64,000 nucleotides of DNA from Firmicutes bacterium HGW-Firmicutes-7 (GTDB lineage Bacteria; Bacillota; Clostridia; Lachnospirales; Vallitaleaceae), in assembly GCA_002841375.1 (NCBI GenBank), contig PGZO01000002.1:124001-188000 (forward strand). The letters run 5' to 3'. The translations under genes and the position numbers were made by a program. The notes below the pieces were generated by a model that worked only from the letters and a program-made list of their open reading frames with translations, was not told the DNA's origin and searched no databases. Positions within the stretch are counted from its first letter, which is position 1. The number at the start of each line of letters is the position of its first letter. Below, one piece after another: positions 1 through 64,000 of the stretch.

Positions 1-73
1 GTTTACCTTCTTTATCTAAATCTTCTTTAGATAACCGGCAATATAATGCAGCTCTATTCACATCCTTCATCAT
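1..73 (-). CDS. Large serine recombinase, N-terminus (cut by window edge)
   Basis: The minus strand from position 73 encodes MMKDVNRAALYCRLSKED and continues past the left edge. The string ALYCRLSKED is the start of the resolvase catalytic domain, and its Ser is the expected nucleophile. The RAALYCRLSKED form is usual in large serine recombinases of clostridial ICEs. An AAGGAGG box lies at 88-94, 14 bases before the first ATG; a second ATG follows directly. The enzyme would cut and rejoin attP and attB during integration and excision. As the only recombinase seen, it is the likely integrase of the ICE filling the window. The C-terminal DNA-binding domains are not visible, so family assignment rests on about 24 residues. 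Confidence 0.8.
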   Translation of the reverse strand, partial: MMKDVNRAALYCRLSKEDLDKEGK

Positions 74-155
74 AATACTATATCATACCTCCTTAAAGCA
101 CGAGGTAGATTATTATTTTCTCTCGACCTCATTGTAATACAAAACTGAATTAACT

Positions 156-296
156 TCAATAATTAACTGTGGCCTTATTAGCTATACTCTTATTCTCTTT
201 ATTGTTCTTTAATATGTATTTCAATGTATTTTTGATTGCCTTTTCTTTTATTGCTTCATTATACTTATAAATATCTTTTACTATCACGTTTGACAT
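156..296 (-). CDS. Small hypothetical protein, 46 aa
   Basis: This short basic protein begins MSNVIVKDIYKYNEAIKEKA and is rich in Lys, Asn and Ile. The ATG at 296 is preceded by AAAGGATGTG at good spacing; a longer frame starting upstream at 362 lacks a ribosome site. No signal peptide, membrane segment or known motif is visible. It lies just upstream of the serine recombinase gene on the same strand, the position where ICEs often keep a small excisionase or regulator. The sequence gives no direct evidence of such a role, so the function is unknown. Confidence 0.45.
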   Translation of the reverse strand: MSNVIVKDIYKYNEAIKEKAIKNTLKYILKNNKENKSIANKATVNY

Positions 297-495
297 GTAA
301 TCACATCCTTTCGTTTTAAGTTCTTTAATTCTAATATATTCAAAAGTAAATAAAAAAAGCATAGCTTAAACCATCAAAACATATTTTGTTTTTTGATGAT
401 ATTAAACTTTCAAAATTGATTTGGTCTATTAACAGAATAGTTACTGGAAACGATGTAAAATTATAAACGGAATGATATCAGTACAAACCTGTTAA

Positions 496-564
496 TTAAT
501 CATTCCACAAAAGATCAATATTTTCATAGATATTTCCAAGCACTTCCATTTCGATATTATTTAT
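496..564 (-). pseudogene. Possible YopX-like C-terminal fragment
   Basis: A 23-codon frame ends EVLGNIYENIDLLWND. The segment EVLGNIYEN resembles the conserved tail of YopX-family phage and ICE proteins (EVIGNIYENPELL). A good AAGGAGG box lies at 569-575, but the in-frame codon at the right distance is ATA; the first ATG is at 549. It is either a decayed remnant or a very small peptide gene. The family match is from memory of the motif only. Confidence 0.3.
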
Positions 565-587
565 ATAACCTCCTTATTTTATAAATT

Positions 588-615
588 AAAAAAGATAGCT
601 ATTTAATTAGCCATC
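588..615 (-). terminator. Rho-independent terminator
   Basis: On the minus strand GATGGCTA pairs with TAGCTATC (one G-T pair), followed by a run of six T. It would end leftward transcription arriving from the 51-bp repeat and HepT side before the YopX-like fragment and recombinase gene. Confidence 0.55.
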
Positions 616-639
616 CTAATGTTTTTAACTTTATTAATA

Positions 640-845
640 TTTATTTTTCTTTCAATAACCTTTTCATAAGAACATCCCTATACCAACAAAAATCATATTT
701 ACACATAGCTATAGTCTAAATTGATTTTTAATTACTATAGAATTGTTTAAGAGACTTTACAGTGTTCAAACGGCTTTAGTTAGAAATCCATAATGCTTCT
801 CTTCCCTACACGCACTCTCCCAATGCTGATCATAAGAGACTGAAT
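640..845. repeat. Imperfect direct repeat copy A, left of HepT/MntA
   Basis: The interval shares ordered blocks with about 1830-2050 in the same orientation, for example ATAGT..AAAT..ATTTTT.ATTACTA, then TTTACAGT..TCA, GTTAG, TCCATA and ACA.GC.CTC. By eye the two copies are roughly 65-70 % alike in the core. They bracket the HepT/MntA pair. No gene is convincing within it: a 21-codon frame (MCKYDFCWYRDVLM...) ends just before the terminator but lacks a ribosome site. Confidence 0.5.
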
Positions 846-847
846 AA

Positions 848-955
848 CATTTGAACCCGGCAATTTATTTGGACTCCGCATACCGATGAGCGGAGATACA
901 TTTGAACCCAGCGACTTATTTAGAATCCGCATACTGGTAAGCGGAGATACATTTG
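848..955. repeat. Tandem 51-bp repeat (two copies plus start of a third)
   Basis: Copies at 848-898 and 899-949 begin CATTTGAACCC and end AGCGGAGATA; CATTTG starts again at 950. Each copy contains a hairpin with stem TCCGC/GCGGA around a 10-base loop. The array lies just downstream of hepT. It may act as an RNA hairpin array at the end of the toxin-antitoxin transcript or as a protein binding array; no family is recognised. A further GGCA/TGCC hairpin follows at 957-966. Confidence 0.75.
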
Positions 956-980
956 TTGGCAGTTGCCTACTTCATTATAC

Positions 981-1391
981 CTATAACTCTAATTCATCCT
1001 CTTCTTCAATATCCCTCGATTTTACTGCTCCTTGATCTAGAATTTCATATTGTTTAACTATGTTATTACAAAATTTTTCAAGTTCTGGTATGTCTTTTGT
1101 AGCAGTAGCCCATATTTCATCAAGATCTAAACTATCATATTCATGAGCAAAGATATTTCTAATACCTCTTATGCTTTGCCAAGGAATTTCAGAATAAAAG
1201 TCTTTAAACTCTGTTGTGAGATGTTTTGAAAGCTCCCCTATTTGTTGAATACACATATTAATAGCATGTTTATATACTATATTGTTTTTATATGTTTGAA
1301 AATCATCATTTATGCTATTTCTGATACTAGAAATGTCAGCAGAATAACTCAAAATACGCTTAAGAATTGTATAGTTTTTATTGTTTTTCAT
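981..1391 (-). CDS. hepT: HepT-like HEPN toxin (DUF86)
   Basis: The 136-residue protein carries the HEPN ribonuclease signature RNIFAHEY at residues 78-85, i.e. Rx4HxY with R78, H83 and Y85. HEPN toxins of this family cleave RNA in the cytoplasm. In characterised HepT/MntA pairs the Tyr two positions after the His is adenylylated by the partner nucleotidyltransferase, which neutralises the toxin. The gene overlaps mntA by 14 bases, so the two are translationally linked. The C-terminus has an acidic extension ending EEEDELEL beyond the usual HEPN fold, recalling tails on other proteins of this element. The pair probably stabilises the ICE or acts in abortive infection; that is inference from the family. 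Confidence 0.85.
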   Translation of the reverse strand: MKNNKNYTILKRILSYSADISSIRNSINDDFQTYKNNIVYKHAINMCIQQIGELSKHLTTEFKDFYSEIPWQSIRGIRNIFAHEYDSLDLDEIWATATKDIPELEKFCNNIVKQYEILDQGAVKSRDIEEEDELEL

Positions 1392-1674
1392 AAATCAATA
1401 CCCTCTCTTTTTTAATTTCCTTTTTAAAATCATTTTTAAGCCCTCCTGAAGTAACAAGATCAATATTCTTATGAAGTTGATTTTGGATATCAAGTCTAAG
1501 TCCCGATAATGCAAATAAACCAATAGGATTACCCACTGTATCAACTTCTAGATCAATGTCACTCTTATCTGTTGCACTTCCTCTAGCATATGAACCAAAA
1601 AGATACACCTTATTGATACCACGTGCCTTTGCCAATGGCGTTACGGCATCACTTATTTGTTCTATGGTAAGCAT
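1378..1674 (-). CDS. mntA: MntA-like nucleotidyltransferase antitoxin
   Basis: The 98-residue protein has the minimal nucleotidyltransferase motif FGSYARGSATDKSDIDLEVD at residues 26-45: the GSYARG loop and metal-binding D39 and D41. Family members paired with HEPN toxins transfer AMP to the HepT tyrosine and so act as an enzymatic antitoxin. The ATG at 1674 follows AAGGAGGG with seven-base spacing. It is the first gene of the pair, with hepT overlapping its end. A TATAAT hexamer about 75 bases upstream may be its -10 box, but no good -35 is visible. Confidence 0.85.
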   Translation of the reverse strand: MLTIEQISDAVTPLAKARGINKVYLFGSYARGSATDKSDIDLEVDTVGNPIGLFALSGLRLDIQNQLHKNIDLVTSGGLKNDFKKEIKKERVLIYEKQ

Positions 1675-1829
1675 GATATCCCTCCTTCTAGTGGTTTAGA
1701 CACTTCCATGTTTTAAAAAGTATTAAATCTACAAATAATATATCTATGAATATTATACACCAAAATATTTCTCAATGAAACACCAAGACAAAAAAACTAT
1801 AATACTTCTCATCTTTTTATAAGGAGGCA

Positions 1830-2050
1830 AGCAAAAGATTGGTTATCTTTTCTACATTTTAACTAATACAATATCTTGTAAAAATAAAAAATACATCTTG
1901 GCATAGATATAGTGCAAATCTATTTTTTATTACTACAAGAACTGTAGAAAGCTTTTAAAAATCAATTAATTTTACAGTACTCAGGTGATCCTGGTTAGTT
2001 GGATCCATAGCTGCATGCCTTTCTTACATGCGCTCCCTCTCTCTTCAAGC
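1830..2050. repeat. Imperfect direct repeat copy B, right of HepT/MntA
   Basis: This is the partner of the repeat at 640-845, same orientation. The best block runs from about 1905 to 2045. No protein gene is supported between 1675 and 2478: an open frame on the plus strand at 2028-2216 has no ribosome site and odd composition. The right part of this gap holds a hairpin-forming leader and the promoter/operator region described separately. Confidence 0.5.
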
Positions 2051-2260
2051 AGGCTACCGTCTTTACGATGAGTTGAGACTCGGTAGAAGTATCATTGTTT
2101 TCCCCTCGCTGTCATGGCGATATAGCATTTCCGATGCTCTTTTCGGTGTTGTATTTGGGTTATTGAAAAGGAATAATCACTTTTCCCCGTCCACCTGTTC
2201 GCTTAGCCCTTTTTGAAGCCACGAGAGTAATGTACCTGATGCACTACTATATACTAGCTC
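1980..2260 (-). ncRNA. Possible structured leader or small RNA
   Basis: The stretch is visibly richer in G and C than its surroundings and starts about 50 bases downstream of a consensus leftward promoter. On the minus strand CTACCG-AG-TCT pairs with AGA-CGGTAG across a 13-base loop (about 2054-2086), and GCATG repeats suggest more pairing at 2013-2030. No protein frame with a ribosome site covers it. I do not recognise an Rfam-type family. It may be a repressor-controlled RNA or a long leader for mntA-hepT. Confidence 0.35.
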
Positions 2261-2310
2261 TACTATCCTCTAGCAATTTATCAATGTTCGTGTTTGTTAC
2301 TTATAAATAC

Positions 2311-2339
2311 ATTATAGTCACATTTAGTGACTATGTCAA
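2311..2339 (-). promoter_or_regulatory. Leftward consensus promoter with operator between -35 and -10
   Basis: On the minus strand TTGACA (2334-2339) and TATAAT (2311-2316) are separated by exactly 17 bases. The palindrome TAGTCAC-N5-GTGACTA (2315-2333) fills the spacer. A repressor bound there would block RNA polymerase. The divergently encoded Xre-type regulator at 2479 is the obvious candidate. The transcript would run leftward into the structured region and possibly mntA-hepT. Confidence 0.75.
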
Positions 2340-2344
2340 GAATA

Positions 2345-2386
2345 TTGACAAATAATGTTACTATTTGTGACTAATGTAGATATATT
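2345..2386 (+). promoter_or_regulatory. Rightward promoter/operator for the Xre regulator
   Basis: TTGACA at 2345-2350 is followed by a second operator copy, GTTAC-TATTT-GTGAC (2357-2371), which matches the GTCAC-N5-GTGAC core of the leftward promoter at all but one base. The -10 box is unclear: TGACTA at 2368 with 17-base spacing, or TATATT at 2381 used with a weaker -35. The layout fits autoregulation of the downstream gene. Confidence 0.55.
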
Positions 2387-2478
2387 CTTAATAAATGTTT
2401 ATAATCAAGATGTACTACCTAGATAATATGTGAATATAGTGTATGTTTGAAATAATATATCGTGGAGAAAATACAACG

Positions 2479-2937
2479 ATGAATAATATTGATAAATTTA
2501 AAGATCGAATTAAAAATTTAAGAAAAGAGTTTGGAATTACTCAACAAGACCTTGCTGATAAGCTTGGCCTTGTTAGGACTGCTATTGCAAATTACGAAAT
2601 GGGAAGAAATATTCCAAATGCTGAAACCTTGAATATGATTGCTGATTTCTTTGACGTCTCTTTAGATTATCTACTTGGACGAACTGATATAAGAAAGGAT
2701 TTATATACCAATCGTACAGATGATAAGCTTTTTACTGATGCTGAACATGAAGATAATGGAAATAGTAAGCTCTTTGTAGCTCAAAAGGCTGATGAATATA
2801 AAACGCTCTCTGAGGACATAAAATCTTTGTCTCCAGAAAGCCAAGAAGAAATTAGAAAATTTATTGAATTGTATAAGATTAAGGAAATGCAAGATAGAAA
2901 CAACGAGAATAAACATAATATAAACGGTACAGAGTGA
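2479..2937 (+). CDS. Xre/cI-like helix-turn-helix repressor
   Basis: The 152-residue protein has an N-terminal HTH_3 domain at about residues 8-62 (RIKNLRKEFGITQQDLADKL, then AIANYEMGRNIPN and the typical end LLGRTD). The C-terminal half is charged, without a visible protease or dimer motif. The ATG at 2479 follows GGAG at 2464; an earlier in-frame ATG at 2443 has no ribosome site. It is one of the very few plus-strand genes here. It likely binds the two GTCAC-type palindromes just upstream, controlling itself and the divergent transcript, as cI-like and ImmR-like repressors do in phages and ICEs. No ImmA-type protease gene follows. Confidence 0.85.
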   Translation: MNNIDKFKDRIKNLRKEFGITQQDLADKLGLVRTAIANYEMGRNIPNAETLNMIADFFDVSLDYLLGRTDIRKDLYTNRTDDKLFTDAEHEDNGNSKLFVAQKADEYKTLSEDIKSLSPESQEEIRKFIELYKIKEMQDRNNENKHNINGTE

Positions 2938-3185
2938 TGAGAGATATTGAAAACAAAAAAATAGATTTGGTTAGATTTTTAAACAAAATTAAAAATATAC
3001 TATGAACTAATATTGAGTGGGATTTATACCATAATTAAGCAAAAATTGATAATTGGCACATGTAGAACAAAAGATATGTCTCAATGTTTTTGAAAATTTA
3101 ATAGGTACCCCCATTATTTACAATCGCGTTAACAGACAAATCGTGTTCTTATACCTCGAAGCTACAAAGACAAGATTTAATGGTA

Positions 3186-3218
3186 GGATGCTCAAATATT
3201 TATTTAGCATCTTTTATT
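3186..3218 (+). terminator. Terminator of the Xre regulator transcript
   Basis: GATGCT (3187-3192) pairs with AGCATC (3206-3211), followed by TTTTATT on the plus strand. It lies between the convergent regulator gene and the HNH gene. The 290 bases between those genes hold no other convincing gene. Confidence 0.5.
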
Positions 3219-3230
3219 AAGATTAAGTAA

Positions 3231-4001
3231 TTATTCAATAGCGCTTGAATCTGAACTCAAACGTTTGTTTGAAATATATTCGATTCTATTTAGCTCTGCC
3301 TCTATAAAATCCTTTGAATGCCTTGCTTGAAGTAACAGCATATCAAACTGTATTCTAGCAACTTTAACTAAAAGCTGATCTTCTTTTTTATATTCAACGT
3401 AGTTATCTTGCGTATGTATTGCGTTGAACTCATCAAGCTGCAACTCTATGTTAATAATTTGATCCTTTGATTTAATAAGCATTTGTAATAAATCTTGTTT
3501 CCACAATTCTAGAAATCTCCTAACGTTTCTCAACTTCATCAATTGATCTCGATTTAACCTAAGATATTTTATTGTATACTCCGCAGGTTTAGAACCATTA
3601 ATTGCTTTAAGTTTTCCACCGCCATCTAATTTTATAAAATCAGAAGGCTCTTCTAGTAAGCAATCAATAAAGCGAAAAACATCCTTGGTGCATACGTTAG
3701 TTTGGCATTCTTCACAATTATTTATACAACCAACATCTTTAGATATCCAATGATCTCTTTTATATGAATTACACCTAGGACATGAATACCTCAAATTAAA
3801 GCAATTAGTCTTTAACTGTGGAAAATATTTCTTAGGTCGAAAATGATCTAAATTGAATGTACCTCCAGGTGACTCGCTTTCAGTAATAGTACAATAAGCG
3901 CACGAATAGTCTGAATTTATTCTTAAATACTCACGGTACTTTTCATATGAATTTTCATTGGGAACATTATTATATTCGAGTTTTTTCATAATACTATTCA
4001 T
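3231..4001 (-). CDS. HNH endonuclease, last gene of the methylase-kinase-receiver operon
   Basis: The 256-residue protein has an HNH zinc-finger nuclease core at about residues 30-82: C34xxC37, then N50-L-D52-H53-F with the metal-binding His, then a SCPRCNSYK box with C74 and C77. A second Cys-rich loop follows (GCINNCEECQTNVC, residues 91-104). The C-terminal half is helical and charged. HNH enzymes of this kind make double-strand breaks and serve as restriction or effector nucleases. The gene overlaps the receiver gene by eight bases (start at 4001; an alternative ATG at 3989). In context it is the likely effector of the system, cutting DNA lacking the partner methylase mark or cutting when the kinase signals. 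Substrate and trigger are inference. Confidence 0.8.
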   Translation of the reverse strand: MNSIMKKLEYNNVPNENSYEKYREYLRINSDYSCAYCTITESESPGGTFNLDHFRPKKYFPQLKTNCFNLRYSCPRCNSYKRDHWISKDVGCINNCEECQTNVCTKDVFRFIDCLLEEPSDFIKLDGGGKLKAINGSKPAEYTIKYLRLNRDQLMKLRNVRRFLELWKQDLLQMLIKSKDQIINIELQLDEFNAIHTQDNYVEYKKEDQLLVKVARIQFDMLLLQARHSKDFIEAELNRIEYISNKRLSSDSSAIE

Positions 4002-4695
4002 GATATTTTTTTAATTCCTCTAAAGTTTCTTGTAATTGTTTTTGCTTACTAAGTACTTCATCATAAAATTTTTTCTCTTTTTCAACAAAATTCGACTGAT
4101 TATTAATATGTTCCATCTTAAGTTTTATTTCCTCTTCTTGCTTTATATCAATAATTTTTTCAAACTTATCTAATAATCGTATCAAAGATTCTAAATTCTC
4201 TTTTTCACATGGATTAAGCTCCGAACTTTGATCTTCTGTAATCAATATTGAATATTGATCCACTAATTTTTCGAACTGCCCTTCTAACCAACTATTATAA
4301 TTAAAATCCTCTACACATAATGCAATTCTGTCTATGACTTGATTTGGAGAATCTATTATTTCGTCCTTTGTTATATATCCATCAAAATAGTCTTTGGGGC
4401 CAGGATACGCACCACTAGTAAATGTCATCCTAGGGACTTTTAAGTGCAGCATCATCCAAGCTGACACCAAAATTCCCGTATAAGAGCAACCAAGTTGATA
4501 ATCAATTAAAACAATATCAAATTTAATATTATGAATTAACGCATCATATTGCTCTAGACTTTGATCTTGTAACATCGAATTATCAACAATAATTTGACCA
4601 ATGCGATTTTGAGAATCTTTTCTTTTTAATGTTTCCATTAAGCGTTTTGCGTACTGAATTTCATCGTCAATAACAAGTATATTAATTAGTTCCAT
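3994..4695 (-). CDS. Response-regulator receiver protein with coiled-coil output
   Basis: The 233-residue protein begins with a canonical receiver domain: D10/D11, phosphoacceptor D65 in VLIDYQLG, the switch Thr/Ser in MTFTSG (residues 90-95) and K110 in GYITKDE. The remaining 120 residues are Glu/Lys-rich and strongly helical, ending in a coiled coil. There is no DNA-binding output domain, so it probably signals by protein contact, perhaps with the HNH nuclease encoded next. I chose the ATG at 4695 because AAGGAG lies eight bases upstream; two earlier in-frame ATGs sit on or before that box. The kinase stop and this start are one base apart (TAATATG), so translation is coupled. The conserved Asp implies phosphotransfer from the upstream kinase. 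Confidence 0.8.
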   Translation of the reverse strand: MELINILVIDDEIQYAKRLMETLKRKDSQNRIGQIIVDNSMLQDQSLEQYDALIHNIKFDIVLIDYQLGCSYTGILVSAWMMLHLKVPRMTFTSGAYPGPKDYFDGYITKDEIIDSPNQVIDRIALCVEDFNYNSWLEGQFEKLVDQYSILITEDQSSELNPCEKENLESLIRLLDKFEKIIDIKQEEEIKLKMEHINNQSNFVEKEKKFYDEVLSKQKQLQETLEELKKYHE

Positions 4696-4696
4696 A

Positions 4697-6913
4697 TTAT
4701 TCATACTCCTTAGGTTCATTCTTTTGCGGTATCACTAGTTTAAATTTAGTTTCAGGATACTCCGGACACAAGTGTATTGTACCTTTATATCCTATAATAG
4801 TATCTTGAATAATTGTTAATCCTAAGCCCGTCCCATCAGAATATGTCGAAAATAATGGTTCGAAAATTTTTGGCCGTATCTGTTCTTCTATTGATTGCCC
4901 ATTGTTAAATGCAATAATTTCTATATTGCCATCTATATTATTCAATTCAAATATTAAATATTTATCCTCTTTGCCTTTTTTCAATGCCTTATATGCATTA
5001 GTTATTAAGTTTGTAAAAATCGTATCAAAATCACCTTCGTATCCCCAAGTATTTAATAAATTAATATCAACTTTTTCTTTAATTCTTATTAACGCATTAA
5101 TAGCCCTAAAAGCCTTTTCATGCTGTTTAGCAATGGTCTTTAATGCTTTATAAAGGTTCACATATCTCGCTCTATCTTGTTTTTCTCTTCTTAAGTAATT
5201 TCTAAAAAAGTCCGCCTTTTCATCAATCAATAATATATCTTTTTGTAACTCTTCAACAAGTGCTTTTAGCTTTATTAAGTCCTCAGTTATAAATTCAAAG
5301 TCATCAACAATTTGTCCACTAATTACTTTTGCATCAGTAGTTTGATGTAATGCTTCATGTCCAAACATAGCAGCACTAATTCCTAATGTTGCAATATTGC
5401 GATAAATTTGCATTTCTCTACTTTTAAAGTTCTCTTGCTTTCTATAATAAGTGTAGGCATACTTAACTGTATTAAGAGAAGTTTCAGCAGTATTCATTAA
5501 TGTTGACAATTCGTTTCCAATAGATACAATTTTTTCTGCCTGCTGTTGAGAGTTCTTCTCTTCTTTTGTTTGAGTTAACTTTTGCTGCAAAGTATTAACT
5601 TGATTAAAAAATGTTTTCACAGATTTTTCTGCATTATTTAATACAGCTTTTCCTTCATCTAATTGTTTTTTTTGAGCTTTTTTTCTCGCTGAAAGTTGTA
5701 AATTTGTGTATTTTTCAAAAGCTATATTTACGAACTGTTTTAAAGAATTAAACTCATGTGTATCATACATATTTTCTCGACTTAAAACATCCTGTAACCC
5801 AGGATTTTCGTCTCGAGTAATATAAACTATTCCAATAGTATTTGTTGTAGCAATACGATGTTCTGGAGACGATGTTCTTTTTGCATTCAATTCTAACCAA
5901 TCATTATCAGCATCTCCAAATGGTAAAATTCTAAATCCATCACGATATATTTTAATTCCTGAATAACTCTCTAGCAAATCTTTAAATATTGTCCTATCAA
6001 TGTCCAAACTTTTATACAATCTCTGATCTTTCAGAAAAACAAAAGCTTCATATGTAACTGGCCCACAGCTGGAGTCTATATCTTCTGGAGAAAACAAATA
6101 TGTCTCATTTATTACCTCTTTGCTCATACTTATATTTGATTTTATCATAACCCTAACTATTCCAGAGCCACTGCTATCAATTTCTCCATATAAATGTGCT
6201 TGTGCATATTCCATAAAAGTTGAATTTATTGTACCTGTTTTAGTTTTATAATCGTATGATATAAGCTTTATTTTCACATCTGTGCCCTTAAATTCATATT
6301 TCTTATGTGATACTTTGTTAATATTTATTGGACGTATTAAATTTAATTCTTTTCGAACATTAAATAACATAGTTTCATCCCATGAATCACGTAAATCTTC
6401 TAATAATAATTCAGTTCCACATGAATCGGATTGACTGGATATTTTAATTATTTTATGTTTTATGTCTGAAAATTCTAAACTAGTATTTTCATATTCATCC
6501 CAATTTATAAAAATCATAAGTGCATGAGCATTTCCCTTTTGAGATGTTTTTATTGTAAGTCTTTTCGCTAATCGTTCAACAGAAAAACGACCAATACCCT
6601 TCTCTCCTAGCTTTCTTCTCCCTTTAGTTGTATATGTTTCACGTAGTTTATTATCTGTACCTACCATCATCCACTTATTAGTTAAATCAGAAAGAGACAT
6701 TCCATCTCCATCATCAACAATCTTTAACGAAGACGTACCAGATTTTAAATTTTCAAATATTATTGAAATATTACCGGCATCAGCATCATACGCATTTTTC
6801 ACCAACTCCGATACTGCTACAATAGGATTTGATATAAGATTTCTTCCTATAAGCTGCCCAAACCTAGCATTAAATCTAAATCCGACCTCTTGTAGAACTT
6901 CAAATGTTTCCAT
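4697..6913 (-). CDS. Double-GHKL ATPase / histidine kinase, MORC-like N-terminus
   Basis: The 738-residue protein has two ATPase modules. The N-terminal one is Hsp90/MutL/MORC-like: N box ELVKNAYDAD (36-45), IVDDGDGMS (66-73) and GEKGIGRF (103-110), followed by an S5-like region ending in YRDGFRILPFG (323-333). A long coiled coil (about 400-500) leads to a histidine-kinase-like dimerisation segment with MFGHEALH (H519) and a second HATPase (N box NLITNAYKA at 635-643, G2 DGTGLGL at 693-699). In that second module the usual DNGxG box reads NNGQS (670-674), so it is partly degenerate. The architecture suggests DNA or damage sensing by the MORC-like half and phosphoryl signalling to the adjacent receiver. 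GHKL/MORC-related ATPases have been linked to restriction-modification operons. Sixteen bases separate it from the methylase. Confidence 0.8.
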   Translation of the reverse strand: METFEVLQEVGFRFNARFGQLIGRNLISNPIVAVSELVKNAYDADAGNISIIFENLKSGTSSLKIVDDGDGMSLSDLTNKWMMVGTDNKLRETYTTKGRRKLGEKGIGRFSVERLAKRLTIKTSQKGNAHALMIFINWDEYENTSLEFSDIKHKIIKISSQSDSCGTELLLEDLRDSWDETMLFNVRKELNLIRPININKVSHKKYEFKGTDVKIKLISYDYKTKTGTINSTFMEYAQAHLYGEIDSSGSGIVRVMIKSNISMSKEVINETYLFSPEDIDSSCGPVTYEAFVFLKDQRLYKSLDIDRTIFKDLLESYSGIKIYRDGFRILPFGDADNDWLELNAKRTSSPEHRIATTNTIGIVYITRDENPGLQDVLSRENMYDTHEFNSLKQFVNIAFEKYTNLQLSARKKAQKKQLDEGKAVLNNAEKSVKTFFNQVNTLQQKLTQTKEEKNSQQQAEKIVSIGNELSTLMNTAETSLNTVKYAYTYYRKQENFKSREMQIYRNIATLGISAAMFGHEALHQTTDAKVISGQIVDDFEFITEDLIKLKALVEELQKDILLIDEKADFFRNYLRREKQDRARYVNLYKALKTIAKQHEKAFRAINALIRIKEKVDINLLNTWGYEGDFDTIFTNLITNAYKALKKGKEDKYLIFELNNIDGNIEIIAFNNGQSIEEQIRPKIFEPLFSTYSDGTGLGLTIIQDTIIGYKGTIHLCPEYPETKFKLVIPQKNEPKEYE

Positions 6914-6929
6914 AGTTATTCTCCTTTAT

Positions 6930-8471
6930 TTATTTTTTTAACCGACGCCTTAAATATCTATTTCTAATATCCTGCAAAATTTTCTTTTGCCCTTTTGATA
7001 AATCTAATACAACCCCATCTACATAATCGATAATGTCAATAAAATTACGCTTTTCTCTAAACATTGAATCTAATTTAATAATATGGTTTTTATTGACTAT
7101 TTTATACGGTATATGCAAATCTTTAAATTCATTTGGAACTAATTCTCCTACACCACCGCCATAAAATCTTCCGTTATATTCGCACAGAACTAAAGTTAGT
7201 GAATTATAAAAACAGAAAGCGAATGATTCTTTATCAATTTTTTCATCAAATCTAATATTGTATGCAATGTCTGTAGTATGTACCTGAGCTTCATTTATAA
7301 TAATTCTTGGAATAATATTATATCGTTTAAAAAAACTAACATCTCCACTTCTAATTATTGGAACATCATACCATCTTTTTCTGATTGAGCACTTATATCG
7401 CTTATTTATTTCTTTTTCTTCCCCATATGTCAAATATTTTTTTAGTTCGGAGCTAAAAGTATATTCTTGTATATTATTTAAATTTAATAGCATAACTTTT
7501 TTATTGTTTTGAAAAAGTAATTCAAAATCTTCGTCTCTAAATATTAATTTATTGGCTATATCTGTACTTTTAGATAATATTTTAAGATAACCCTCTTTTA
7601 CTTTAAGTCCATCAACATTCTTTCGATTAGTAATAAAAAAATTGTTTGCTCCTGTAACAATTCCAGGTGATATATTCCCAAATTCTTTTATTTGGGGGTA
7701 CTGTAAGGAAATAGATTCTAAAGTTTCTGTTTCAACATCATTTAAGATACAATTAGACCATTTTTTTAATGGTTTATGTCGCATAATTATACTTTCAAAA
7801 GTTGATTGTGCCTCTCTTACACTTTTTATTGTAGTATATCTAATAAAAGGATTTCCGAAGTTTTCATTTCTTAAATATACGAGACAAACATCTTGTTCGA
7901 TTTGAATAAATATTTTTTCCTCAAATGTTATAATCTCAATAGTATTAAATTTTGTTTCTAAAAAATTCCTTAATTTTTCAGCGTATTGAACTTGTAAAAA
8001 CTCAAAAGGTAAAACAAAAAATATAGCTCCATCAGGAGAAAGTAATTTAATTGAGCCTAGTATGAATGATACCCAGAGATTCTGAAACAAAGAATGGGGC
8101 AATTTAAAATAATCTAATAATTGAATAGAGGTTTTTCGTTGATCCTCAGTCAAATTTTTTTTAGTAATATACGGAGGATTTCCAATTATTAAATTATACC
8201 TTTCTTGATGGTATATTGCATAATCAATAAAATCGGTACAAGTAACATCTAGATAGTTACATTCAATTTCTAGTAAATTATCTGATTTTTCATTGTCTAT
8301 TTCAATTGCATGAATTGGACAATGAAAATCATCTAAAGCACTAATAAATCTACCATCACCAGCAGAGGGTTCTAATATACTTTTTACATTAAATTTATTT
8401 CTAATAAACTGAACCATATAATTTACTAATTCAGGTGGTGTATAATATGATCCAGTAGTTTTATCATCCAT
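6930..8471 (-). CDS. N6-adenine DNA methyltransferase (Eco57I/gamma-type)
   Basis: The 513-residue protein has motif X (GSYYTPPELVNYMV, residues 7-20), motif I (ILEPSAGDGRF, 32-42) and the catalytic motif IV IIGNPPY (95-101) of S-adenosylmethionine-dependent N6-adenine methylases. The C-terminal half, about 230-513, is the expected target-recognition and helper region. It is the first gene of the four-gene operon whose last member is an HNH nuclease. The ATG at 8471 follows GGAAGTGGAAAA. It would protect host DNA at a sequence that cannot be read from the protein. No HsdS, HsdR or fused nuclease is present, so it is neither a classical type I nor a typical fused type IIG enzyme. Confidence 0.88.
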   Translation of the reverse strand: MDDKTTGSYYTPPELVNYMVQFIRNKFNVKSILEPSAGDGRFISALDDFHCPIHAIEIDNEKSDNLLEIECNYLDVTCTDFIDYAIYHQERYNLIIGNPPYITKKNLTEDQRKTSIQLLDYFKLPHSLFQNLWVSFILGSIKLLSPDGAIFFVLPFEFLQVQYAEKLRNFLETKFNTIEIITFEEKIFIQIEQDVCLVYLRNENFGNPFIRYTTIKSVREAQSTFESIIMRHKPLKKWSNCILNDVETETLESISLQYPQIKEFGNISPGIVTGANNFFITNRKNVDGLKVKEGYLKILSKSTDIANKLIFRDEDFELLFQNNKKVMLLNLNNIQEYTFSSELKKYLTYGEEKEINKRYKCSIRKRWYDVPIIRSGDVSFFKRYNIIPRIIINEAQVHTTDIAYNIRFDEKIDKESFAFCFYNSLTLVLCEYNGRFYGGGVGELVPNEFKDLHIPYKIVNKNHIIKLDSMFREKRNFIDIIDYVDGVVLDLSKGQKKILQDIRNRYLRRRLKK

Positions 8472-8668
8472 TTTTCCACTTCCAACATTATTTTTGCTTT
8501 TTTAAACAAATATTTTCATGACAATACTTTTCACTCACAAATTTATATTAATTACTATTATCACTTCGAGGTATTCTACTGTTAATAACCTTTAAATAGT
8601 TCTATTGGTTTTTCTTTTATCGTATATAATATCCCTTGTTCTTAAATCAATATATAATATTAAACAAT

Positions 8669-8697
8669 ATTATACTTGAAAGTACTATTTTTTTCAA
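8669..8697 (-). promoter_or_regulatory. Promoter of the methylase-kinase-receiver-HNH operon
   Basis: On the minus strand TTGAAA (8692-8697) and TATAAT (8669-8674) are 17 bases apart. The start site would be near 8662, leaving a leader of about 190 bases before the methylase ATG at 8471. The 416-base gap from 8472 to 8887 holds this promoter and a short direct repeat but no other gene that I can support. Confidence 0.7.
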
Positions 8698-8796
8698 TTA
8701 AAAGAAAATCCATAACATTTTAATTTCATTACATTATTTTGTTTTATTCTAGCATCTTTCTATATTCTACCATCTGCAATGTTTAATATCAATGCA

Positions 8797-8826
8797 AGAT
8801 ATATTGTTGTGTTAGATATATTGTTG
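8797..8826. repeat. 13-bp direct repeat, iteron-like
   Basis: AGATATATTGTTG occurs at 8797-8809 and 8814-8826, a 17-base period. It lies 62 bases downstream of the Rep-like gene. Two copies are few for an iteron array, so a role in replication is only a possibility. Confidence 0.4.
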
Positions 8827-8887
8827 CTTGTTTTACATGTTCTTATAAATTTCAGAATGTCATCAAATTTGACTTACATTTCACAAT

Positions 8888-9871
8888 TTATACTAACCCC
8901 AACCTCATACAATCACTTTGCACCTCGAGGTTCATCTGACTTATAGAATTATAAATACAAGATTTTAAATATGCTAAAGGATTAATTATTTTCTTATCTC
9001 TGCTAGCTTGCTCGAATTTCTTTACTGCATGATCAATCATAAAATAGTTCAACTTTTCAATCTCTTCACTAAAAATCTTTGCAGGAATAGAGTTTTCACC
9101 AATTTCTATCCTCTCTTTATTTTCAATATCCCAAAAGAAAGTTTTTATTATTTTAGATACTGCATCTCTATACGATTCATCTAAGTGACCAATACTACAG
9201 TTTTCTAAAACATTTAAGTACCTTTCATGACTAATATTTTTAAGATCTAAATTTCTACTAGACTTACACTGATAAAGAGTTTTTTTCTTTTTGGGTCCCT
9301 TAATTTTTTGCATAGTATTCCCTAGATCCTTACTTTTGGGTTCTGTTTCTATTTTATGTAGTTGTCTATCATCGCTGTTTTGCATCTCAGTAGATGGATA
9401 GATATATTTATTAATATTAATACTGTTACTTTTAATACTGTTAATATTATATCCCTCGTTTTGCGCGCTCTCATTTTCAGTGCTCTCATTTCCCGTGCAC
9501 TCAAAACTAATGGACGGTTTCGGATTAGAGACAATAGTGTAAATTGTTTTAGAAAATTTCCCATTTGACTTAGATTGCGTTGTCTTTATGTACCCATAAT
9601 CCTTAAGTAATTTGAAGTGCTTATAATATCTTGTTTCACTCATACCTAAGTGATATATAATAAGTTTAACTGATGGGAATGCTTGTGATCCAGCTCCTGC
9701 ATAACTACAGAAATAACTATAGATACATTTAGCTTCAGGAGTTAATCTGGTATCTTGCATAACCATCTTTGGAATCATACCATATCCTTTTGCATTTACT
9801 CCCTCTATCATTAAAATGTCTGTAAAATTTTCTTGTCCGTTATTATTATTTGCTTGTGGGTTTTTATCCAT
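8888..9871 (-). CDS. Rep-like winged-helix protein (replication initiator type)
   Basis: The 327-residue protein has an N-terminal winged-helix region (about 20-110) with the phrase KGYGMIPKMVMQDTRLTPEA, followed by SVKLIIYHLGMSETRYYKHF, the recognition-helix part. This form is typical of ICE and plasmid proteins annotated as replication initiator or HTH_36/DnaD-like. The middle is low-complexity and basic; the C-terminal third is helical. The ATG at 9871 has GGAGG upstream; a TTG-started longer frame would overlap that box. It probably binds the ICE origin or supports replication of the excised circle. A regulatory role cannot be excluded. Confidence 0.65.
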   Translation of the reverse strand: MDKNPQANNNNGQENFTDILMIEGVNAKGYGMIPKMVMQDTRLTPEAKCIYSYFCSYAGAGSQAFPSVKLIIYHLGMSETRYYKHFKLLKDYGYIKTTQSKSNGKFSKTIYTIVSNPKPSISFECTGNESTENESAQNEGYNINSIKSNSININKYIYPSTEMQNSDDRQLHKIETEPKSKDLGNTMQKIKGPKKKKTLYQCKSSRNLDLKNISHERYLNVLENCSIGHLDESYRDAVSKIIKTFFWDIENKERIEIGENSIPAKIFSEEIEKLNYFMIDHAVKKFEQASRDKKIINPLAYLKSCIYNSISQMNLEVQSDCMRLGLV

Positions 9872-9903
9872 CTTTATTTCCTCCAAATTTTATTTTAACG
9901 CAA

Positions 9904-9928
9904 CAAAAAAAGGCATTTATCATGCCTC
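9904..9928 (-). terminator. Rho-independent terminator
   Basis: AGGCAT/ATGCCT forms a hairpin followed on the minus strand by seven T. It lies 38 bases after the TadZ-like gene and separates it from the Rep-like gene. Confidence 0.7.
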
Positions 9929-9965
9929 TCTTGTTAATTTACTGCATCATGTAATTTTCTATAAG

Positions 9966-10985
9966 TTATAATGACTTGTTTTGATAAACATAATTACCTA
10001 AGATTTTTCTAAAAGCATCACTATTAATAGTTCCATCAAATAATCCTTGTGAACATTTCAAATATACAAGTTTATCCTGGTCTATCTTAATATTAGCATG
10101 TTCTCCATTGCTCCCCAATGGTAAAGCAAGCATATATTCATTCTCTAATAACAAGCTTAACGCAGTATTTAAATAAGTTAGTTCATAGGGTTTCGTACCT
10201 GCACATAATATAATTATGTCAGCAACATCTAAAGCCTTTATGTTGCTTTCTGTTAAAATACCTAAATCAATAATATTAAAATTGAAGTCTGCCATTGGGA
10301 TATTACCCTTGAAGTAATAATTAACACCATCAATATAAAAAGAACCATTTTCAATAGGGATATTGAAAAAGAAATGATCATGGATAGCCTGCAGATGATT
10401 GTTGTTATTTGCTTCTGTATAAGATACCTTTGCTCCCATATTTGCTAAGACAGCTGCCATATTTATAGCAGCTGTCGTTGTTCCTGTTCTACCCATAGCA
10501 CCGATAAAAACCACTTTAACATTTTCTCCTATAAAAGAATATGTATTAATAGCTACAAGCTCAGAATCAAGGTCTTTATTAAGATTTGTTAGCACCAGAT
10601 CTCCTGGCATCCCCTGATGGCTGATGCAAATACGCATTTCTTCTTTAATTTTATCAATAGTTGTAGCTGTAATAATATTATAAATGTTAGTCTCGGTTAT
10701 AATGCGTTCTAGAAGGCCTCTATGCGCCTTTTCAGCTAATATAATTAACCTTGAATCAAATAAAGAATTAAACGCTATTATTGCACTTATAATCTCATCC
10801 TCTTCGTCGTTTAAAGCTTCAAGATCAACTATGAAATATCGAAATGGATTAAGATTCCTTGCATCATGAATAATAAATCTTTTTAATTCAAACTCCCCAT
10901 TGTATTTTTTAATTAGTGCACCTGTTTCATCTGCTAAAAAATCAAACAAACCAATGTTTTCATCGCTTGTTAAGTATAAAATCAT
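9966..10985 (-). CDS. TadZ/CpaE-like ParA-family ATPase
   Basis: The 339-residue protein has an N-terminal region like a degenerate receiver domain (about 1-130) and a MinD/ParA-type ATPase core with a deviant Walker A, GAMGRTGTTTAA (about residues 165-176), then FNIIDLGIL as the Walker B-like strand. This two-part layout is that of TadZ/CpaE proteins, which localise Tad pilus machinery at the membrane. Start ATG at 10985 follows AGGAGGG. It is the second TadZ-like protein in the element (the other is at 24936-25784) and sits downstream of the C39 peptidase and VirB4, so it may position the transfer channel rather than the pilus. Confidence 0.65.
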   Translation of the reverse strand: MILYLTSDENIGLFDFLADETGALIKKYNGEFELKRFIIHDARNLNPFRYFIVDLEALNDEEDEIISAIIAFNSLFDSRLIILAEKAHRGLLERIITETNIYNIITATTIDKIKEEMRICISHQGMPGDLVLTNLNKDLDSELVAINTYSFIGENVKVVFIGAMGRTGTTTAAINMAAVLANMGAKVSYTEANNNNHLQAIHDHFFFNIPIENGSFYIDGVNYYFKGNIPMADFNFNIIDLGILTESNIKALDVADIIILCAGTKPYELTYLNTALSLLLENEYMLALPLGSNGEHANIKIDQDKLVYLKCSQGLFDGTINSDAFRKILGNYVYQNKSL

Positions 10986-11015
10986 AATCTTAAAACCCTC
11001 CTAAACATAATATAA

Positions 11016-11855
11016 TTAATTACTAACAATCCAAAAAGGCCCATCAGCTGCAGTCCCCTTCTTTGCTTCATTTAAAAATATGGATAAGTCCCATTCTTTC
11101 TGTGACTTCTTTAGACTTATTGGATCAGCAACTAACACTTTACCTTCTGAGGTTATACCTCTTAAAACTAAAAAGTGGCCACTGTCCGTAAAATGACCTT
11201 TGCCCATAATCGCCACTATAAGCTTACCATCTTTAAGTGCTTCAACTAGTTTTTCAGCATTATTTGAACTTGTCCCTTCAACCTTTAATCCAAAGTGCTT
11301 TGCACCATCTGGTATTAAACTATGATATGATCCAGCCCCTTCAGCACAATATCCATTCTTATATGCCCAATTAGACATTTCTACAGGATTAATATTTTCT
11401 CCTGTAAGCGTTGACACCACTATAGATAAAGACGTTGGTCCACATCCGGACTCTCCTATGGTATCTGATCTACCATATAATGTATCTTTCCACCTAGAAT
11501 CTGCCTGATTGTAATAAACAACTTCCGTTACACTGTCTTCAAATATTAAGTCAGAAAAATCATATTCACTACTATATATATAATCATCACTATTTGTATC
11601 AACTAATTGTTCATATCCATATTGCCCTAGAAAAATACGTACTTCTTCTAGCTCTTCCTCACTAAAGTATTCTTTTATGTCCTCAAGTGGATTACTGATA
11701 ATATAAAAAATTGCAGAGATAAATAGGAATATGGCTACAAAGATTGAAATAATCATCGTCAAAAAATTCTTTCTTGCTTCCTCATCAAGTGCAATGGAAA
11801 TAAGAACTTTTTTTATTGCAGCAATAGTTACTGTACCGATAATAAACACCTCCAA
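11016..11855 (-). CDS. Membrane-anchored C39-like cysteine peptidase (ICE)
   Basis: The 279-residue protein has one membrane helix at about 33-57 and an extracellular C39_2-type domain from about residue 113: QADSRWKDTLYG, then the nucleophile box GESGCGPTSLSIV, His in TDSGHFLVLRG and VADPIS. Such peptidases in Gram-positive conjugation modules are thought to remodel or mature cell-wall-exposed parts, taking the place of NlpC/P60 or CHAP enzymes. The start is uncertain: the frame opens with TTG at 11855, but this TTG overlaps the GGAGG box. GTG at 11849 also overlaps it; ATT at 11843 has the best spacing. It follows virB4 closely. Confidence 0.75.
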   Translation of the reverse strand: MEVFIIGTVTIAAIKKVLISIALDEEARKNFLTMIISIFVAIFLFISAIFYIISNPLEDIKEYFSEEELEEVRIFLGQYGYEQLVDTNSDDYIYSSEYDFSDLIFEDSVTEVVYYNQADSRWKDTLYGRSDTIGESGCGPTSLSIVVSTLTGENINPVEMSNWAYKNGYCAEGAGSYHSLIPDGAKHFGLKVEGTSSNNAEKLVEALKDGKLIVAIMGKGHFTDSGHFLVLRGITSEGKVLVADPISLKKSQKEWDLSIFLNEAKKGTAADGPFWIVSN

Positions 11856-11873
11856 ATAATAATGGCTGATGGT

Positions 11874-13694
11874 TTATCTACCACCAGCCCTACCCATATA
11901 ATTAAATTTGTATTCAGGAATTTCAAATTGTATCTGTAATCTTTTAGAACCAATGATCATAAGCGCAGCCCCTCTTTTCTTAGAAGCCACCAGCTCCTCT
12001 TCTGCTTCAGTTAAATTGTAAAGATCCTTTGTTTCTTTTAAGTTCTTACCATCTGTACCCATTATGATTTTAAAACAAGCAAGATCTAAAAGTGCTTGTC
12101 CATACATCTTAATCTCTGGAGCAAGAAAGTCCACCACCGAGTGAGATAAAATTGCAATCCCACCTTCATATTTTCTAATTCCCTTTGCTGCGTTTCTAAG
12201 AAACACTAAAGATTGAGGTACCTTAGGATCTATCATTAAATAGGCTTCATCACATATTAAAAGGACTCGTTCATTTGGATTCTTAACTATTTCCTCCCAT
12301 GCCCATTGAAGGATATTGAAATATTGTGTGGATATGATGTTTTCAGGAGAATTTAGAAGATCTTTTGTGTCAAGAACAACACATCTTGAAGTGGCATCAA
12401 TACTTGTATGCCCATTCCATAAAAAAGAGTCGCTACCAACAGCTATATCACGAAGGAAAAGGGCTAAATCATCATAATCTTTTTGATAACCATTATTTTT
12501 ATCTTTTGACTTCTTATAAATTTGGTTGTATAGATCCTCCATGATAGGGAATTCATTATTTTTAATTATTGAAATATCTGTGTCCCAATAAATATTAAAT
12601 CTATTGTAAAGATCTATAATCTCATTTTTCAAAATCGCCTTTTGTCTATCTGTTATAGAGGGTATGTAAAGTTTAAAAAAGATCTCTAGGTTTTTAATGT
12701 ATAGCGCCATATCGCCCATACCATTTCCTTCATCTTCATAAAGCTTATCAGACTCTTCATCATTATCCTTTGGTGACGTTCTTATTTGCAAAGGGTTGAT
12801 CTTACCATTACTTCCTCCACCTGCATTTATCCAGTCACCACCTAGCTCTTTACAAAGATCACCATATTCTCTATGCGGATCTATGAAAATTAATTTAGTG
12901 CCTCTCATATATTCAGACATTACAATATGCTTTATTCCAGTTGATTTCCCTACTCCTGGAATTCCCATTAGTACAAAGTTAGTATTCGTTCGGTCTTCTC
13001 CTCTTTTCCATGGATCTACTATTACAAGTCCTCCCGAACTATCTTTAGCAAAATAGTAGCCAATACCATCATTATATCCACTTGAAGCAAAAGGAAATCC
13101 TCCCACAAAGGTTGACAAGGGTACAATTCTATTAATAATATTTTCTACCTCTTTTTCAGTAGAATAAAAGGGTGAAAGCTGCTTAAATCCGCCTTCTTGA
13201 AGGTTAGAAAGTCCTCTTACTCTACAATTTAATGAGGTTAACCGACTTTCTACCTTTCTACAATTTTTTTGATACAACTCATCATCTTTTGCAATAGGCA
13301 TTATTGTAACGCCCATTTGACCAATCGCTTCACCTTGTTGATCAATCTTGGTCATAATACGCTCTCCACCCTCTGCTGCCTTTTTCGCCCTGGATTTTGT
13401 TAGTGGATCTTTAGCTGAATCTGCAAGACCTCTATTTCTTGAAATACTACGTGAAATACTTTCTACAAATATTCCACTATCCACTGGTTTAAAAGATATT
13501 GAGCAAACCGTACTTGGTATATTGGTTATTCTTGATAGCCACCCATAAGTAGGACTTTGAGGATATCTGATAATGCCATATACCTTCCCCAAGTTTTCTC
13601 CAATTGAAATTGTATTTCTTTTTATATCTAATCCAATCGGAGTAATCGTATTTAATAAGGAATTATTAATCCTATTTTCATTATATTTTTTCAC
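11874..13694 (-). CDS. virB4: VirB4-like conjugation ATPase
   Basis: The 606-residue protein has an N-terminal CagE/TrbE/VirB4-type region, a Walker A GIPGVGKST at about residue 245, and Walker B LLICDEAYLMID at about 490, with the downstream AILSHSVVDFL segment of the family. VirB4 ATPases power assembly and substrate transport through the type IV secretion channel at the inner face of the membrane. The likely start is GTG at 13694, with CAGGAGG nine bases upstream; longer frames lack a ribosome site. It is separated from the VirD4/TrbL genes by about 13 kb of Tad and accessory genes, an unusual distance for this ICE type. Confidence 0.92.
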   Translation of the reverse strand: MKKYNENRINNSLLNTITPIGLDIKRNTISIGENLGKVYGIIRYPQSPTYGWLSRITNIPSTVCSISFKPVDSGIFVESISRSISRNRGLADSAKDPLTKSRAKKAAEGGERIMTKIDQQGEAIGQMGVTIMPIAKDDELYQKNCRKVESRLTSLNCRVRGLSNLQEGGFKQLSPFYSTEKEVENIINRIVPLSTFVGGFPFASSGYNDGIGYYFAKDSSGGLVIVDPWKRGEDRTNTNFVLMGIPGVGKSTGIKHIVMSEYMRGTKLIFIDPHREYGDLCKELGGDWINAGGGSNGKINPLQIRTSPKDNDEESDKLYEDEGNGMGDMALYIKNLEIFFKLYIPSITDRQKAILKNEIIDLYNRFNIYWDTDISIIKNNEFPIMEDLYNQIYKKSKDKNNGYQKDYDDLALFLRDIAVGSDSFLWNGHTSIDATSRCVVLDTKDLLNSPENIISTQYFNILQWAWEEIVKNPNERVLLICDEAYLMIDPKVPQSLVFLRNAAKGIRKYEGGIAILSHSVVDFLAPEIKMYGQALLDLACFKIIMGTDGKNLKETKDLYNLTEAEEELVASKKRGAALMIIGSKRLQIQFEIPEYKFNYMGRAGGR

Positions 13695-13719
13695 TTTGTA
13701 TACCTCCTGATTTAAAAAT

Positions 13720-13756
13720 ATCAAAGGAGCAATAACATTTGTTATAACCCCTTTGA
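13720..13756 (-). terminator. Hairpin terminator overlapping the HD-GYP stop codon
   Basis: A near-perfect stem runs ATCAAAGG-GGTTATAAC against GTTATTG-CTCCTTTGAT with a four-base loop, followed on the minus strand by ATTTTT. It ends the HD-GYP transcript or attenuates reading into virB4. Confidence 0.55.
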
Positions 13757-14311
13757 TTTATGTAAATATTCATATTTAGTTACAATAATGTCTTTAAAAA
13801 AGCCAAACAATAATGGATCATAATACTCTTTGACAGCTTCCATAATATCAAGTGCTTCTTCAATTGTTTTTGATTTTTGATATGGTCTATCATTTGTAAT
13901 AGCATCATAAGTATCACATATCCTAACAATCCTAGCCCCAACAGGTATATCCTTACCCCGCAATGTTGACGGATAACCTGATCCATCATAATTTTCATGA
14001 TGGTACAAAACTGTTTCAAGTATGTCCTTACTAACATCTCTTTTCTTAAGTAAATCATAAGCATAAACCACATGATCTTGGACTAATAATCGTTCTCTAA
14101 CATTTAGCTTACCAGGCTTATTTATAATTTCATTATCAACAAAATATTTTCCAATATCATGAAGTACTGCACCGGTATAAATAGATTTTCTTTTCTTATC
14201 CTTGAGTCCAATATAGAACATTAATTCGTTGGACATTTCTGCAACCCTAATTCCATGCCTTAACTCACTGTATGTATATAGATGAATAAATTCGCTAATT
14301 ATTTTGTCCAT
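13742..14311 (-). CDS. HD-GYP domain protein
   Basis: The 189-residue protein is an almost bare HD-GYP domain: RHG near residue 20, AVLHDIGKY at about 52-60, a second His in DHVVYAYDLL, then YHHENYDGSGYPS and the DTYDAIT segment. Family members hydrolyse cyclic di-GMP or act on other nucleotides in the cytoplasm. The ATG at 14311 follows GGAGGCAACTT; upstream frames have no ribosome site and would overlap the preceding gene. Its place between two VirB4-related genes suggests that nucleotide second messengers tune the transfer or pilus apparatus. No sensor domain is attached. Confidence 0.8.
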   Translation of the reverse strand: MDKIISEFIHLYTYSELRHGIRVAEMSNELMFYIGLKDKKRKSIYTGAVLHDIGKYFVDNEIINKPGKLNVRERLLVQDHVVYAYDLLKKRDVSKDILETVLYHHENYDGSGYPSTLRGKDIPVGARIVRICDTYDAITNDRPYQKSKTIEEALDIMEAVKEYYDPLLFGFFKDIIVTKYEYLHKSKGL

Positions 14312-14324
14312 AAGTTGCCTCCAT

Positions 14325-15011
14325 TCAAGAAGATAAGATTGGTACATTAGATTCATAAGTGGTATCTTCCGTATTTGTGTAGGCAGGATTATTGATAAGA
14401 TTGCATAATCTAATAATTTTGTTTTCTACCAGGATATTTGGTTTAATGCCAGTACCGTCAAACTTTGAAACAAATTCCATGGCTCTTTTTAAAATATCTC
14501 TTTCAATACCATCTTCATACTTTTCCCAAAACATAAAATAAAATTGCCTTTCTACAACTTCTCCTGATATAGCATAATTACCTAAAGATAATATTTCATG
14601 CCTTAATAGCTCTTTTTGCCTTTGATTATTAGTTTCAACCATTATGTTTTGATATTCTGCAATTAAAGGTGATACATCAACAGGTCTTGACACAGCTAGA
14701 AACTTGAATTCTTTACGTTCACTTGATAATTCTGCTGTTAATGTTCTAGTTAATAATTCTTTCTCTCTTTTACTTAGTAGATTTATATCTATTGAAGGGA
14801 TTTGAACATAAATAATAATCTTCCCATCTAATGTATAAAGAAATTTATCTCTAATGTCTTTCACATTGATAAAGCCTTGTGCTGTAATTTTACTTTTATC
14901 TTCAATACCCACTTTTTTCTTCTTATCCTTGTTCATAAATATTAAAAACCCACCACCAATAAGAAACGTAAAAAAAATTATTATTAGTGGCTTTATTACC
15001 TCTTGGCCCAT
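14325..15011 (-). CDS. Single-pass membrane protein resembling a VirB4/TraC N-terminal domain
   Basis: The 228-residue protein has one membrane helix (about 6-25) and then a soluble domain with INVKDIRDKFLYTLDGKI, DINLLSKREKELL and EVVERQFYFMFWEKYE. This resembles, to my eye, the N-terminal domain of VirB4/TraC-type proteins, here carried alone and anchored in the membrane. The ATG at 15011 follows AAGGAGAATGATGAC. The true VirB4 ATPase is two genes downstream. It may dock VirB4 to the membrane. The family name is uncertain. Confidence 0.55.
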   Translation of the reverse strand: MGQEVIKPLIIIFFTFLIGGGFLIFMNKDKKKKVGIEDKSKITAQGFINVKDIRDKFLYTLDGKIIIYVQIPSIDINLLSKREKELLTRTLTAELSSERKEFKFLAVSRPVDVSPLIAEYQNIMVETNNQRQKELLRHEILSLGNYAISGEVVERQFYFMFWEKYEDGIERDILKRAMEFVSKFDGTGIKPNILVENKIIRLCNLINNPAYTNTEDTTYESNVPILSS

Positions 15012-15033
15012 GTCATCATTCTCCTTCCAAAAG

Positions 15034-15074
15034 AAAAAGCAGATAATTGTTTATATTAATACAATTACCTGCTC
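15034..15074 (-). terminator. Terminator after ssb
   Basis: GAGCAGGTAATTGT pairs with ACAATTATCTGCTT over a short AT loop, followed on the minus strand by TTTTTC. It lies 14 bases after the ssb stop. Confidence 0.6.
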
Positions 15075-15087
15075 TTATTAATAGTTA

Positions 15088-15411
15088 CTATTTTTTACTG
15101 TCAGCAAAATGCTGTTCATCTACAATTATTTCTGTGATATATTGCTTGTTTCCTTTATCATCATCATAGGTTCTGGTTTGTAATCTTCCTACAATGGCAA
15201 CTTGTTGGCCCTTTTTAAAATACTTTTCTGCAAATTCAGCTGATTTACCAAAGGTTACCATATTAATGAAATCTGCTTCTTGTTCACCTTCTTTTTTAAA
15301 TGGTCTATTAACTGCAAGGGTATATTTAGCCCTAGCAAGTGGTGTTTCTCCTGCTCCGTATTTTAGTTCAACATCCTTCACTAGCCTTCCAATTAAAATT
15401 ACTTTGTTCAT
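15088..15411 (-). CDS. ssb: Single-stranded DNA-binding protein
   Basis: The 107-residue protein has the OB-fold pattern of SSB: MNKVILIGRLVKDVELKY at the start, KYTLAVNRPFK, DFINMVTFGKSAEFAEKYFK, and VAIVGRLQTRTYDDDKGN. It lacks the usual acidic C-terminal tip (DDDIPF) that recruits host repair proteins, so it is the short plasmid/ICE type. It would coat the transferred single strand. Its ATG overlaps the upstream nucleotidase stop (ATGA). Confidence 0.93.
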   Translation of the reverse strand: MNKVILIGRLVKDVELKYGAGETPLARAKYTLAVNRPFKKEGEQEADFINMVTFGKSAEFAEKYFKKGQQVAIVGRLQTRTYDDDKGNKQYITEIIVDEQHFADSKK

Positions 15412-16037
15412 CTGTTTTCCTCCCTGTTATTTAGGATTATGGTTACTGAAGAAAAAGTTTGATGCTGAGCTTCTAACTCCCACTCTTCCTCGAGTTTCTT
15501 TTCCTCTTTAATTGTTCTTAAAGCGTATTCATTATTTCTTTTTGGTTTAATCTCAAATTCTAGATCTTTGACTTTTAAATTATTCCACTCAAAACGATTA
15601 GAAAATTTGGAATTATAATCTTGATCCTTTACCATTACGTTAATGCCTGACCTAAGATAATTTGCAATTTCATGAGGCGCATCATCAAAAGCAAGTTTTA
15701 TTTCAAGTGATCTTGCCAGCAGTGCTTTATCTGTAGTAAACAAAACGTCTCCATCAGGATAATTATGCCTCTTTAACCAATCTAAAGTCACATCCTTTGC
15801 ATCCTCTGGCCTAGCTGTTATATAAACTATTTCATAATCTTTGTTTAATTCATTCAGCTTGTTCATTGAGCCTGTAATAGGCTTTGCTGATTCAAAAATC
15901 CATAGATTCTTTTCAAAAAAAGATTTAGTTAAGGTAAATCTACTAGAAGGATTGGGAACCTCTCCAAACATTTCTTTTAGTACTGCATTAACATCTGCTA
16001 TTGTATTACAAATATCAACTGCAATTTTTTGCTTCAT
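15408..16037 (-). CDS. HAD-family 5'(3')-deoxyribonucleotidase-like protein (NT5C)
   Basis: The 209-residue protein has a HAD core: KIAVDICNTIADVN near the N-terminus (residues 4-17, the DxDxT-like loop with the second Asp changed), IVYITARPEDA (motif II) and LAFDDAPHEIA (motif IV). This matches the NT5C group that dephosphorylates nucleotides. The ATG at 16037 follows GGGAGG; the upstream frame lacks a ribosome site. The C-terminal 40 residues are a charged tail containing EEEWELEA, similar to acidic-Trp tails on other proteins here. It shares an ATGA overlap with ssb, so it probably serves ICE DNA metabolism. Confidence 0.7.
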   Translation of the reverse strand: MKQKIAVDICNTIADVNAVLKEMFGEVPNPSSRFTLTKSFFEKNLWIFESAKPITGSMNKLNELNKDYEIVYITARPEDAKDVTLDWLKRHNYPDGDVLFTTDKALLARSLEIKLAFDDAPHEIANYLRSGINVMVKDQDYNSKFSNRFEWNNLKVKDLEFEIKPKRNNEYALRTIKEEKKLEEEWELEAQHQTFSSVTIILNNREENR

Positions 16038-16061
16038 TAGGATATAAAACCTCCCTTCATA

Positions 16062-16093
16062 TAAAAGGAGCTTAAGCACACGCCTAAGCTCCC
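16062..16093 (-). terminator. Terminator after the giant surface protein gene
   Basis: GGGAGCTTAG pairs with CTTAAGCTCC over a short loop, followed on the minus strand by TTTTAT. It lies 8 bases after the stop at 16102 and just before the ribosome site of the nucleotidase gene. Confidence 0.65.
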
Positions 16094-16101
16094 AGTTAAC
16101 C

Positions 16102-19100
16102 TTATTTTAATTCATACACCAAATGACCATTTTGTATAGATGATTTTTCTTTCTTCTTACCGTTAATTATTGTAATTTGGTTTTTTAACTTTCCTTTTGT
16201 TTTGATATTGTAAACACCCTTGCTCAATGCTGAAAAATCTAATTCAAGTGGTTTCTTATTTTTATGCCTTAGCGCAAATACCTTTTCACCTTTTTCCGTA
16301 TAAATAAATATATTTTTTCGGCCAAATATACCTACTGTAGTTGTTAGTAAAAATATCATGATAAGAACAATTTTTAATATGATATTATCCGTTAAATGTA
16401 ATACCTTTAAAGGCATAACACTTTGTTCACTAGGCTTTATAAATTGATTCGAATTACTATTTCTAACAATTTTAAAATCAATTCTTTTGTCATTCGCATT
16501 TGAAATAAACAGAGGTTGCTTAATGTCTTTTATTATAATGTTGTGTTTACCAACTTCGACGTTATCAAATCGGTATTCTCCATTGGAATTGGTATAAGTC
16601 GTTCGTGGATTTGAATGCAACTCTACTAAAATGCCTTCCAGAGGATTTCCTAAACTGTCAGTTACAATTCCCCATACAGCTCCAACTCCACCTAATGAAT
16701 CAATGTCAGCTTGATTATTTAAAACATTCTCGTCATATTCAATGCTTTCATTATAATCCTTACCCTTTCCATAATATACGTGAGCTTCTATCGATGTGCC
16801 TTTTGGATAAGATACCTTAGATCCTGATACAATATTTGTTATATCATCATTTACCTCAGTACTTTTAGGTATATCACCCTCTTTTTCATTATGTAGCTCT
16901 ATAGGAATAGCTACTTGCTCTTTCCATCCCTCCCATTCGAGATTCTTTATATAATAAAAAGTTACATCTTTTACCCTGTCATTTGTCTTTAACCAAACAG
17001 TAATTGACTGCGTGCTTGTCAAATTATATCCTGGTATTTCAGGAGCTGTTACGACCTGCAGCGTTAAATTCAAATCCTCATTGAGATATGTAGTTAAGAC
17101 ATCTCCCAAATCATCTACAGCAATCACTCTTATAGAACCCTTATTATCTTTTTGCGTATTGCTACTGGTTTTTGAAGGATTATTAGCTTGATCAATTTTA
17201 TTTAAAATTTCATCTGGGATATCACCAAACAATGCTTCATTAGCCTTTGTAACGTCAAAGTTTTGAGCTACTGATAATCCTGCTAAATCAGTTACTGTGA
17301 CACTTACCGTGGATGGAATGACAACAGCTGCAACACCTATTTTTTTGCTGTAAATAATGACAGTTATTCCATCATCTGTTATTTCTTTAAAAACAAACTC
17401 ATTATCATCTATCACTGTACTTTCAATAATTTCACCTCCTTCCGATCTTGTGAATTTTACAGGATCATCTTGAAGCATGTAATTATCTCCCACTATCACA
17501 TGAAGCTTACTATTTAAGACATATGCACCTATGACCACAGGATTGGTTAAATCAGGGATTGTTTCTGTTAAAGTTCTACTACCAAGCTCATCATTTAGAT
17601 CTGAATGGACTAGTTTGAAAGTATAAGCGTGCCCCTCAATAACTTCAAGTAAAGGTACATGCCCACTTCCATTTGTTGTATAAATCAGCTCGCCATTCTC
17701 TTCTATAGCAAATGTTGAAGTTTGTCCTATTGGCAAGCTCGGAAGGTCTATATATACCGTTCCTTGGCTTGTAAGAGCTGCTATACTATCTATGAGTGAT
17801 TGCATGGCTGCATCTAACAAGATTGGTGTTTTAATAGCATTAAAGCTATCTTGTAGATTATCTTTAATTGGTCCATCTTCTAGCGCATCTATCATATCTT
17901 GTATCAAACTCACATCATCAGGAGTAGTTATAATACCTAAGTCGATCGCTTTTTGAATAAGTTCTGCTATAAGTATTGGCTTTTCAGGATGTTCATCGGG
18001 GATAGCTTGTATCCTTACCCATAAGGATTCAATATCGGCCATTGTAGTAGCTGATTGTATGCCCGCCCGTATATCTATTATCTCTTGCACTAGATTGAGT
18101 CTAGCGGTCAATACTGTCCTTTCGGGAGCATCTAATGGCATTAATTCAATCTTAGCAATTGCAACGTCTTTATCTGCTTGCAGATTAGATGCTTCAGCTA
18201 TTAATACCGCTGCTTCTGCATCTAGATACAGTCCATCATAGCTAAAGACTGTTGTTACAATAACTTCACTTTCATTATTCGCCAAGTCTATTGTTTTTGC
18301 CTCTATCGTTATTAGACCATCTATTGTTATATTAAATGGATCAATATAATCTGTCCAATCTTGACTTACTGCTCCTGTGAGCCTGTATTTAGTTGCTGCA
18401 ACACCACTCAAATCATCTGTACCTGGTATTATTGTTACTACGTAGTCACCATTATTAATGTCGCTATCAGGATCTCTCATAATTAATGGACTGCTTGGAA
18501 CTGTTTTGTCAATCCTGTATGGGCCAAAATAATTATTTATTACATTCCCTACTGCATCAACCGCAGTAAAATGTACGTAATATGTGCCTTCATCTACTAA
18601 CGTGATTTGACCGACATATGCATCATAACTACCTGGTACGTCTATAGAGTTAGTTACTTTTATCTCCATGCCAGCGACCCCTGCCGGTGTATCTGTCACT
18701 AACAAGTTTACATTTATGTCTTGGTTTTTCCAAGAATAATCGATATTGTCAGCTGTTACTATTGGAGCTTCTTTATCGACTTTAAATGTTATCACTACCG
18801 TATTTGATATTTTATCCGTTTGGTCTTTTGCCCATATCGATAGCGTATGATCACCATGAATTAAACCTGACACATCAATAATTGTTGGTGTAAAACTTCC
18901 AGACGTTATTATTGATCCGTCTATTGGAATTTCAGTTTCACCATCAACTGAATAGTATGTTGTAATTGTATCACCATCATTATCATCTATTACCGATCCT
19001 GTTAGTGTTATTTGATTGTGTCCTTGGTTAGCTGAGTAAACTTTATTGTCTACTGGTGTAGTTATTGTTATAAATGGATTGTCGTTTATTTCAGCGCCTC

Positions 19101-20748
19101 TGACATACCAAAATCCGTCAGTATGCAATCCGTCAACTGGGTATGTACCGTCATATGCTTTTAGGTTTGCTGTATGTAGCGCTCCTTTCTGCTCTGTTCC
19201 AACAATTTCATAGGTGTTTCCATATACATTTTTTACTATAGTTGTATTTTTAATATTCATAACAGGAGCAACCCAAGCATTCGTGTGATAACTTGAAGCA
19301 ACATTATCCACCTGTCCATTTGCTACTACCAAAGGCAAGGAACCAGTATTATTATCCTGGGTGTTTCTAAGCCAATAGGAGACTCCTTTTACCCTAATAG
19401 CCCATTCTTCATCAGTATACTCACCTCCTTCTGGAAATACATCAAACAATGTACCAACGTCGTTTACTCTTGAGTAAAATCCGAGAATTTCCCCCTGTGC
19501 GGGTATAAAAATCTTATCATTGGTGTTGTATTCTATTTTGTTTGATGTTTTATTTGGCACTTTAGATGTTAGTGTAATACTTTTCATCAATCCACTGAAA
19601 TTATCGTTATAGAAATTAGTATTTAAATAACTTCTTAGGTCACTAGTATCCCATAGACTGTTAGCCTGGGGATAGGATGAGTCATGAAATGGTTTCTTAA
19701 ATAAAGCTGTTTTCGAGAACAACATTACAGAATTTGATGCATATTGATTATTAGAAACTGTATACCACTGTATTTCATTCGAATTATATTTGGTATTAGG
19801 TTCATAAACTATTGAACCTAATGGTATAGTTGAAATCCGAACTCCTTCTGTTGCATTATACTTATTCCAATAATACTCTACTATTTTTGTAAAGCTTATT
19901 GTACTCACAGAACTAGACCCATTTTTACTATCTATAGCCCAAACATTAAGGGTGTGTCCACCCGCGGACAATGCGGAGGTTGACACATTCATACTAAATG
20001 GACCCGGGTTACCTGATCCCACAATAGTGTGGGTGCCTCCTCCGTCTATGTTATAGTACACTGACACAGTATCTCCATTTGGATCAGAGGAGTTACCGGT
20101 TATTGTTATGGAGTTGGTTATTTGCTGATTATTTTCTGTCGTTATAGTTAATGAAGGAGTTATGTTATATATTGTTTTTCTAACATACCAATATCCATCA
20201 TAGTGCTTCCCGTTAGTTGGATAAGTTCCATCTTTAGCTATTATGTTTGAGGTATGTAATGAACCACGAGACTCCTCAGTTACAGTAATGGGTATATACG
20301 TTACTTTCATTGAAAAAGTGAATACAGCCCACTTGCTATAACTATAATTCACGGGGCCACTCATCGTGACATTCATTGTTTCATAGTCAGAATATGTATA
20401 GGAGCTTCCTGATCCACTAGCTGAGCTGTCTGATAATGAATATCCAGCAACCGTTGCATTGAAATATCCATTGTCGGAGCTGTCAGAACCGTTTGCTTCA
20501 ACTCTCTTTAATATGTATTTGTCAGTGGTTAGCGCTACGCTTCCGCTACTAGAGTTTCCACTCGAGCCTATTGTTCTAGTCTTTTGTGAACCTTGGGATT
20601 CCCCGGCAGGATTTACATTATATTTGTCATAATAATACATTGTGTCGCCTGAAGCTGCATAACCTATCCCCGCACCTCCTACAAACATTGCCGATATAAT
20701 ACCTATTGCCAAAACAAACCCTATAACTCTTTTAAACTTGTTTTTCAT
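16102..20748 (-). CDS. Giant multidomain surface protein (probable adhesin)
   Basis: The 1548-residue protein has a signal sequence (about 1-32), a Ser/Gly-rich N-terminal region, Ig-like repeats, a DUF6273-type domain (about 350-500, YWLRNTQDNNTGSL), a mid coiled or helical stretch (about 840-1000), more Ig-like modules and a carboxypeptidase-regulatory-like beta domain near 1410 (GIVTDSLGNPLEGILVEL). A membrane helix near 1465-1490 precedes a cytoplasmic tail of about 70 residues. A motif LHTxN..A.DGTYP..G.H.DG.WYVR occurs twice (about 170 and 530). It directly follows the Tad pilus genes and probably is the adhesin or tip partner used to hold recipient cells. No LPXTG signal is seen. The role is inference from architecture and context. 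Confidence 0.7.
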   Translation of the reverse strand: MKNKFKRVIGFVLAIGIISAMFVGGAGIGYAASGDTMYYYDKYNVNPAGESQGSQKTRTIGSSGNSSSGSVALTTDKYILKRVEANGSDSSDNGYFNATVAGYSLSDSSASGSGSSYTYSDYETMNVTMSGPVNYSYSKWAVFTFSMKVTYIPITVTEESRGSLHTSNIIAKDGTYPTNGKHYDGYWYVRKTIYNITPSLTITTENNQQITNSITITGNSSDPNGDTVSVYYNIDGGGTHTIVGSGNPGPFSMNVSTSALSAGGHTLNVWAIDSKNGSSSVSTISFTKIVEYYWNKYNATEGVRISTIPLGSIVYEPNTKYNSNEIQWYTVSNNQYASNSVMLFSKTALFKKPFHDSSYPQANSLWDTSDLRSYLNTNFYNDNFSGLMKSITLTSKVPNKTSNKIEYNTNDKIFIPAQGEILGFYSRVNDVGTLFDVFPEGGEYTDEEWAIRVKGVSYWLRNTQDNNTGSLPLVVANGQVDNVASSYHTNAWVAPVMNIKNTTIVKNVYGNTYEIVGTEQKGALHTANLKAYDGTYPVDGLHTDGFWYVRGAEINDNPFITITTPVDNKVYSANQGHNQITLTGSVIDDNDGDTITTYYSVDGETEIPIDGSIITSGSFTPTIIDVSGLIHGDHTLSIWAKDQTDKISNTVVITFKVDKEAPIVTADNIDYSWKNQDINVNLLVTDTPAGVAGMEIKVTNSIDVPGSYDAYVGQITLVDEGTYYVHFTAVDAVGNVINNYFGPYRIDKTVPSSPLIMRDPDSDINNGDYVVTIIPGTDDLSGVAATKYRLTGAVSQDWTDYIDPFNITIDGLITIEAKTIDLANNESEVIVTTVFSYDGLYLDAEAAVLIAEASNLQADKDVAIAKIELMPLDAPERTVLTARLNLVQEIIDIRAGIQSATTMADIESLWVRIQAIPDEHPEKPILIAELIQKAIDLGIITTPDDVSLIQDMIDALEDGPIKDNLQDSFNAIKTPILLDAAMQSLIDSIAALTSQGTVYIDLPSLPIGQTSTFAIEENGELIYTTNGSGHVPLLEVIEGHAYTFKLVHSDLNDELGSRTLTETIPDLTNPVVIGAYVLNSKLHVIVGDNYMLQDDPVKFTRSEGGEIIESTVIDDNEFVFKEITDDGITVIIYSKKIGVAAVVIPSTVSVTVTDLAGLSVAQNFDVTKANEALFGDIPDEILNKIDQANNPSKTSSNTQKDNKGSIRVIAVDDLGDVLTTYLNEDLNLTLQVVTAPEIPGYNLTSTQSITVWLKTNDRVKDVTFYYIKNLEWEGWKEQVAIPIELHNEKEGDIPKSTEVNDDITNIVSGSKVSYPKGTSIEAHVYYGKGKDYNESIEYDENVLNNQADIDSLGGVGAVWGIVTDSLGNPLEGILVELHSNPRTTYTNSNGEYRFDNVEVGKHNIIIKDIKQPLFISNANDKRIDFKIVRNSNSNQFIKPSEQSVMPLKVLHLTDNIILKIVLIMIFLLTTTVGIFGRKNIFIYTEKGEKVFALRHKNKKPLELDFSALSKGVYNIKTKGKLKNQITIINGKKKEKSSIQNGHLVYELK

Positions 20749-20810
20749 AATCTCTTTTCTCCTCTTAAAAAATCATTAACATGTTATGTAATTATTATCA
20801 TCCGATAACA

Positions 20811-21374
20811 CTAGAATTTAGCCATGTATTTAGATTTAACTTTCAAATTGATGTCTAGAGGCGGTAGACTTTCCCATCCAAAAGATAAGGGTACCTCTAC
20901 TCTTAGATATGTTTCTGCTTCAAATACCTTAGAATTTGATCCTGGAGCAAAGTCCGAATTTATAATATTGACAGATAAACTTGATAACTTATACTCTATC
21001 TGATTTCCACTTGTCTTTACATATTTACTGCCTTGAATTTCAAGATCGAGTAATGAACTTAATTTATTCCAGACATCTCCATCATTAATTCTTTCTTCCC
21101 ATTCATCAACCTGCTTTTTATAACCTGCAGAATAACCCTCACGTAGTGGTGAGAAATTATTATCATAATTTTCAATACTGACTGCAATCACTGCATTTTG
21201 AACTCCCTCCTTAACTCCTGAAATAATGATTTTTAACCTTAAATATTCCGACACACCGGCTACAATTATTAATAGAGACAAAATAATAGCTATGGTTAAC
21301 GGAAAACCATATCCTCCTTTATCTTTTAATTTTCTTGATATTCTTTTACTGAAAAATAATGGTTTTATTTCCAA
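20811..21374 (-). CDS. TadE/TadF-like pseudopilin
   Basis: The 187-residue protein has a basic N-terminus, a Gly before a hydrophobic helix (GYGFPLTIAIILSLLIIVAG, about 21-40) and a long extracytoplasmic domain. That is the layout of TadE/TadF minor pilins cleaved by a Tad prepilin peptidase. The frame begins with TTG at 21374, only four bases from a GGAGG box, and overlaps the upstream DUF4320-like gene by ten bases. It is the last gene of the Tad set before the giant surface protein. Confidence 0.55.
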   Translation of the reverse strand: MEIKPLFFSKRISRKLKDKGGYGFPLTIAIILSLLIIVAGVSEYLRLKIIISGVKEGVQNAVIAVSIENYDNNFSPLREGYSAGYKKQVDEWEERINDGDVWNKLSSLLDLEIQGSKYVKTSGNQIEYKLSSLSVNIINSDFAPGSNSKVFEAETYLRVEVPLSFGWESLPPLDINLKVKSKYMAKF

Positions 21375-21769
21375 AACACCTCCGATCGTCCAGTAGCTTT
21401 ACCTTTTAAGTTAATAGGAAAAGAAGCAAAATCACCAAATAAGCCTATATCTACTTTTGCAGTACAAGTAACAGTTATTGGATCATTTAACTGAACTTTA
21501 TTAGATGAATAACTGCTTGCATCCCAAGTTACCTCATCTGGTGTAATACCAGAACTATTTTTTATTTGTGAGTAATCAATATAAATCATACCTTGTATCT
21601 CTGCCTCCCTAAGTATTTGATCAGCTAAGTTGTTTAGTTGATCCTTAACAATAAATACGGGAAATAGCTTAACCACAAATGCAATAACCATTACAGCTAC
21701 AATCACAAAAACAGCTATATCTATATAGCCTTCTCCTTTCTTTTCTCTAAGTTTTCGAATAATGAGCAT
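21365..21769 (-). CDS. DUF4320-like small pilin protein
   Basis: The 134-residue protein starts MLIIRKLREKKGEGYIDIA, with a membrane helix (about 18-38) directly after GEGY and an extracytoplasmic domain. This matches the DUF4320 family found in ICE Tad modules and is TadE-like. The ATG at 21769 follows GGAGGG; the TadC stop and this start overlap as TAATG. It is likely a structural or minor subunit of the Tad-type fibre. Confidence 0.6.
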   Translation of the reverse strand: MLIIRKLREKKGEGYIDIAVFVIVAVMVIAFVVKLFPVFIVKDQLNNLADQILREAEIQGMIYIDYSQIKNSSGITPDEVTWDASSYSSNKVQLNDPITVTCTAKVDIGLFGDFASFPINLKGKATGRSEVFWK

Positions 21770-22638
21770 TAAAACATCCCTCCTAAGCCCTGAATTGTTG
21801 CAATTCCAATAATTACCATATAAAGGAGTAACATACATCCAAGCATTAAAAAACTATACTTCTTGAGCTTATTAGGTCTTTTATTTGCTTCGCTTTTTAG
21901 TCTTTGAATCTCTAATGTTTTAAAATCATGCGCTAACAATTGAAAAAATACAGTAGCATCATCTCCTCTTATTACTGATATTAGACCTCTAATAACCTCT
22001 GAAAGCATGGGGCTTTGTATCCTAGTTTCAAAACGTGTTAAAGCTGTTTCATAATTACCACTCTTCATATCTGCAAGAGTGACAATCAATTCCCTTTTCA
22101 AACTATCACCAGCTGTATTTTTATACCGGTCTAAAATAGACAACACATCTCTTGTTGCTTTAAGTTCCTGTGCAATCTCCCTGGTAAAACGTGGCAGCTC
22201 ATATTCAATGTTTTTCTTCTCTTTTTGTAGTTCTTTATCGGCTACCCTGCTTTCTTTAAAGTATGTACGGATGGAAATAACCACAAATATAGGAAGCAAT
22301 ATCGGAGTAATAAATAATGTCAATAACCCAAATAATAAAGGTATTGCTGTCTTTATCCATGCCGTTGCAATATAGTGTTCAGGTGAATGATTAATTCCTG
22401 CTACCTTTAGCGTTGTTAGAAGCCTTTTTTTCTTATAGGTATCTAGGCGAACTAGCTTAGCTAACCGTCCAGATAATTCATCTAAAATGGCATCAATTTT
22501 ATATACTCTTTTATCTTTTCCATACATAATCTTAACAAGCTTTCCTGTAGAAAAAGCAGCATAATTCATATAGTTTGACATAATCATAAACAAACCTAAC
22601 GTATAAAACATAATAGATGAATATAATAAAACTTGCAC
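21769..22638 (-). CDS. tadC: TadC-like pilus platform protein
   Basis: The 289-residue protein has an N-terminal helix, a central T2SF-type cytoplasmic domain (about 95-230; ELPRFTREIAQELKATRDVL) and membrane helices near 95-130 and 255-285. TadC pairs with TadB as the inner-membrane platform of Tad pili. It starts with GTG at 22638 behind GGGAGG. It lies in the canonical order after tadA and tadB. Confidence 0.72.
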   Translation of the reverse strand: MQVLLYSSIMFYTLGLFMIMSNYMNYAAFSTGKLVKIMYGKDKRVYKIDAILDELSGRLAKLVRLDTYKKKRLLTTLKVAGINHSPEHYIATAWIKTAIPLLFGLLTLFITPILLPIFVVISIRTYFKESRVADKELQKEKKNIEYELPRFTREIAQELKATRDVLSILDRYKNTAGDSLKRELIVTLADMKSGNYETALTRFETRIQSPMLSEVIRGLISVIRGDDATVFFQLLAHDFKTLEIQRLKSEANKRPNKLKKYSFLMLGCMLLLYMVIIGIATIQGLGGMF

Positions 22639-22653
22639 TTTATAACCTCCCTT

Positions 22654-23586
22654 CTATCCTCTGTATTCCACTGGTCGCGTAAGTCTAATTACTGCACCAA
22701 TAGAAATGAAAATTGTTACACTTATTAAAGCAAGAACTCCATGTCCAAAAGGAGTATTCACCAGTATTTCAAACCATGATTGATTTAGGACTCGTATAAG
22801 CGGAATATTGGCAAGTAGTATTACCATCATGGTTATAAATTCTTTAATAGGTTCTGCCAAAATCGTGTCTAGTTCAGCTGAAACTATCCTAGTATCAGAT
22901 AACTTTGAAACAATAGGAATTAATGTTGTCTTTAAATTTCTATTATCCTGACAAGCTATTAAAGCATCACACCATTCTTTAAAAACTGCGTTATGAATTC
23001 TAGGTTTTAAGTTTCTAATAGCCAGCTTAGTGTTTGATGTAATTAGCTTTGTTTGACTTAAAAAATAAACAAAGACATCTTTAATTGGTGCATTTAGATA
23101 CTCTAAGTTCTCCTCAACCGCTAAGATTATATTTTCTGATCTCATGTAAGACGTAGTAATAGTTGAAAGAGCTGTTTCAAGCTCTTCATTAACCTGCTTT
23201 CTAAAAAAATTTGAAGTATAGATTATGTACCAAAATGGTACTAGCGCAAGCCCAATCGCTAAAACTGGTACTAAGAAAAAATTGCCCCAGGTTAAAGCAA
23301 TAATTACACCCAGGACAAAAAATATTATGGATACCAACCAAACAAAATTAAATTTTTCTTCTTTGCCCATTAATATGAGCAGTACCCTTGCATCATTTAC
23401 AGTTTTTCTAAACCCTTTGTCTTTCTCCTTTTTTGTCACTTTAAGAATCTTATATTTAATAGTAGATTTTTCTTTGTAAAATAACCGCACAATATCATCA
23501 GTTATAGAAAAAAGAGAAACATTAAACATAATAAAACTACCAATAATAAAGACAAAAAAAGAAACAATACTTAAAATTGCTCCCAC
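22654..23586 (-). CDS. tadB: TadB-like pilus platform protein
   Basis: The 310-residue protein has helices at about 1-25, 75-120, 235-260 and 275-300 with a helical T2SF-like domain between (ELETALSTITTSYMRSENII). It corresponds to TadB. Start is GTG at 23586 with AAGGAGG upstream. Together with TadC it should anchor the TadA motor. Confidence 0.7.
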   Translation of the reverse strand: MGAILSIVSFFVFIIGSFIMFNVSLFSITDDIVRLFYKEKSTIKYKILKVTKKEKDKGFRKTVNDARVLLILMGKEEKFNFVWLVSIIFFVLGVIIALTWGNFFLVPVLAIGLALVPFWYIIYTSNFFRKQVNEELETALSTITTSYMRSENIILAVEENLEYLNAPIKDVFVYFLSQTKLITSNTKLAIRNLKPRIHNAVFKEWCDALIACQDNRNLKTTLIPIVSKLSDTRIVSAELDTILAEPIKEFITMMVILLANIPLIRVLNQSWFEILVNTPFGHGVLALISVTIFISIGAVIRLTRPVEYRG

Positions 23587-23602
23587 TTAAATTACCTCCT
23601 TA

Positions 23603-24946
23603 TTAATTTGTCAAAAAGCCTTCAATAATACGTTTAGGCATACCGTTTTCCAATAATCTTTTTTGTAGCTTTTCAGAAATATCATGTACCTTTTCGAAAC
23701 TACCTTTTATTTCTTTCTTACCACCTTCTTTTAATATAATATCTTCTACATTAAACTTAAATAGTGTATTAACCTTTCTATTACCCTCAGGAAAAATCTC
23801 ACATTCAATTATCTCCATAATCTTTCTTGATTTGTCTTCCAGTTGCCTTGTAAAGAGAACGATTGGAAAAGCCTCAGTAACTAAATTATAAAGAGTTTCA
23901 TCCTTCATATCATATTTAAATTTACACAGAGTAACCATTCTAGAATATGTTGCCTCGCAAGAATTTGAATGAATGGTAGTAACTACTCCGTGGCCTGTCC
24001 TAGCAGCTTCTTGTGCAGCAAAGGCTTCAGCCGATTTCATCTCTCCTACTACCATAATATCTGGATTAGATGTAAGCGCATATTCAAGAAGTGTTTCTTG
24101 ATTAATTCTATCATGAGGATTTTCTGATTCCTTGGTTACAGTATGGACTACATTATTAATAACTTTTCCATTTTGATTACGCTTTATTAATGAAAACTCT
24201 CTAACATTGTTCTCTATTGTAAAGATCCTTTTCTCGTCTGGAATAGTCGATAATAACCCATCGAGTAAAGTTGTCTTACCAGAATTAGTTGCACCAGACA
24301 CACAAATGCTTATCCCATATCTAATTATGTTTTCTAAGAAATAGAGCATTTCATTTGAAGCAGTCCTTTTTTCAACAAAATCCATCAATCCTAGTTTTTT
24401 AGGATTAACCATACGAATAGAAGCCACTACTCCAACCTGTTTATCAACTACAGGTGGTGCAAATGCAGTAATTCTTACATTACCTGCGCCTATTAGATGC
24501 CCTCTTACTATAGGATTCGCATAATCTAAAATCATACCTGATGTTTGAAGTAACCTTCTAATAACATCTAATGCATGAACAGGAGATAAAAATGTTTCTT
24601 TTGATCTTTCTTCTTCACCAGAAGAAAAACGAATCTTTATATCATCCCAAGAATTAATATTTATTTCTTCTACATTTTTTGAGAATAAATAAGGTGTCAA
24701 AAAAGAAAACTCCGACATTTCTTGGTAGACCTTATCAATTAATTGATCAGTAGTATAGCCCTCAACTGATAGTTGATAATCGGTGAGGTATTTAGAGATA
24801 TACATTTTCAATTGCTTTGATTGCACTTCCTTGTTTTCAACTACTAATGAAGCATATTTTGATGAAATATATTCCTGAATTTCCTTTAAAACCTCTTCAA
24901 AATCCCTTGACTTTGATTGAAAAAATAATGAAGCTTTATTGTTCAT
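23603..24946 (-). CDS. tadA: TadA/CpaF-type secretion ATPase
   Basis: The 447-residue protein is a type II/IV secretion ATPase: Walker A GATNSGKTTLLDG at about 217-229, an Asp box ERIFTIEN-like segment (DEKRIFTIENN), Walker B NPDIMVVGEMKS at about 300 and the His box TTIHSNS. TadA drives assembly of Tad (type IVc) pili. The ATG at 24946 overlaps the end of the TadZ-like gene by 11 bases. It has closer similarity in layout to Tad motors than to VirB11. Confidence 0.9.
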   Translation of the reverse strand: MNNKASLFFQSKSRDFEEVLKEIQEYISSKYASLVVENKEVQSKQLKMYISKYLTDYQLSVEGYTTDQLIDKVYQEMSEFSFLTPYLFSKNVEEININSWDDIKIRFSSGEEERSKETFLSPVHALDVIRRLLQTSGMILDYANPIVRGHLIGAGNVRITAFAPPVVDKQVGVVASIRMVNPKKLGLMDFVEKRTASNEMLYFLENIIRYGISICVSGATNSGKTTLLDGLLSTIPDEKRIFTIENNVREFSLIKRNQNGKVINNVVHTVTKESENPHDRINQETLLEYALTSNPDIMVVGEMKSAEAFAAQEAARTGHGVVTTIHSNSCEATYSRMVTLCKFKYDMKDETLYNLVTEAFPIVLFTRQLEDKSRKIMEIIECEIFPEGNRKVNTLFKFNVEDIILKEGGKKEIKGSFEKVHDISEKLQKRLLENGMPKRIIEGFLTN

Positions 24947-25784
24947 AATGTATCACCTCGAATATCTGTTTGATTACTCTGTTATATTCTTTATTGTTAG
25001 TAATTTCGTATAATCTTCCTTCAATGTCCTGCTTCCCGATCTCTTCTAAATATGGAACAAAAATACTGCTACCTCTTATAATATCGTTTACCGAGTGACT
25101 GTCCTGAAAAGGCTTCACCGGTGAAATAACCCTTAAATGATTTTCAGTATTAAATTTCGGATCAATTAATAAAGGTAAGAAAGATTTAAGATAGGATAGT
25201 CCTTTAAAATCTGCTGTAGATAATCTAATAACCTTATCGGCCATTTCAAGGGCAGTAATTGTTAAGATACTTTCTGTGGTTATGCTTGTACAATCAATAA
25301 TTACATAATCAACTAAATGCTTCGTTAGTAGCAGAAAGTCTAAAACCGTTTCTTTTGAATATTCCGAATAAGTAAGAGGGTTTTCACCTTTCTGATGTCC
25401 TAAAACAGCTATGTAATCACTATGCTTTAACGTTATGGCATTGTTCAAAATAAGACTTTGATCAATAGTAGGACTACTTAGTATTTTACCAAGTGATTTT
25501 TCATTATCGTTACCCGTTAATGATGGAAAAGTAATTGGCAATACTGGACAAAAAACATCATCATGAATAAGCATTACATTCTTTTTTTCTTTTGCCAAAT
25601 ACTTTGCTAATTGTATAGAAAGGATAGTCTTTCCACTTGATGGGCTCCCCCACACTGCAATAATTTGTATATCCTTGTTAAACTCATTCCCTTTTGTAAT
25701 TTTCTTATCTTTATCACTGGTGCCCCTTGGCTTTATTAATTTTTTATTTTGCCTAACTTTAATTGTCTTGGGTGACTTCTTCAT
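24936..25784 (-). CDS. TadZ-like MinD-family ATPase
   Basis: The 282-residue protein begins with a basic region, then a MinD/ParA-type P-loop AVWGSPSSGKTILS at about 45-58 and VDYVIIDCTSITTES as the Walker B-like strand. It occupies the tadZ place between cpaB and tadA and should localise the pilus machine. I use the ATG at 25784; a TTG three codons earlier lies closer to AAGGAGG. It overlaps the CpaB-like gene. Confidence 0.7.
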   Translation of the reverse strand: MKKSPKTIKVRQNKKLIKPRGTSDKDKKITKGNEFNKDIQIIAVWGSPSSGKTILSIQLAKYLAKEKKNVMLIHDDVFCPVLPITFPSLTGNDNEKSLGKILSSPTIDQSLILNNAITLKHSDYIAVLGHQKGENPLTYSEYSKETVLDFLLLTKHLVDYVIIDCTSITTESILTITALEMADKVIRLSTADFKGLSYLKSFLPLLIDPKFNTENHLRVISPVKPFQDSHSVNDIIRGSSIFVPYLEEIGKQDIEGRLYEITNNKEYNRVIKQIFEVIHYEQ

Positions 25785-26523
25785 AAACCTCAACCACCTC
25801 CTTATTAGATTCTTTAGAACTCAAATTGAATTCTACTTGCTGTTCAAGAAAAACCTTTGCTACCTCATTCGTACCTCTGTAAGCCAGGGCAATATGTATA
25901 CTTCCATTTTGTTCATGCTCAACAAGTTTTTCTGCTTGAAGATCTCCAACAGCTAAGGTAATTGTAGACATTAAATCTTCACTCTTTTCATCTACATCCA
26001 TACCTTCTTTAGATGAAGTTGCTAAAACCCTTACATATTGCAGCTCCGGCACTATTTTAGGTTGTTTTTCATTGTCACTCGTAGAAATAATTGTTACAAT
26101 ATCGCCCTCTTTTAATTTACCCGACAAGCCTGCTGCTAATGACTTAACAGTAATCGATATAGAAAGTGAATCTGTGGTTTCAGAAAGATTGTACAAATAA
26201 CTATTATGCTTTGATTCTAAATCGGTAATTTTATCTTCTAGAAAAAAATCATCTTTATAAATGGTAGTTGTTGCATATTTACCTATAACATTATCTGTAG
26301 ATTTGATTACACCAGAAGGCAAGTTATATTCGCCAACCTTTACCTGTTTAACCTTATCAGAAGTTATTTCATCACCTTCCTTAATTTCTACCGTTGCCCT
26401 AACAATAGTCACCTGAGATTTTATTGCTCTGTTTACAATTGGTGCTGCGCCAAAGCTTAATAAAATTGCTAAGAAAATGCATGTTACTCCAAGAACAGTT
26501 CTGTTTTTAAAAATCTTTCTCAT
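25759..26523 (-). CDS. cpaB: CpaB/RcpC-like SAF-domain protein
   Basis: The 254-residue protein has an N-terminal membrane helix (about 9-30) and an SAF domain (ATVEIKEGDEITSDKVKQVK, about 43-62), then a beta-rich region including LSGKLKEGDIVTIIST. CpaB/RcpC proteins act in the envelope part of Tad pilus systems. In a Gram-positive cell it would sit outside the membrane. It starts at ATG 26523 behind GGAGG and overlaps the TadZ-like gene. Confidence 0.78.
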   Translation of the reverse strand: MRKIFKNRTVLGVTCIFLAILLSFGAAPIVNRAIKSQVTIVRATVEIKEGDEITSDKVKQVKVGEYNLPSGVIKSTDNVIGKYATTTIYKDDFFLEDKITDLESKHNSYLYNLSETTDSLSISITVKSLAAGLSGKLKEGDIVTIISTSDNEKQPKIVPELQYVRVLATSSKEGMDVDEKSEDLMSTITLAVGDLQAEKLVEHEQNGSIHIALAYRGTNEVAKVFLEQQVEFNLSSKESNKEVVEVYEEVTQDN

Positions 26524-26540
26524 AAATTTATAAATCCTCC

Positions 26541-26921
26541 TTATAAAAATAATATTATTGTACTTCCAATTGCAAAATATGGCCCAAGAGCCACCTTTTT
26601 GTTTTTACCTTTATCCATAACAAATGTTTTTAAAATCACTAAAGTAAGTGCTAGTATAACAACAACTAATCCATGCTCTAATCCAAGAAAAAACCCCATA
26701 GCTCCAACTAGCTTAATATCACCACCACCAATACCATTGAAGTTAATAAAAATCGTTATAATAAAAGGCAATGGCAATAAAAAAAGCCCTAAAAGGCTGT
26801 CGATTAAACTAAACTCTGGAATTAATGCTGCAATAATAATTAACACATGTACGAAATTAGGTATTGTCTTTGTTTTATAGTCATAATAACCCGTGCTAGT
26901 TAAAATTACGATGAACAACAA
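26541..26921 (-). CDS. tadV: TadV/CpaA-like prepilin peptidase
   Basis: The 127-residue polytopic protein has both catalytic Asp motifs of A24 peptidases in the short form: YYDYKTKTIPN near the N-terminus and GIGGGDIKLVGA in the middle. It would cleave the DUF4320-like and TadE-like pilins. The frame opens at TTG 26921, which has no ribosome site. An in-frame ATT at 26936 lies seven bases after AAGGAGG and adds five residues, so an ATT start is likely. Confidence 0.8.
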   Translation of the reverse strand: MLFIVILTSTGYYDYKTKTIPNFVHVLIIIAALIPEFSLIDSLLGLFLLPLPFIITIFINFNGIGGGDIKLVGAMGFFLGLEHGLVVVILALTLVILKTFVMDKGKNKKVALGPYFAIGSTIILFL

Positions 26922-26971
26922 ATATTTTACATAAATACTAACCCCTCCTTGGTATTTTAATAATAATGTGG

Positions 26972-27289
26972 TTATTTGAATTCATCTAGATATTCATACG
27001 GATAATACTTTTGCGATTTTGAAAATCGAATCATGTTTTCGAGTTGATCCACAACGCTTAAATTAGTTGTGTCCTTTGTTAACATCATGATAGCTCCAGA
27101 TATTGAAACCAATAAAAACACTATATTAAAAGGTATGTTTCTATTAATAAAATATATAATAATATTTGTAATTCCTAGAACCACATTTATAACTAATGCC
27201 TTAACGAGTTCCTCCTTTCCAAAGCCCGTCCATAATTCGTATCTATCTTTTAAGCCTATTGGTATATAAAGTTCATTTTTATCTTCCAC
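26972..27289 (-). CDS. PrgI/VirB3-like membrane protein
   Basis: The 105-residue protein has the PrgI layout: a short hydrophilic start (YIPIGLKDRYELWTGF), two adjacent membrane helices (about 28-70) and a C-terminal segment with LENMIRFSKSQKYYPYEY. PrgI/VirB3-like proteins pair with VirB4 at the inner membrane. It starts with GTG at 27289 behind AAGGAGG. In related ICEs virB4 follows at once; here the Tad genes intervene. Confidence 0.6.
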   Translation of the reverse strand: MEDKNELYIPIGLKDRYELWTGFGKEELVKALVINVVLGITNIIIYFINRNIPFNIVFLLVSISGAIMMLTKDTTNLSVVDQLENMIRFSKSQKYYPYEYLDEFK

Positions 27290-27301
27290 CTTGTAACCTC
27301 C

Positions 27302-27511
27302 TTATCCATAATAGTAAACAGCAAGCTCTTTTAATTGCCATACGAGTTCTGCTAAAACATAAAAAACAAGAGTGTTTATAAATCTCTTTTTATATAGAGC
27401 AACATCCTCATCATTTTGTAGCATTTTAAAAAAGCAATAAGCGCCCCTGGTTGCAGCTCCTGCCCTAATCAAAATAATAATAGCTTCTGATATACTTTTA
27501 ACTGTAATCAT
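27302..27511 (-). CDS. Small membrane protein of the transfer region
   Basis: The 69-residue protein has an N-terminal amphipathic or membrane segment and a second helix at about 44-65 (TLVFYVLAELVWQLKELAV). It lies between the TrbL-like and PrgI-like genes with short spacing, so it probably belongs to the mating channel. I do not recognise the family. The ATG at 27511 follows GGGAGATATTATA. Confidence 0.55.
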   Translation of the reverse strand: MITVKSISEAIIILIRAGAATRGAYCFFKMLQNDEDVALYKKRFINTLVFYVLAELVWQLKELAVYYYG

Positions 27512-27524
27512 TATAATATCTCCC

Positions 27525-28346
27525 TTATTTCTTCCTAATCATTTGGACCAATCTAGCAGTAGAGTATGCAGTATTCATTACGCTTCCACCTCCACCACCT
27601 GTTATCAAGAATCGTTCTAGTAACCTAGGGGTTTTGGCTGCTAATAAAGCTGCTGCTATTCCAAAGAAAATATGCCTTCCAAGGATTAATACTAATGAAA
27701 TCTTAGCTAGTATAACTTGAACCATAACAGTAAGCGCTGCTTGTAGTAATACTTGAACATACCCTTTAAAAACGCCTTGCTCTGCATCCATTAAACCAGA
27801 ACAGGCCACCGGAAAACCCACTCTTAAAATAAGAATTTCTAATCCTTTCATAATAAATTGAATGTATAGAAACGCATATATTAAGAAAAAGACTAACATT
27901 GCAATAGCAAAGAATATATCTCCTGTTGCTATGTTCGTAACAATAGATTGCAAGTCATTTGACTGTGTCAACTTGGTAACATTTAATACTTGATTCGTTA
28001 AATCATTTATAATATCAATAAGCCAGCCATACAGTATTGGAATACTTAATGCAACTGCCATTGCCTTAAAAAAACCAGTCACTAAAAGGACTGGTTCTGC
28101 ATCAGGATCACCATCTGTCCAAAGAACATATGTGTCAAATCCTTTTTTTAAAAACTTTAATACAATTAGGGATAATCCAAAATCTAAGAATATTTTACTT
28201 ATGGAACTTAAATTTATTCCAAGACTTGTCAGATAATTTTCTACATAAAAAGCCATTGGCATTATATCTATTAAAAGATCGCCCCCGACTTCATCAATCA
28301 GTCCCTGTAAAAAATCCCTTATAAAATAACTAATTAATTGAGCCAT
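27525..28346 (-). CDS. TrbL/VirB6-like conjugal transfer protein
   Basis: The 273-residue polytopic protein has about six membrane helices, an N-terminal hydrophilic part with FLKKGFDTYVLWTDGDPDAE and the end TGGGGGSVMNTAYSTARLVQ. This matches the VirB6/TrbL-like family of clostridial ICEs (CD1112 type), which forms part of the transmembrane channel. The ATG at 28346 follows AAGGAGG. It is preceded by the two small pilin-like genes. Confidence 0.82.
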   Translation of the reverse strand: MAQLISYFIRDFLQGLIDEVGGDLLIDIMPMAFYVENYLTSLGINLSSISKIFLDFGLSLIVLKFLKKGFDTYVLWTDGDPDAEPVLLVTGFFKAMAVALSIPILYGWLIDIINDLTNQVLNVTKLTQSNDLQSIVTNIATGDIFFAIAMLVFFLIYAFLYIQFIMKGLEILILRVGFPVACSGLMDAEQGVFKGYVQVLLQAALTVMVQVILAKISLVLILGRHIFFGIAAALLAAKTPRLLERFLITGGGGGSVMNTAYSTARLVQMIRKK

Positions 28347-28370
28347 ATTCTTTCCTCCTTGAATAGAGAG

Positions 28371-28411
28371 AAAATATAGAGGGGGATTTTTTTAATGAAT
28401 AAACCCCCTTC
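28371..28411 (-). terminator. GC-rich hairpin after the DUF6133-like gene
   Basis: GGGGG (minus strand, 28404-28408) pairs with CCCCC (28381-28385) over an AT-rich loop with weak T content after it. It could be a weak terminator or RNA stabiliser between two transfer genes. Confidence 0.35.
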
Positions 28412-28417
28412 ATGCTA

Positions 28418-28645
28418 TTATCCTGCATAATTAAACATGTCAGTAACCCTTTCATTAAGTGTTGGTAATATAATTGTATTGAATAGAAAATACAAACCTG
28501 CAAGCATCAAAGCACCAATAACAACCGCAATCAAAATCTTGAGTGCTTCTTCAACAAACCCATTCTCTTCACTTAACTTACTTTTAATAACACCATATAC
28601 TTTGTTTGTTTTTTGGATAAAAATATTTGTTAAATTCTTAATCAT
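28418..28645 (-). CDS. DUF6133-like small pilin-type membrane protein
   Basis: The 75-residue protein has a basic N-terminus, an acidic turn and one long helix (ALKILIAVVIGALMLAGLYF), ending LNERVTDMFNYAG. This tail and layout are typical of a small family (DUF6133-like) that accompanies TrbL-like genes in clostridial ICEs. It is probably a channel or pilus subunit. The ATG follows GGAGGATTTATC. It directly follows the intron-split gene. Confidence 0.68.
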   Translation of the reverse strand: MIKNLTNIFIQKTNKVYGVIKSKLSEENGFVEEALKILIAVVIGALMLAGLYFLFNTIILPTLNERVTDMFNYAG

Positions 28646-28665
28646 GATAAATCCTCCATTTAAAA

Positions 28666-28763
28666 TTATTTATAGTAGCCTACAACAACGTTAATAATTA
28701 CCCCTGACACAATAGCTCCAACTGTTGAAACAACAGTAACGGTAATACGATTGGTCCATTTTT
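28666..28763 (-). CDS. Pilin-like transfer protein, 3' exon (after group II intron)
   Basis: This 98-base segment encodes KWTNRITVTVVSTVGAIVSG and ends GYYK. Joined to the 229-base exon at 31499-31727 it makes 327 bases, an uninterrupted 108-codon protein. The join restores frame with the split codon A|AA and creates a second membrane helix, so the ends of the intron can be placed exactly. Without splicing the protein would stop after about 81 residues with a wrong tail. Confidence 0.75.
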
Positions 28764-31498
28764 ATGTCGATAGGTAATCCTTTGATGTCATCGCCAGATT
28801 TTCCCCCGACCCACACCGTGCATGAGACTTTCACCTCACACGGCGTTCCATCGTATTTGTGTTTGTAAATAACTTGTAAATCAACGAAAATTTATTTTGT
28901 GATTAATTCGTTTTGAGCAAGAATTCTTAGCCTGTTTACTATTTTCAATTGCTTATCATCCAGCTTTAAAAGCTCTATGTATTTCTGAATGGTGTTATCT
29001 TCAACCGCATGAACAAGTCTATGTACTTTATCAGTAAGAAAAATTAGATTCTTATAGATATCATAACCTCCAAATTCTTTTGGTATCTTATGATGACAAT
29101 GCATTTGACCAATTGAAAGAGATTGTATGGTGATTGCACATCTGCCTTGCTGTGCAGCAAATAAGGATAATCGGTTATCATTGTATTCTATGGATTGATC
29201 CTTAACAGGATTTCTCATCAAATACAACATCAGATTCATATCTACTTTTTCTAGATTCTTGTGAATTGTGGCTCTGCCTTCATGTGTATATTTATTAATC
29301 GATAAAGGCTTAAACATTGGATTTTTATGTTGAACAAATCCGATTGGAGCCATTGCAGTATTATGTATATATCTAATCTGCTTACTTTTCCCATAATGCT
29401 CTTTAATGCAAGGCAATAAATGCTTTCCTTCCCTTTTTAATTTGCTTTTGAATCTTGCTCCAAGGCTCTTTTTGACTGAGAAAGCAATATCAGAAAAATC
29501 ATTACAAACATGTGTAGCAAATCTGTAGTAGAAGTGAATACCTAATATATAGGCATTGTAATTTAAAACTGCTTCATAACCCTTTTCCATGTTCATAGGA
29601 TTTTGAATCTTCTTGATGTGTTCTCTCGTCTTTTTCTTGATGGCTTTTTCGGCTTTATCTGAAATATGTGATTCAACGGTATATTTAACTTGACCTTTTT
29701 TGTCTTTACCGTTTTTATGTAGCTTCAATTTAAATCCAAGGAATTCAGAGTATTCTTTCTTAAGGCTAATGACTTTGGATTTTTCAGGGCATATATCCAA
29801 TCCTAATCGTTCTTTTAACCATAGTTTTGTAGCAATAAAAATTCTTTGAGCATCTTCATGACTCCTACAAAACAATTTAAAATCATCAGCATATCTCACA
29901 ATAAAACATTCCTTAAGGTTTGCTCTCCTTATCGCTCTGTATTTATCCCCTTTATCTATCTTTTTATTGTCTTTTCTAATTTTCAGGTAGTTATAATCCG
30001 TTGGGAATTCTTCCCACTGGCTTGTAATCCACCAATCTAATTCATTCAGGACAACATTTGAAAGTAATGGTGATATGATACCACCTTGAGGTGTTCCTTT
30101 TTCTGGAAATCCAATGCCAGCTATTTCAGCTTTCAACATAACCGATAGAATACTAATCAGCTTTTTATCCCTAATTCCTAAATACCACAATTGTTTTAGT
30201 AATTTTCCATGGCTGACATTATCAAAAAATCCTTTTATATCTATGTCAACGACATAATGGAGCTTACTGACTTGCATGTACTTATAGCATTGAGCAAGGG
30301 CATTTTCAGCACTTCTATTGGGTCTAAAACCATTACTTCTTTCGTGAAATTTTGCTTCACATATTGGCTCTAATACTTGAATAATACATTGTTGAATTAG
30401 CCGATCCATAATTGTTGGAATACCTAAAGGTCTCGTTTTACCTGAATCTCCTTTTGGAATTTCTACTCTCTTGACCATTTGTGGTTGATACCACTGAAAC
30501 TTTTTTCTCACACATTCAACTAATCTTTCATCTTGCCATTTTGCCAAATCAAAAATATTTTTCTTGTCAACGCCTGCTGTTTTACTACCACTGTTCTTTT
30601 TGAGATTGCGATAAGCTAACTTGATATTTTCTTCCTGAGATATAATTTCTATCAGATTTTTAAACACCTTATTCGCTTTACTTTTCGCATATAAATCATC
30701 TTGAACATTCTGAAAATCATAGTATTCGGCGTTTCGAAGTTTTTGTTTCTTCTGTACCTTTTTCGTTGTCAAAGTCGGCTATCTCCTTAGAGGATTTTGC
30801 CTTTCTTAGTCATACTCGAACCTTTGAATTATTTACAATTATTGCTTTAACACAAACACAACTTGAGCCTATCCCTCCACGGCTTGTTATCACCGTTTCA
30901 AAGGTACTGTGGCTCTACTTTCAGATAGACTAAAGTGAGTTATATGATATTCACTTTCCTCACTACTGCTTCAACGCGTGCAATCGCTCCACATTCTATC
31001 CTTACCACGTTCCGATATTTCTATCTGTTCATATATCCTTAGGTGAATCCTATAAGCCTGTATGCTTGATAGTGCCTTTAACACTATAGGGTATTTCATA
31101 ATCACAAAAGTTTTACTTTACCTCACATACCCCACACTTTGGTGGTAATAGCATTTCTACTATTCAATGGTCTAGACCCGTACATTCAGATTTTCGTCAG
31201 TAGCTTTTTACACTACATTCTCACCATAGATATTTTATAGACTCCCGATATATCAATTGCATAGCCTACCTCTAGACCACTTTCCTCAGCAAATAAATCT
31301 GTTAGGGCAACCTTCTATCGACTTCATCGAGCTTCAAACACTTTAACTTTTGCATGTTAAAATGCCTGTCGAAGTATTAGAGTAGACGTTTCAGGGCGTT
31401 ACTCCTTCATTCCATCTATTGAAATATCAGTTCTCCAAGAACCGATTTAAATTAAATCGACCTCGTGCCTAACCTTTTCAGTTAGGAACATGTCGCAC
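28764..31498 (-). mobile_element. Group II intron with HNH-type reverse transcriptase
   Basis: The element is 2735 bases. Its 5' end reads GTGCGACATG and its 3' end CTATCGACAT. A domain V hairpin is visible at about 28809-28850, with stem CGCCGTG/CACGGTG, a GTGAAAGT cap and a CGC catalytic triad. The large reverse-transcriptase frame lies in domain IV. The 5' exon ends ATCACA; the complementary TGTGAT occurs inside the intron at 31101-31106 and is a candidate EBS1. It sits in the small pilin-like gene just after virD4. The 5' 725 bases (30773-31498) are the structured ribozyme domains without another gene. Confidence 0.88.
28892..30772 (-). CDS. ltrA: Group II intron reverse transcriptase/maturase with HNH domain
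   Basis: The 626-residue protein has an RT domain with the catalytic FIVRYADDFKLF at about 290-301, conserved GIPTIMDRLIQQ and GTPQGGIISPLLSN, a maturase (X) region and a C-terminal HNH endonuclease (CHHKIPKEFGGYDIYKNLIF, about 565-584). It helps the intron RNA splice and retargets it to intron-less copies. All key motifs are intact, so the intron can be mobile. The C-terminal HNH suggests retrohoming by second-strand cleavage. Confidence 0.95.
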   Translation of the reverse strand: MTTKKVQKKQKLRNAEYYDFQNVQDDLYAKSKANKVFKNLIEIISQEENIKLAYRNLKKNSGSKTAGVDKKNIFDLAKWQDERLVECVRKKFQWYQPQMVKRVEIPKGDSGKTRPLGIPTIMDRLIQQCIIQVLEPICEAKFHERSNGFRPNRSAENALAQCYKYMQVSKLHYVVDIDIKGFFDNVSHGKLLKQLWYLGIRDKKLISILSVMLKAEIAGIGFPEKGTPQGGIISPLLSNVVLNELDWWITSQWEEFPTDYNYLKIRKDNKKIDKGDKYRAIRRANLKECFIVRYADDFKLFCRSHEDAQRIFIATKLWLKERLGLDICPEKSKVISLKKEYSEFLGFKLKLHKNGKDKKGQVKYTVESHISDKAEKAIKKKTREHIKKIQNPMNMEKGYEAVLNYNAYILGIHFYYRFATHVCNDFSDIAFSVKKSLGARFKSKLKREGKHLLPCIKEHYGKSKQIRYIHNTAMAPIGFVQHKNPMFKPLSINKYTHEGRATIHKNLEKVDMNLMLYLMRNPVKDQSIEYNDNRLSLFAAQQGRCAITIQSLSIGQMHCHHKIPKEFGGYDIYKNLIFLTDKVHRLVHAVEDNTIQKYIELLKLDDKQLKIVNRLRILAQNELITK

Positions 31499-31727
31499 TG
31501 TGATCCATTTCATCTGCAGCTCCACGCCTAATAAAACAATAAATTGTTGTTGCTATGCCTGCTGGTATAGCCAAAACTATTAGCGCAGTTCCAACATCTT
31601 GTAATAAACTTTGTGTTCCTGTTACAATCTTACTTGTACTCACTGCATAAGCTGTATTACTTAATGATAAAACTGTAACCATAAATGCAGCAAATCTATG
31701 AAATACTTTTACTAAACTTTTATGCAT
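31499..31727 (-). CDS. Pilin-like transfer protein, 5' exon
   Basis: The exon begins MHKSLVKVFHRFAAF, has a signal-like hydrophobic stretch, then a second helix ALIVLAIPAGIATTIYCFIR and AADEMDH, where the intron interrupts. With the 3' exon it gives a 108-residue protein of the small two-helix type encoded after virD4 in clostridial ICEs (VirB2/Maff2-like position). It is likely a channel or pilus subunit. ATG at 31727 follows AAAGGAGCT. Confidence 0.7.
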
Positions 31728-31751
31728 AATTTAGCTCCTTTCTCATTTGAA

Positions 31752-33308
31752 TTATTCTTGAAAATGCTCCCATACACCCCATAGATTTAAACCACCATTA
31801 TTATTCATTGACCTTACCTTTCTACTGTTTTCTCTCTGTTCTCTAAGCATCGTATTATGATCTTTATCTCCAAGTCCTAGCATTTTGTTAAAGATCATTT
31901 TTGAGATGTCTGGACAGTACATAATGCATGGATTTGATCTGGAAATAATAATCGAATAGGGTCTATTAATTAATCTAACCTCCGCTTCTGTAAGTAGCGC
32001 ACGAGAGGTTAGGTTAATGCTTTGTGAGGTTGATGGTGTTGAATATTTTGCATTATTGGCACTAAGAGAATAGGTGCTCACAGTATAATTACCTAACTTT
32101 TTACTTATTTCTTCTAAGGTTTCCATATCATCTGCTTGCAAATAGACCCATGTTTCACAATTACCTCGAATGATTCTAGCTACCTCCTTTCCATACTTTT
32201 CTTCTAATTGGGCAAACGATTGTAAGAACAAATTAAATCTAATTCCTCGTCCACCACCAACCGTTAATTTATTTGAAAAGTCCGGAATAGATGTAAAATT
32301 TCCAAACTCTTCAAGAAGGAAATTTATTCTTTTGCATAATCGACCTCCTCTTGCATCCGCAACAAAAACAAGCTGTTCATATATCTGTGATACAAGAAGG
32401 CTTGCCAAGCCATAATACGTTGACTTTTCATCAGGAAGTATTATGAACAGCGCAGTATTCTTACTTACTAAATCTCTAAGGTTAAAATCACTTGTTTCTG
32501 TCATAGAACTAATTAAGGGATTGGTAAACAATCTAAGCGTGGTTAACGCTGCAGTAAAAAAGCTCCCTCTTGTTTTAGCTGGAGCGATTTCTGATATTGC
32601 AACAAGTCCTTTAGATGGATGTCCATGATCTAAAGTCTTCATATACTCAATGATTGGCATTGTATTGCCAATAGTTTTACACATATTTGAAATAAAAAAA
32701 TAGACATTGGTCAAGTTTTGATACTGTCTATTAAAGCCTTTTCTGTTATCATAAACCACGCTCATTATTGCTGCTGCTATAATAGATGCTTCTCCATCAT
32801 GCCATATCCTTTCACCCTTTGCTTCTCCAACAAGTGCAGCTGTAAGATCCCACGTTGCATCAATAGCCTGTGAAATATTGTTTTGATCAACAGCATCAAT
32901 GATCGGTTGCAAAAAATTATATTGGTTAGACTTTAAAGGACTTCTAAAATCTACAACCAGTACTTCGTACCCAAGCCTTTGTAAAAAAGGATAGGTGTAT
33001 TGATATAACTCACCTTTTGGATCCGATAAAATTATAGATTCATGAGCTAGCGCCAGGGCACATATGGATTGCAGTACAATTGTCCTTGTTTTTCCTGATC
33101 TTGTAGCTCCAACAGTTATTGAATGCGTATCCTCATCAATAATATATAATTTTTCAACTGATGAAGACTGCTTTGTTCCAATAACCACTCCTCCTTTTTT
33201 CAAATAAGGTGTATTGAAAAATTGATTTTTATCTTCATTTCCTATTTCTAAGTGCTTCTCCCTTCTATTATTTAATGGTATTACCTGGTTATCTTCATCA
33301 ATCCTCAA
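31752..33308 (-). CDS. virD4: VirD4-like coupling protein, ATPase part
   Basis: The 518-residue protein is the cytoplasmic ATPase of the coupling protein: Walker A VGATRSGKTRT at about 67-77, Walker B-like INFLLEEFGNF at about 308, and the downstream QSFAQLEEKYG and NCETWVYLQAD segments. It brings relaxosome and substrates to the type IV channel. It lacks membrane helices, which are carried by the upstream gene. The start is TTG at 33308, nine bases after AAGGAGG lying inside the upstream gene, so translation is coupled. Family proteins (CD1115 type) normally hold both parts in one chain. Confidence 0.88.
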   Translation of the reverse strand: MRIDEDNQVIPLNNRREKHLEIGNEDKNQFFNTPYLKKGGVVIGTKQSSSVEKLYIIDEDTHSITVGATRSGKTRTIVLQSICALALAHESIILSDPKGELYQYTYPFLQRLGYEVLVVDFRSPLKSNQYNFLQPIIDAVDQNNISQAIDATWDLTAALVGEAKGERIWHDGEASIIAAAIMSVVYDNRKGFNRQYQNLTNVYFFISNMCKTIGNTMPIIEYMKTLDHGHPSKGLVAISEIAPAKTRGSFFTAALTTLRLFTNPLISSMTETSDFNLRDLVSKNTALFIILPDEKSTYYGLASLLVSQIYEQLVFVADARGGRLCKRINFLLEEFGNFTSIPDFSNKLTVGGGRGIRFNLFLQSFAQLEEKYGKEVARIIRGNCETWVYLQADDMETLEEISKKLGNYTVSTYSLSANNAKYSTPSTSQSINLTSRALLTEAEVRLINRPYSIIISRSNPCIMYCPDISKMIFNKMLGLGDKDHNTMLREQRENSRKVRSMNNNGGLNLWGVWEHFQE

Positions 33309-33783
33309 TAATACCTACCTCCTTAAGTCTCTTTTTTTCTTCTATTTGAATATCATTTAACCCTGAGCCTATCAAGTATTTAATAAATGGGTCGTTCTCC
33401 TTTAATTTAACAAAACTGAAGAGCTTGTTTTTTTCATCCTCCTTCATCCACTTTGCAGAACCGAATTGTTTTTGACCTGCCGGTACAGGTGTACTTATAT
33501 CAGGTGTAATTTGTACTAAATCACTTTGATAAGGTTTATCATTAGTAAAAAAGAAAAGTGCACTTATTAAAAGGACTAACGCTTCAAAACTTAAAAATAA
33601 CTTCAGGTGGCTAGAGCTTAATTTAAGACTATCCAATATGTACTCAAGCTTATACAACTTAATACCCTCAAAAGTTTTTGATAATATTAGATGCATATAG
33701 GTAGAAAAATAAATCACTAACACAGTGCCTACAACAAAGATTAAACTTGATAATATACTCCTTGCTTTTAAGTTCTTATTCAA
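33298..33783 (-). CDS. VirD4-like coupling protein, membrane part
   Basis: The 161-residue protein has two membrane helices (about 10-32 and 62-80), then YQSDLVQITPDISTPVPAGQ and FGSAKWMKEDEKNK. That sequence is normally the N-terminal part of a single VirD4 protein. Here it ends at 33298 and overlaps the ATPase gene by 11 bases. Either the coupling protein works as two chains, or an old frameshift was rescued by a new ribosome site. A recent error is unlikely because the second gene has a well-placed Shine-Dalgarno box. Confidence 0.75.
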   Translation of the reverse strand: MNKNLKARSILSSLIFVVGTVLVIYFSTYMHLILSKTFEGIKLYKLEYILDSLKLSSSHLKLFLSFEALVLLISALFFFTNDKPYQSDLVQITPDISTPVPAGQKQFGSAKWMKEDEKNKLFSFVKLKENDPFIKYLIGSGLNDIQIEEKKRLKEVGIIED

Positions 33784-34069
33784 TAACTTTACCTCCTGTC
33801 ATAGTATAATAACGTACTCTAATAATTTTATTTGACATCACCTCCCTACATTTATAAATTTTAGTTGCAAAATCAATCTTCAAGAAAGATTTACAATAAT
33901 TAAGGCCTTTTAAAACATAAAACCATTCGGTTTCTTGAATTAAAACGCCTTTAAAGTGAACTTTATTATTATTTGACTCATTTCGTTGTCCATGTAAAAT
34001 TTCATATTCCCTGCCTATGATCAAATCCATGGAAACACTTCCGTTTACGATGCCAATCAATTCTGACAT
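33776..34069 (-). CDS. Hypothetical protein of the transfer operon
   Basis: The 97-residue protein is beta-rich and soluble, with no recognised motif. It begins MSELIGIVNGSVSMDLIIGR, ends GGKVIE and overlaps the membrane part of VirD4 by eight bases. ATG at 34069 follows AAGGAGGAAACAGT. The position upstream of virD4 suggests a role in transfer, but nothing in the sequence defines it. Confidence 0.55.
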   Translation of the reverse strand: MSELIGIVNGSVSMDLIIGREYEILHGQRNESNNNKVHFKGVLIQETEWFYVLKGLNYCKSFLKIDFATKIYKCREVMSNKIIRVRYYTMTGGKVIE

Positions 34070-34243
34070 ACTGTTTCCTCCTTTTTTATATATAAATTTA
34101 GTTACATCACCTCCCTTAAAATGACTTCAAGTAGGCCTTTTTAAGCTCCAAAAAACTTTTCCTAAACATGTAATGTATAGATATTCTTTATTATTTAATT
34201 ATAGATATACTTATCCACCTCCTTTCATTCAAATAAACTCAAT

Positions 34244-34269
34244 AAAAAGGCAACCCAGATTGGATTGCC
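34244..34269 (-). terminator. Terminator downstream of the 599-aa cargo gene
   Basis: GGCAATCC pairs with GGGTTGCC around a short loop, followed on the minus strand by TTTTTATT. It is the main feature in the 308-base gap 34070-34377. The rest of that gap holds two more Shine-Dalgarno-like boxes (near 34126 and 34220) with only very short frames after them, for example a 17-codon one starting MFRKSF. Confidence 0.55.
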
Positions 34270-34377
34270 CATACTATTATTAATATCTACAAAAACAGAA
34301 CTCTTATCATTCCAACTCCCATGATCTTTTCTTTAATGCTTGTGATGAATACAGATTATTAATAGTTGCATTTAAGC

Positions 34378-36177
34378 TCACTCAGAAGATTCAATATATA
34401 TTAGTGCATTCCTTCTTATTGGTTTATTAATTAAAAATCCAACTTCTCCTGAATTTACTTCATTGACATTATTATCATTTACTTGAAGACTATTTATACT
34501 TACAAGTTGAAAACTATCATCTAGTGATACTGTCAAATTATCACCGACTTTGATATGGTAATTTTCGATTTTAAGTATAAAAACAAGTCCATCTTTAAAA
34601 ATTTCATTAACTTTACCTAAAAGCTTTAACTTATCAGGTATAAGTTTCACTAATCCCTTGTTTAATAATTTTGTTCGAACATCCTCTTTTTTAAAGATAC
34701 CATCAATTATTAAAAAATACCCTTTAAATAAGTCCCATGTTGTTAATAAGCCTCGTTCATCATTTTCAGCATCAGTAATTTGTGTTTCAGAAAATGGCGG
34801 ATTTCTTCTTTGTTTTGGGGCTAGATACCTTTGATGATTCACAATATAGAGAGCAACCACATCAAATTTATCCCTTTCTTTACACCTTCTGAATTTTATT
34901 TTACTTATTTGACTACAATCACTATCTTTTGATGTGCCTCCTATTCCTTTAATTTCAATAATAAGAAGTCCATTTTCCAATTGAACTTGCAAATCTTCTT
35001 CTTTTATTCTATCCTCACTATCCATTTTATTTACATTTTCAAAACCTAACCACTCCAAATATTTTTTTACAGCGTCTACTAATTTTTCATCTGTTTCGGT
35101 TATGAGATCATGAAGATAAGAATATTCGATAGTATTTTTGTTAATTTTCAAGTCAATCTCTAATAACTTTTTATTATATACTCGTTCAATTCTCACTTTT
35201 TCTTCGTCTAACTCTTTATGGTTGGGAAGCCAATATTCCTCTTTATCTTTCCATGAAAAGAGAGTAGAATGCGGAAAAATGTCTGGCATCATGCTTGGGA
35301 GTATTTCCTCTAATAATGGTATTATTATCTTCTCCTTTTCTTTCATTTGAGGAAATACAAACATTAGTGTTTCATTAGAAAAGTTGAAATATGATACTAT
35401 TTCTTTACTTCTATTAATCATTAGAGGTACAAAGTTCTCATCTTTTACATTTCTTGAATCAATCCATTTAGTTGGATGGTAAAAAGTCACTTCATAATGA
35501 AATAGTTTATTGGTACTACTCAGCAAATTATGTAATATATCACTTTCTACTACAACTTCAATTTCTTTTCCATTCAGATTTTTTTCAAAATATTCATTAT
35601 TCATAAACGAATAGTTGTGGTATTTTTGAACTTCATGTGTTCTGTAGCCATCGTTTTCTATAGACACAATTGAGTATTTTTGCTCCTCTTTTTGAGATGC
35701 AAATACTATTAATATTAGCTTTGCTTTATTATTAAAAAGTCCCAATTGAAGGATATTCGCTGAAAAAGGTCTGGGGTCAAAAATAGTTTGTGGAAATTCT
35801 GTAAGAAAACAAAGTGATTTATTGCTTTTATGATTCTCACGAACATTTTGAGATACATCATAGGGAATAGGCACTTTATTATCATTCATATCTATGGCAA
35901 TAATATCGTATTCATGAATATTTGTTGGTAAGTCATAATTTAATAAGCAAAATTTCTTATCATAATTCTCGAAATTCGGAACAGAAATTGGTAACCCAAA
36001 TGTTGCCGACCTAATATTAAAACTCTTTTTTTTAATAGCTTCTACTACCTCACTATCAAAGTCAATAAGACAAATTTGTGGTTTAGGTATAGTCATATTT
36101 TCAGTATATATATCTGAGTCTATTTTTGTGTGTGTATCTTCTATAGCTTTTGCTTTATTTTTACTTTTGAATACCAT
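34378..36177 (-). CDS. Hypothetical protein with PD-(D/E)XK-like domain
   Basis: The 599-residue protein is unfamiliar over most of its length. About residues 365-490 look like a restriction-endonuclease fold: VKKYLEWLGFENVNKMD, then a likely catalytic LIIEIKGIGG (ExK) and KIKFRRCKERDKFDVVALYI. The first 350 residues have no recognised motif; the last 80 look like a beta domain. ATG at 36177 follows AAGGATGATGATAAG, with a promoter at 36239-36267, so it is a one-gene unit ended by the terminator at 34244. As cargo between virD4 and a nuclease-like gene it could be an antiphage nuclease. Confidence 0.55.
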   Translation of the reverse strand: MVFKSKNKAKAIEDTHTKIDSDIYTENMTIPKPQICLIDFDSEVVEAIKKKSFNIRSATFGLPISVPNFENYDKKFCLLNYDLPTNIHEYDIIAIDMNDNKVPIPYDVSQNVRENHKSNKSLCFLTEFPQTIFDPRPFSANILQLGLFNNKAKLILIVFASQKEEQKYSIVSIENDGYRTHEVQKYHNYSFMNNEYFEKNLNGKEIEVVVESDILHNLLSSTNKLFHYEVTFYHPTKWIDSRNVKDENFVPLMINRSKEIVSYFNFSNETLMFVFPQMKEKEKIIIPLLEEILPSMMPDIFPHSTLFSWKDKEEYWLPNHKELDEEKVRIERVYNKKLLEIDLKINKNTIEYSYLHDLITETDEKLVDAVKKYLEWLGFENVNKMDSEDRIKEEDLQVQLENGLLIIEIKGIGGTSKDSDCSQISKIKFRRCKERDKFDVVALYIVNHQRYLAPKQRRNPPFSETQITDAENDERGLLTTWDLFKGYFLIIDGIFKKEDVRTKLLNKGLVKLIPDKLKLLGKVNEIFKDGLVFILKIENYHIKVGDNLTVSLDDSFQLVSINSLQVNDNNVNEVNSGEVGFLINKPIRRNALIYIESSE

Positions 36178-36238
36178 CTTATCATCATCCTTTTTCGAAT
36201 CGTCTAATCATTTTTATAATATTATCTTCTTCCCCTTC

Positions 36239-36267
36239 AATATAAGGCGAAGCAATTTTATTCACAA
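36239..36267 (-). promoter_or_regulatory. Promoter of the 599-aa cargo gene
   Basis: TTGTGA (minus strand, 36262-36267) and TATATT (36239-36244) are separated by 17 bases and lie 62 bases before the ATG at 36177. Confidence 0.5.
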
Positions 36268-36292
36268 ATTATAAATGTAGTATAATATTAAA

Positions 36293-36391
36293 CTATTTCC
36301 CAGTTGGTTTGGGGGGTGAAGGTCTTCCTGATGATGGTGGTTTATTTTGTCCACCTTTAATATTCTTAGGTGTATTAATACTTTTACTCAT
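36293..36391 (-). CDS. 32-residue Pro/Lys-rich peptide coupled to a membrane protein
   Basis: The frame runs MSKSINTPKNIKGGQNKPP and ends SPPKPTGK. It is basic and Pro/Gly-rich. AAGGAGGAAAAGA precedes the ATG at ideal spacing, and its start overlaps the stop of the 218-residue membrane protein by eight bases (ATGAGTAA). This strong signal and coupling make it a real gene despite its size. The function is unknown; small partners next to membrane proteins are seen in some defence modules. Confidence 0.65.
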   Translation of the reverse strand: MSKSINTPKNIKGGQNKPPSSGRPSPPKPTGK

Positions 36392-37040
36392 TCTTTTCCT
36401 CCTTATCATTTTCCTCATTTTTTTCTTTTGCTAAATGGATTTCTAATATATAGTCATCTTTAAATTTGGGAAAATATAAACTATCAAATTCAGATACTTT
36501 TTCGCCTGTTATATTATCAAATGCAATAACCTCTCGCAAAAAAATTTCTTTTGATGAGTCTTCATTATCATTGAAATACTCAACCCATCCTTGATAATTC
36601 AATTTTCTTTCTTGATCTCTAATTGTAATCCAAATTACATCCGTAGAATTCATTAAATGATCAAATACCCTATTACCACCAAATCTATTGGTAATTCCAA
36701 TATACAAAAAAAATCTATAAAACCAATTTTTCTTGACAACTAAGGAAAAGAAAATGCCAATTATTGTGGCTGAGACTACACTATAAAAAATTTCTTTAAA
36801 ATCAATTTTTGTATTATTTAACAGACTATCAAAAAATGTTAACGAGCATTTTTCATTAGAAAATATGTTTAGAACTGCAAACTGAATAATGTAAGAGCTT
36901 ATACCTAAAATTGCTACATTAATAATATATCTATTAAAGTCTGATTTTTTATGAGGTGTTAGCAACTCAATTATTTTTAATGCTATAATGCCTGGCAGGA
37001 ACAGTAAAAATAGTTTTAATGTAAACGCTTCAATATTCAT
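36384..37040 (-). CDS. DUF6338-like membrane protein
   Basis: The 218-residue protein has an N-terminal helix (LKLFLLFLPGIIALKIIELL), further helices at about 40-60 and 85-105, and a cytoplasmic C-terminal half with beta content (WITIRDQERKLNYQGWVEYF) ending in a Glu/Lys tail. This layout resembles DUF6338 proteins. The ATG at 37040 has GGAG six bases before it; a TTG four codons earlier overlaps the box. It forms a unit with the 32-residue peptide gene. Confidence 0.55.
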   Translation of the reverse strand: MNIEAFTLKLFLLFLPGIIALKIIELLTPHKKSDFNRYIINVAILGISSYIIQFAVLNIFSNEKCSLTFFDSLLNNTKIDFKEIFYSVVSATIIGIFFSLVVKKNWFYRFFLYIGITNRFGGNRVFDHLMNSTDVIWITIRDQERKLNYQGWVEYFNDNEDSSKEIFLREVIAFDNITGEKVSEFDSLYFPKFKDDYILEIHLAKEKNEENDKEEKNE

Positions 37041-37289
37041 TTTCTTCTCCAATTCAATTTTTGCTTTAATATAATGAGTTTATGCCATATACCGTTTGTT
37101 TACGATGTTTATCAGTTCACGGCCTCACAACTAATCAGACTTTATCTAATGAATCTCATAAACACATTGTTCGAATACTTGGTTCATAACTAGCTTGCTG
37201 ACGTCTTCGACTCAACAACATTTCCAATTCTACAACTTACAATGCCAGAAATGTAGACAAGACCATGGTATATGAAATTGAATACAGAA

Positions 37290-37315
37290 CAGCAAACATT
37301 ATTCTTTGTTTGCTG
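37290..37315 (-). terminator. Hairpin at the end of the nuclease-like gene
   Basis: CAGCAAAC (minus strand) pairs with GTTTGCTG and overlaps the stop codon at 37299; few T residues follow. The 246 bases from here to 37040 show no gene. Confidence 0.4.
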
Positions 37316-37937
37316 TTTTGTATCGTTCAAACTCAATTCCCCAAAACTTAATTTTACTAGCAAACGGCGTTAATATTAGTCCCACGAATGCACCTAAAAG
37401 CAACATGTCTATTGTATCAATTTCTATTATGAACACTTTAGATAAAACTCCAATGATCAGAAGCGCGCCTGCCAATATCCAACATACAATTGAAAAATTA
37501 TCAATTGCCTTTAACTTATCCTTCTCAGCTTGATATGTTTTTTCTGTAAGTCTAGCCCTTCTTTGCAGATTATAATCTAGGCTTCGTAAATTGATTATTT
37601 TATCGGGATTTAAAGGGTCTTTTGTATCAATTTCCATAACCTCAAAAAAGGGCTCGTGTTGACTAGGGAACACCAAGTATGTAGGTATTTCTTGATTGAT
37701 ATTTAACTCTCGTAAATACCGTTCCAATTGATTTTTTCCCATGTTAATATATTCATTTCTTTTTTTAGATTTTATTTCAAATAAAGTAATAGGCAATTTC
37801 GTAACAATATCGATGATAGCTAAGTCAACTCTACTTTTATTTCCAATCTTATATTCTATAGCTATACTTTCTTTTGGGTACCCATGACTAATCAAGTACT
37901 CCAAAAATTTATCCATTATATTCTTCTCTAGCTCCAT
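37299..37937 (-). CDS. Membrane-anchored HsdR-N/PD-(D/E)XK-like nuclease
   Basis: The 212-residue protein starts with a restriction-enzyme HsdR-N-like domain (about 1-110): YKIGNKSRVDLAIID, then LFEIKSKKRNEY with the D...ExK arrangement, and YLVFPSQHEPFFEV. Two membrane helices follow (about 150-172 and 178-198), so the nuclease domain would be tethered to the inner membrane face. ATG at 37937 follows AAAAGAGG. It may act on incoming phage DNA; the role is inference from fold and cargo position. Confidence 0.6.
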   Translation of the reverse strand: MELEKNIMDKFLEYLISHGYPKESIAIEYKIGNKSRVDLAIIDIVTKLPITLFEIKSKKRNEYINMGKNQLERYLRELNINQEIPTYLVFPSQHEPFFEVMEIDTKDPLNPDKIINLRSLDYNLQRRARLTEKTYQAEKDKLKAIDNFSIVCWILAGALLIIGVLSKVFIIEIDTIDMLLLGAFVGLILTPFASKIKFWGIEFERYKTANKE

Positions 37938-37983
37938 AAGTACCTCTTTTCAAAAAACAGTATTCAATATCAGTTAATATTAA

Positions 37984-38027
37984 ATTTACGAATTTCATGT
38001 CGTAAATGCTTCAAGTCAAGTATAACA
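37984..38027 (-). promoter_or_regulatory. Extended -10 promoter and palindromic operator
   Basis: On the minus strand TGT-TATACT (38019-38027) is an extended -10. Downstream of it is a palindrome with arms ATTTACGA/TCGTAAAT (37984-38007, eight-base spacer). It precedes the membrane-anchored nuclease gene. The ATGTCGTAAAT half resembles ATGTCGCAAAT in the operator at 45399. Confidence 0.45.
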
Positions 38028-38113
38028 TAAAGTATCTTTTAAGAGAATATTAAATTATTAATTTAGTTTTTGTTGGTTATTGTTATTTCCAAAAAGGTAA
38101 TAGCCTATAATTA

Positions 38114-40042
38114 TTATTCATATGGATCTGCAGGTACAACTGTCCAGTCGTCAAATACTGTACCCTTAATATCTATCGTGTCTGAAGCTACTCTAAAAAG
38201 CATTCCCTCTGGTGTCCATAAATCCATTATCTCAGTATAAGTTGAGTATTTCCCATCGGGATACCATAAAGGTGTAAAATGCACCCTATTGTTATATGTA
38301 GAATACTTATTGTGTTGTAGTTCAAATCCATTGGATGTCTTTTCTAAAAGTCGCCAAAAATCCTTGTAGAGAAATTCAGGGAAGTAAGTGACTACTGTTT
38401 GTGTACCAGTGTATGATGATTCAGATGGATTACCATCAGTATTAATTAAAGTCTTGAGATTAACATTTAGACCATAACCTGAACCCATCTCCCAAGTATG
38501 GTATACCTTCTTTGCAGTAGGTACTTTTTCATCCGGAACTATCTCATACTTATGAATTGACAATGAAGCACTATAGCCATCCCATTCAAATACCCAGTAA
38601 CCTTTATCTACCCAATTACCACCACCTTCTCCATCTGAAACCCATACCCAAACAGACTTCCACCATGCCCAATATTCACCCCATGTAGCAGCAGTCTTTT
38701 CTGCCCTTACTGGTACATTTTTAGGTATTATATATCCATTTGGTTTTTGAACAGGCTTCCCAGTTTCAGGATCTTTTGCTACTGGATCGGGTGGTATGTT
38801 TTGATTCATATCTACAATATTAGCTACTTGTGATGATTCGTCTACGAAATAAGCTTGTCCATTGCCCCCTGAAATACTAGCAGTAATATTAACAGTTTTA
38901 GGAATGTCTGGTGTTCGCCATTTTAACCAAGCTAATTGACTACCTCCTCCTGGCATTACAATACCACTCATAGATCCAACACTAACACCATCAACATAAA
39001 AGGTTACTGTAACAGGATGATCAGGAGTAATCTTCCCATGAGCTGCAATGCGAAATGACAAAATCACATCAGTATCAATCCTATAATCTGATTGATCATC
39101 CTTGGTTATTTCTATAGTTGGATCTGCCTTTTGATTGGCTTTTAAGAAACGCATACCCCAACCCCCACCTTGCATGATTCTTTCATTGCTCCAGTATTTA
39201 TTGCTACCAACTGGATTGGTTGGTGGATAAGCTCTAAACCCTAGCCAGTCATTTTCTAGTACAATGGAATTAGGCAAATTGATATGTGTCATCCCTGCAA
39301 TATACTGTGCCTCATAGCCCGAAAAGAAAAAATCAAATAAGCCTACTGCTTGTACCATAGCATATTCGGTAGCAGTAAATGCTAACTTAGTAGTACCATC
39401 TTTTAAATGAGCAATAATTACTGGCTCATATATAATTACCCAAGGTACTTGATTAAGATATTTATCTCCACTTTTGACCGGGAGAATTATATCAGGATTT
39501 TTCTTACCAGTAACTCCATCGATGTTAAAACTAATATTTGACACTAGCCCTGCTTTAGTAGTGCCTGCCTGTTGGGCTACTGCATCTAATACCCTTTGTA
39601 AAGTTCCTGTATCCCCAAAATATGATTTTACCGCTGTAATATTGCCTCCCGTATGAGTAATTGGTGGTGGTGGTGGATTATCAGTAATGATTTTAGGTGT
39701 GGGCGTAGAAACTAACGACATTCCATTAAGATAGTCTACTTTATTATATTTACAATAAACTGTACCGTTAGGTATCGTAAAGGTTGATGGCTTTATAAAA
39801 ACTGGCTGACCCACCTTTTTAAAACTAGAATTAAGATTGTTTTCAGTAGTGGCATTATCACTTAACCCTACATACAAAGTAGCTTTATACATCCACTCAT
39901 TGGACTTATAATAGCCCTTTCCCGTAGCCATTCCATCACCAGTACCTGTACCAGTATCAGCATTATCATCTGCTAACATACAACTACTATAAAAGTTCAA
40001 TAATAAAATGGTTATTGAAATAAAAATGATTATTTTCTTCAT
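38114..40042 (-). CDS. Large secreted protein of the ICE (DUF5704-like)
   Basis: The 642-residue protein has a signal peptide (MKKIIIFISITILLLNF, with Cys at about 21 as a possible lipid site), then beta-rich extracytoplasmic domains. Segments such as KSNEWMYKATLYVGLSD and PWVIIYEPV recall the DUF5704 family of clostridial ICE surface proteins. There is no cell-wall anchor or C-terminal helix. It follows the 190-residue anchored protein in one transcript and may be a mating-surface component. ATG at 40042 follows AAAAGGAGG. Confidence 0.6.
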   Translation of the reverse strand: MKKIIIFISITILLLNFYSSCMLADDNADTGTGTGDGMATGKGYYKSNEWMYKATLYVGLSDNATTENNLNSSFKKVGQPVFIKPSTFTIPNGTVYCKYNKVDYLNGMSLVSTPTPKIITDNPPPPPITHTGGNITAVKSYFGDTGTLQRVLDAVAQQAGTTKAGLVSNISFNIDGVTGKKNPDIILPVKSGDKYLNQVPWVIIYEPVIIAHLKDGTTKLAFTATEYAMVQAVGLFDFFFSGYEAQYIAGMTHINLPNSIVLENDWLGFRAYPPTNPVGSNKYWSNERIMQGGGWGMRFLKANQKADPTIEITKDDQSDYRIDTDVILSFRIAAHGKITPDHPVTVTFYVDGVSVGSMSGIVMPGGGSQLAWLKWRTPDIPKTVNITASISGGNGQAYFVDESSQVANIVDMNQNIPPDPVAKDPETGKPVQKPNGYIIPKNVPVRAEKTAATWGEYWAWWKSVWVWVSDGEGGGNWVDKGYWVFEWDGYSASLSIHKYEIVPDEKVPTAKKVYHTWEMGSGYGLNVNLKTLINTDGNPSESSYTGTQTVVTYFPEFLYKDFWRLLEKTSNGFELQHNKYSTYNNRVHFTPLWYPDGKYSTYTEIMDLWTPEGMLFRVASDTIDIKGTVFDDWTVVPADPYE

Positions 40043-40064
40043 AAAAAAACCTCCTTTTGGGTAA

Positions 40065-40096
40065 TAAAAAAGAACTCTAAATAACTTGAGTTCTTT
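40065..40096 (-). terminator. Intercistronic terminator
   Basis: AAAGAACTC pairs with GAGTTCTTT and is followed on the minus strand by TTTATT. It separates the 190-residue membrane protein gene from the secreted protein gene and probably sets their ratio. Confidence 0.6.
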
Positions 40097-40111
40097 ATAA
40101 TGAATATTTAA

Positions 40112-40684
40112 TTAAAATTTATCGCCTTCACCCATCTCAAATTGCCCATCTAAATCTGAGCCATTAACTTCTTGAACATTTGTAGCAGGCGTAAGATCAG
40201 TTATTGGGTTACCATTCAAATCCCTAAGCACGCCATCTGCTCCAGTGCCACCCTTAACTTGCTCTGGCTTTTGTGTTGTAGTTGTAACTGGTTTATTGTC
40301 AGGTTGAGGATTAGTTGGAGTTTTAGTAATAACAGGAGCAGTAACAACAACATTATCTTCTACTGGTGGATCAGCAGGCTTAGTTACTTCCTTTGCTGGT
40401 TGTTCCATACCTTCTGGATATGTTGGACTAGCTTGTGTTTCTTGTTCATTAACTTCATCAGGCTTAGCTTGATCACCAGTATCAGTTGTCTCAATATCAG
40501 CACCTTTTATTTCAGGTACTTTAATAACAATAACCTCATCTTCAGTAGCTATATTATCTAAAGTGCTGTTATCTTCAAGATCGGCTTGATTCATTTGATA
40601 AAGATATAGATTCCAAAAACCAAGACCGATAATCAATACAGCAAAAATTGATGCAATAATAATTTTTTCTTTTCTTTTATTCAT
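40112..40684 (-). CDS. Single-pass extracytoplasmic protein (DUF6550-like)
   Basis: The 190-residue protein has an N-terminal anchor helix (KIIIASIFAVLIIGLGFWNL) and then a long Pro/Thr/Glu-rich disordered region ending NGSDLDGQFEMGEGDKF. Similar proteins (DUF6550-like) occur in clostridial ICEs next to secreted proteins. The stretch could span the wall as a stalk. ATG at 40684 follows AAGGAGG and is served by the promoter at 40744. Confidence 0.6.
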   Translation of the reverse strand: MNKRKEKIIIASIFAVLIIGLGFWNLYLYQMNQADLEDNSTLDNIATEDEVIVIKVPEIKGADIETTDTGDQAKPDEVNEQETQASPTYPEGMEQPAKEVTKPADPPVEDNVVVTAPVITKTPTNPQPDNKPVTTTTQKPEQVKGGTGADGVLRDLNGNPITDLTPATNVQEVNGSDLDGQFEMGEGDKF

Positions 40685-40743
40685 AAGTAATACCTCCTTA
40701 GGTAAGTCAATTCATTAGCTTTAAGGTATAGTATCTTTCCTAT

Positions 40744-40772
40744 ATTATACCATAAAACAGTGAATATTTCAA
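40744..40772 (-). promoter_or_regulatory. Strong promoter for the 190-aa and secreted protein genes
   Basis: TTGAAA (40767-40772, minus strand), a 17-base spacer and TGG-TATAAT (-10 at 40744-40749, extended) give near-consensus. The leader is about 55 bases. The remainder of the gap to 40963 holds no gene that I can support. Confidence 0.7.
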
Positions 40773-40963
40773 TGTTTCGAGTAAAATTGTTTCAATAAAC
40801 TATTCAATGTTAATTTATTATTCAATAACCCATAATATTATAATTCATACTCATTTCAGCTCATCAGAGTGTTAAGCTCTATTGTAAATATAATTATCAT
40901 CAATATAATAGTTACTTACATGCCCCTTAGTAAAACCTATAATTTCATAAGTAATAGCCACCT

Positions 40964-42052
40964 TTATCTTTCCCTGTCCCAGTCTAGCCCTTCTCCTTTG
41001 GCTTTTTGAAGTCGCTTTTCTTTTAAGGCTTGTCCTTCATGATAAGTCAATGGATAGTCTTTATTATTTTTTAACTTTGGATTGCTAGACATCATTCTAG
41101 TTGCTTGGAGGACTAGCTCCTTTTTGTTTTCAAAGGCTTGTTCTTCTTTTGTAAATTCCTTGTTACTGGTTTTTTGAAATTGTTTATTTAATTCAAACTG
41201 CTTGATTAATCCCTCCTTCGTAAAATGCTCTACTGGATAGAGCTTGTCATTATTAATTTTTCTACCTGTAGGCGTTGTGAATGTTATATCCTTTCTACTA
41301 TCCTCCCATCTTACACCATAGCCTAAGGTTTTCATGTTTTGGATAAATTCCTCTTTAGATTTAGAAATTTTCCTGCATTCTTTAGCTGATAAAAAGGTTT
41401 CATGTTTATAGGATCTTCCTTCTTTTTGGGCTCTATATTCACCGCTGTTTTTACTTTTCACTTTATCTTTATTCAGTTCAATGAAGCTATGTTTTAATCC
41501 ATATTCATAGCAAAGCTTATTAGAGTATTCTATGAGTTCTCCTAATTCTTTTTTAGATTGTCGCCATTTTATACCTGTTTCTAAATTTACTGAATTTAAT
41601 ACAAAGTGCGTATGAATATGAGATTTGTCTACATGTGTAGCTGTCAAAATTTCAAATCCTTCAAATCTTTTATGCTTTAGTAACTCTAAAGAAATCTTAT
41701 GTAGTATCTCTGGTGACACTTTTTCATTTGGATGGTAGGAATGTACAAAATGAATAAACTGCCTCCCTTCATCTTTTCTATATATACCCTTGGTTACCAT
41801 CATTTCATCATAAGCTGATTCTGGACTACAATTTATTCCTGTAATTAAATTAACAGATGTCTTTTTATCATTCGTGATATAATTTATTGCCTCTAAACCT
41901 TTATTTGACTGCATTAAAGATCCCATAACATCGTATTCTACTTCTGTCTTTTCTTCATTTGCAATATATGTAAGAGATCTTTTAAGGCTATGTTTTGTTT
42001 GTGTTGCATTTTTTCTACCATTTTTTCTGTTTATAAATTCAATTGTAGCCAT
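40964..42052 (-). CDS. Relaxase (MobA/VirD2 family)
   Basis: The 362-residue protein has an N-terminal relaxase domain: MATIEFINRKNG, the candidate catalytic Tyr in SLKRSLTYIANEE, and the metal triad THVDKSHIHTHFVLNSVN at about 140-157. It nicks oriT and leads the strand into the recipient. The C-terminus is charged and ends GEGLDWDRER, a weak form of the acidic-Trp tail seen on other ICE proteins. It lies about 4 kb from MobC, and a decayed second copy sits at MobC's side. The intact reading frame suggests it is the active relaxase. Confidence 0.9.
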   Translation of the reverse strand: MATIEFINRKNGRKNATQTKHSLKRSLTYIANEEKTEVEYDVMGSLMQSNKGLEAINYITNDKKTSVNLITGINCSPESAYDEMMVTKGIYRKDEGRQFIHFVHSYHPNEKVSPEILHKISLELLKHKRFEGFEILTATHVDKSHIHTHFVLNSVNLETGIKWRQSKKELGELIEYSNKLCYEYGLKHSFIELNKDKVKSKNSGEYRAQKEGRSYKHETFLSAKECRKISKSKEEFIQNMKTLGYGVRWEDSRKDITFTTPTGRKINNDKLYPVEHFTKEGLIKQFELNKQFQKTSNKEFTKEEQAFENKKELVLQATRMMSSNPKLKNNKDYPLTYHEGQALKEKRLQKAKGEGLDWDRER

Positions 42053-42126
42053 TTCTTTTTCCCTTCATTATAATGAGATATTTTATTTCTTCATCTTTTT
42101 CTTGCACACAATACATTTTTGCACTG

Positions 42127-42155
42127 AAAAAGGAAACCTATTAAGATTTCCTTTT
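42127..42155 (-). terminator. Terminator after the DUF2971 gene
   Basis: AAAAGGAAA pairs with TTTCCTTTT and could work on both strands. It lies 32 bases after the DUF2971 stop. Confidence 0.55.
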
Positions 42156-42187
42156 AAATGTTGCATATTTTTTTAGATTCACTAATC

Positions 42188-42949
42188 TCAATACATTGGA
42201 TCGTTACTTAGGTCAGATTTCTTCACTCTAGTTGATAAGTTAATATTATATATTTTATCATATCTTTTCAAAATATCTATAACAATATTGTGGAACCACT
42301 TAGGTGCATCTGGAGCTATGTAAATATTATTAATAAGTGTGTCTAGTTTAACGTCAATATTGAAACCACCTTCCATAATTAGATTATCTGGATCGTTTAG
42401 TATTTCTTCATGAAGACTATAATGAAACAATCCTCTTAATAATCTAACTTCATTCTCATGCTCAAAACTTTTTCTCTTATAAAGAAAAGCATTCAATATA
42501 TTTGTTTCATCAAATTTGTCATTAATATAGTCAATATATTTTACGTCCCTAATGTTTAGTATAAAACCATCTGTATTGACTAATGATTGCTGTAAATCTT
42601 TCAAAGTTGTTTGTATTGCAATTCCCTCATTTGATTTTAAATATAAAGTCCACATAGCAGCAGATTCATAATTATTGGCATGCCAACAATTAAGATAAAC
42701 ATATTGTTTGATCTTTTCATGCACTTTTTCTAAGCCATTTAATACTTTATCTGAGACACCACTATATAATTCTTTTCGCATACTTTTACCAATTGATGTA
42801 TAAGAACCCTCGTAAGGATCACTCATAAAGTCTGCACGAGATAAAAACAAACTTGATGATTCAATTAATGATATGAACTTTGTAAAATCCATATATCTCC
42901 ATATCTTTTGTTCATCATCATAATTATCCACTTTATACTGTATACTCAT
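42188..42949 (-). CDS. DUF2971 domain protein
   Basis: The 253-residue protein has the DUF2971 pattern: WRYMDFTKFISLIESSSLFL, RADFMSDPYEGSY, CWHANNYESAAMWTLYLKSN, GIAIQTTLKDL and ENEVRLLRG. The family is common in prophages and mobile elements and its activity is not established. ATG at 42949 follows GGAGGAATAAA; an upstream frame has no ribosome site. It is cargo between the two relaxase copies. Confidence 0.75.
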   Translation of the reverse strand: MSIQYKVDNYDDEQKIWRYMDFTKFISLIESSSLFLSRADFMSDPYEGSYTSIGKSMRKELYSGVSDKVLNGLEKVHEKIKQYVYLNCWHANNYESAAMWTLYLKSNEGIAIQTTLKDLQQSLVNTDGFILNIRDVKYIDYINDKFDETNILNAFLYKRKSFEHENEVRLLRGLFHYSLHEEILNDPDNLIMEGGFNIDVKLDTLINNIYIAPDAPKWFHNIVIDILKRYDKIYNINLSTRVKKSDLSNDPMY

Positions 42950-43083
42950 TTTATTCCTCCAATTACGATTTAGAAAATATACAAAATATCTAATTAACTT
43001 AACCTGCGTAATAATATCATACAAATGATCTATTTAAGTCATCTTATTTTTCCATATCAGTTTTCATGGTTAAATATATTTTT

Positions 43084-44166
43084 CTAATCCCATCGAGTAA
43101 ACTCTCTATCTTTAAAAGGAAATTCCATATAATATTCTTTAGTCGTTTTATTATTTGAAACAGTAATTTTATATTCCATCATATCACCATCTTTTAAATC
43201 AAAAACACCCTCAGAAGGTTTCCAAGTTAAAGTGTCCGGTAATTGATAGATTTGACTCCCTACATCAAACCTAGTTGAACTAGTTTTGTACATTTTAATA
43301 TTGTCAGACGTATATGTTAAATATTCAAAGTCAAAACCTTTCCCGATAATTGTATTTAAATTTGGGTGACTGATACACTCGGTTGTAAACCAATGCTCTT
43401 TTTCTCCTACATATTCTAAATGATTTTCAACATGAATCCCATGATAAGCAAAATCATATTTTGCAGTAAAATATTTAACATAAAATTCAGGCTCAATAAA
43501 CGTTTCATCAACTTCAACAATTTCAACAATTGGTTCTTCTTCGATTACTGGCTCAACTTCCTCGACTTCAACTACTTCAAAGTCTAAAAATCTTATCAAC
43601 ATAGATACTGCTTCTGCTCTCGTTGCTGTATGATCATAATTAAAACTACCATCAGAACGACCAGTAATTATTTTAGATACGTACATTCTAGCAACATGAT
43701 TTTGATAATCGCTAGGAATATCGTTGTAATCGGTAATTAAATTTTCAATATTTTCAATATCAGCATCATATTCTAATGCTCTAGAAAGCATTCTTGCAAT
43801 TTCTCCACGAGTAATATTTAAGTTGTAATCATCAAAATCACTTTCATTAGCATATTTTTCATCAAATGCTTTTTTCATATATAAATCAGCCCAATGACCA
43901 CCAACAGCATTGCCAGGATCATTATGTAGTGCCTTTATCATAATCTTAGTAAATTCAGCACACGTTATAGTATTATTAGGCTTAAAGCTACCATCATCAT
44001 ATCCATTTATTACACCCATACTAACTAGCTTTTCAATTTCATCTTTAGCCCAATGATTTTTTATATCATCAAACGTGATATTATTAGTTGATGTTGATTC
44101 TGCCTTAATAGATAAAGTGCTAAGTAAAATTGTAAAAGTTAAAACCATAATAAATATTTTTTTCAT
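43084..44166 (-). CDS. Secreted S-layer-homology (SLH) protein
   Basis: The 360-residue protein has a signal peptide (MKKIFIMVLTFTILLSTLSI) and three SLH units: DIKNHWAKDEIEKLVSMGVI with YDDGSFKPNNTITCAEF (about 33-80), GGHWADLYMKKAF (about 88-140) and SKIITGRSDGSFNYDHTATR (about 160-205). A Glu/Val-rich linker leads to a beta-rich C-terminal domain. It would bind secondary cell-wall polymer. As ICE cargo it may alter the donor surface. ATG at 44166 follows AAAGGATGATTCAATT. Confidence 0.82.
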   Translation of the reverse strand: MKKIFIMVLTFTILLSTLSIKAESTSTNNITFDDIKNHWAKDEIEKLVSMGVINGYDDGSFKPNNTITCAEFTKIMIKALHNDPGNAVGGHWADLYMKKAFDEKYANESDFDDYNLNITRGEIARMLSRALEYDADIENIENLITDYNDIPSDYQNHVARMYVSKIITGRSDGSFNYDHTATRAEAVSMLIRFLDFEVVEVEEVEPVIEEEPIVEIVEVDETFIEPEFYVKYFTAKYDFAYHGIHVENHLEYVGEKEHWFTTECISHPNLNTIIGKGFDFEYLTYTSDNIKMYKTSSTRFDVGSQIYQLPDTLTWKPSEGVFDLKDGDMMEYKITVSNNKTTKEYYMEFPFKDREFTRWD

Positions 44167-44323
44167 AATTGAATCATCCTTTCATAATAAACAAATAATT
44201 AATTGAATTGGGTACACAAGCCATAGTCTAAAATAATAGAATAATCATTAATTCTTGCAATATTAATCAAAATACATTATTTTTTTATATTATTTTTTTC
44301 TGCTTTCATAATTTCAAATAGCC

Positions 44324-44431
44324 TTAATAAGGTGAAGTAGCAAGATATTTAGATTCGATTTTCACATGTTCTTTTAGATGTTCATACTTTATTGGAGATA
44401 TTCTCTCTTTAGCACTATCATCGACTGTCAT
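44324..44431 (-). CDS. Possible 35-residue peptide
   Basis: The frame begins MTVDDSAKERISPIKYEHLK and ends ATSPY, starting four bases after the membrane protein stop. AAGGG lies 11 bases upstream, so the ribosome site is weak. It could be a small partner protein or a gene remnant. Confidence 0.3.
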   Translation of the reverse strand: MTVDDSAKERISPIKYEHLKEHVKIESKYLATSPY

Positions 44432-44435
44432 GTAA

Positions 44436-45359
44436 TTACGGACCCTTTATACACTCCAAATTTCTTTCACGCAGTTCTATAAAGAAGAGACTCCAAACAC
44501 AACTCACTAAATAGGGTAAAGTTATGCCATTTAAAATACTAGTAAGTATGTTTTTTATATCTTCTTCCGTAACCCCTAATTCATAAGCTACTAATTTATT
44601 TATTATATAATTGGACATGTCTCCCAACAGGTACATCAAATATGATAGGGTTGTAAAAGTAGCTATCATAAGTTGAATAGAAACCCTCACTTCCTTAATA
44701 TTCTTAATTGGAACCAAATAAACAATTGAATTAATAAAAAGTAAAGATAATATAATTACAATCACCATTATTGCTGTATCATTAATAATCCTTATGCTTA
44801 ACAGTTTACTATTAACTCCAATTAATCTTACAAAGTCAAAGCATAAATATGATATAATCGGAGCACTTATCATAATAACCAATAATCTTCGAACGCTATC
44901 TGCGCTTTTAATAACCCAATAACCATAAAAACACAAAAACATAATTCCAAGATTAGCATAAAGAATTATATCAATTATGAGTGAATTAATTGAAAATATA
45001 TTGTTAATAAAAACCATACTAAACATATTGAAATAAAACAGTGCTACCGAAAAATTCTTTACAAATCTTGATACTTCCATCCGTCCTTTAATAGTAGCAC
45101 TATTGATAAAATAATAGATCGAATATACTACTGCACACAAATAATGAGTACTAACTAAAAAATAAATAATAGATGGAGCTTTAAAGTATCCTAAATCAAT
45201 TAGTATTGCAAAAATGTACAGTAAGCCAAACTGTAAATAATAAGGTATGTACTCATTTTTATCTAATAACTTTTTAGCATTCTTATAATACCCTCTAATG
45301 ACTTTCTTAAAAACTGTAGTAATCCATTTTATTGTCAATAATGCAATTTTACCAATCAA
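44436..45359 (-). CDS. Polytopic membrane protein of unknown family
   Basis: The 307-residue protein has about seven or eight membrane helices, a basic amphipathic N-terminus (IKWITTVFKKVIRGYYKNAK) and no catalytic motif that I can identify. It starts with TTG at 45359, five bases after GGAGGAG. A strong palindrome overlies its leader. It may be an effector or sensor in cargo block 3, but that is speculation. Confidence 0.6.
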   Translation of the reverse strand: MIGKIALLTIKWITTVFKKVIRGYYKNAKKLLDKNEYIPYYLQFGLLYIFAILIDLGYFKAPSIIYFLVSTHYLCAVVYSIYYFINSATIKGRMEVSRFVKNFSVALFYFNMFSMVFINNIFSINSLIIDIILYANLGIMFLCFYGYWVIKSADSVRRLLVIMISAPIISYLCFDFVRLIGVNSKLLSIRIINDTAIMVIVIILSLLFINSIVYLVPIKNIKEVRVSIQLMIATFTTLSYLMYLLGDMSNYIINKLVAYELGVTEEDIKNILTSILNGITLPYLVSCVWSLFFIELRERNLECIKGP

Positions 45360-45398
45360 TTTGACTCCTCCAAAAAACTAGTAATTATGTCTGCTAAC

Positions 45399-45446
45399 TA
45401 CGGTATTACGACATTAATGTCGCAAATACCGTAAATTATTATATCA
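45399..45446 (-). promoter_or_regulatory. Extended -10 promoter with large palindromic operator
   Basis: On the minus strand TGA-TATAAT (-10 at 45438-45443) is followed four bases later by a 35-base near-perfect palindrome (45399-45433) with core CGACAT-TA-ATGTCG and outer arms TACGGTATT/AAATACCGTA. It could be an operator at the start site or an RNA hairpin in the leader of the 307-residue membrane protein. Confidence 0.55.
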
Positions 45447-45535
45447 CATACGACCTTTTATAGAAATCTTATTTTACCATTTTCAGTTTTCAATGTTCAG
45501 CACTTCACTATTTACCTATCGATAGTTTTCTGATC

Positions 45536-46060
45536 CACAACTAATAATACTATGTTCCAAACCATATTCATTGCAAAGTTCATTAGAATAATCTTTGAGT
45601 TCTTTTAGTTCTTTGCGTGATTGTTGCCACTTGCGTTCAGTTTCAAAACTTACTGAACTTATTATAAAGTGAGTATGACTATGGGGCTTGTCTACATGTA
45701 TAATTGCTAAAATTTCAAAATCTTTAAATATTTCTGTACCAATTAGTTTAAGGGAGTTTCATGCAATATCGCTGGTGGTAATTTTTCTTCTGGATGATAA
45801 GAATGAACAAAATGAACAAATTGCCTTCCATCATCTTTTCTATATATACCCTTGGTTACCATCATTTCATCATAAGCTGATTCTGGGCTACAGTTTATTC
45901 CTGAAATTAAACCTGGAAATATCTTTTTTTCTTTAGTAAACACACAGTATCTTCATCTATATTCACTTTTGATTTATCTTTGTTCTACAACATATTCTAC
46001 TGCTCGCATTAGTTTTTTCTTACGTTTGTTCTTTGGATTAATAAATTTAACAATTCCCAT
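45536..46060 (-). pseudogene. Decayed relaxase copy
   Basis: The region is a broken copy of the relaxase at 40964-42052. It starts MGIVKFINPKNKRKKKLMRA at 46060, stops after VVEQR, continues in another frame with GINCSPESAYDEMMVTKGIY and then as IIHVDKPHSHTHFIISSVSF and EYGLEHSII. Frameshifts and stops interrupt it, and the C-terminal half is missing. Its start overlaps the end of mobC, the usual mobC-relaxase arrangement, so this may be the original relaxase locus. Confidence 0.85.
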
Positions 46061-46347
46061 ATTTCATTCATTTTCTCCTTTATTTGTATTAGATCCTTTC
46101 CTTGAACGACTATAATTTTGCCTTGATGGCATAGGGTCGTTAGTTGATTGATATTGTTACCTATCTTTTTTAGCTCTTTTGTCAACTCTTTAATGTTGCT
46201 TCCGCCTTCAATTACAATTAATTTTTTATCTAGAGCAACAGCTCTTAAATACTCACTGGTATTAAGAGCTGCTTCTATAGCCTTTTGTTCTATTTTTCTT
46301 AACTCGTCATCGTCTACTCTAAATGATGGTTTGTTATTTCTACTCAT
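46009..46347 (-). CDS. mobC: MobC-like relaxosome protein
   Basis: The 112-residue protein has the MobC pattern: FRVDDDELRKIEQKAIEAAL, NTSEYLRAVALDK and KELTKELKKIGNNINQLTTL, i.e. a ribbon-helix-helix-like start and helical C-terminal half. MobC helps the relaxase melt oriT. ATG at 46347 follows AAGGAG. Its natural partner downstream is the relaxase pseudogene, so the intact relaxase 4 kb away would have to use it in trans. Confidence 0.82.
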   Translation of the reverse strand: MSRNNKPSFRVDDDELRKIEQKAIEAALNTSEYLRAVALDKKLIVIEGGSNIKELTKELKKIGNNINQLTTLCHQGKIIVVQGKDLIQIKEKMNEIWELLNLLIQRTNVRKN

Positions 46348-46383
46348 TATGGCTCCTTTTTATTTAGTAAAAATTTTAAATAA

Positions 46384-47742
46384 CTACACTTCCAACTCCC
46401 AGTCGTCTTCGACTTCAATACCATTTTCCTTTTCATCTTCACCATAAAACTCAATATCTTCATAGCAAGCTACATTCTCAGCCTTTGACATAAGTTGATT
46501 CTTTTCTTTAAGTGATATAATGGTTTTGCTTTGTTCATTACAGTGGATAACATCCAATAATTCAATTCTGATAGGGCTAAAAATATTAGATAGCTTTTGT
46601 GATATATCAACTAATACTCTATTATTCGGATCGTTTTGTTCTTTTACTATAACCAATATATGTACAGCATTATTTGCCAGGACTGATTGCAATAGGTCTC
46701 TTGGACTTAGTGTTCTTTCAACTTTTTTTATTCCAATAATTTTATTCTTAGTATCCAGCAAGCCAATAATTACTTCTTTATCTTTTTCTTTTGCAAATCT
46801 CTTTTCAAATACTTCATATGCTGATGACGGACTATTAATGGCTTCCTCTTCTACCACCCTTATCAACTGTTGGGCGTTGATAAATTTGCCTATCCCATTT
46901 TCTAATAAATCTTTTTCAGTGGTACTTAGATCACATCCATTATAATTACTAGAATTACAAATAATATCAATTATCCTTCTTAGACTAACTTTAGGTAATT
47001 CATTGTCTTTAACTGTTAGTGATTCCAGTTTCTGCAAAGAAACTTTTGTAAGTTCAGAGATATGATATAACAACCTCTTCCCATGCATCATAAGCAGTTT
47101 ATCGAACGCGGGATTTGATGTTGGAACATTATTGATTTCTTCGAAAAGTTTTGGGTAATCAACAGCCATAGATTGATATGAATTGCTTCCGACTATTATA
47201 TGGTCCGTAATCTCAATCCCTAACGGCCTTAGTATGTCAATTATATTCATAGTAAGCGCTATGTCTTCTCTACTTGGCACTGATACTCCTGAAGGATGGT
47301 TATGACAGCAAATAATCTTTTCAGCTTCATATTCTAGTGCAGTCCTAACTACATCTCTAGGTGGTACCAAAGCTGCATTAATATCACCTTTACAAATTAC
47401 TACAGTTTTTATTAAGGTGTTGTCTTTTTTTAACAAAGCAACTACAAAAACCTCTCTATCTTTCTTGGTGACAAGAACGTTTTTGAAATAATTTGAGTAT
47501 ACATCTTTAAAAGGTGCTTCAGTCTCAACATCATTTAAATAATCATTTATTATATTGTAATTTACAAATACTTTTCTTAAATAATTAATTGCTTTTTCCT
47601 CTTCTCGACTGGGATTTATACTTGATGGTCTTTCAACTACATTTGATAACTGCGTTTCTTTAGAATAATCAATTATGCGTTCTCTTCTTATTCCAGTAAA
47701 TTTTACTAACACATCTATGAGATCGTTTTCCGATTTAATCAT
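46384..47742 (-). CDS. RadC-type JAB protein with a second, degenerate JAB domain
   Basis: The 452-residue protein has an N-terminal RadC/JAB domain with the metal motif CCHNHPSGVSVPSREDIAL at about 144-162 and an upstream catalytic-type Glu region. The C-terminal part (about 300-410) looks like a second JAB unit (EVIIGLLDTKNKIIGIKKVE, SPRDLLQSVLANNAVHILVI), but the HNHPSG position reads KEQNDPNNR. So one domain appears active and one inactive. RadC-like proteins are frequent in ICEs; their biochemical role is not settled. The C-terminus is EDDWELEV, one of the shared tails. Confidence 0.82.
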   Translation of the reverse strand: MIKSENDLIDVLVKFTGIRRERIIDYSKETQLSNVVERPSSINPSREEEKAINYLRKVFVNYNIINDYLNDVETEAPFKDVYSNYFKNVLVTKKDREVFVVALLKKDNTLIKTVVICKGDINAALVPPRDVVRTALEYEAEKIICCHNHPSGVSVPSREDIALTMNIIDILRPLGIEITDHIIVGSNSYQSMAVDYPKLFEEINNVPTSNPAFDKLLMMHGKRLLYHISELTKVSLQKLESLTVKDNELPKVSLRRIIDIICNSSNYNGCDLSTTEKDLLENGIGKFINAQQLIRVVEEEAINSPSSAYEVFEKRFAKEKDKEVIIGLLDTKNKIIGIKKVERTLSPRDLLQSVLANNAVHILVIVKEQNDPNNRVLVDISQKLSNIFSPIRIELLDVIHCNEQSKTIISLKEKNQLMSKAENVACYEDIEFYGEDEKENGIEVEDDWELEV

Positions 47743-47778
47743 TAGTTATAAACTCCTTTAGTTTAATAATTTTTTGCA

Positions 47779-47804
47779 CAAAAAAAGAGTGCCTATGACA
47801 CTCT
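47779..47804 (-). terminator. Rho-independent terminator
   Basis: AGAGTG pairs with CACTCT over a seven-base loop, followed on the minus strand by TTTTTTT. It lies 16 bases after the DUF6075-like gene. Confidence 0.7.
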
Positions 47805-47819
47805 AAAAATCTCCTATGT

Positions 47820-48209
47820 TTAAAACCATCCAGCAAAACTTTTATCCAAGACTTGATTTTCTTTTCTCAGATCAGGAAACCGAATTCTTATGGCTTCAAT
47901 TGCAATGTCAAAATTTTCTGCGTAAATCGAGTTAAAAATATTTGATACAGTCGCCAATTCACCGCATGAATCATTGTAAAGATTAAAAGCTAAACATATT
48001 AAGGCCGTGGAACTTTTGTCAAGAACAGAACTTTCGTCGTTTTTTAGATCAACTAATTTAATGTTTCTTTCTTTAAAATCGTAAAAGTAATCAACTCTGC
48101 TGTTCAGATCTTCGTTACTTGCTAAAATCCAAAACAAAGCTCTTCTTTTTAGATCCTTTTCATCTGTACCATCTTTTTCTACCAATTCTTTAAATGTGTA
48201 ATGCTTCAT
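47820..48209 (-). CDS. DUF6075-like ICE protein
   Basis: The 129-residue protein begins MKHYTFKELVEKDG and has RALFWILASNEDLNSRVDYF, FKERNIK and CLAFNLYNDS, the signature of a small ICE family (DUF6075-like) of unknown function. It has no membrane segment. ATG at 48209 follows GAAGGAGATACAAT. Confidence 0.65.
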   Translation of the reverse strand: MKHYTFKELVEKDGTDEKDLKRRALFWILASNEDLNSRVDYFYDFKERNIKLVDLKNDESSVLDKSSTALICLAFNLYNDSCGELATVSNIFNSIYAENFDIAIEAIRIRFPDLRKENQVLDKSFAGWF

Positions 48210-48269
48210 ATTGTATCTCCTTCGAATTAAATTATTAATTTATAGTAGCATATCAATCTAGATAAATAA

Positions 48270-48375
48270 ACAGAGGGCGTGGGAAACCTCCCACATATTC
48301 AGGGTCAAGGGGGAGGTAAACTCCCCTTTGCAAGCTGTTCAAGGACGAACGTCCGACGAACGGGATGCTTGCCTG
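48270..48375. other. GC-rich multi-hairpin block (candidate oriT or structured RNA)
   Basis: The block is much richer in G and C than its surroundings and folds into nested stems: GTGGGA/TCCCAC (48279-48294), CAAGGGGGAG/CTCCCCTTTG (48306-48330), and an outer GCAAGC/GCTTGC (48330-48372) enclosing GTTC/GAAC and GGACG/CGTCC. It lies upstream of radC, mobC and the relaxases. Such a layout is usual for oriT, but no nic site can be proven. Overlapping small frames on the plus strand have no ribosome site. Confidence 0.5.
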
Positions 48376-48382
48376 CTATATT

Positions 48383-49108
48383 TTATCTTTCCAATTCCCA
48401 ATCTATACATTCTCTCCCCAAATCTATTTCTTTATTTATTTCAGCTAACATTTCTACTTCTTCTGTTTCAACTGTTACTTCATGCTCTTTTTGATATGAA
48501 CGTAAATTTCTAAGTACTTGCAGCTTATTAATTGGCTCTTCTCTGTTTCCTCTATCAACTATTTTCTCAATAGCTAGAGGATATAGTTTGTTTATGTAAG
48601 TTTCATATTCTTTTGAGTTATAATCAATGGAATATTTGTCAAGAACTTCATAGGCGTTACCAACAATACGATAGGTACAATCACCAAAAGCTGCTATCTC
48701 TACATAGTGTTTTAGTTCATATCCATCAGATTCTTCAAATCTACCCATATTATCTTCGGTATAAAATTCTTTATAAACATCTATACCTAAGATCTCTTTA
48801 CTTGACCAATAAAGATTCCATCCATCAGGATCTAATGGTTTTAATAGTTCAAATACTTCTTTTGCATCATAGCTTTTGAGTCTTTTAAGTGCTAGCTTAA
48901 TTTCTATATCTAATTCACCAGACAAACTTTTAATTGTATTTTTGTAAATATCTCGACTATCCTTATGATCATTGACTTCATGACTAACTTCAGTATCTTC
49001 ATTTTTTAATTCATTATTGTTTTTACTTTCTAAATCTTGTATTTGTTTAATTTGCTCTTCTTTAATAGAGAAAAATCTGTGGAACAGTGTTTTTATTTTT
49101 TTAATCAT
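48383..49108 (-). CDS. Hypothetical ICE protein with acidic-Trp C-terminal tail
   Basis: The 241-residue protein has a basic start (MIKKIKTLFHRFFSIKEEQI), a charged low-complexity stretch and a helical region with LKRLKSYDAKEVFELLKPLD and DGYELKHYVEIAAFGDCTYR. The end is GRECIDWELER. No known catalytic motif is seen. Its tail resembles those on the RadC, Toprim and DUF5348-like proteins. It starts at ATG 49108 behind GGAGGATGCTAT. Confidence 0.55.
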   Translation of the reverse strand: MIKKIKTLFHRFFSIKEEQIKQIQDLESKNNNELKNEDTEVSHEVNDHKDSRDIYKNTIKSLSGELDIEIKLALKRLKSYDAKEVFELLKPLDPDGWNLYWSSKEILGIDVYKEFYTEDNMGRFEESDGYELKHYVEIAAFGDCTYRIVGNAYEVLDKYSIDYNSKEYETYINKLYPLAIEKIVDRGNREEPINKLQVLRNLRSYQKEHEVTVETEEVEMLAEINKEIDLGRECIDWELER

Positions 49109-49152
49109 ATAGCATCCTCCAGTTTTATTGTGTTAGGTTATTGAATAAGAAA

Positions 49153-49725
49153 TTAAATTTCTATTTCCCAATCATCGTTCTGTTCTAAATCTCTATGACC
49201 AACTTTGGCAAATTCAATATCCCATAGCGGTATTGATCCAGTGTCGCACCCATGACTATCCATTACTACGAGGTAATATCCTGTATCCCAATTAGAGTTA
49301 TATTCAATATGTCCATTAACCCACTCGCCATGATACAATACTGAAATATGTGCACCGCAAGATATTGGTAAACCATCAATTTCATATTTTCTTGTATCTT
49401 CATTAAAAGAAAAATTTGTATTACTTACTTTATTTTCATACTCAATTAAGTCCCAACATTCCGTTAGATCGTGATCTATTGCAATGCTGATCCAAAGATC
49501 TCCTAATCCATTAAATCCAACATCAGTTACAATTATCGTCCATGTATCATTCAAGTCATAATCATAAAAGCTTTCGCCTTCTTCAATTTCTTTATTCATT
49601 ATTGCCTTTTTTTCTGGCGTAAACTTCACCTTGTATTTATGTGTCCAATCTGCCCGGGCATTTTTGATAATATTATCTTCTAATACTTCATAACCTCCAA
49701 AACCAAGAATGTCTTTTATATTCAT
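49153..49725 (-). CDS. Hypothetical ICE protein, DUF5348-like second half
   Basis: The 190-residue protein has an N-terminal part with KYKVKFTPEKKAI and TWTIIVTDVGFNGLGDLWIS and a C-terminal beta part ISVLYHGEWVNGHIEYN...GYYLV, similar to small DUF5348-like domains. It ends EQNDDWEIEI. The function is unknown. The ATG at 49725 follows AAGGAG. Confidence 0.55.
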   Translation of the reverse strand: MNIKDILGFGGYEVLEDNIIKNARADWTHKYKVKFTPEKKAIMNKEIEEGESFYDYDLNDTWTIIVTDVGFNGLGDLWISIAIDHDLTECWDLIEYENKVSNTNFSFNEDTRKYEIDGLPISCGAHISVLYHGEWVNGHIEYNSNWDTGYYLVVMDSHGCDTGSIPLWDIEFAKVGHRDLEQNDDWEIEI

Positions 49726-49769
49726 CTAGACTACTCCTTTCATATATTTCTTTTCCTCATTACATTTTA

Positions 49770-49955
49770 CTATTCTTCTCTATATTGACTATCAAGTTGT
49801 TTCGCTATAGAAACATTTAATTTCATTAATATGTTATACTCTTCCGTATCAGGGTCATCAAAATGATTTTTTTTATTAAGAATAGCAACCAATTGTTTTG
49901 TTATACAGTCTTGAAGTAATACAATTTCATTTTCATTTAATTCTATTTTTTTCAT
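49770..49955 (-). CDS. Small hypothetical protein, 61 aa
   Basis: The acidic, helical protein begins MKKIELNENEIVLLQDCITK. ATG at 49955 follows AAGGAGATTTAAAAG. No motif is recognised. It lies in a run of small ICE genes. Confidence 0.5.
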   Translation of the reverse strand: MKKIELNENEIVLLQDCITKQLVAILNKKNHFDDPDTEEYNILMKLNVSIAKQLDSQYREE

Positions 49956-50009
49956 CTTTTAAATCTCCTTAATCAGCAATATGTTTCATATTTTTTATTT
50001 CCTTATAGT

Positions 50010-50360
50010 CTAAATTTGCTCGTATGCCCCACATAATTCCGGGTTTGTATCTTCATCGGGACAATCCTTATCATCTTGATGTCTGCAATCCGTACACTCA
50101 TGATGATATATTCCCATACAACCTAATTCATCTAAACAAGCTTCGTCATCTTTCGTATCTAATGGCATGCACCAAGTTCTTTCCATATCATATCCACAAT
50201 ATGGGCATTTTGGTTCTTTATGTGTCAACTTAAGTAAAGTGGTTTCGACTTGATACATGCTTAAAATCGCTTCACCGTTACACATAAGGCATTCATATTT
50301 TGCTAAATTGTCTTGGTAGTAATTAGTGTGTATGTTGTATTTTACTTTTATATCCTCCAT
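50010..50360 (-). CDS. Cys-rich zinc-ribbon-like protein
   Basis: The 116-residue protein has several Cys pairs: YECLMCNGEA, EPKCPYCGYDM, ELGCMGIYHHECTDC and DCPDEDTNPELC. The first two pairs can form one zinc ribbon and the rest a second site. It may bind nucleic acid or act as an adaptor; no family is recognised. ATG at 50360 follows AAGGAGAAACG. Confidence 0.55.
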   Translation of the reverse strand: MEDIKVKYNIHTNYYQDNLAKYECLMCNGEAILSMYQVETTLLKLTHKEPKCPYCGYDMERTWCMPLDTKDDEACLDELGCMGIYHHECTDCRHQDDKDCPDEDTNPELCGAYEQI

Positions 50361-50404
50361 CGTTTCTCCTTATAGATTAAGTTGATAGTTAAAATTTGAT
50401 AAAG

Positions 50405-51592
50405 CTATAATTCTATTTCCCAATCATCATGACCTAATTCCCCTCCCTTTTCTTCTACTAATTGCCAATGGATGAGTCGGTCAAAGGTATAAAAACTTTT
50501 CGTACATGCTTCTCCAGTAGAGTTATCAATACCAATCATCTTCCTGCCATCCCGATAATAAAATCTTCCCAAAGGTTCTTTTGTTTCTATGATTTTAGTT
50601 GCATCATTTTGATTAATCTCAATTAGTGTTCTGTTTTGCAATTCTTTATCCCAATCGATATCGGGAAATCTTTCTTTGATTTCTTTTGCCCTAACCAGAC
50701 TTTTTAGATCCTCATTATAATCATTGTGAGTGGGATATCGTTCTTCTATCTCATAATTGTTATACTTGTTTTTAATCCGCTCTACACCCCCTCGACCGGC
50801 ACCATCATTATTCAAGCATAGTGTGATTTTATTAATTTCTGGATACATTTCTAAATAATTTTCTAATGCTCTATCACCAACTCCTCCAAGGGATATTACA
50901 TGATGGTTAAATTGCTGCAAGTTAAATTGTTTTTCTATAGTCAAATAACTTAATGTCTCTACTGGTGACTCAAATACAAATAATTCCTTATCTATTCCTT
51001 GAATTGAAAAAGGAAATGCTTTATCTGAATTTTTAGCATCTCCTTTAAAGGCATCAACGTTTGTATTTGTACTTCTTAGGTTTGCGTATTTGGGATGTCC
51101 CTCTTTATCTGTACCAATAAATACGCAGTTTCTATGAATATCCTCATAAATCTTATTTTCTTTTATTAACTCGCTTAAAATTGAACTATCAATTTTTCTT
51201 GTTTGTGTTAAATAAGCTGCCATGTGTTTATAAGTATCATTTTTTTCTGGTAACACAAATTCTATATTAGCTACATGATCATTTATATCTCTTTTTATGG
51301 GCAAGTAGGTTAACTGATTTTCTAATCCTAGTAATTCTTTAATACTTTCAACCCATGTTTTTTTGTGTAAGAACATTATGAATTGAATTGGTCCACCTCC
51401 ACCTTCTTTTTGAAAGCAATTCCAACGGTTTTCAATAGGATTAACATATAGACCGCCATATCCATCTATTTTGTATGAATAGTCATTAATTCTTTTGATA
51501 TTTAAGCCCTGAGATGTTGCATAGTTTAAAATATCAACATTGTTTGCCTGTTGTATTTGGCTATCACTAAATCGTAGTTTTTCAAAGCTCAT
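50405..51592 (-). CDS. DUF3991/Toprim primase-like protein
   Basis: The 395-residue protein has an N-terminal DUF3991-like zinc-binding-type region (DILNYATSQGLNIKR, GGLYVNPIENRWNCF, GGGGPIQFIMFL) and a Toprim_2 domain (KELFVFESPVETLSYLTI, ITLCLNNDGAGRGGVERIKN). The Glu of FES and the Asp pair region mark the Toprim metal site. Such proteins are seen as primases of ICEs and could prime the complementary strand in the recipient. The C-terminus is ELGHDDWEIEL, one of the shared tails. ATG at 51592 follows AGGAGGTGTAAA; ten upstream codons lack a site. Confidence 0.8.
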   Translation of the reverse strand: MSFEKLRFSDSQIQQANNVDILNYATSQGLNIKRINDYSYKIDGYGGLYVNPIENRWNCFQKEGGGGPIQFIMFLHKKTWVESIKELLGLENQLTYLPIKRDINDHVANIEFVLPEKNDTYKHMAAYLTQTRKIDSSILSELIKENKIYEDIHRNCVFIGTDKEGHPKYANLRSTNTNVDAFKGDAKNSDKAFPFSIQGIDKELFVFESPVETLSYLTIEKQFNLQQFNHHVISLGGVGDRALENYLEMYPEINKITLCLNNDGAGRGGVERIKNKYNNYEIEERYPTHNDYNEDLKSLVRAKEIKERFPDIDWDKELQNRTLIEINQNDATKIIETKEPLGRFYYRDGRKMIGIDNSTGEACTKSFYTFDRLIHWQLVEEKGGELGHDDWEIEL

Positions 51593-51614
51593 TTTACACC
51601 TCCTGTTATATAAC

Positions 51615-51636
51615 AAAAACAACCTGTATTAGGTTG
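51615..51636 (-). terminator. Terminator after parB
   Basis: CAACCT pairs with AGGTTG over a five-base loop, followed on the minus strand by TTTTTG. It is 33 bases after the parB stop. Confidence 0.6.
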
Positions 51637-51668
51637 CAAAATTGGGTATTGAAATAAAACTGTAATTT

Positions 51669-52679
51669 TTATTGATCTTTTGAAAAGTATTGATTTAATG
51701 CTTCGTCTATAATACCTTCAATTTCTCTTTGAGTTTGGTTTTCCTTGAAGTATTTACTGGCTATTTTAGGTGATACTTTAAATGCCTTAACCTTCTTTGG
51801 CTTGTCTAAGTTTTTTCCTGATAAAATACTATAGGCTTTTTCGTATGTAAGCTTCTTGTTTTGTGATTGTTCTTTTAGTGCTTCAGATTTCTTTAGATCA
51901 ATCTTAAAGCCATGAGACGCTAAAATATCTTCTACAGTTTCTTGTTCAGAATCTTTGAGAAAACTCAAATCAACGCCCGAAATAAAAGGTATCTGACTGT
52001 TATCAATTCTTTCTTTAAGGCTATTAATCAAAGTATCAATTCTCAAATATCTTGAAACTGCTCTTGGTGAAAGGTCATATGAACTAGCTACTTTTTCTCT
52101 TGAATAAGCATTTGGGCCAATTTGACCCAAATCCAAATTTTCGTTGATTTTATCAGGGTTTGAAAGCATTTCAATCTCATTTATTATGTCTATTTTTCTT
52201 TGCTTTTCTGCTGAAATTTCTATCTCCAAATCAATTCTTTTCCCTTGTTCCTTGATCGCTTTATAATGTTCTGTTAACACTCTCGCCCTTTCAGAATATG
52301 ATAAGTCAGTAAATGATCGTTGAATTAAATTTGTTTCAGTTACAATGAGCATCGCCTCATCATCTGTAAGATTCTCTTTAATGATAACCGGCACATTTTC
52401 AATATTTGCTAATTTAGCTGCATTTATTCTATTATGCCCTGAAAGGATCTCGTATCCATCATCTAATGGTCTTACAATAACAGGTGTGATGATACCATGT
52501 GCTTTTATACTTTCAATCATATCTTTCAGTCTATCACCTTGATATAATTTAAAAGGATGATTTAAAAAAGGTTTCAATTTATTGATTGAAAGACTCTTGG
52601 AACCTTGAATTTCTTTTTTCATCTTGTCATCTTCCGGTGATACTTCAAAAAGGTCAAATATGTTAGTCATCTTAGCCAT
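51669..52679 (-). CDS. parB: ParB-family partition protein
   Basis: The 336-residue protein has the ParB N-terminal domain (KLKPFLNHPFKLYQGDRLKD, GIITPVIVRPLDDGYEILSG, HNRINAAKLANIENVPVII) with the CTPase-type segment ETNLIQRSF, then an HTH (REKVASSYDLSPRAVSRYLR). It loads at a parS site and works with ParA in segregating the circular form. The ATG at 52679 follows GGAGGATTTATAAT and lies one base after the parA stop codon (TAATATG). Confidence 0.9.
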   Translation of the reverse strand: MAKMTNIFDLFEVSPEDDKMKKEIQGSKSLSINKLKPFLNHPFKLYQGDRLKDMIESIKAHGIITPVIVRPLDDGYEILSGHNRINAAKLANIENVPVIIKENLTDDEAMLIVTETNLIQRSFTDLSYSERARVLTEHYKAIKEQGKRIDLEIEISAEKQRKIDIINEIEMLSNPDKINENLDLGQIGPNAYSREKVASSYDLSPRAVSRYLRIDTLINSLKERIDNSQIPFISGVDLSFLKDSEQETVEDILASHGFKIDLKKSEALKEQSQNKKLTYEKAYSILSGKNLDKPKKVKAFKVSPKIASKYFKENQTQREIEGIIDEALNQYFSKDQ

Positions 52680-52680
52680 A

Positions 52681-53475
52681 TTATAAATCCTCCCATTCCT
52701 CAGCAAATTTTATATAACTTTCTGACACTTTATTTTTAGGGTTATATTCAATAATACTTTGTTTATTTGTGATAGCTTCTCCCATTTTAATTGATATAGG
52801 TATAATATTTTCAAAAACTTTTATCTTACTACCTATTTCGGATAATAAATGTTCTGCACCATTATTGATGTGTTCTATCATCTCTTTAGCAAGCTTTGTC
52901 CTTTCATTAGCCATTGTGATTAATACACCATCTACAATTAGTTTAGGATTAAGTTTTCTTTTAATCAATCTGATAGAATTAGACAAATATTTAAGTCCTC
53001 TAGCACTTAGAAATTCTGGAGTAACAGGTATTAATACACTATCTGAAGCAGATAAAGCATTTACTGTTAACATTCCTAATGATGGCGAGCAATCAATAAT
53101 AACATAATCATAATTATCTTTAAACTCTTCAATAATACATTTTAAAACTAGTTCTCTACTCATAACATTCACTAGATTCATTTCAATTGCTGCTAGATCT
53201 AATGATCCTGGTATTAGATCTAGATTGTCATTGATTTGAATTATTGTATTCTTATCTAGCTGCTTTTCTTCAATAGATTGTAGCATTAAGCTATAAATAT
53301 TAGGACTTGTATCTTCTGAATTAACATTAAGTGCTGTTGTTAAGCTTGCTTGCGGGTCAAAGTCTACCAAGAGTACTTTCCTATCCTTTTGGGATAAGGC
53401 GTAAGATAAGTTAAGGGCAGTTGTTGTTTTACCAACACCGCCCTTCTGGTTAATAATTGCTGTGATTTTGCTCAT
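52681..53475 (-). CDS. parA: ParA-family ATPase
   Basis: The 264-residue protein has the Walker A KGGVGKTTTALNLSYAL at about 11-27, the A' LVDFDPQASLTTAL and the Walker B YDYVIIDCSPSLG. It is a Soj/ParA-type partition ATPase. The end FAEEWEDL is acidic with Trp, like the shared tails, but this is a common ParA ending too. It is the rightmost ICE gene. ATG follows AGGAGGATTTTTAT. Confidence 0.93.
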   Translation of the reverse strand: MSKITAIINQKGGVGKTTTALNLSYALSQKDRKVLLVDFDPQASLTTALNVNSEDTSPNIYSLMLQSIEEKQLDKNTIIQINDNLDLIPGSLDLAAIEMNLVNVMSRELVLKCIIEEFKDNYDYVIIDCSPSLGMLTVNALSASDSVLIPVTPEFLSARGLKYLSNSIRLIKRKLNPKLIVDGVLITMANERTKLAKEMIEHINNGAEHLLSEIGSKIKVFENIIPISIKMGEAITNKQSIIEYNPKNKVSESYIKFAEEWEDL

Positions 53476-53524
53476 ATAAAAATCCTCCTATATATTTAAT
53501 TGTTATAATAATGAGAAAATAATC

Positions 53525-53550
53525 ATCTACCTTATGTGGTTAATATATAC
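53525..53550. other. Probable right ICE/chromosome junction (attR)
   Basis: The YkuD frame follows its family up to the HGTDEPY residues and then diverges into LTT and stop, directly before the ParA leader. That places the crossover near 53.53-53.55 kb. The exact core dinucleotide cannot be set without the other end of the ICE, which lies left of the window. Confidence 0.55.
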
Positions 53551-53894
53551 GGTTCATCTGTGCCATGTATGCCATATTGTCCCCACGGCACGTTAAATCC
53601 CATCCATGTACCACCAAAGCCTTCTCCCCAATTTGCTTCTGAAATAATTTTCCAAGTGCCAAGTGGAGACGGAGTTGACGCGGTACCTCCTGATACAGGA
53701 TATGTTTTGTATAATTCCTCCCCCTTGTAAACGTACATCTTATTATCATTTAGATCAACAATTATATAATATTCACTTTTATGTATACTGGTAGAAACAG
53801 CTGAAATAATATTATAATTAAAAAAATTACTACTCATTAGATTAAATAGCAATAACAGTAGAATGAGCGCAAGTATTTTTTTTAGCAGGATCAT
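53532..53894 (-). pseudogene. L,D-transpeptidase (YkuD), truncated before the catalytic Cys
   Basis: The 120-residue frame has a membrane or signal helix (about 5-28), then the YkuD start YYIIVDLNDNKMYVYKGEEL, FPVSGG-like YPVSGGTASTPSPLG and MGFNVPWGQYGIHGTDEPY. The family then needs S-H-G-C-I-R about 15 residues later, but here the frame ends at once. So the enzyme that would crosslink peptidoglycan is cut off, most likely by the integrated ICE; its 3' half should lie at the ICE's other end. ATG at 53894 follows GGAGAATCTT. Confidence 0.75.
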
Positions 53895-53952
53895 AAGATT
53901 CTCCATAAACACAATTAATATATCTTATGACGAGAGGGTTGATTAACATGCC

Positions 53953-54002
53953 AAAAAGAACAATAATATGCCTCCCATAGAATAAATCTATAAGAGGCAT
54001 AT
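53953..54002 (-). terminator. Terminator of hcp
   Basis: ATATGCCTC pairs with GAGGCATAT, with inner pairing ATAGAT/ATTCTAT, followed on the minus strand by a T-rich tail ending TTCTTTTTGG. It lies 10 bases after the hcp stop. Confidence 0.7.
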
Positions 54003-54012
54003 GTACTATTAA

Positions 54013-55656
54013 TTATTGTAAGAACATTTTGATATCTTCGTCTACTGTAGTTGTTCCACCAATTCCAAAGGTTTCAACCAATACCTTAACGATGTTCGGA
54101 GACAAGAACGCTGGTAATGTTGGTCCTAAGTGAATATTCTTAACGCCTAAGTGTAGAAGAGCTAATAAAACTATAACTGCTTTTTGTTCGTACCACGCGA
54201 TATTGTAAGCTATAGGCAACTCATTAATATCGTTTAGTTCAAAAATTTCTTTCAATTTAAGAGCAATCACAGCTAATGAATATGAATCGTTACATTGACC
54301 TGCATCTAAAACCCTTGGAATGCCACCAATATCTCCTAAATCTAATTTGTTATATCTATACTTTGCACAGCCTGCTGTTAAAATTACTGTATCTTTTGGT
54401 AATCTATCTGCAAAGTCAGTATAATATTCTCTTGACTTCATTCTACCGTCACAGCCTGCCATAACAAAGAATTTCTTGATTGCTCCTGATTTTACTGCAT
54501 CTACAACCTTGTCTGCTAATGCAAATACTTGTGCATGTGCAAATCCACCAACGATACTGCCTGTTTCAATTTCTGTAGGAGATTGAAGTCTTTTAGCGTG
54601 CTCAATAATTGCTGAAAAATCCTTAACGCCATTTTGATCTGCTACAATGTGCGTACAGCCTGGATATCCTGAAGCACCTGTCGTATAAATTCTTTCAACA
54701 TGAGAAGTTTTTGGTGGTACAATACAGTTTGTTGTAAAGAGTATCGGTCCATTGAAAGATTCAAATTCTTCTTTTTGTTTCCACCAAGCGTTTCCATAAT
54801 TTCCTACAAGATTTTCATACTTCTTAAATGCTGGATAATAGTTAGCTGGAAGCATCTCACTGTGTGTATAAACATCAACGCCAGAACCTTCAGTTTGCTT
54901 CAATAATTGTTCTAAATCTGCTAAATCATGGCCAGAAATTAATATTGCAGGATTGTTTCTTACACCGATATTAACTTTTGTAAGCTCTGGATTACCATAT
55001 GCTCCTGTATTCGCAGCATCTAACATGGCCATTGCTGTAACACCAAACTTACCAGTTTCAAGTGTAAGAGAAACTAATTCGTCTGCACTCAATCCATCAT
55101 CTAAAGTTGCAGCTAATGATCTGCTAATAAAATTGTATATTTCTTTGTCTTCTTTTCCAAGGTTGTAAGCATGGTGAGCATATGCTGCCATCCCCTTGAC
55201 ACCGTATATAATTAACTCTCTTAATGAACGAACATCTTCATTTTCTGTTGCAAGTACACCCACTTCACCATTTATTGCTTTCGCTTGTATTTCAGCATTG
55301 GTATTAACCATAAAGGTTGCTGCATCTGGAAGATTTGAAACGTCGACATTATTGCTTTCTAGTATCGCCTTTACCCCTTCTCTAATTGCAATACCTTTTT
55401 TAATTTGTTCTTCAAATACTGCATCATCAAAATTCGCATTGGTTATTGTCATAAATAACGTATGCATTGTATAATAATCAGCTTCCGGAAAGCTTAATCC
55501 AGCTGCTTTTCCTTTTTCAGTTAATACTGAAATACCTTTCAATATATAAATCGCTAAATCTTGTAAATTTGCAACATCTTCATTTTTTCCACAGACCCCT
55601 TGAATCGTGCAACCACCATTCAAAGCTTCCTGACATTGATAACAAAACATTCCCAT
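54013..55656 (-). CDS. hcp: Hybrid cluster protein (hydroxylamine reductase)
   Basis: The 547-residue protein has the N-terminal Fe-S Cys set [13 protein letters not shown]...GVC (C5, C8, C16, C22), and the hybrid-cluster ligands in [33 protein letters not shown] and [11 protein letters not shown]. Hcp acts in the cytoplasm on NO or hydroxylamine under anaerobic nitrosative stress. Length and class (short Cys spacing) fit clostridial enzymes. ATG at 55656 follows AGGAGG. An inverted repeat CACAGAA/TTCTGTG at about 55695-55735 could be a control site. It is the first clearly chromosomal gene right of the ICE. Confidence 0.97.
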
Positions 55657-55817
55657 AAAATAATCCTCCTAGTAATTTGTTATTTTTCTAACACAGAAGT
55701 TCTAATGTATTCGTCGCTACCGTGTTTCTGTGATTAGTATACTTAAAAACCAATTTAAAATCGGTAGCTGGAGATACATAAAACAAATAAACTTTCTAAT
55801 TGCTTATACAGAACAGT

Positions 55818-55869
55818 AAAAAAGGGCTATCTCACTATAGAATTACATTCTATTTTGAGATAGCCCTTT
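55818..55869. terminator. Bidirectional terminator
   Basis: AAAGGGCTATCTCA pairs with TGAGATAGCCCTTT, with further pairing in the loop (ATAGAAT/ATTCTAT), and A and T runs on both sides. It ends the LRAT-like gene from the right; hcp's own promoter lies to its left. Confidence 0.8.
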
Positions 55870-55895
55870 CGATTTATCTTCAAATCAGTATGTAG

Positions 55896-56384
55896 CTAAA
55901 AAATAGCCATGACCGAAACCAATTTATCCTTCGCTTTTTTAGGCAATTGAATAAGCGTATGCCCACTCTTAGCAAAAAATACTTGTCTCGATACTTTATT
56001 TCCGTTCGCACACCATGCGGCAAAATGTTCGCAATTATTATTATAAACATGATAACCATCAAAGGTAGTATTCAATCTACTGTATGCTCTTTTAACGACT
56101 CGTTCTCTTGAAAACTTAACAGACATTTCTAAATCAACCTTTTTTTCTCCACCCTTTAAAAAATCTTCCATAGTGGTCTTTCTAATAGAACCTTCATGTG
56201 TATATAAAATGCTATCACATATAAAATGAATAATATTTCCATCTTCAACTTCTATTCCATAATGACGATAAATCATAGTTCGAGCAATTAATTGATCTAA
56301 TTTTCCAGAGCGGCTCGATCTTCTTGAGCTAAATGATTTTAAGCCAAGGGGTTTTCTTACAACGTAAATAATATCGCCTTCCAT
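55896..56384 (-). CDS. LRAT/NlpC-type domain protein
   Basis: The 162-residue protein has an LRAT (lecithin-retinol acyltransferase)-like core: YRHYGIEVEDGNIIHF with the His at about 41 and NNNCEHFAAWCANG with the catalytic Cys near 119. These permuted papain-fold proteins act as thiol acyltransferases or hydrolases. The bacterial roles are little known. It has no signal peptide. ATG at 56384 follows AGGAGTGGT. Confidence 0.8.
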   Translation of the reverse strand: MEGDIIYVVRKPLGLKSFSSRRSSRSGKLDQLIARTMIYRHYGIEVEDGNIIHFICDSILYTHEGSIRKTTMEDFLKGGEKKVDLEMSVKFSRERVVKRAYSRLNTTFDGYHVYNNNCEHFAAWCANGNKVSRQVFFAKSGHTLIQLPKKAKDKLVSVMAIF

Positions 56385-56566
56385 ACCACTCCTCCTATTT
56401 TTAAAATCTAATTAATAGATTAGACTATTCTCTACGTTTTGTCAAGTAAACATAGGTTAATACACTTTATGAGCAACTTCTATTTTATAATAGATTCAGC
56501 AAAAAATCAATATATCTTATGTGGTAATATTTTGGATAGGAAACTTTCCAGAAAATTCGAAAAGAG

Positions 56567-56591
56567 AAAAGCACCTACGATCGGTGCTTTT
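56567..56591. terminator. Bidirectional terminator in the gap 56385-56767
   Basis: AAAAGCACC pairs with GGTGCTTTT around a seven-base loop. It can serve the pspC-like gene to the right. The rest of this 383-base gap holds AT-rich sequence with no gene that I can support. Confidence 0.65.
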
Positions 56592-56767
56592 GTAAAAGGA
56601 TGAGGGGGAGAGTATTTAATATGTAAGAGGTAACTATTCTTACAAGAATTATGATACACTAAATATATGTACATATTATGATGAAATTGTGAACTTTTTG
56701 TAGCATCTATTGTTATATTCAGATAATATGCTAAATATTCCCTCTACGCCTATTTAAACTAATATCT

Positions 56768-57196
56768 TTATTTTGTATTATCATGATTTTTTTTCAAGCT
56801 AGTTATTAAAACGACTACGCCTATTGCAATGATTCCCATTGCTAAATATATATCACGATCAATCCACCAAACAAATTTATTAAATATCCAAAAACATCCA
56901 ATACCAATTAAAAATATCCCAATTATATTACTGTTTTTTTTTTGGCTACTATTTTTTATCTTGTTTCCATCCTTATCATATACTTCAACTTCTTCTTCCT
57001 CCTCATCAAATGATTTTTCTGGCATAATCATTGCACATACAATGTATCCTAATATAAGGGTAAAGAATGAAGCAAATCCAAGAACTACAGCACCAATTCT
57101 AACAAGCGTAGGATCTACATTAAAGTACTGTGCAATACCTGCGCAAACACCTGAAATCATTTTATCGTTTGAAGATTTGTATAATTTTTTTTCCAT
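56768..57196 (-). CDS. PspC-domain membrane protein
   Basis: The 142-residue protein has an N-terminal PspC domain (KLYKSSNDKMISGVCAGIAQ, YFNVDPTLVRIGAVVLGF, GYIVCAMIMPEKS) with one or two helices, an acidic linker EEEEEVEVYDKDG and two C-terminal helices. PspC proteins act in envelope-stress responses. The ATG at 57196 follows GGTGG; an upstream frame has no ribosome site. It stands as a single gene. Confidence 0.88.
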   Translation of the reverse strand: MEKKLYKSSNDKMISGVCAGIAQYFNVDPTLVRIGAVVLGFASFFTLILGYIVCAMIMPEKSFDEEEEEVEVYDKDGNKIKNSSQKKNSNIIGIFLIGIGCFWIFNKFVWWIDRDIYLAMGIIAIGVVVLITSLKKNHDNTK

Positions 57197-57332
57197 TATT
57201 CCACCTACTTTCTTATCAGCAATCAATTAACTTTGGTTGATATACTTATTATACCTTTCGCTTTTTAATAAATCATTCGAATCAGATTAAATATTCATTA
57301 AAAAGAAAAGTTAAGGGGTAGAAAATCGATAA

Positions 57333-58628
57333 CTATTTACTTTTCAAATGTACAATATAATTTTCTTGATCCCAAATAACTTCTTTACTAATACAATCAG
57401 CTATAAATCTTACAGGCACTAAAGTCCTGTTATTCATTATTTGAGCTGGTACATCTAAGGGTACAGATACGCCATTTACTGTCGCAGTTTTTTCACCAAG
57501 CGTCATACTTATTGTTTGTTCGCCAATTTTACCTAGCACCTCCTTTTTTTCTTGATTAAACGTGACTGTTCCATCAAGTGATTCAAAAATTTTCCTAACA
57601 GGTACTAAGACACGGCCATTAACCAATACTGCGTCTTGATCAAACTCAATTTCCACTCCATCAATCTGTACTTGAACTTGTGTATTTCCACCATTAAGTG
57701 CATAATTTACAATCTGTGTTCTTACTATATCCACTAGTCTATAAACAGTGCTATCTTGAGCTGTTAGCGCATTAAAACTTCTAAGTATATCGGGTTTATT
57801 TTCGTTCAAAGACCAGTTAATTCCATCTTGAGATGTATAGTAAAGTATTGGATCATCATAGGAATAATCATTTTGATAAGTTAAAATAAATTGTTGTCCT
57901 GTATTAACAATATCGATAGATGCACCAGTTAACCCACTATATCCTGTCGTTTCCATCCATAATTTTTGTTTACTATCATATACTTCAAGTCCATTTTTAT
58001 AATTATGACTTCCCCACTTTGGAGAATAATGACTGACAATAATCATATCATCATTTACACTTAGATTTACTGCAATTAATTCATTCATACTACTACTCTC
58101 TAAAGATACAACATGCTCCCAACTCATTAAATTTTTGGAAGAATAAACTGTACCCTCAGAATTAAGTGCCCAGTACTTATCAGCATAGTAGACAAGATCT
58201 TCATACTGTAAATCAATCTGTTCCCACTCTTGCCCATCGGTTGAAATATATTTTACAAATCCATTCTTAGGGTTAGAACTAATCACAAATATATTATTCA
58301 AAAGTCTTATATTGGGTTTTTCTAGAACTTCTTCATTCTTCTCTGATAAATCAGCTTCAATTTTCCATCTCTTGTTATCTGTTGAAGTTAGAAGAACATA
58401 ATTATTCATTGAATCGTTATACTTCATAACTGTAACCGCATAATATACGCCTTCCCTAAATACACTTTCCAGCAAAAGATTTTCATAATACGAGTTATTA
58501 ATATTATCGTTGTATGTTACCGCATCACTATAGGATGCTTGAGCAGGTACTGTCCTTATAACATTTACAAACAGAACTGTTAAAATAATTAATAATACTA
58601 CTTTAAATTTTAAAGGTATTTTTTTCAT
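57333..58628 (-). CDS. Secreted protein with C-terminal stalk (copper amine oxidase-like) domain
   Basis: The 431-residue protein has a signal peptide ending near VPAQAS, a beta-propeller-like middle built on repeats such as YISTDGQEWEQI and YYTSQDGINWSL, and a C-terminal stalk domain (VLVNGRVLVPVRKIFESLDG and NNRTLVPVRFIADC). Such proteins are cell-surface proteins of Firmicutes. ATG at 58628 lies seven bases after AAGGAG. The physiological role is not known. Confidence 0.8.
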   Translation of the reverse strand: MKKIPLKFKVVLLIILTVLFVNVIRTVPAQASYSDAVTYNDNINNSYYENLLLESVFREGVYYAVTVMKYNDSMNNYVLLTSTDNKRWKIEADLSEKNEEVLEKPNIRLLNNIFVISSNPKNGFVKYISTDGQEWEQIDLQYEDLVYYADKYWALNSEGTVYSSKNLMSWEHVVSLESSSMNELIAVNLSVNDDMIIVSHYSPKWGSHNYKNGLEVYDSKQKLWMETTGYSGLTGASIDIVNTGQQFILTYQNDYSYDDPILYYTSQDGINWSLNENKPDILRSFNALTAQDSTVYRLVDIVRTQIVNYALNGGNTQVQVQIDGVEIEFDQDAVLVNGRVLVPVRKIFESLDGTVTFNQEKKEVLGKIGEQTISMTLGEKTATVNGVSVPLDVPAQIMNNRTLVPVRFIADCISKEVIWDQENYIVHLKSK

Positions 58629-58644
58629 ATTCATTCTCCTTAGG

Positions 58645-59463
58645 TTACATTTTTCCTAACTTATTTAATAGTTGTCCTATTCTTTCATTAATCATTGGAT
58701 GAACTACAAAGGGTGCAATATCATTTAGTGGCTTTAATACAAATTCTCTTTCATGCATTCTAGGATGCGGAATGATAATTTCTTCAAACGAAGTAATCAA
58801 TTGATCATATAGCAATACATCTAAATCTATCGTTCTTGGGCCACCGGGGATAGTTCTTATACGTTCTAATTGCTGTTCGATATCAAGTAAATATCTAATT
58901 AATTCTTTAGGTGTATACAACGTTTTAATCTCTATAGCCCCATTAATAAATTTATCCTGATCCACATACCCAACTGGATCTGTTTCATAAAAATCTGAAA
59001 TCTTCGTTACTTTATTTTTTACCGAACTACGTATCTTATCAATTGCTTGTTGAAGATATTTATGCTTGTCTCCTAAATTGGAACCTAATGCAATATAAGC
59101 CGTGTGCCACCCACGTTCAATTTCAACTGCTGCATAATCGAGCATTTTACCAATTGGTGCCCATGGCTTCTTAATGGTTAGCCTTACCTCTTGTACTCTT
59201 TCATAGGTCATTAAAATATGGTCACATAATTGTTCTGCAGCTCTTTCTATTAAATCATGTTTTTCTCTTTTGAAAACTTGCTCCAATTCTAAGCAGAGCT
59301 GTGCATAATTTACAGTTGTCGTTAACTTATCCGTTTGTCCTGCTTCTAATAAATCAATCTTCAATTCTACAGATATCAAAAATCTTTGCCCTAGGTCCTT
59401 TTCACTTTGATGAACGCCATGAAATGCATATATCTCTAAATCCTTAATAATTATTTTGTCCAT
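58645..59463 (-). CDS. folBK: FolB-FolK fusion: dihydroneopterin aldolase / HPPK
   Basis: Residues 1-118 are dihydroneopterin aldolase (AFHGVHQSEKDLGQRFLISV, LIERAAEQLCDHI, VRLTIKKPWAPI). Residues 119-272 are 6-hydroxymethyl-dihydropterin pyrophosphokinase (AYIALGSNLGDK, FYETDPVGYVDQDKFINGAI, PRTIDLDVLLYD, PHPRMHEREFVL). The protein carries out two successive steps of folate synthesis. It lies just after folP. The fusion is common in clostridia. Confidence 0.95.
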   Translation of the reverse strand: MDKIIIKDLEIYAFHGVHQSEKDLGQRFLISVELKIDLLEAGQTDKLTTTVNYAQLCLELEQVFKREKHDLIERAAEQLCDHILMTYERVQEVRLTIKKPWAPIGKMLDYAAVEIERGWHTAYIALGSNLGDKHKYLQQAIDKIRSSVKNKVTKISDFYETDPVGYVDQDKFINGAIEIKTLYTPKELIRYLLDIEQQLERIRTIPGGPRTIDLDVLLYDQLITSFEEIIIPHPRMHEREFVLKPLNDIAPFVVHPMINERIGQLLNKLGKM

Positions 59464-59486
59464 TTTCCCTCCATTGCGAAAATTTT

Positions 59487-60305
59487 TTATTGGTATTCAT
59501 TATTCCTAATGATTGCATCCGCCATCATTGCTGTTCTTTTATTCTCTTTTACATCATGAACTCTTACGAAATCAATGCCCTTCATAATTCCAATAACTGT
59601 CGTTGCTAAGGTTCCTTCCACTCTTTCATTTACTGGAAGCTCTAAAGTTAAGCCAATCATGGATTTTCTTGAAGTACCTAGTAATAGTGGATATCCTATT
59701 TCTCGAAGGCTTTCTAAATTTCGCATTACTTCCATATTTTGTTCTAGGTTTTTTGCAAAACCAATTCCTGGATCAAGCATTATATTTTCTTTCGCAATTC
59801 CTGCAGCCTTGGCTATCTGAAGGCTTTCATTTATATCAATTTTCATATCATTTATAAGGTTTTTATACTCGAGTTGTTCTCTGTTATGCATAAGGCAACA
59901 AGGTACATTATATTTTTTAATTACTTTTGAAATCTCCTTATCTTTCTTTAACCCCCATATGTCGTTAACCATGCTAGCACCTACTTTTATGGCCATCTCG
60001 GCTACGGAAGCTTTCCAAGTATCAATAGAAATAGGCACATCAATCTCCTTACGAAGTGCTTCAATAATGGGCGCAACTCTTTTGATTTCTTCTTCAGCAG
60101 TAAGTTGTATATGGCCTGGTCTTGTAGACTCCCCTCCAATATCTATTATATCAGCACCTTCTTTTACCATTTTCTTGGCTCTTTCGATTGCTGCATCTAT
60201 TGTAATAAACAATCCACCATCAGAAAAAGAATCTGGTGTAATATTTAATATTGCCATAATATATGTTCTCTTTCCAATGATAAATTCACGGCTACCAATT
60301 TTCAC
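59487..60305 (-). CDS. folP: Dihydropteroate synthase
   Basis: The 272-residue protein has both family signatures: MAILNITPDSFSDGG at about 16-30 and ADIIDIGGESTRPG at about 53-66, plus GASMVNDIWG, MLDPGIGFAKN and LLGTSRKSMI. It joins pABA to the pterin pyrophosphate made by FolK. It lies between the HD gene and folBK, within the folate cluster. Confidence 0.97.
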   Translation of the reverse strand: MKIGSREFIIGKRTYIMAILNITPDSFSDGGLFITIDAAIERAKKMVKEGADIIDIGGESTRPGHIQLTAEEEIKRVAPIIEALRKEIDVPISIDTWKASVAEMAIKVGASMVNDIWGLKKDKEISKVIKKYNVPCCLMHNREQLEYKNLINDMKIDINESLQIAKAAGIAKENIMLDPGIGFAKNLEQNMEVMRNLESLREIGYPLLLGTSRKSMIGLTLELPVNERVEGTLATTVIGIMKGIDFVRVHDVKENKRTAMMADAIIRNNEYQ

Positions 60306-60324
60306 AGTTATTCGCTCCTTCTTC

Positions 60325-60810
60325 CTAATATGATATATTAAAATTCTTTTTCTCGTCAGACCAATCGCACTGATTTGTCATTTTACAATTATAACACTTC
60401 CTTGATAGCTTATCAGCAACATATATAATACCTAAAAGGTCCTTAGTTCCTTCAACTGAAGGATTCCTATGAGAAAGAATGGCGGATTTTATTAGATCAA
60501 CTTCCTTTGATTTATATCCAGCATCACATAACAGTTCAACACAAAGTGTGCCACTTGCTACTTCATGTGAAATACCGTTTTCATACTGCTGCCACTTCCC
60601 AATATCATGTAATAAAGCAGCACCATAAATAAGATCTTTAGGAATATTTAAATTGTTTTCTAAATTTAAAATATATGCAATTCGTGCAGTATCCAAAAAA
60701 TGGGTTAAATCATGCGTACAAAACAAACGACCTGCTTCATGATTTGAAATCTTGTTTAAATATTCTACGTATTTGGGATGGTTAAGGAGCTTGTTGATTC
60801 GATGATTCAT
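60325..60810 (-). CDS. HD-domain protein of the folate/pABA cluster
   Basis: The 161-residue protein has an HD domain: H at CTHDLTHFLDTARIAY, the HD pair in ALLHDIGKW and HE in GISHEVASGT. The C-terminus has a Cys cluster CYNCKMTNQCDW that could bind iron-sulfur or zinc. It overlaps pabC by four bases. HD proteins in this place are frequent in clostridial folate clusters; a phosphatase acting on a pathway pyrophosphate or nucleotide is possible but not shown. Confidence 0.8.
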   Translation of the reverse strand: MNHRINKLLNHPKYVEYLNKISNHEAGRLFCTHDLTHFLDTARIAYILNLENNLNIPKDLIYGAALLHDIGKWQQYENGISHEVASGTLCVELLCDAGYKSKEVDLIKSAILSHRNPSVEGTKDLLGIIYVADKLSRKCYNCKMTNQCDWSDEKKNFNISY

Positions 60811-61571
60811 TTTTTATTTACCTCCAAGAAATGCCTATAATCGGTTTGAAACTTTTTAATGTTAGGGCATGTCTTTACTTGGATGCCTTCGATATCACTT
60901 ACCTTCATTATTCCCATTAAGCTATTGGTTAGAAAAATCCCATCACTTTTCCTTATTTCATCTAACGTATATTGGCCTTGAATTACTTCATAGCGATCAA
61001 TAATCCAACTTCTAAGAACGCCTGCTAACAGACCACACTCAATCGATGGGGTGTGTAATTTGTGATCCTTGATAAAGAAAAGATTGCTCATGCTTCCTTC
61101 GGTAATATAATCTATTCCGTTTAAAAATAATACTTCATGAAATCCTTCGTCTTTTGCCCTTTGTTTTTCAAGTAAGTTGTCTAAATAGTTCGTTGATTTA
61201 ATATAAGTACTAGGAGAACTTGGATTTCTCCTTACCTTACTTACTTTTAAAGAGAAGCCCCTCTCATAATCTTCTGCTTTATAACCTATCTCACGTTTAC
61301 TAAATAGTATGTTTTTATCAGATACTGTTATTTTTAATGCATAGTTTTCACCGGTCAGTTTATTTATTTGTAGGAGCGTATATTTTTCATCTATATACTT
61401 ATCGATGTTTAACAGCTTAAGACCTTGGTTTAATCTATCAAGATGCGCCTTCAACATGATAGGTTGACTATTGTTAATTAATATGGTTTCAAAAACGCCA
61501 AGACCAAAAAAGAAGCTACTGTCAAGTTTAATTACTTCTTCTTCAGTTATATGTTCATTAATAATAATCAT
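60807..61571 (-). CDS. pabC: Aminodeoxychorismate lyase (class IV aminotransferase)
   Basis: The 254-residue protein is a fold-type IV PLP enzyme: FGLGVFETILI near the N-terminus, the PLP Lys in STYIKSTNYLDN at about 138-149, and EVLFLNGIDYITEGSMSNLF. It releases pyruvate to make p-aminobenzoate. It lies directly after pabB with 14 bases between. Confidence 0.92.
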   Translation of the reverse strand: MIIINEHITEEEVIKLDSSFFFGLGVFETILINNSQPIMLKAHLDRLNQGLKLLNIDKYIDEKYTLLQINKLTGENYALKITVSDKNILFSKREIGYKAEDYERGFSLKVSKVRRNPSSPSTYIKSTNYLDNLLEKQRAKDEGFHEVLFLNGIDYITEGSMSNLFFIKDHKLHTPSIECGLLAGVLRSWIIDRYEVIQGQYTLDEIRKSDGIFLTNSLMGIMKVSDIEGIQVKTCPNIKKFQTDYRHFLEVNKK

Positions 61572-61585
61572 GTTAATACCACTCC

Positions 61586-62950
61586 TTACTTTTGATTTAT
61601 GCTTGCAAATAGTGCGCTTGCTTTATCTAATGTTTCTTGATATTCTTCTAAACAATCAGATTCCCAAGTTACACCGCCACCAACACCAATATAAACTTGT
61701 CCATCTTTTTCAACAATTGTTCTAATGACTATATTCATATCTGCATTGCCATCAAACCCTAAATAGCCAATACACCCAGTATAAATACTTCTCTGCGTCG
61801 GCTCTAATTCCTCAATTATTTCCATCGACCTTATTTTTGGTGTTCCAGTAATTGACCCCCCAGGAAAACAAGCTTTTATACAATCTATCGCTGTATAGGA
61901 CTCGTCTAAACGACCTTTTATTGTCGCGGCCAAATGGTATACAGTAGCATAGGTTTCAAGCTCAAAAAGTCCTTCTACCTTTACAGTATGGGGCTTACAA
62001 ACCTTACTTAAATCATTTCTTTCTAAATCTACAATCATTAATAACTCTGACTTATCTTTTTCGCTAAGAATCAGCGCTTCTTTATTTCTTTCATCCTCTT
62101 CTACTGTTTTACCTCTAGGTCTTGTTCCTTTAATAGGTCTTGTTTCTACATGACCATTGGTTATTTTCAAAAACCTTTCGGGAGAAGAAGATAATATGTT
62201 AAATCCGTCTAATTGCATAAATGCACTAAACGGAGCCGGATTAATTGTTCGAAGTTTTTCATAAATAGAAAGTGGTGCTTGATCTATTTTAGTTGTAAAG
62301 GTATGCGTAAGATTCGTAATATAGACGTCACCACTTTTAATGAATTGCCTTACCTTTTCAACAGTTTCAATATAAGACTCTCTTGTGAATCTAGAATTAA
62401 AAACAACCTTTTTCGCTAAATCTTTTTCAATTGTACTATTACTAACTTTGTTTAAAATTTTATTTTTAATGTCAAGAACTGATTGTTCTTTGTCTTGTTG
62501 AATTCCTAAAGCGCTAACAAATACCTTTCGTTGTTTATGATCATATATAATAACTGTATCGTAGAAATTAAAATAACTGGTTGGTATATTGATTATTTCT
62601 TCAGACAAATTTGGTAGTCTTTCCATTTCTCTAACCAAATCATAAGAAAAATAGCCCATTCCTCCTCCGATAAACGGAAAATTCGTATTGTTTATAAATG
62701 AATACTTTTTTATTGTTTTATTTAATTCATCAAAAATATTACAAATATAAGGTTGGTCATTTATTACACAACTTCCCTCTTTATATTTCATTGTTAAGAA
62801 TGGATTAAATGCAATGAAGGAGTATTGACTTAAACGCTCATGCTCTAAACTACTATCAAAAAAAATCATTTCCTTTTCTTTACTAAATATAGAAAAAATC
62901 TCATATGCACTTCGTTTCGTATTTATTTCCACAATTAAAGGTTCAATCAC
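61586..62950 (-). CDS. pabB: Aminodeoxychorismate synthase component I
   Basis: The 454-residue chorismate-binding enzyme has VETRPIKGTRPRGKT with the PabB-typical Lys in PIKGT, ELLMIVDLERNDLSKVC, and FPGGSITGTPKIRSMEIIEE. It converts chorismate to aminodeoxychorismate using ammonia from PabA. The start overlaps the end of pabA by eight bases. Confidence 0.95.
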   Translation of the reverse strand: MIEPLIVEINTKRSAYEIFSIFSKEKEMIFFDSSLEHERLSQYSFIAFNPFLTMKYKEGSCVINDQPYICNIFDELNKTIKKYSFINNTNFPFIGGGMGYFSYDLVREMERLPNLSEEIINIPTSYFNFYDTVIIYDHKQRKVFVSALGIQQDKEQSVLDIKNKILNKVSNSTIEKDLAKKVVFNSRFTRESYIETVEKVRQFIKSGDVYITNLTHTFTTKIDQAPLSIYEKLRTINPAPFSAFMQLDGFNILSSSPERFLKITNGHVETRPIKGTRPRGKTVEEDERNKEALILSEKDKSELLMIVDLERNDLSKVCKPHTVKVEGLFELETYATVYHLAATIKGRLDESYTAIDCIKACFPGGSITGTPKIRSMEIIEELEPTQRSIYTGCIGYLGFDGNADMNIVIRTIVEKDGQVYIGVGGGVTWESDCLEEYQETLDKASALFASINQK

Positions 62951-63524
62951 TAGAAGTACGCTCCTTCTTACACATTTGAATATAATTATTAATCATCGTG
63001 TGACCATATTGTGTTAATTCAGCTTCTGGATGAAATTGCACCCCTTCAACATCATATTCTTTATGCCTTATACCCATAATAACACCATCTTTAGTTTCAC
63101 AACTCACCTCTAAGCAAGATGGCATTGTACGCTTATCTATGACTAATGAATGATACCTTGTTACTGAAATACCCTGTTCTAAATTAACGAATACGCCCTT
63201 TTCATCATGAAAAACCTCTGATATTTTACCATGTATAGGGCAATCACCAGCAATAATGCTTGCTCCAAAGACATGTCCAATTGCTTGATGTCCCAAACAA
63301 ATACCCAAAATAGGAATGATACCTTTAAATACTTTAATAACTTCTAAGGTTATTCCCGCTTCCATAGGTGTCTTGGGTCCTGGGGAAATAATAATGCCCT
63401 CTGGTTGTAACTGTTTGATAAAATCTATCGTAATCTCATCGTTTCTGTACACAATTATTTCTTGCTCTAACTCTATAAAATATCTAACTAAATTGTAAAC
63501 GAAAGAGTCATAATTATCAATCAT
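62943..63524 (-). CDS. pabA: Aminodeoxychorismate synthase amidotransferase component
   Basis: The 193-residue class I amidotransferase has IIISPGPKTP, the nucleophile loop LGICLGHQAIG and VQFHPEAEL. Note FHPEA where FHPES is usual. The ATG at 63524 is 17 bases from the ribosome box AGGAGG (63542-63547); an in-frame ATT at 63533 is at eight bases and gives the typical MxxMIDNYDSF start. It is the first gene of the pabA-pabB-pabC group. Confidence 0.93.
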   Translation of the reverse strand: MIDNYDSFVYNLVRYFIELEQEIIVYRNDEITIDFIKQLQPEGIIISPGPKTPMEAGITLEVIKVFKGIIPILGICLGHQAIGHVFGASIIAGDCPIHGKISEVFHDEKGVFVNLEQGISVTRYHSLVIDKRTMPSCLEVSCETKDGVIMGIRHKEYDVEGVQFHPEAELTQYGHTMINNYIQMCKKERTSSD

Positions 63525-63578
63525 TAAAAAAATGTGATCTACCTCCTCGTAAAAATATTGATTAAGCCTTTAATAGAG

Positions 63579-64000
63579 TTATTTGCTAAGTCCTTCATTA
63601 AATAGGTCATAGCCATTACTTCTTAGCTTACAAGCTGGACAATCGCCACATCCTTGACCTTTTATGCCATTATAACAAGTCAAGGTCTCGTCTCTAATGA
63701 TATCAAGTACACCAAGATTATATGCCATTTCCCATGTTTCTGCCTTATCAATCCACATAAGAGGTGTATGAATAACAAATTTATAATCCATTGAGAGCTC
63801 TAATGTCACATTTAATGATTTAATAAAAATATCTCTGCAATCTGGATAGCCACTGTAATCACTTTGAGAAACACCTGTTATAATATGGTGAATATCTCTT
63901 TGTTTAGCAAAGATGGCCCCAAATGTAATGAATAGTAGATTCCGCCCATCAACAAAAGTATTTGGCGTACCAACAACAGGTGCTATAGAGTCGACCTTCA
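63579..64000 (-). CDS. queC: QueC, 7-cyano-7-deazaguanine synthase (C-terminal part, cut by window edge)
   Basis: The minus-strand frame is open from the right edge to 63579: [40 protein letters not shown], then [20 protein letters not shown] with the four zinc Cys near the end. This matches the C-terminal two thirds of QueC, which makes preQ0 for queuosine. The N-terminal PP-loop lies outside the window. The gene is 54 bases upstream of pabA. Confidence 0.93.

Follow-up and report, generated by a model that had tools for sequence, protein, structure and literature searches.

In conjugative elements of Clostridia, proteins of unrelated families share a short C-terminal tail whose wording differs from one element to the next: the tails go with the element, and not with the protein family. 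They sit at the extreme C-terminus of these proteins, as type IV secretion signals do, are rare in ParA, MobC and VirD4, and have a register similar to that at the ends of relaxases. It is probable, judging from the sequences, that the tail is a C-terminal translocation signal common to relaxase and cargo, probably read by VirD4. The same ending on unrelated proteins, the endings that other elements have of their own, and the similar relaxase ends suggest that it is probably an address label for export with the DNA.

The window, that is the whole stretch analysed, comprises 64,000 nucleotides of contig PGZO01000002.1; all its features given here with coordinates lie on the minus strand. Four proteins end in [DI]DWE[IL]E-x, exactly where the original prediction had placed them: RadC (EDDWELEV, 46387..46410; gene 46384-47742), an orphan of 241 residues (CIDWELER, 48386..48409; gene 48383-49108), a 190-aa DUF5348 protein (NDDWEIEI, 49156..49179; gene 49153-49725) and a DUF3991/Toprim_2 protein, hereafter Toprim (HDDWEIEL, 50408..50431; gene 50405-51622). 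A Pfam search found no family common to the four. The RadC tail is carried on residues 418-452, which are predicted with low confidence (pLDDT < 50). The 241-aa protein matched only itself in 196 genomes and gave no usable fold model from its single sequence (pLDDT 48.8), and PADLOC had no match for it or for the 190-aa protein.

Looser forms had also been claimed. The MobA/VirD2-like relaxase (gene 40964-42052) does end in LDWDRER (40967..40987), with the final -ER seen in many relaxases, and the HepT-like protein (gene 981-1391; its match is below the NCBIfam cut-off) in EEEDELEL (984..1007), which pairs with the RadC tail at a score of 25 and is probably a tail of the same kind. The EEEWELEA of the NT5C-type nucleotidase (15468..15491; gene 15408-16079) is present, but it is internal, with 19 further residues before the protein end. 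ParA had been listed for its EEWEDL, and we reject it as a bearer: this is an ordinary ParA ending (relatives end in KVAVAYKNFVKEY and the like), and only 2/37 ParA ORFs have at least four acidic residues among the last eight. The DUF6075 protein of the window has no tail, although its relatives have one.

The DNA form of the motif, GANTGGGANNTNGA, occurs 16 times in the whole 4.08-Mb genome, against 6 times for its backwards control; 4 of the 16 fall within the final six residues of ORFs at least 190 aa long, and these are exactly the four main bearers. On the element's contig the motif is found on 4/51 ORFs inside the element and 0/89 outside it (p = 0.016, for an expression chosen after the tails had been seen). 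The RadC tail is encoded by GAC GAC TGG GAG TTG GAA and that of Toprim by GAT GAT TGG GAA ATA GAA, while the Toprim and 190-aa genes are identical over 18 nt at the tail; the next start codons lie 37-174 nt downstream of the four genes. Given these codon differences and gaps, the tails are not accounted for by recent copying of DNA among all four genes or by an overlapping ribosome-binding site of the next gene, and the latter cause is rejected for the window. It was also rejected for element G298 because codons differ there, although some of its genes overlap.

The expectation that DDWE[IL]E would recur at C-termini across related ICEs did not hold: literal DDWE is local, and the wording is element-specific. 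In 80 related loci, [DE]x?[WFY][DE][LIMV][DE] lies near the very end of 6/997 same-strand and 0/242 opposite-strand ORFs, and in 391 genomes the DNA pattern followed by a stop gives 18 matches versus 25 for the backwards control, so the literal motif is rejected as a general signal. Ten of the 18 are true ends of ORFs of at least 100 aa (counted stop to stop). Three are in the window. In G147 the match is a protein adjoining the Toprim there, and in G090 it is a Fic protein encoded about 36 kb downstream of that genome's Toprim. G182 and G094 each contribute a Pfam-confirmed relaxase, of the MobA/MobL and Mob_Pre types respectively, and G247 a putative Mob_Pre-like ORF. The remaining two, a leucine-rich repeat protein (G163) and a small protein (G069), look unrelated.

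Among relatives in Clostridia, several non-homologous proteins of an element end in a tail private to it (DEEMEL, DEWEQEA, DDxIDI, DEExEF, RxDAR, QGPVLGM, QGMVMER). In Acetobacterium bakii the relaxase ends in YDWEQEM, and both Toprim and a DUF7768 protein in EDEWEQEA; the NT5C protein of element L253 has a loose version of the L253 tail at its end. Bearers across elements comprise the antirestriction proteins ArdA and ArdC, Fic, NT5C nucleotidase, RadC, a giant helicase and the primase-like Toprim. One bearer of 734 aa combines Toprim, ArdC and MPTase in a single chain, and the helicase bearer, of 2368 aa, has an Eco57I methylase match below the Pfam cut-off. Toprim in more distant loci often has no tail (25/70). 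The acid fraction of cargo tails is 0.34-0.54 at positions -8 to -4; the tails of the QGPVLGM and RxDAR lineages depart from the acidic register.

We scored tail pairs within loci after removing homologous pairs (BLAST E 0.01 or better, last 14 residues excluded), which takes out gene duplication as a source of matching tails. In 83 Toprim-anchored loci, 31/7631 pairs score at least 22, while individually shuffled tails give 5.35 such pairs on average. The 27 control loci, taken from elsewhere in the same genomes or in related ones and possibly including mobile elements, give 0/1718 and no excess over their own shuffles at that threshold. A second set of 35 loci (33 found through ArdC, from 33 of the 39 ArdC matches listed) gives 12/2884 pairs at 25 or above versus 1.30 shuffled. 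Loci L034, L035, L037 and L041 are outside the pair test; rows L096, L099 and L104 (contigs the same as L038, L039 and L036) and L044, L047 and L050 (< 2.4 kb) were dropped. The original prediction staked itself on enrichment in ICE proteins over chromosomal ones, and the idea survived that test.

Cargo tails match within elements beyond chance: 0/2000 family-wise permutations reach the observed value, with families assigned by homology and seed families taken from elements with tails. For 17 loci with at least two cargo families, 1/5000 permutations reach it, and 14/5000 with the window left out; the set of ParA, ParB, MobC, VirD4, relaxase and p118 shows no clear excess (150/2000). Near-identical relatives were removed from these tests and from those of covariation and relaxase endings. 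As an illustration only, in 11 elements picked by hand after seeing the tails, similarity is 14.45 within an element versus 8.94 for the same family in other elements.

These figures also bear on whether chance, biased composition or recent gene fusion is the source, with acidic disordered ends being simply common or 3' gene ends being copied by recombination. Shuffled tails do still give some pairs, the 18 identical bases of Toprim and the 190-aa gene suit copying, and three proteins of L102, alike over up to about 28 residues, could carry one copied module. In the Toprim set, however, the counts are some six times those of the shuffles at 22 and some fifty times at 30, non-acidic tails behave like acidic ones, the control loci do not exceed their shuffles at 22 or above, and synonymous codons differ within shared tails. 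This explanation is already disfavoured, and we give it only a very slight probability.

In 50-kb parts of the Bacillota plasmids pCF10, pLS20, pVpro and CP141730, compared by eye with no homology filter, no shared cargo tail was found. High-scoring pairs there are probable paralogues in pVpro (52) and CP141730 (33) and repeats in pLS20 (58). In pCF10 the surface proteins PrgA, PrgB and PrgC have endings that pair at 20-21, which indicates that the method can sense sorting tails. The first 50 kb of phage phiC2, again with no homology filter, give 2/1117 pairs at 22 or above, one of them between neighbouring, possibly paralogous genes, and four viral contigs give 0/405 at 18 or above.

The strongest support for the translocation idea appears to come from the register of the relaxases. 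Members of three relaxase families have a similar alternating register, with acidic residues at -2 and -4 and a final R, L, I or M; the acid fractions at -2/-4 are 0.65/0.53 in relaxases, 0.49/0.54 in cargo and 0.13/0.11 in controls. The ending [DE][RLIMVF]-COOH, a rule formed on overlapping data after the relaxase endings had been seen, is found in 32/55 relaxases, 25/70 cargo proteins, 3/56 ParA, ParB, MobC and VirD4 proteins, and 16/448 control ORFs. The -ER ending is found in 20/55 relaxases versus 2/448 control ORFs, the acidic-hydrophobic form in only 2/55 Mob_Pre and MobA/MobL ORFs, and four acidic residues in the last eight in only 4/33 PF03432-type relaxases (recognised through phmmer matches to four seeds, of which two were Pfam-tested). 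The sample of 55 relaxases takes the longest ORF in mid-locus, from 30 of 44 and 30 of 42 matches listed, and may contain a few misassignments. Within a locus, the tails of relaxases are more similar to those of cargo (mean 3.27, n = 117) than to those of ParA, ParB, MobC, VirD4 and p118 (-1.03, n = 118; p 3e-5, related loci included); with related loci removed the similarity to cargo is weak, being reached by 106/5000 permutations, or 331/5000 without the window.

A register similar in relaxases could also mean that the secretion system, in reading the tail, does no more than regulate or gate the donor's relaxosome, cargo docking there and staying behind. The relaxosome accessory protein MobC, however, is without the tail (0/14 by the end rule), and many bearers are entry-phase enzymes and not DNA-processing factors. 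R388 ArdC, which is active when expressed in the recipient, donor expression being no substitute (PMC7213743), needs no donor supply and to that extent suits docking. We regard donor docking as quite improbable.

The candidate reader is the VirD4-like coupling protein of the window, which appears from its sequence to be encoded in two ORFs: an ATPase part of the CD1115 family (31752..33308) and a 161-aa protein (33298..33783) that matches single-chain VirD4 relatives over their N-terminal part. A type IV secretion system with VirD4 is encoded by the window element and by the G085 and G232 elements; none was located for G298. In 12 elements, with low power, tail divergence follows that of VirD4 with a Mantel r of 0.39 (p 0.021), as compared to 0.49 for ParA, 0.49 for Toprim, 0.23 for the relaxase and 0.19 for MobC. 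Tail wording therefore covaries with VirD4 no better than with ParA or Toprim, and lends VirD4 no specific support as the reader.

This lack of specificity, together with several bearers that act on DNA, would suit an intracellular tether between the bearers and one partner that the element encodes, such as a DNA-processing or replication hub, with no export. The model is the tip of SSB, a near-invariant DDDIPF, which like the tails places acidic and then hydrophobic residues at its free C-terminus; the annotated SSB of pLS20 ends in DDDLPF, and a 138-aa ORF of G090 in DDDIPF. The tails, however, vary by element and lie on unrelated enzymes, their endings differ from the SSB tip (the RxDAR and QGPVLGM lineages are quite unlike it), and no OB fold appeared in the bearers' Pfam results. 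Moreover, Fic, NT5C nucleotidase, ArdA and ArdC are not expected to have a common DNA partner, the SSB of L253 itself ends in PETPEI, unlike L253 cargo, and the register extends to relaxases. A tether is in our judgement unlikely. C-termini are also classical protease tags, and several of the elements encode zincin metallopeptidase domains, so the tail might be a degradation or processing signal by which a host or element protease sets protein levels in donor or recipient. Against this, the tail is present on the metallopeptidase proteins too, the search of 20 window proteins revealed no MPTase-PolyVal domain, and acidic C-termini are not known as ClpXP signals; we hold a protease signal to be very improbable.

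Known systems offer partial likenesses. The Legionella E-block sits some residues inside the end, whereas here the register is anchored at the terminal carboxyl group (-2, -4), and Dot/Icm is not the system seen here. Over 100 effectors carry the E-block as a Glu-rich motif at the C-terminus (PMC10025392), and cargo here has Glu-rich or acidic C-termini too, a likeness with no claim of membership. The same source describes a C-terminal Arg motif in the VirB/VirD4 substrates VirE2 and VirF, with 19-50 residues carrying Cre fusions (PMC10025392): those signals too are short, C-terminal and common to unrelated substrates and the relaxase MobA, but the tails here are mostly acidic-hydrophobic, private to an element, from Clostridia, and known as yet as sequences. 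An Arg-rich C-terminus of Agrobacterium type was not found in the window, where, as in most elements, tails are acidic; G298 is the one showcase element with at least two Arg in its tail (RGDAR, RDRDAR). In the F-type system of pED208 (PMC8406263), the conjugation machine likewise moves maintenance proteins besides the relaxase, but these include ParA and ParB, whereas ParA here has no tail and ParB is mixed (14/36 by the acidic rule, 1/15 by the end rule). The R388 requirement for expression in the recipient counts against export. Polyvalent proteins, proposed to travel with DNA, overlap with the tail bearers in what they do (ArdC-N, MPTase, RadC, methylase-helicase, primase, ArdA; PMC5512222); many domains are joined per chain there, whereas here separate chains have one common C-terminal label. 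The 734-aa bearer does join disparate domains and the 2368-aa helicase probably does, unlike single-domain bearers. The portion of that text at hand describes no common tail, and Fic, HipA and nucleotidase are absent from it as whole words.

Returning to the translocation signal, it is supported in part, by the enrichment, the relaxase register and the literal motif on the G182 and G094 relaxases, but not by the localized DDWE, the element-specific wording, the absence of ParA among bearers, the mostly -ER endings of relaxases or the pCF10 and pLS20 parts. In this proposal, the tail would mark the relaxase and cytoplasmic entry proteins for secretion by the element's own type IV machinery. Its form at the free carboxyl end is acidic-(D/E)-W-E-phi-E-phi in the window element and more generally (D/E)-phi-(D/E)-(phi or R)-COOH, preceded by a linker of disordered appearance. 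The marked set would be useful on entry to a new cell: antirestriction proteins, a helicase with a methylase-like region, primase-like Toprim, RadC, Fic and nucleotidase. The alternating register suggests an extended strand lying in a groove of VirD4, or of an adaptor on it; VirD4 would bind the tail and the cargo would be delivered to the recipient. That each element lineage keeps its own wording is expected if substrates and reader co-evolve. It is possible, if somewhat short of an even chance, that conjugative elements of Clostridia have a private C-terminal address code of strand-like register, to which three relaxase families would have converged, and which would export with the DNA an entry set (antirestriction, DNA methylation, Fic, nucleotide metabolism, RadC, primase) while its wording excludes proteins of host and rival elements.

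To our knowledge, which proteins are sent in Gram-positive conjugation, and how they are picked, is largely an open matter. If the label can be read, cargo would become predictable from sequence alone, orphans such as the 241-residue protein would gain a function, and it would be explained how anti-defence proteins could act before the incoming genes are expressed; the label would also provide a simple tag for protein delivery between bacteria.

The original prediction described proteins without a common fold that end alike, and this is what is found in the window, for four neighbouring genes of unrelated families: RadC ends in EDDWELEV, a 241-aa protein with no Pfam family in CIDWELER, a DUF5348 protein in NDDWEIEI and a DUF3991/Toprim protein in HDDWEIEL. 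The 64-kb window is part of a contig of 236 kb, in a genome of 4.08 Mb, and its conjugative element also encodes a VirD4 of the CD1115 family, VirB4-like and VirB11-like ATPases, a MobA/VirD2-like relaxase, MobC, ParA and ParB. Genome-wide, the DNA form of D/E-W-D/E-φ-D/E (φ, a hydrophobic residue) occurs 16 times; in only 4 cases does it fall within the final six residues of ORFs at least 190 aa long, and these are the four bearers of the window, spanning about 4 kb. Since the codons of RadC differ from those of the other bearers at identical tail residues, and since the downstream gene starts 37 to 174 nt past the tail-bearing genes, it is the protein sequence that is kept. Among the looser forms that had been proposed, the relaxase ending (LDWDRER) is as described, and HepT (EEEDELEL) is likely a looser bearer; EEEWELEA is present in the NT5C nucleotidase, but 19 residues come after it, while the EEWEDL of ParA is that family's own ending and is dropped as a tail. 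The DUF6075 protein (47820-48209, minus strand) ends in KSFAGWF, without a tail; four or more acidic residues are present among the last 8 in 14 of 20 DUF6075-type ORFs of the surveyed loci.

An alignment of the Toprim protein led to 80 named loci, nearly all in Clostridia to judge from their titles. At the closer ones the cargo genes also end alike, in a wording private to each lineage. In Petrocella, four proteins (RadC, Toprim, a 2368-aa helicase that matches Eco57I methylase weakly, and one of 149 aa) carry VDEEMEL, EEEMEL, DDEEMTV and DDGIEL; in Acetobacterium bakii, EDEWEQEA ends both Toprim and a DUF7768 protein, and YDWEQEM the relaxase. One Lachnospiraceae genome has ends of the QAASQGPVLGM type on three proteins, two of them ArdA and an AAA protein, and a genome related to it has QGMVMER-type ends on ArdC, AAA and one other protein. 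At more distant loci the Toprim endings are mostly different. With the ArdC domain, found in 32 of 382 genomes, as a second anchor, three further genomes could be recognized. In the first (G085), Fic, DUF5688, a protein that matches HipA weakly and others carry ends of the DDxIDI type, and looser forms close a Toprim-ArdC-metallopeptidase protein (EMEMDI) and an NT5C nucleotidase (DEGVDL); in the second (G232), Toprim, RadC and three more ORFs end in DEExEF; in the third (G298), ArdC, Toprim, ParB and four more ORFs have endings of the RxDxR type. VirD4 is encoded nearby in the first two; in the third neither a relaxase nor VirD4 was located. Most of the 33 ArdC stretches show no tail sharing.

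We scored same-strand pairs of non-homologous ORFs over their C-terminal 10 residues, with the shuffling of each tail as the null. A score of at least 22 was reached by 31 of 7631 pairs, in 19 of the 83 Toprim-anchored loci (shuffled mean 5.35), by 18 of 2884 pairs in the second set, confined to 6 of its 35 loci (3.52 shuffled), and by 0 of 1718 pairs in 27 control loci (0.35 shuffled). At a score of at least 30 the observed and shuffled numbers were respectively 10 and 0.20, 4 and 0.25, 0 and 0. When random non-homologous pairs were drawn across loci of the first set, one ORF from each of two loci, 43 of 40000 reached 22. In a further test, ORFs were grouped into families by homology, near-identical relatives were removed, and the tails of the remaining 34 loci were permuted within families. 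The within-element similarity of cargo tails was 10.66 versus 4.28 (sd 0.96) permuted, a value reached in 0 of 2000 permutations; for the ParA, ParB, MobC, VirD4, relaxase and p118 tails it was −0.48 versus −1.04 (150 of 2000). With the 17 loci that have at least two cargo families, the cargo value was reached in 1 of 5000 permutations, and in 14 of 5000 when the window was left out. Thus, the tails go with the element, not with the protein family.

In the RadC relatives the JAB domain is followed by a variable linker and then by the tail, in which one Glu is invariant (15 of 15). RadC of the window has about 250 extra residues with a second RadC match, the tail still being at the end; its last 35 residues have a predicted pLDDT <50, as expected if this end is disordered. 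The Toprim tail of the window comes after a C-terminal module of ~75 residues (GRFYYRDGRKMIGIDNSTGEA..., 50408-50632, minus strand), missing in five aligned relatives.

A blind search of 391 genomes of the class for the literal motif at C-termini gave no enrichment of its DNA form (18 occurrences versus 25 backwards). Ten are true ends of ORFs of at least 100 aa: three are window proteins, one is a 141-aa protein adjoining the Toprim of a related genome (G147), and one is a Fic protein of another (G090), 36 kb away from its Toprim and next to an ArdC-domain protein ending in EDEDELEM. Three more are a MobA/MobL relaxase (DDWDMEL), a Mob_Pre relaxase (KEWDLEL) and a Mob_Pre-like ORF, a candidate relaxase (KEWDLEI); the remaining two are apparently unrelated proteins.

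Because relaxase ends were among these matches, we surveyed 55 non-redundant relaxases (23 Mob_Pre, 20 MobA/MobL and 12 of the PF03432 type). An -ER ending is present in 20 of 55 (all three families, Clostridia, surveyed loci L285-L344), versus 2 of 448 control ORFs; none of 145 neighbours has it. A rule combining an acid at −2 with a final R, L, I, M, V or F, which was formed after seeing the relaxase ends and calls for fresh data, describes 32 of 55 relaxases, 25 of 70 cargo proteins, 3 of 56 ParA, ParB, MobC and VirD4 proteins and 16 of 448 controls. From position −8 to −1, the acid fractions are.25,.07,.35,.11,.53,.11,.65,.02 in relaxases and.34,.37,.46,.40,.54,.09,.49,.03 in cargo, over a flat background of.11-.15. 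This similar alternating register in cargo and in relaxases, which are obligatory substrates, is the best argument for the tail as a transport signal. Against it count the rarity of the plain acidic form in relaxases (4 of 33 of the PF03432 type, and 2 of 55 Mob_Pre and MobA/MobL ORFs) and the match in wording between relaxase and cargo inside elements, which is only weak after the removal of relatives (106 of 5000 permutations; 331 of 5000 without the window).

Other features of the window were recorded. A 66-aa ORF next to MobC (45743-45943, minus strand, ending in VHFVHSYHPEEKLPPAILHETPLN) resembles by eye part of the relaxase (40964-42052), and is perhaps a remnant of one. The VirD4-like coupling protein (31752-33783) is encoded by two overlapping ORFs of 161 and 518 aa; this split is probably real, because the shorter ORF matches relatives that are single chains of about 690 aa, and because the relative in G147 is split in the same way (165 and 507 aa). 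Inverted repeats seen by eye at 48215-48382, between the genes for the 241-aa protein and the DUF6075 protein, are a candidate oriT or regulatory site. A reverse transcriptase ORF (RVT_1, 28892-30772, minus strand) inserted among the transfer genes perhaps belongs to a group II intron. Candidate defence-family matches are PDC-S31 (42188-43024) and PDC-S09 (1378-1674, minus strand); the PDC-S09 gene overlaps the HepT-like gene (981-1391).

These results can be read against what is reported for type IV secretion. The C-terminal signals described for Gram-negative systems in the relevant passages of PMC10025392 are an Arg motif, the XVIPCD domain and the Glu-rich E-block. Neither element-private shared tails in Gram-positive elements nor a Gram-positive relaxase -ER/-EL ending was found in the parts of the open-access literature covered. 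Two results count against a transport signal: no shared cargo tails are present in those stretches of pCF10 and pLS20 that were examined, and the wording of the tails follows VirD4 no better than other proteins. A review (PMC7434980) describes accessory proteins, not relaxases, as contacting the coupling protein most strongly, whereas MobC here has no tail. On delivery itself, a polyvalent-protein study (PMC5512222) proposed it for activities that overlap with those seen here, and pED208 is described as delivering proteins into recipients in part of PMC8406263. The R388 ArdC counts against delivery: in the pertinent part of PMC7213743 it is required in the recipient and donor expression is no substitute, although export was not ruled out by its authors. 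The analysis shows that the tail is present, where it sits, in what register, that its sharing is specific to the element, and which kinds of cargo bear it. Most likely it is an extended peptide whose carboxyl end is free. We infer that it would be read by the element's VirD4 or by an adaptor, and that this docking would let relaxase and cargo into the channel, for delivery; many of the cargo proteins are of a kind expected to aid the DNA on entry.
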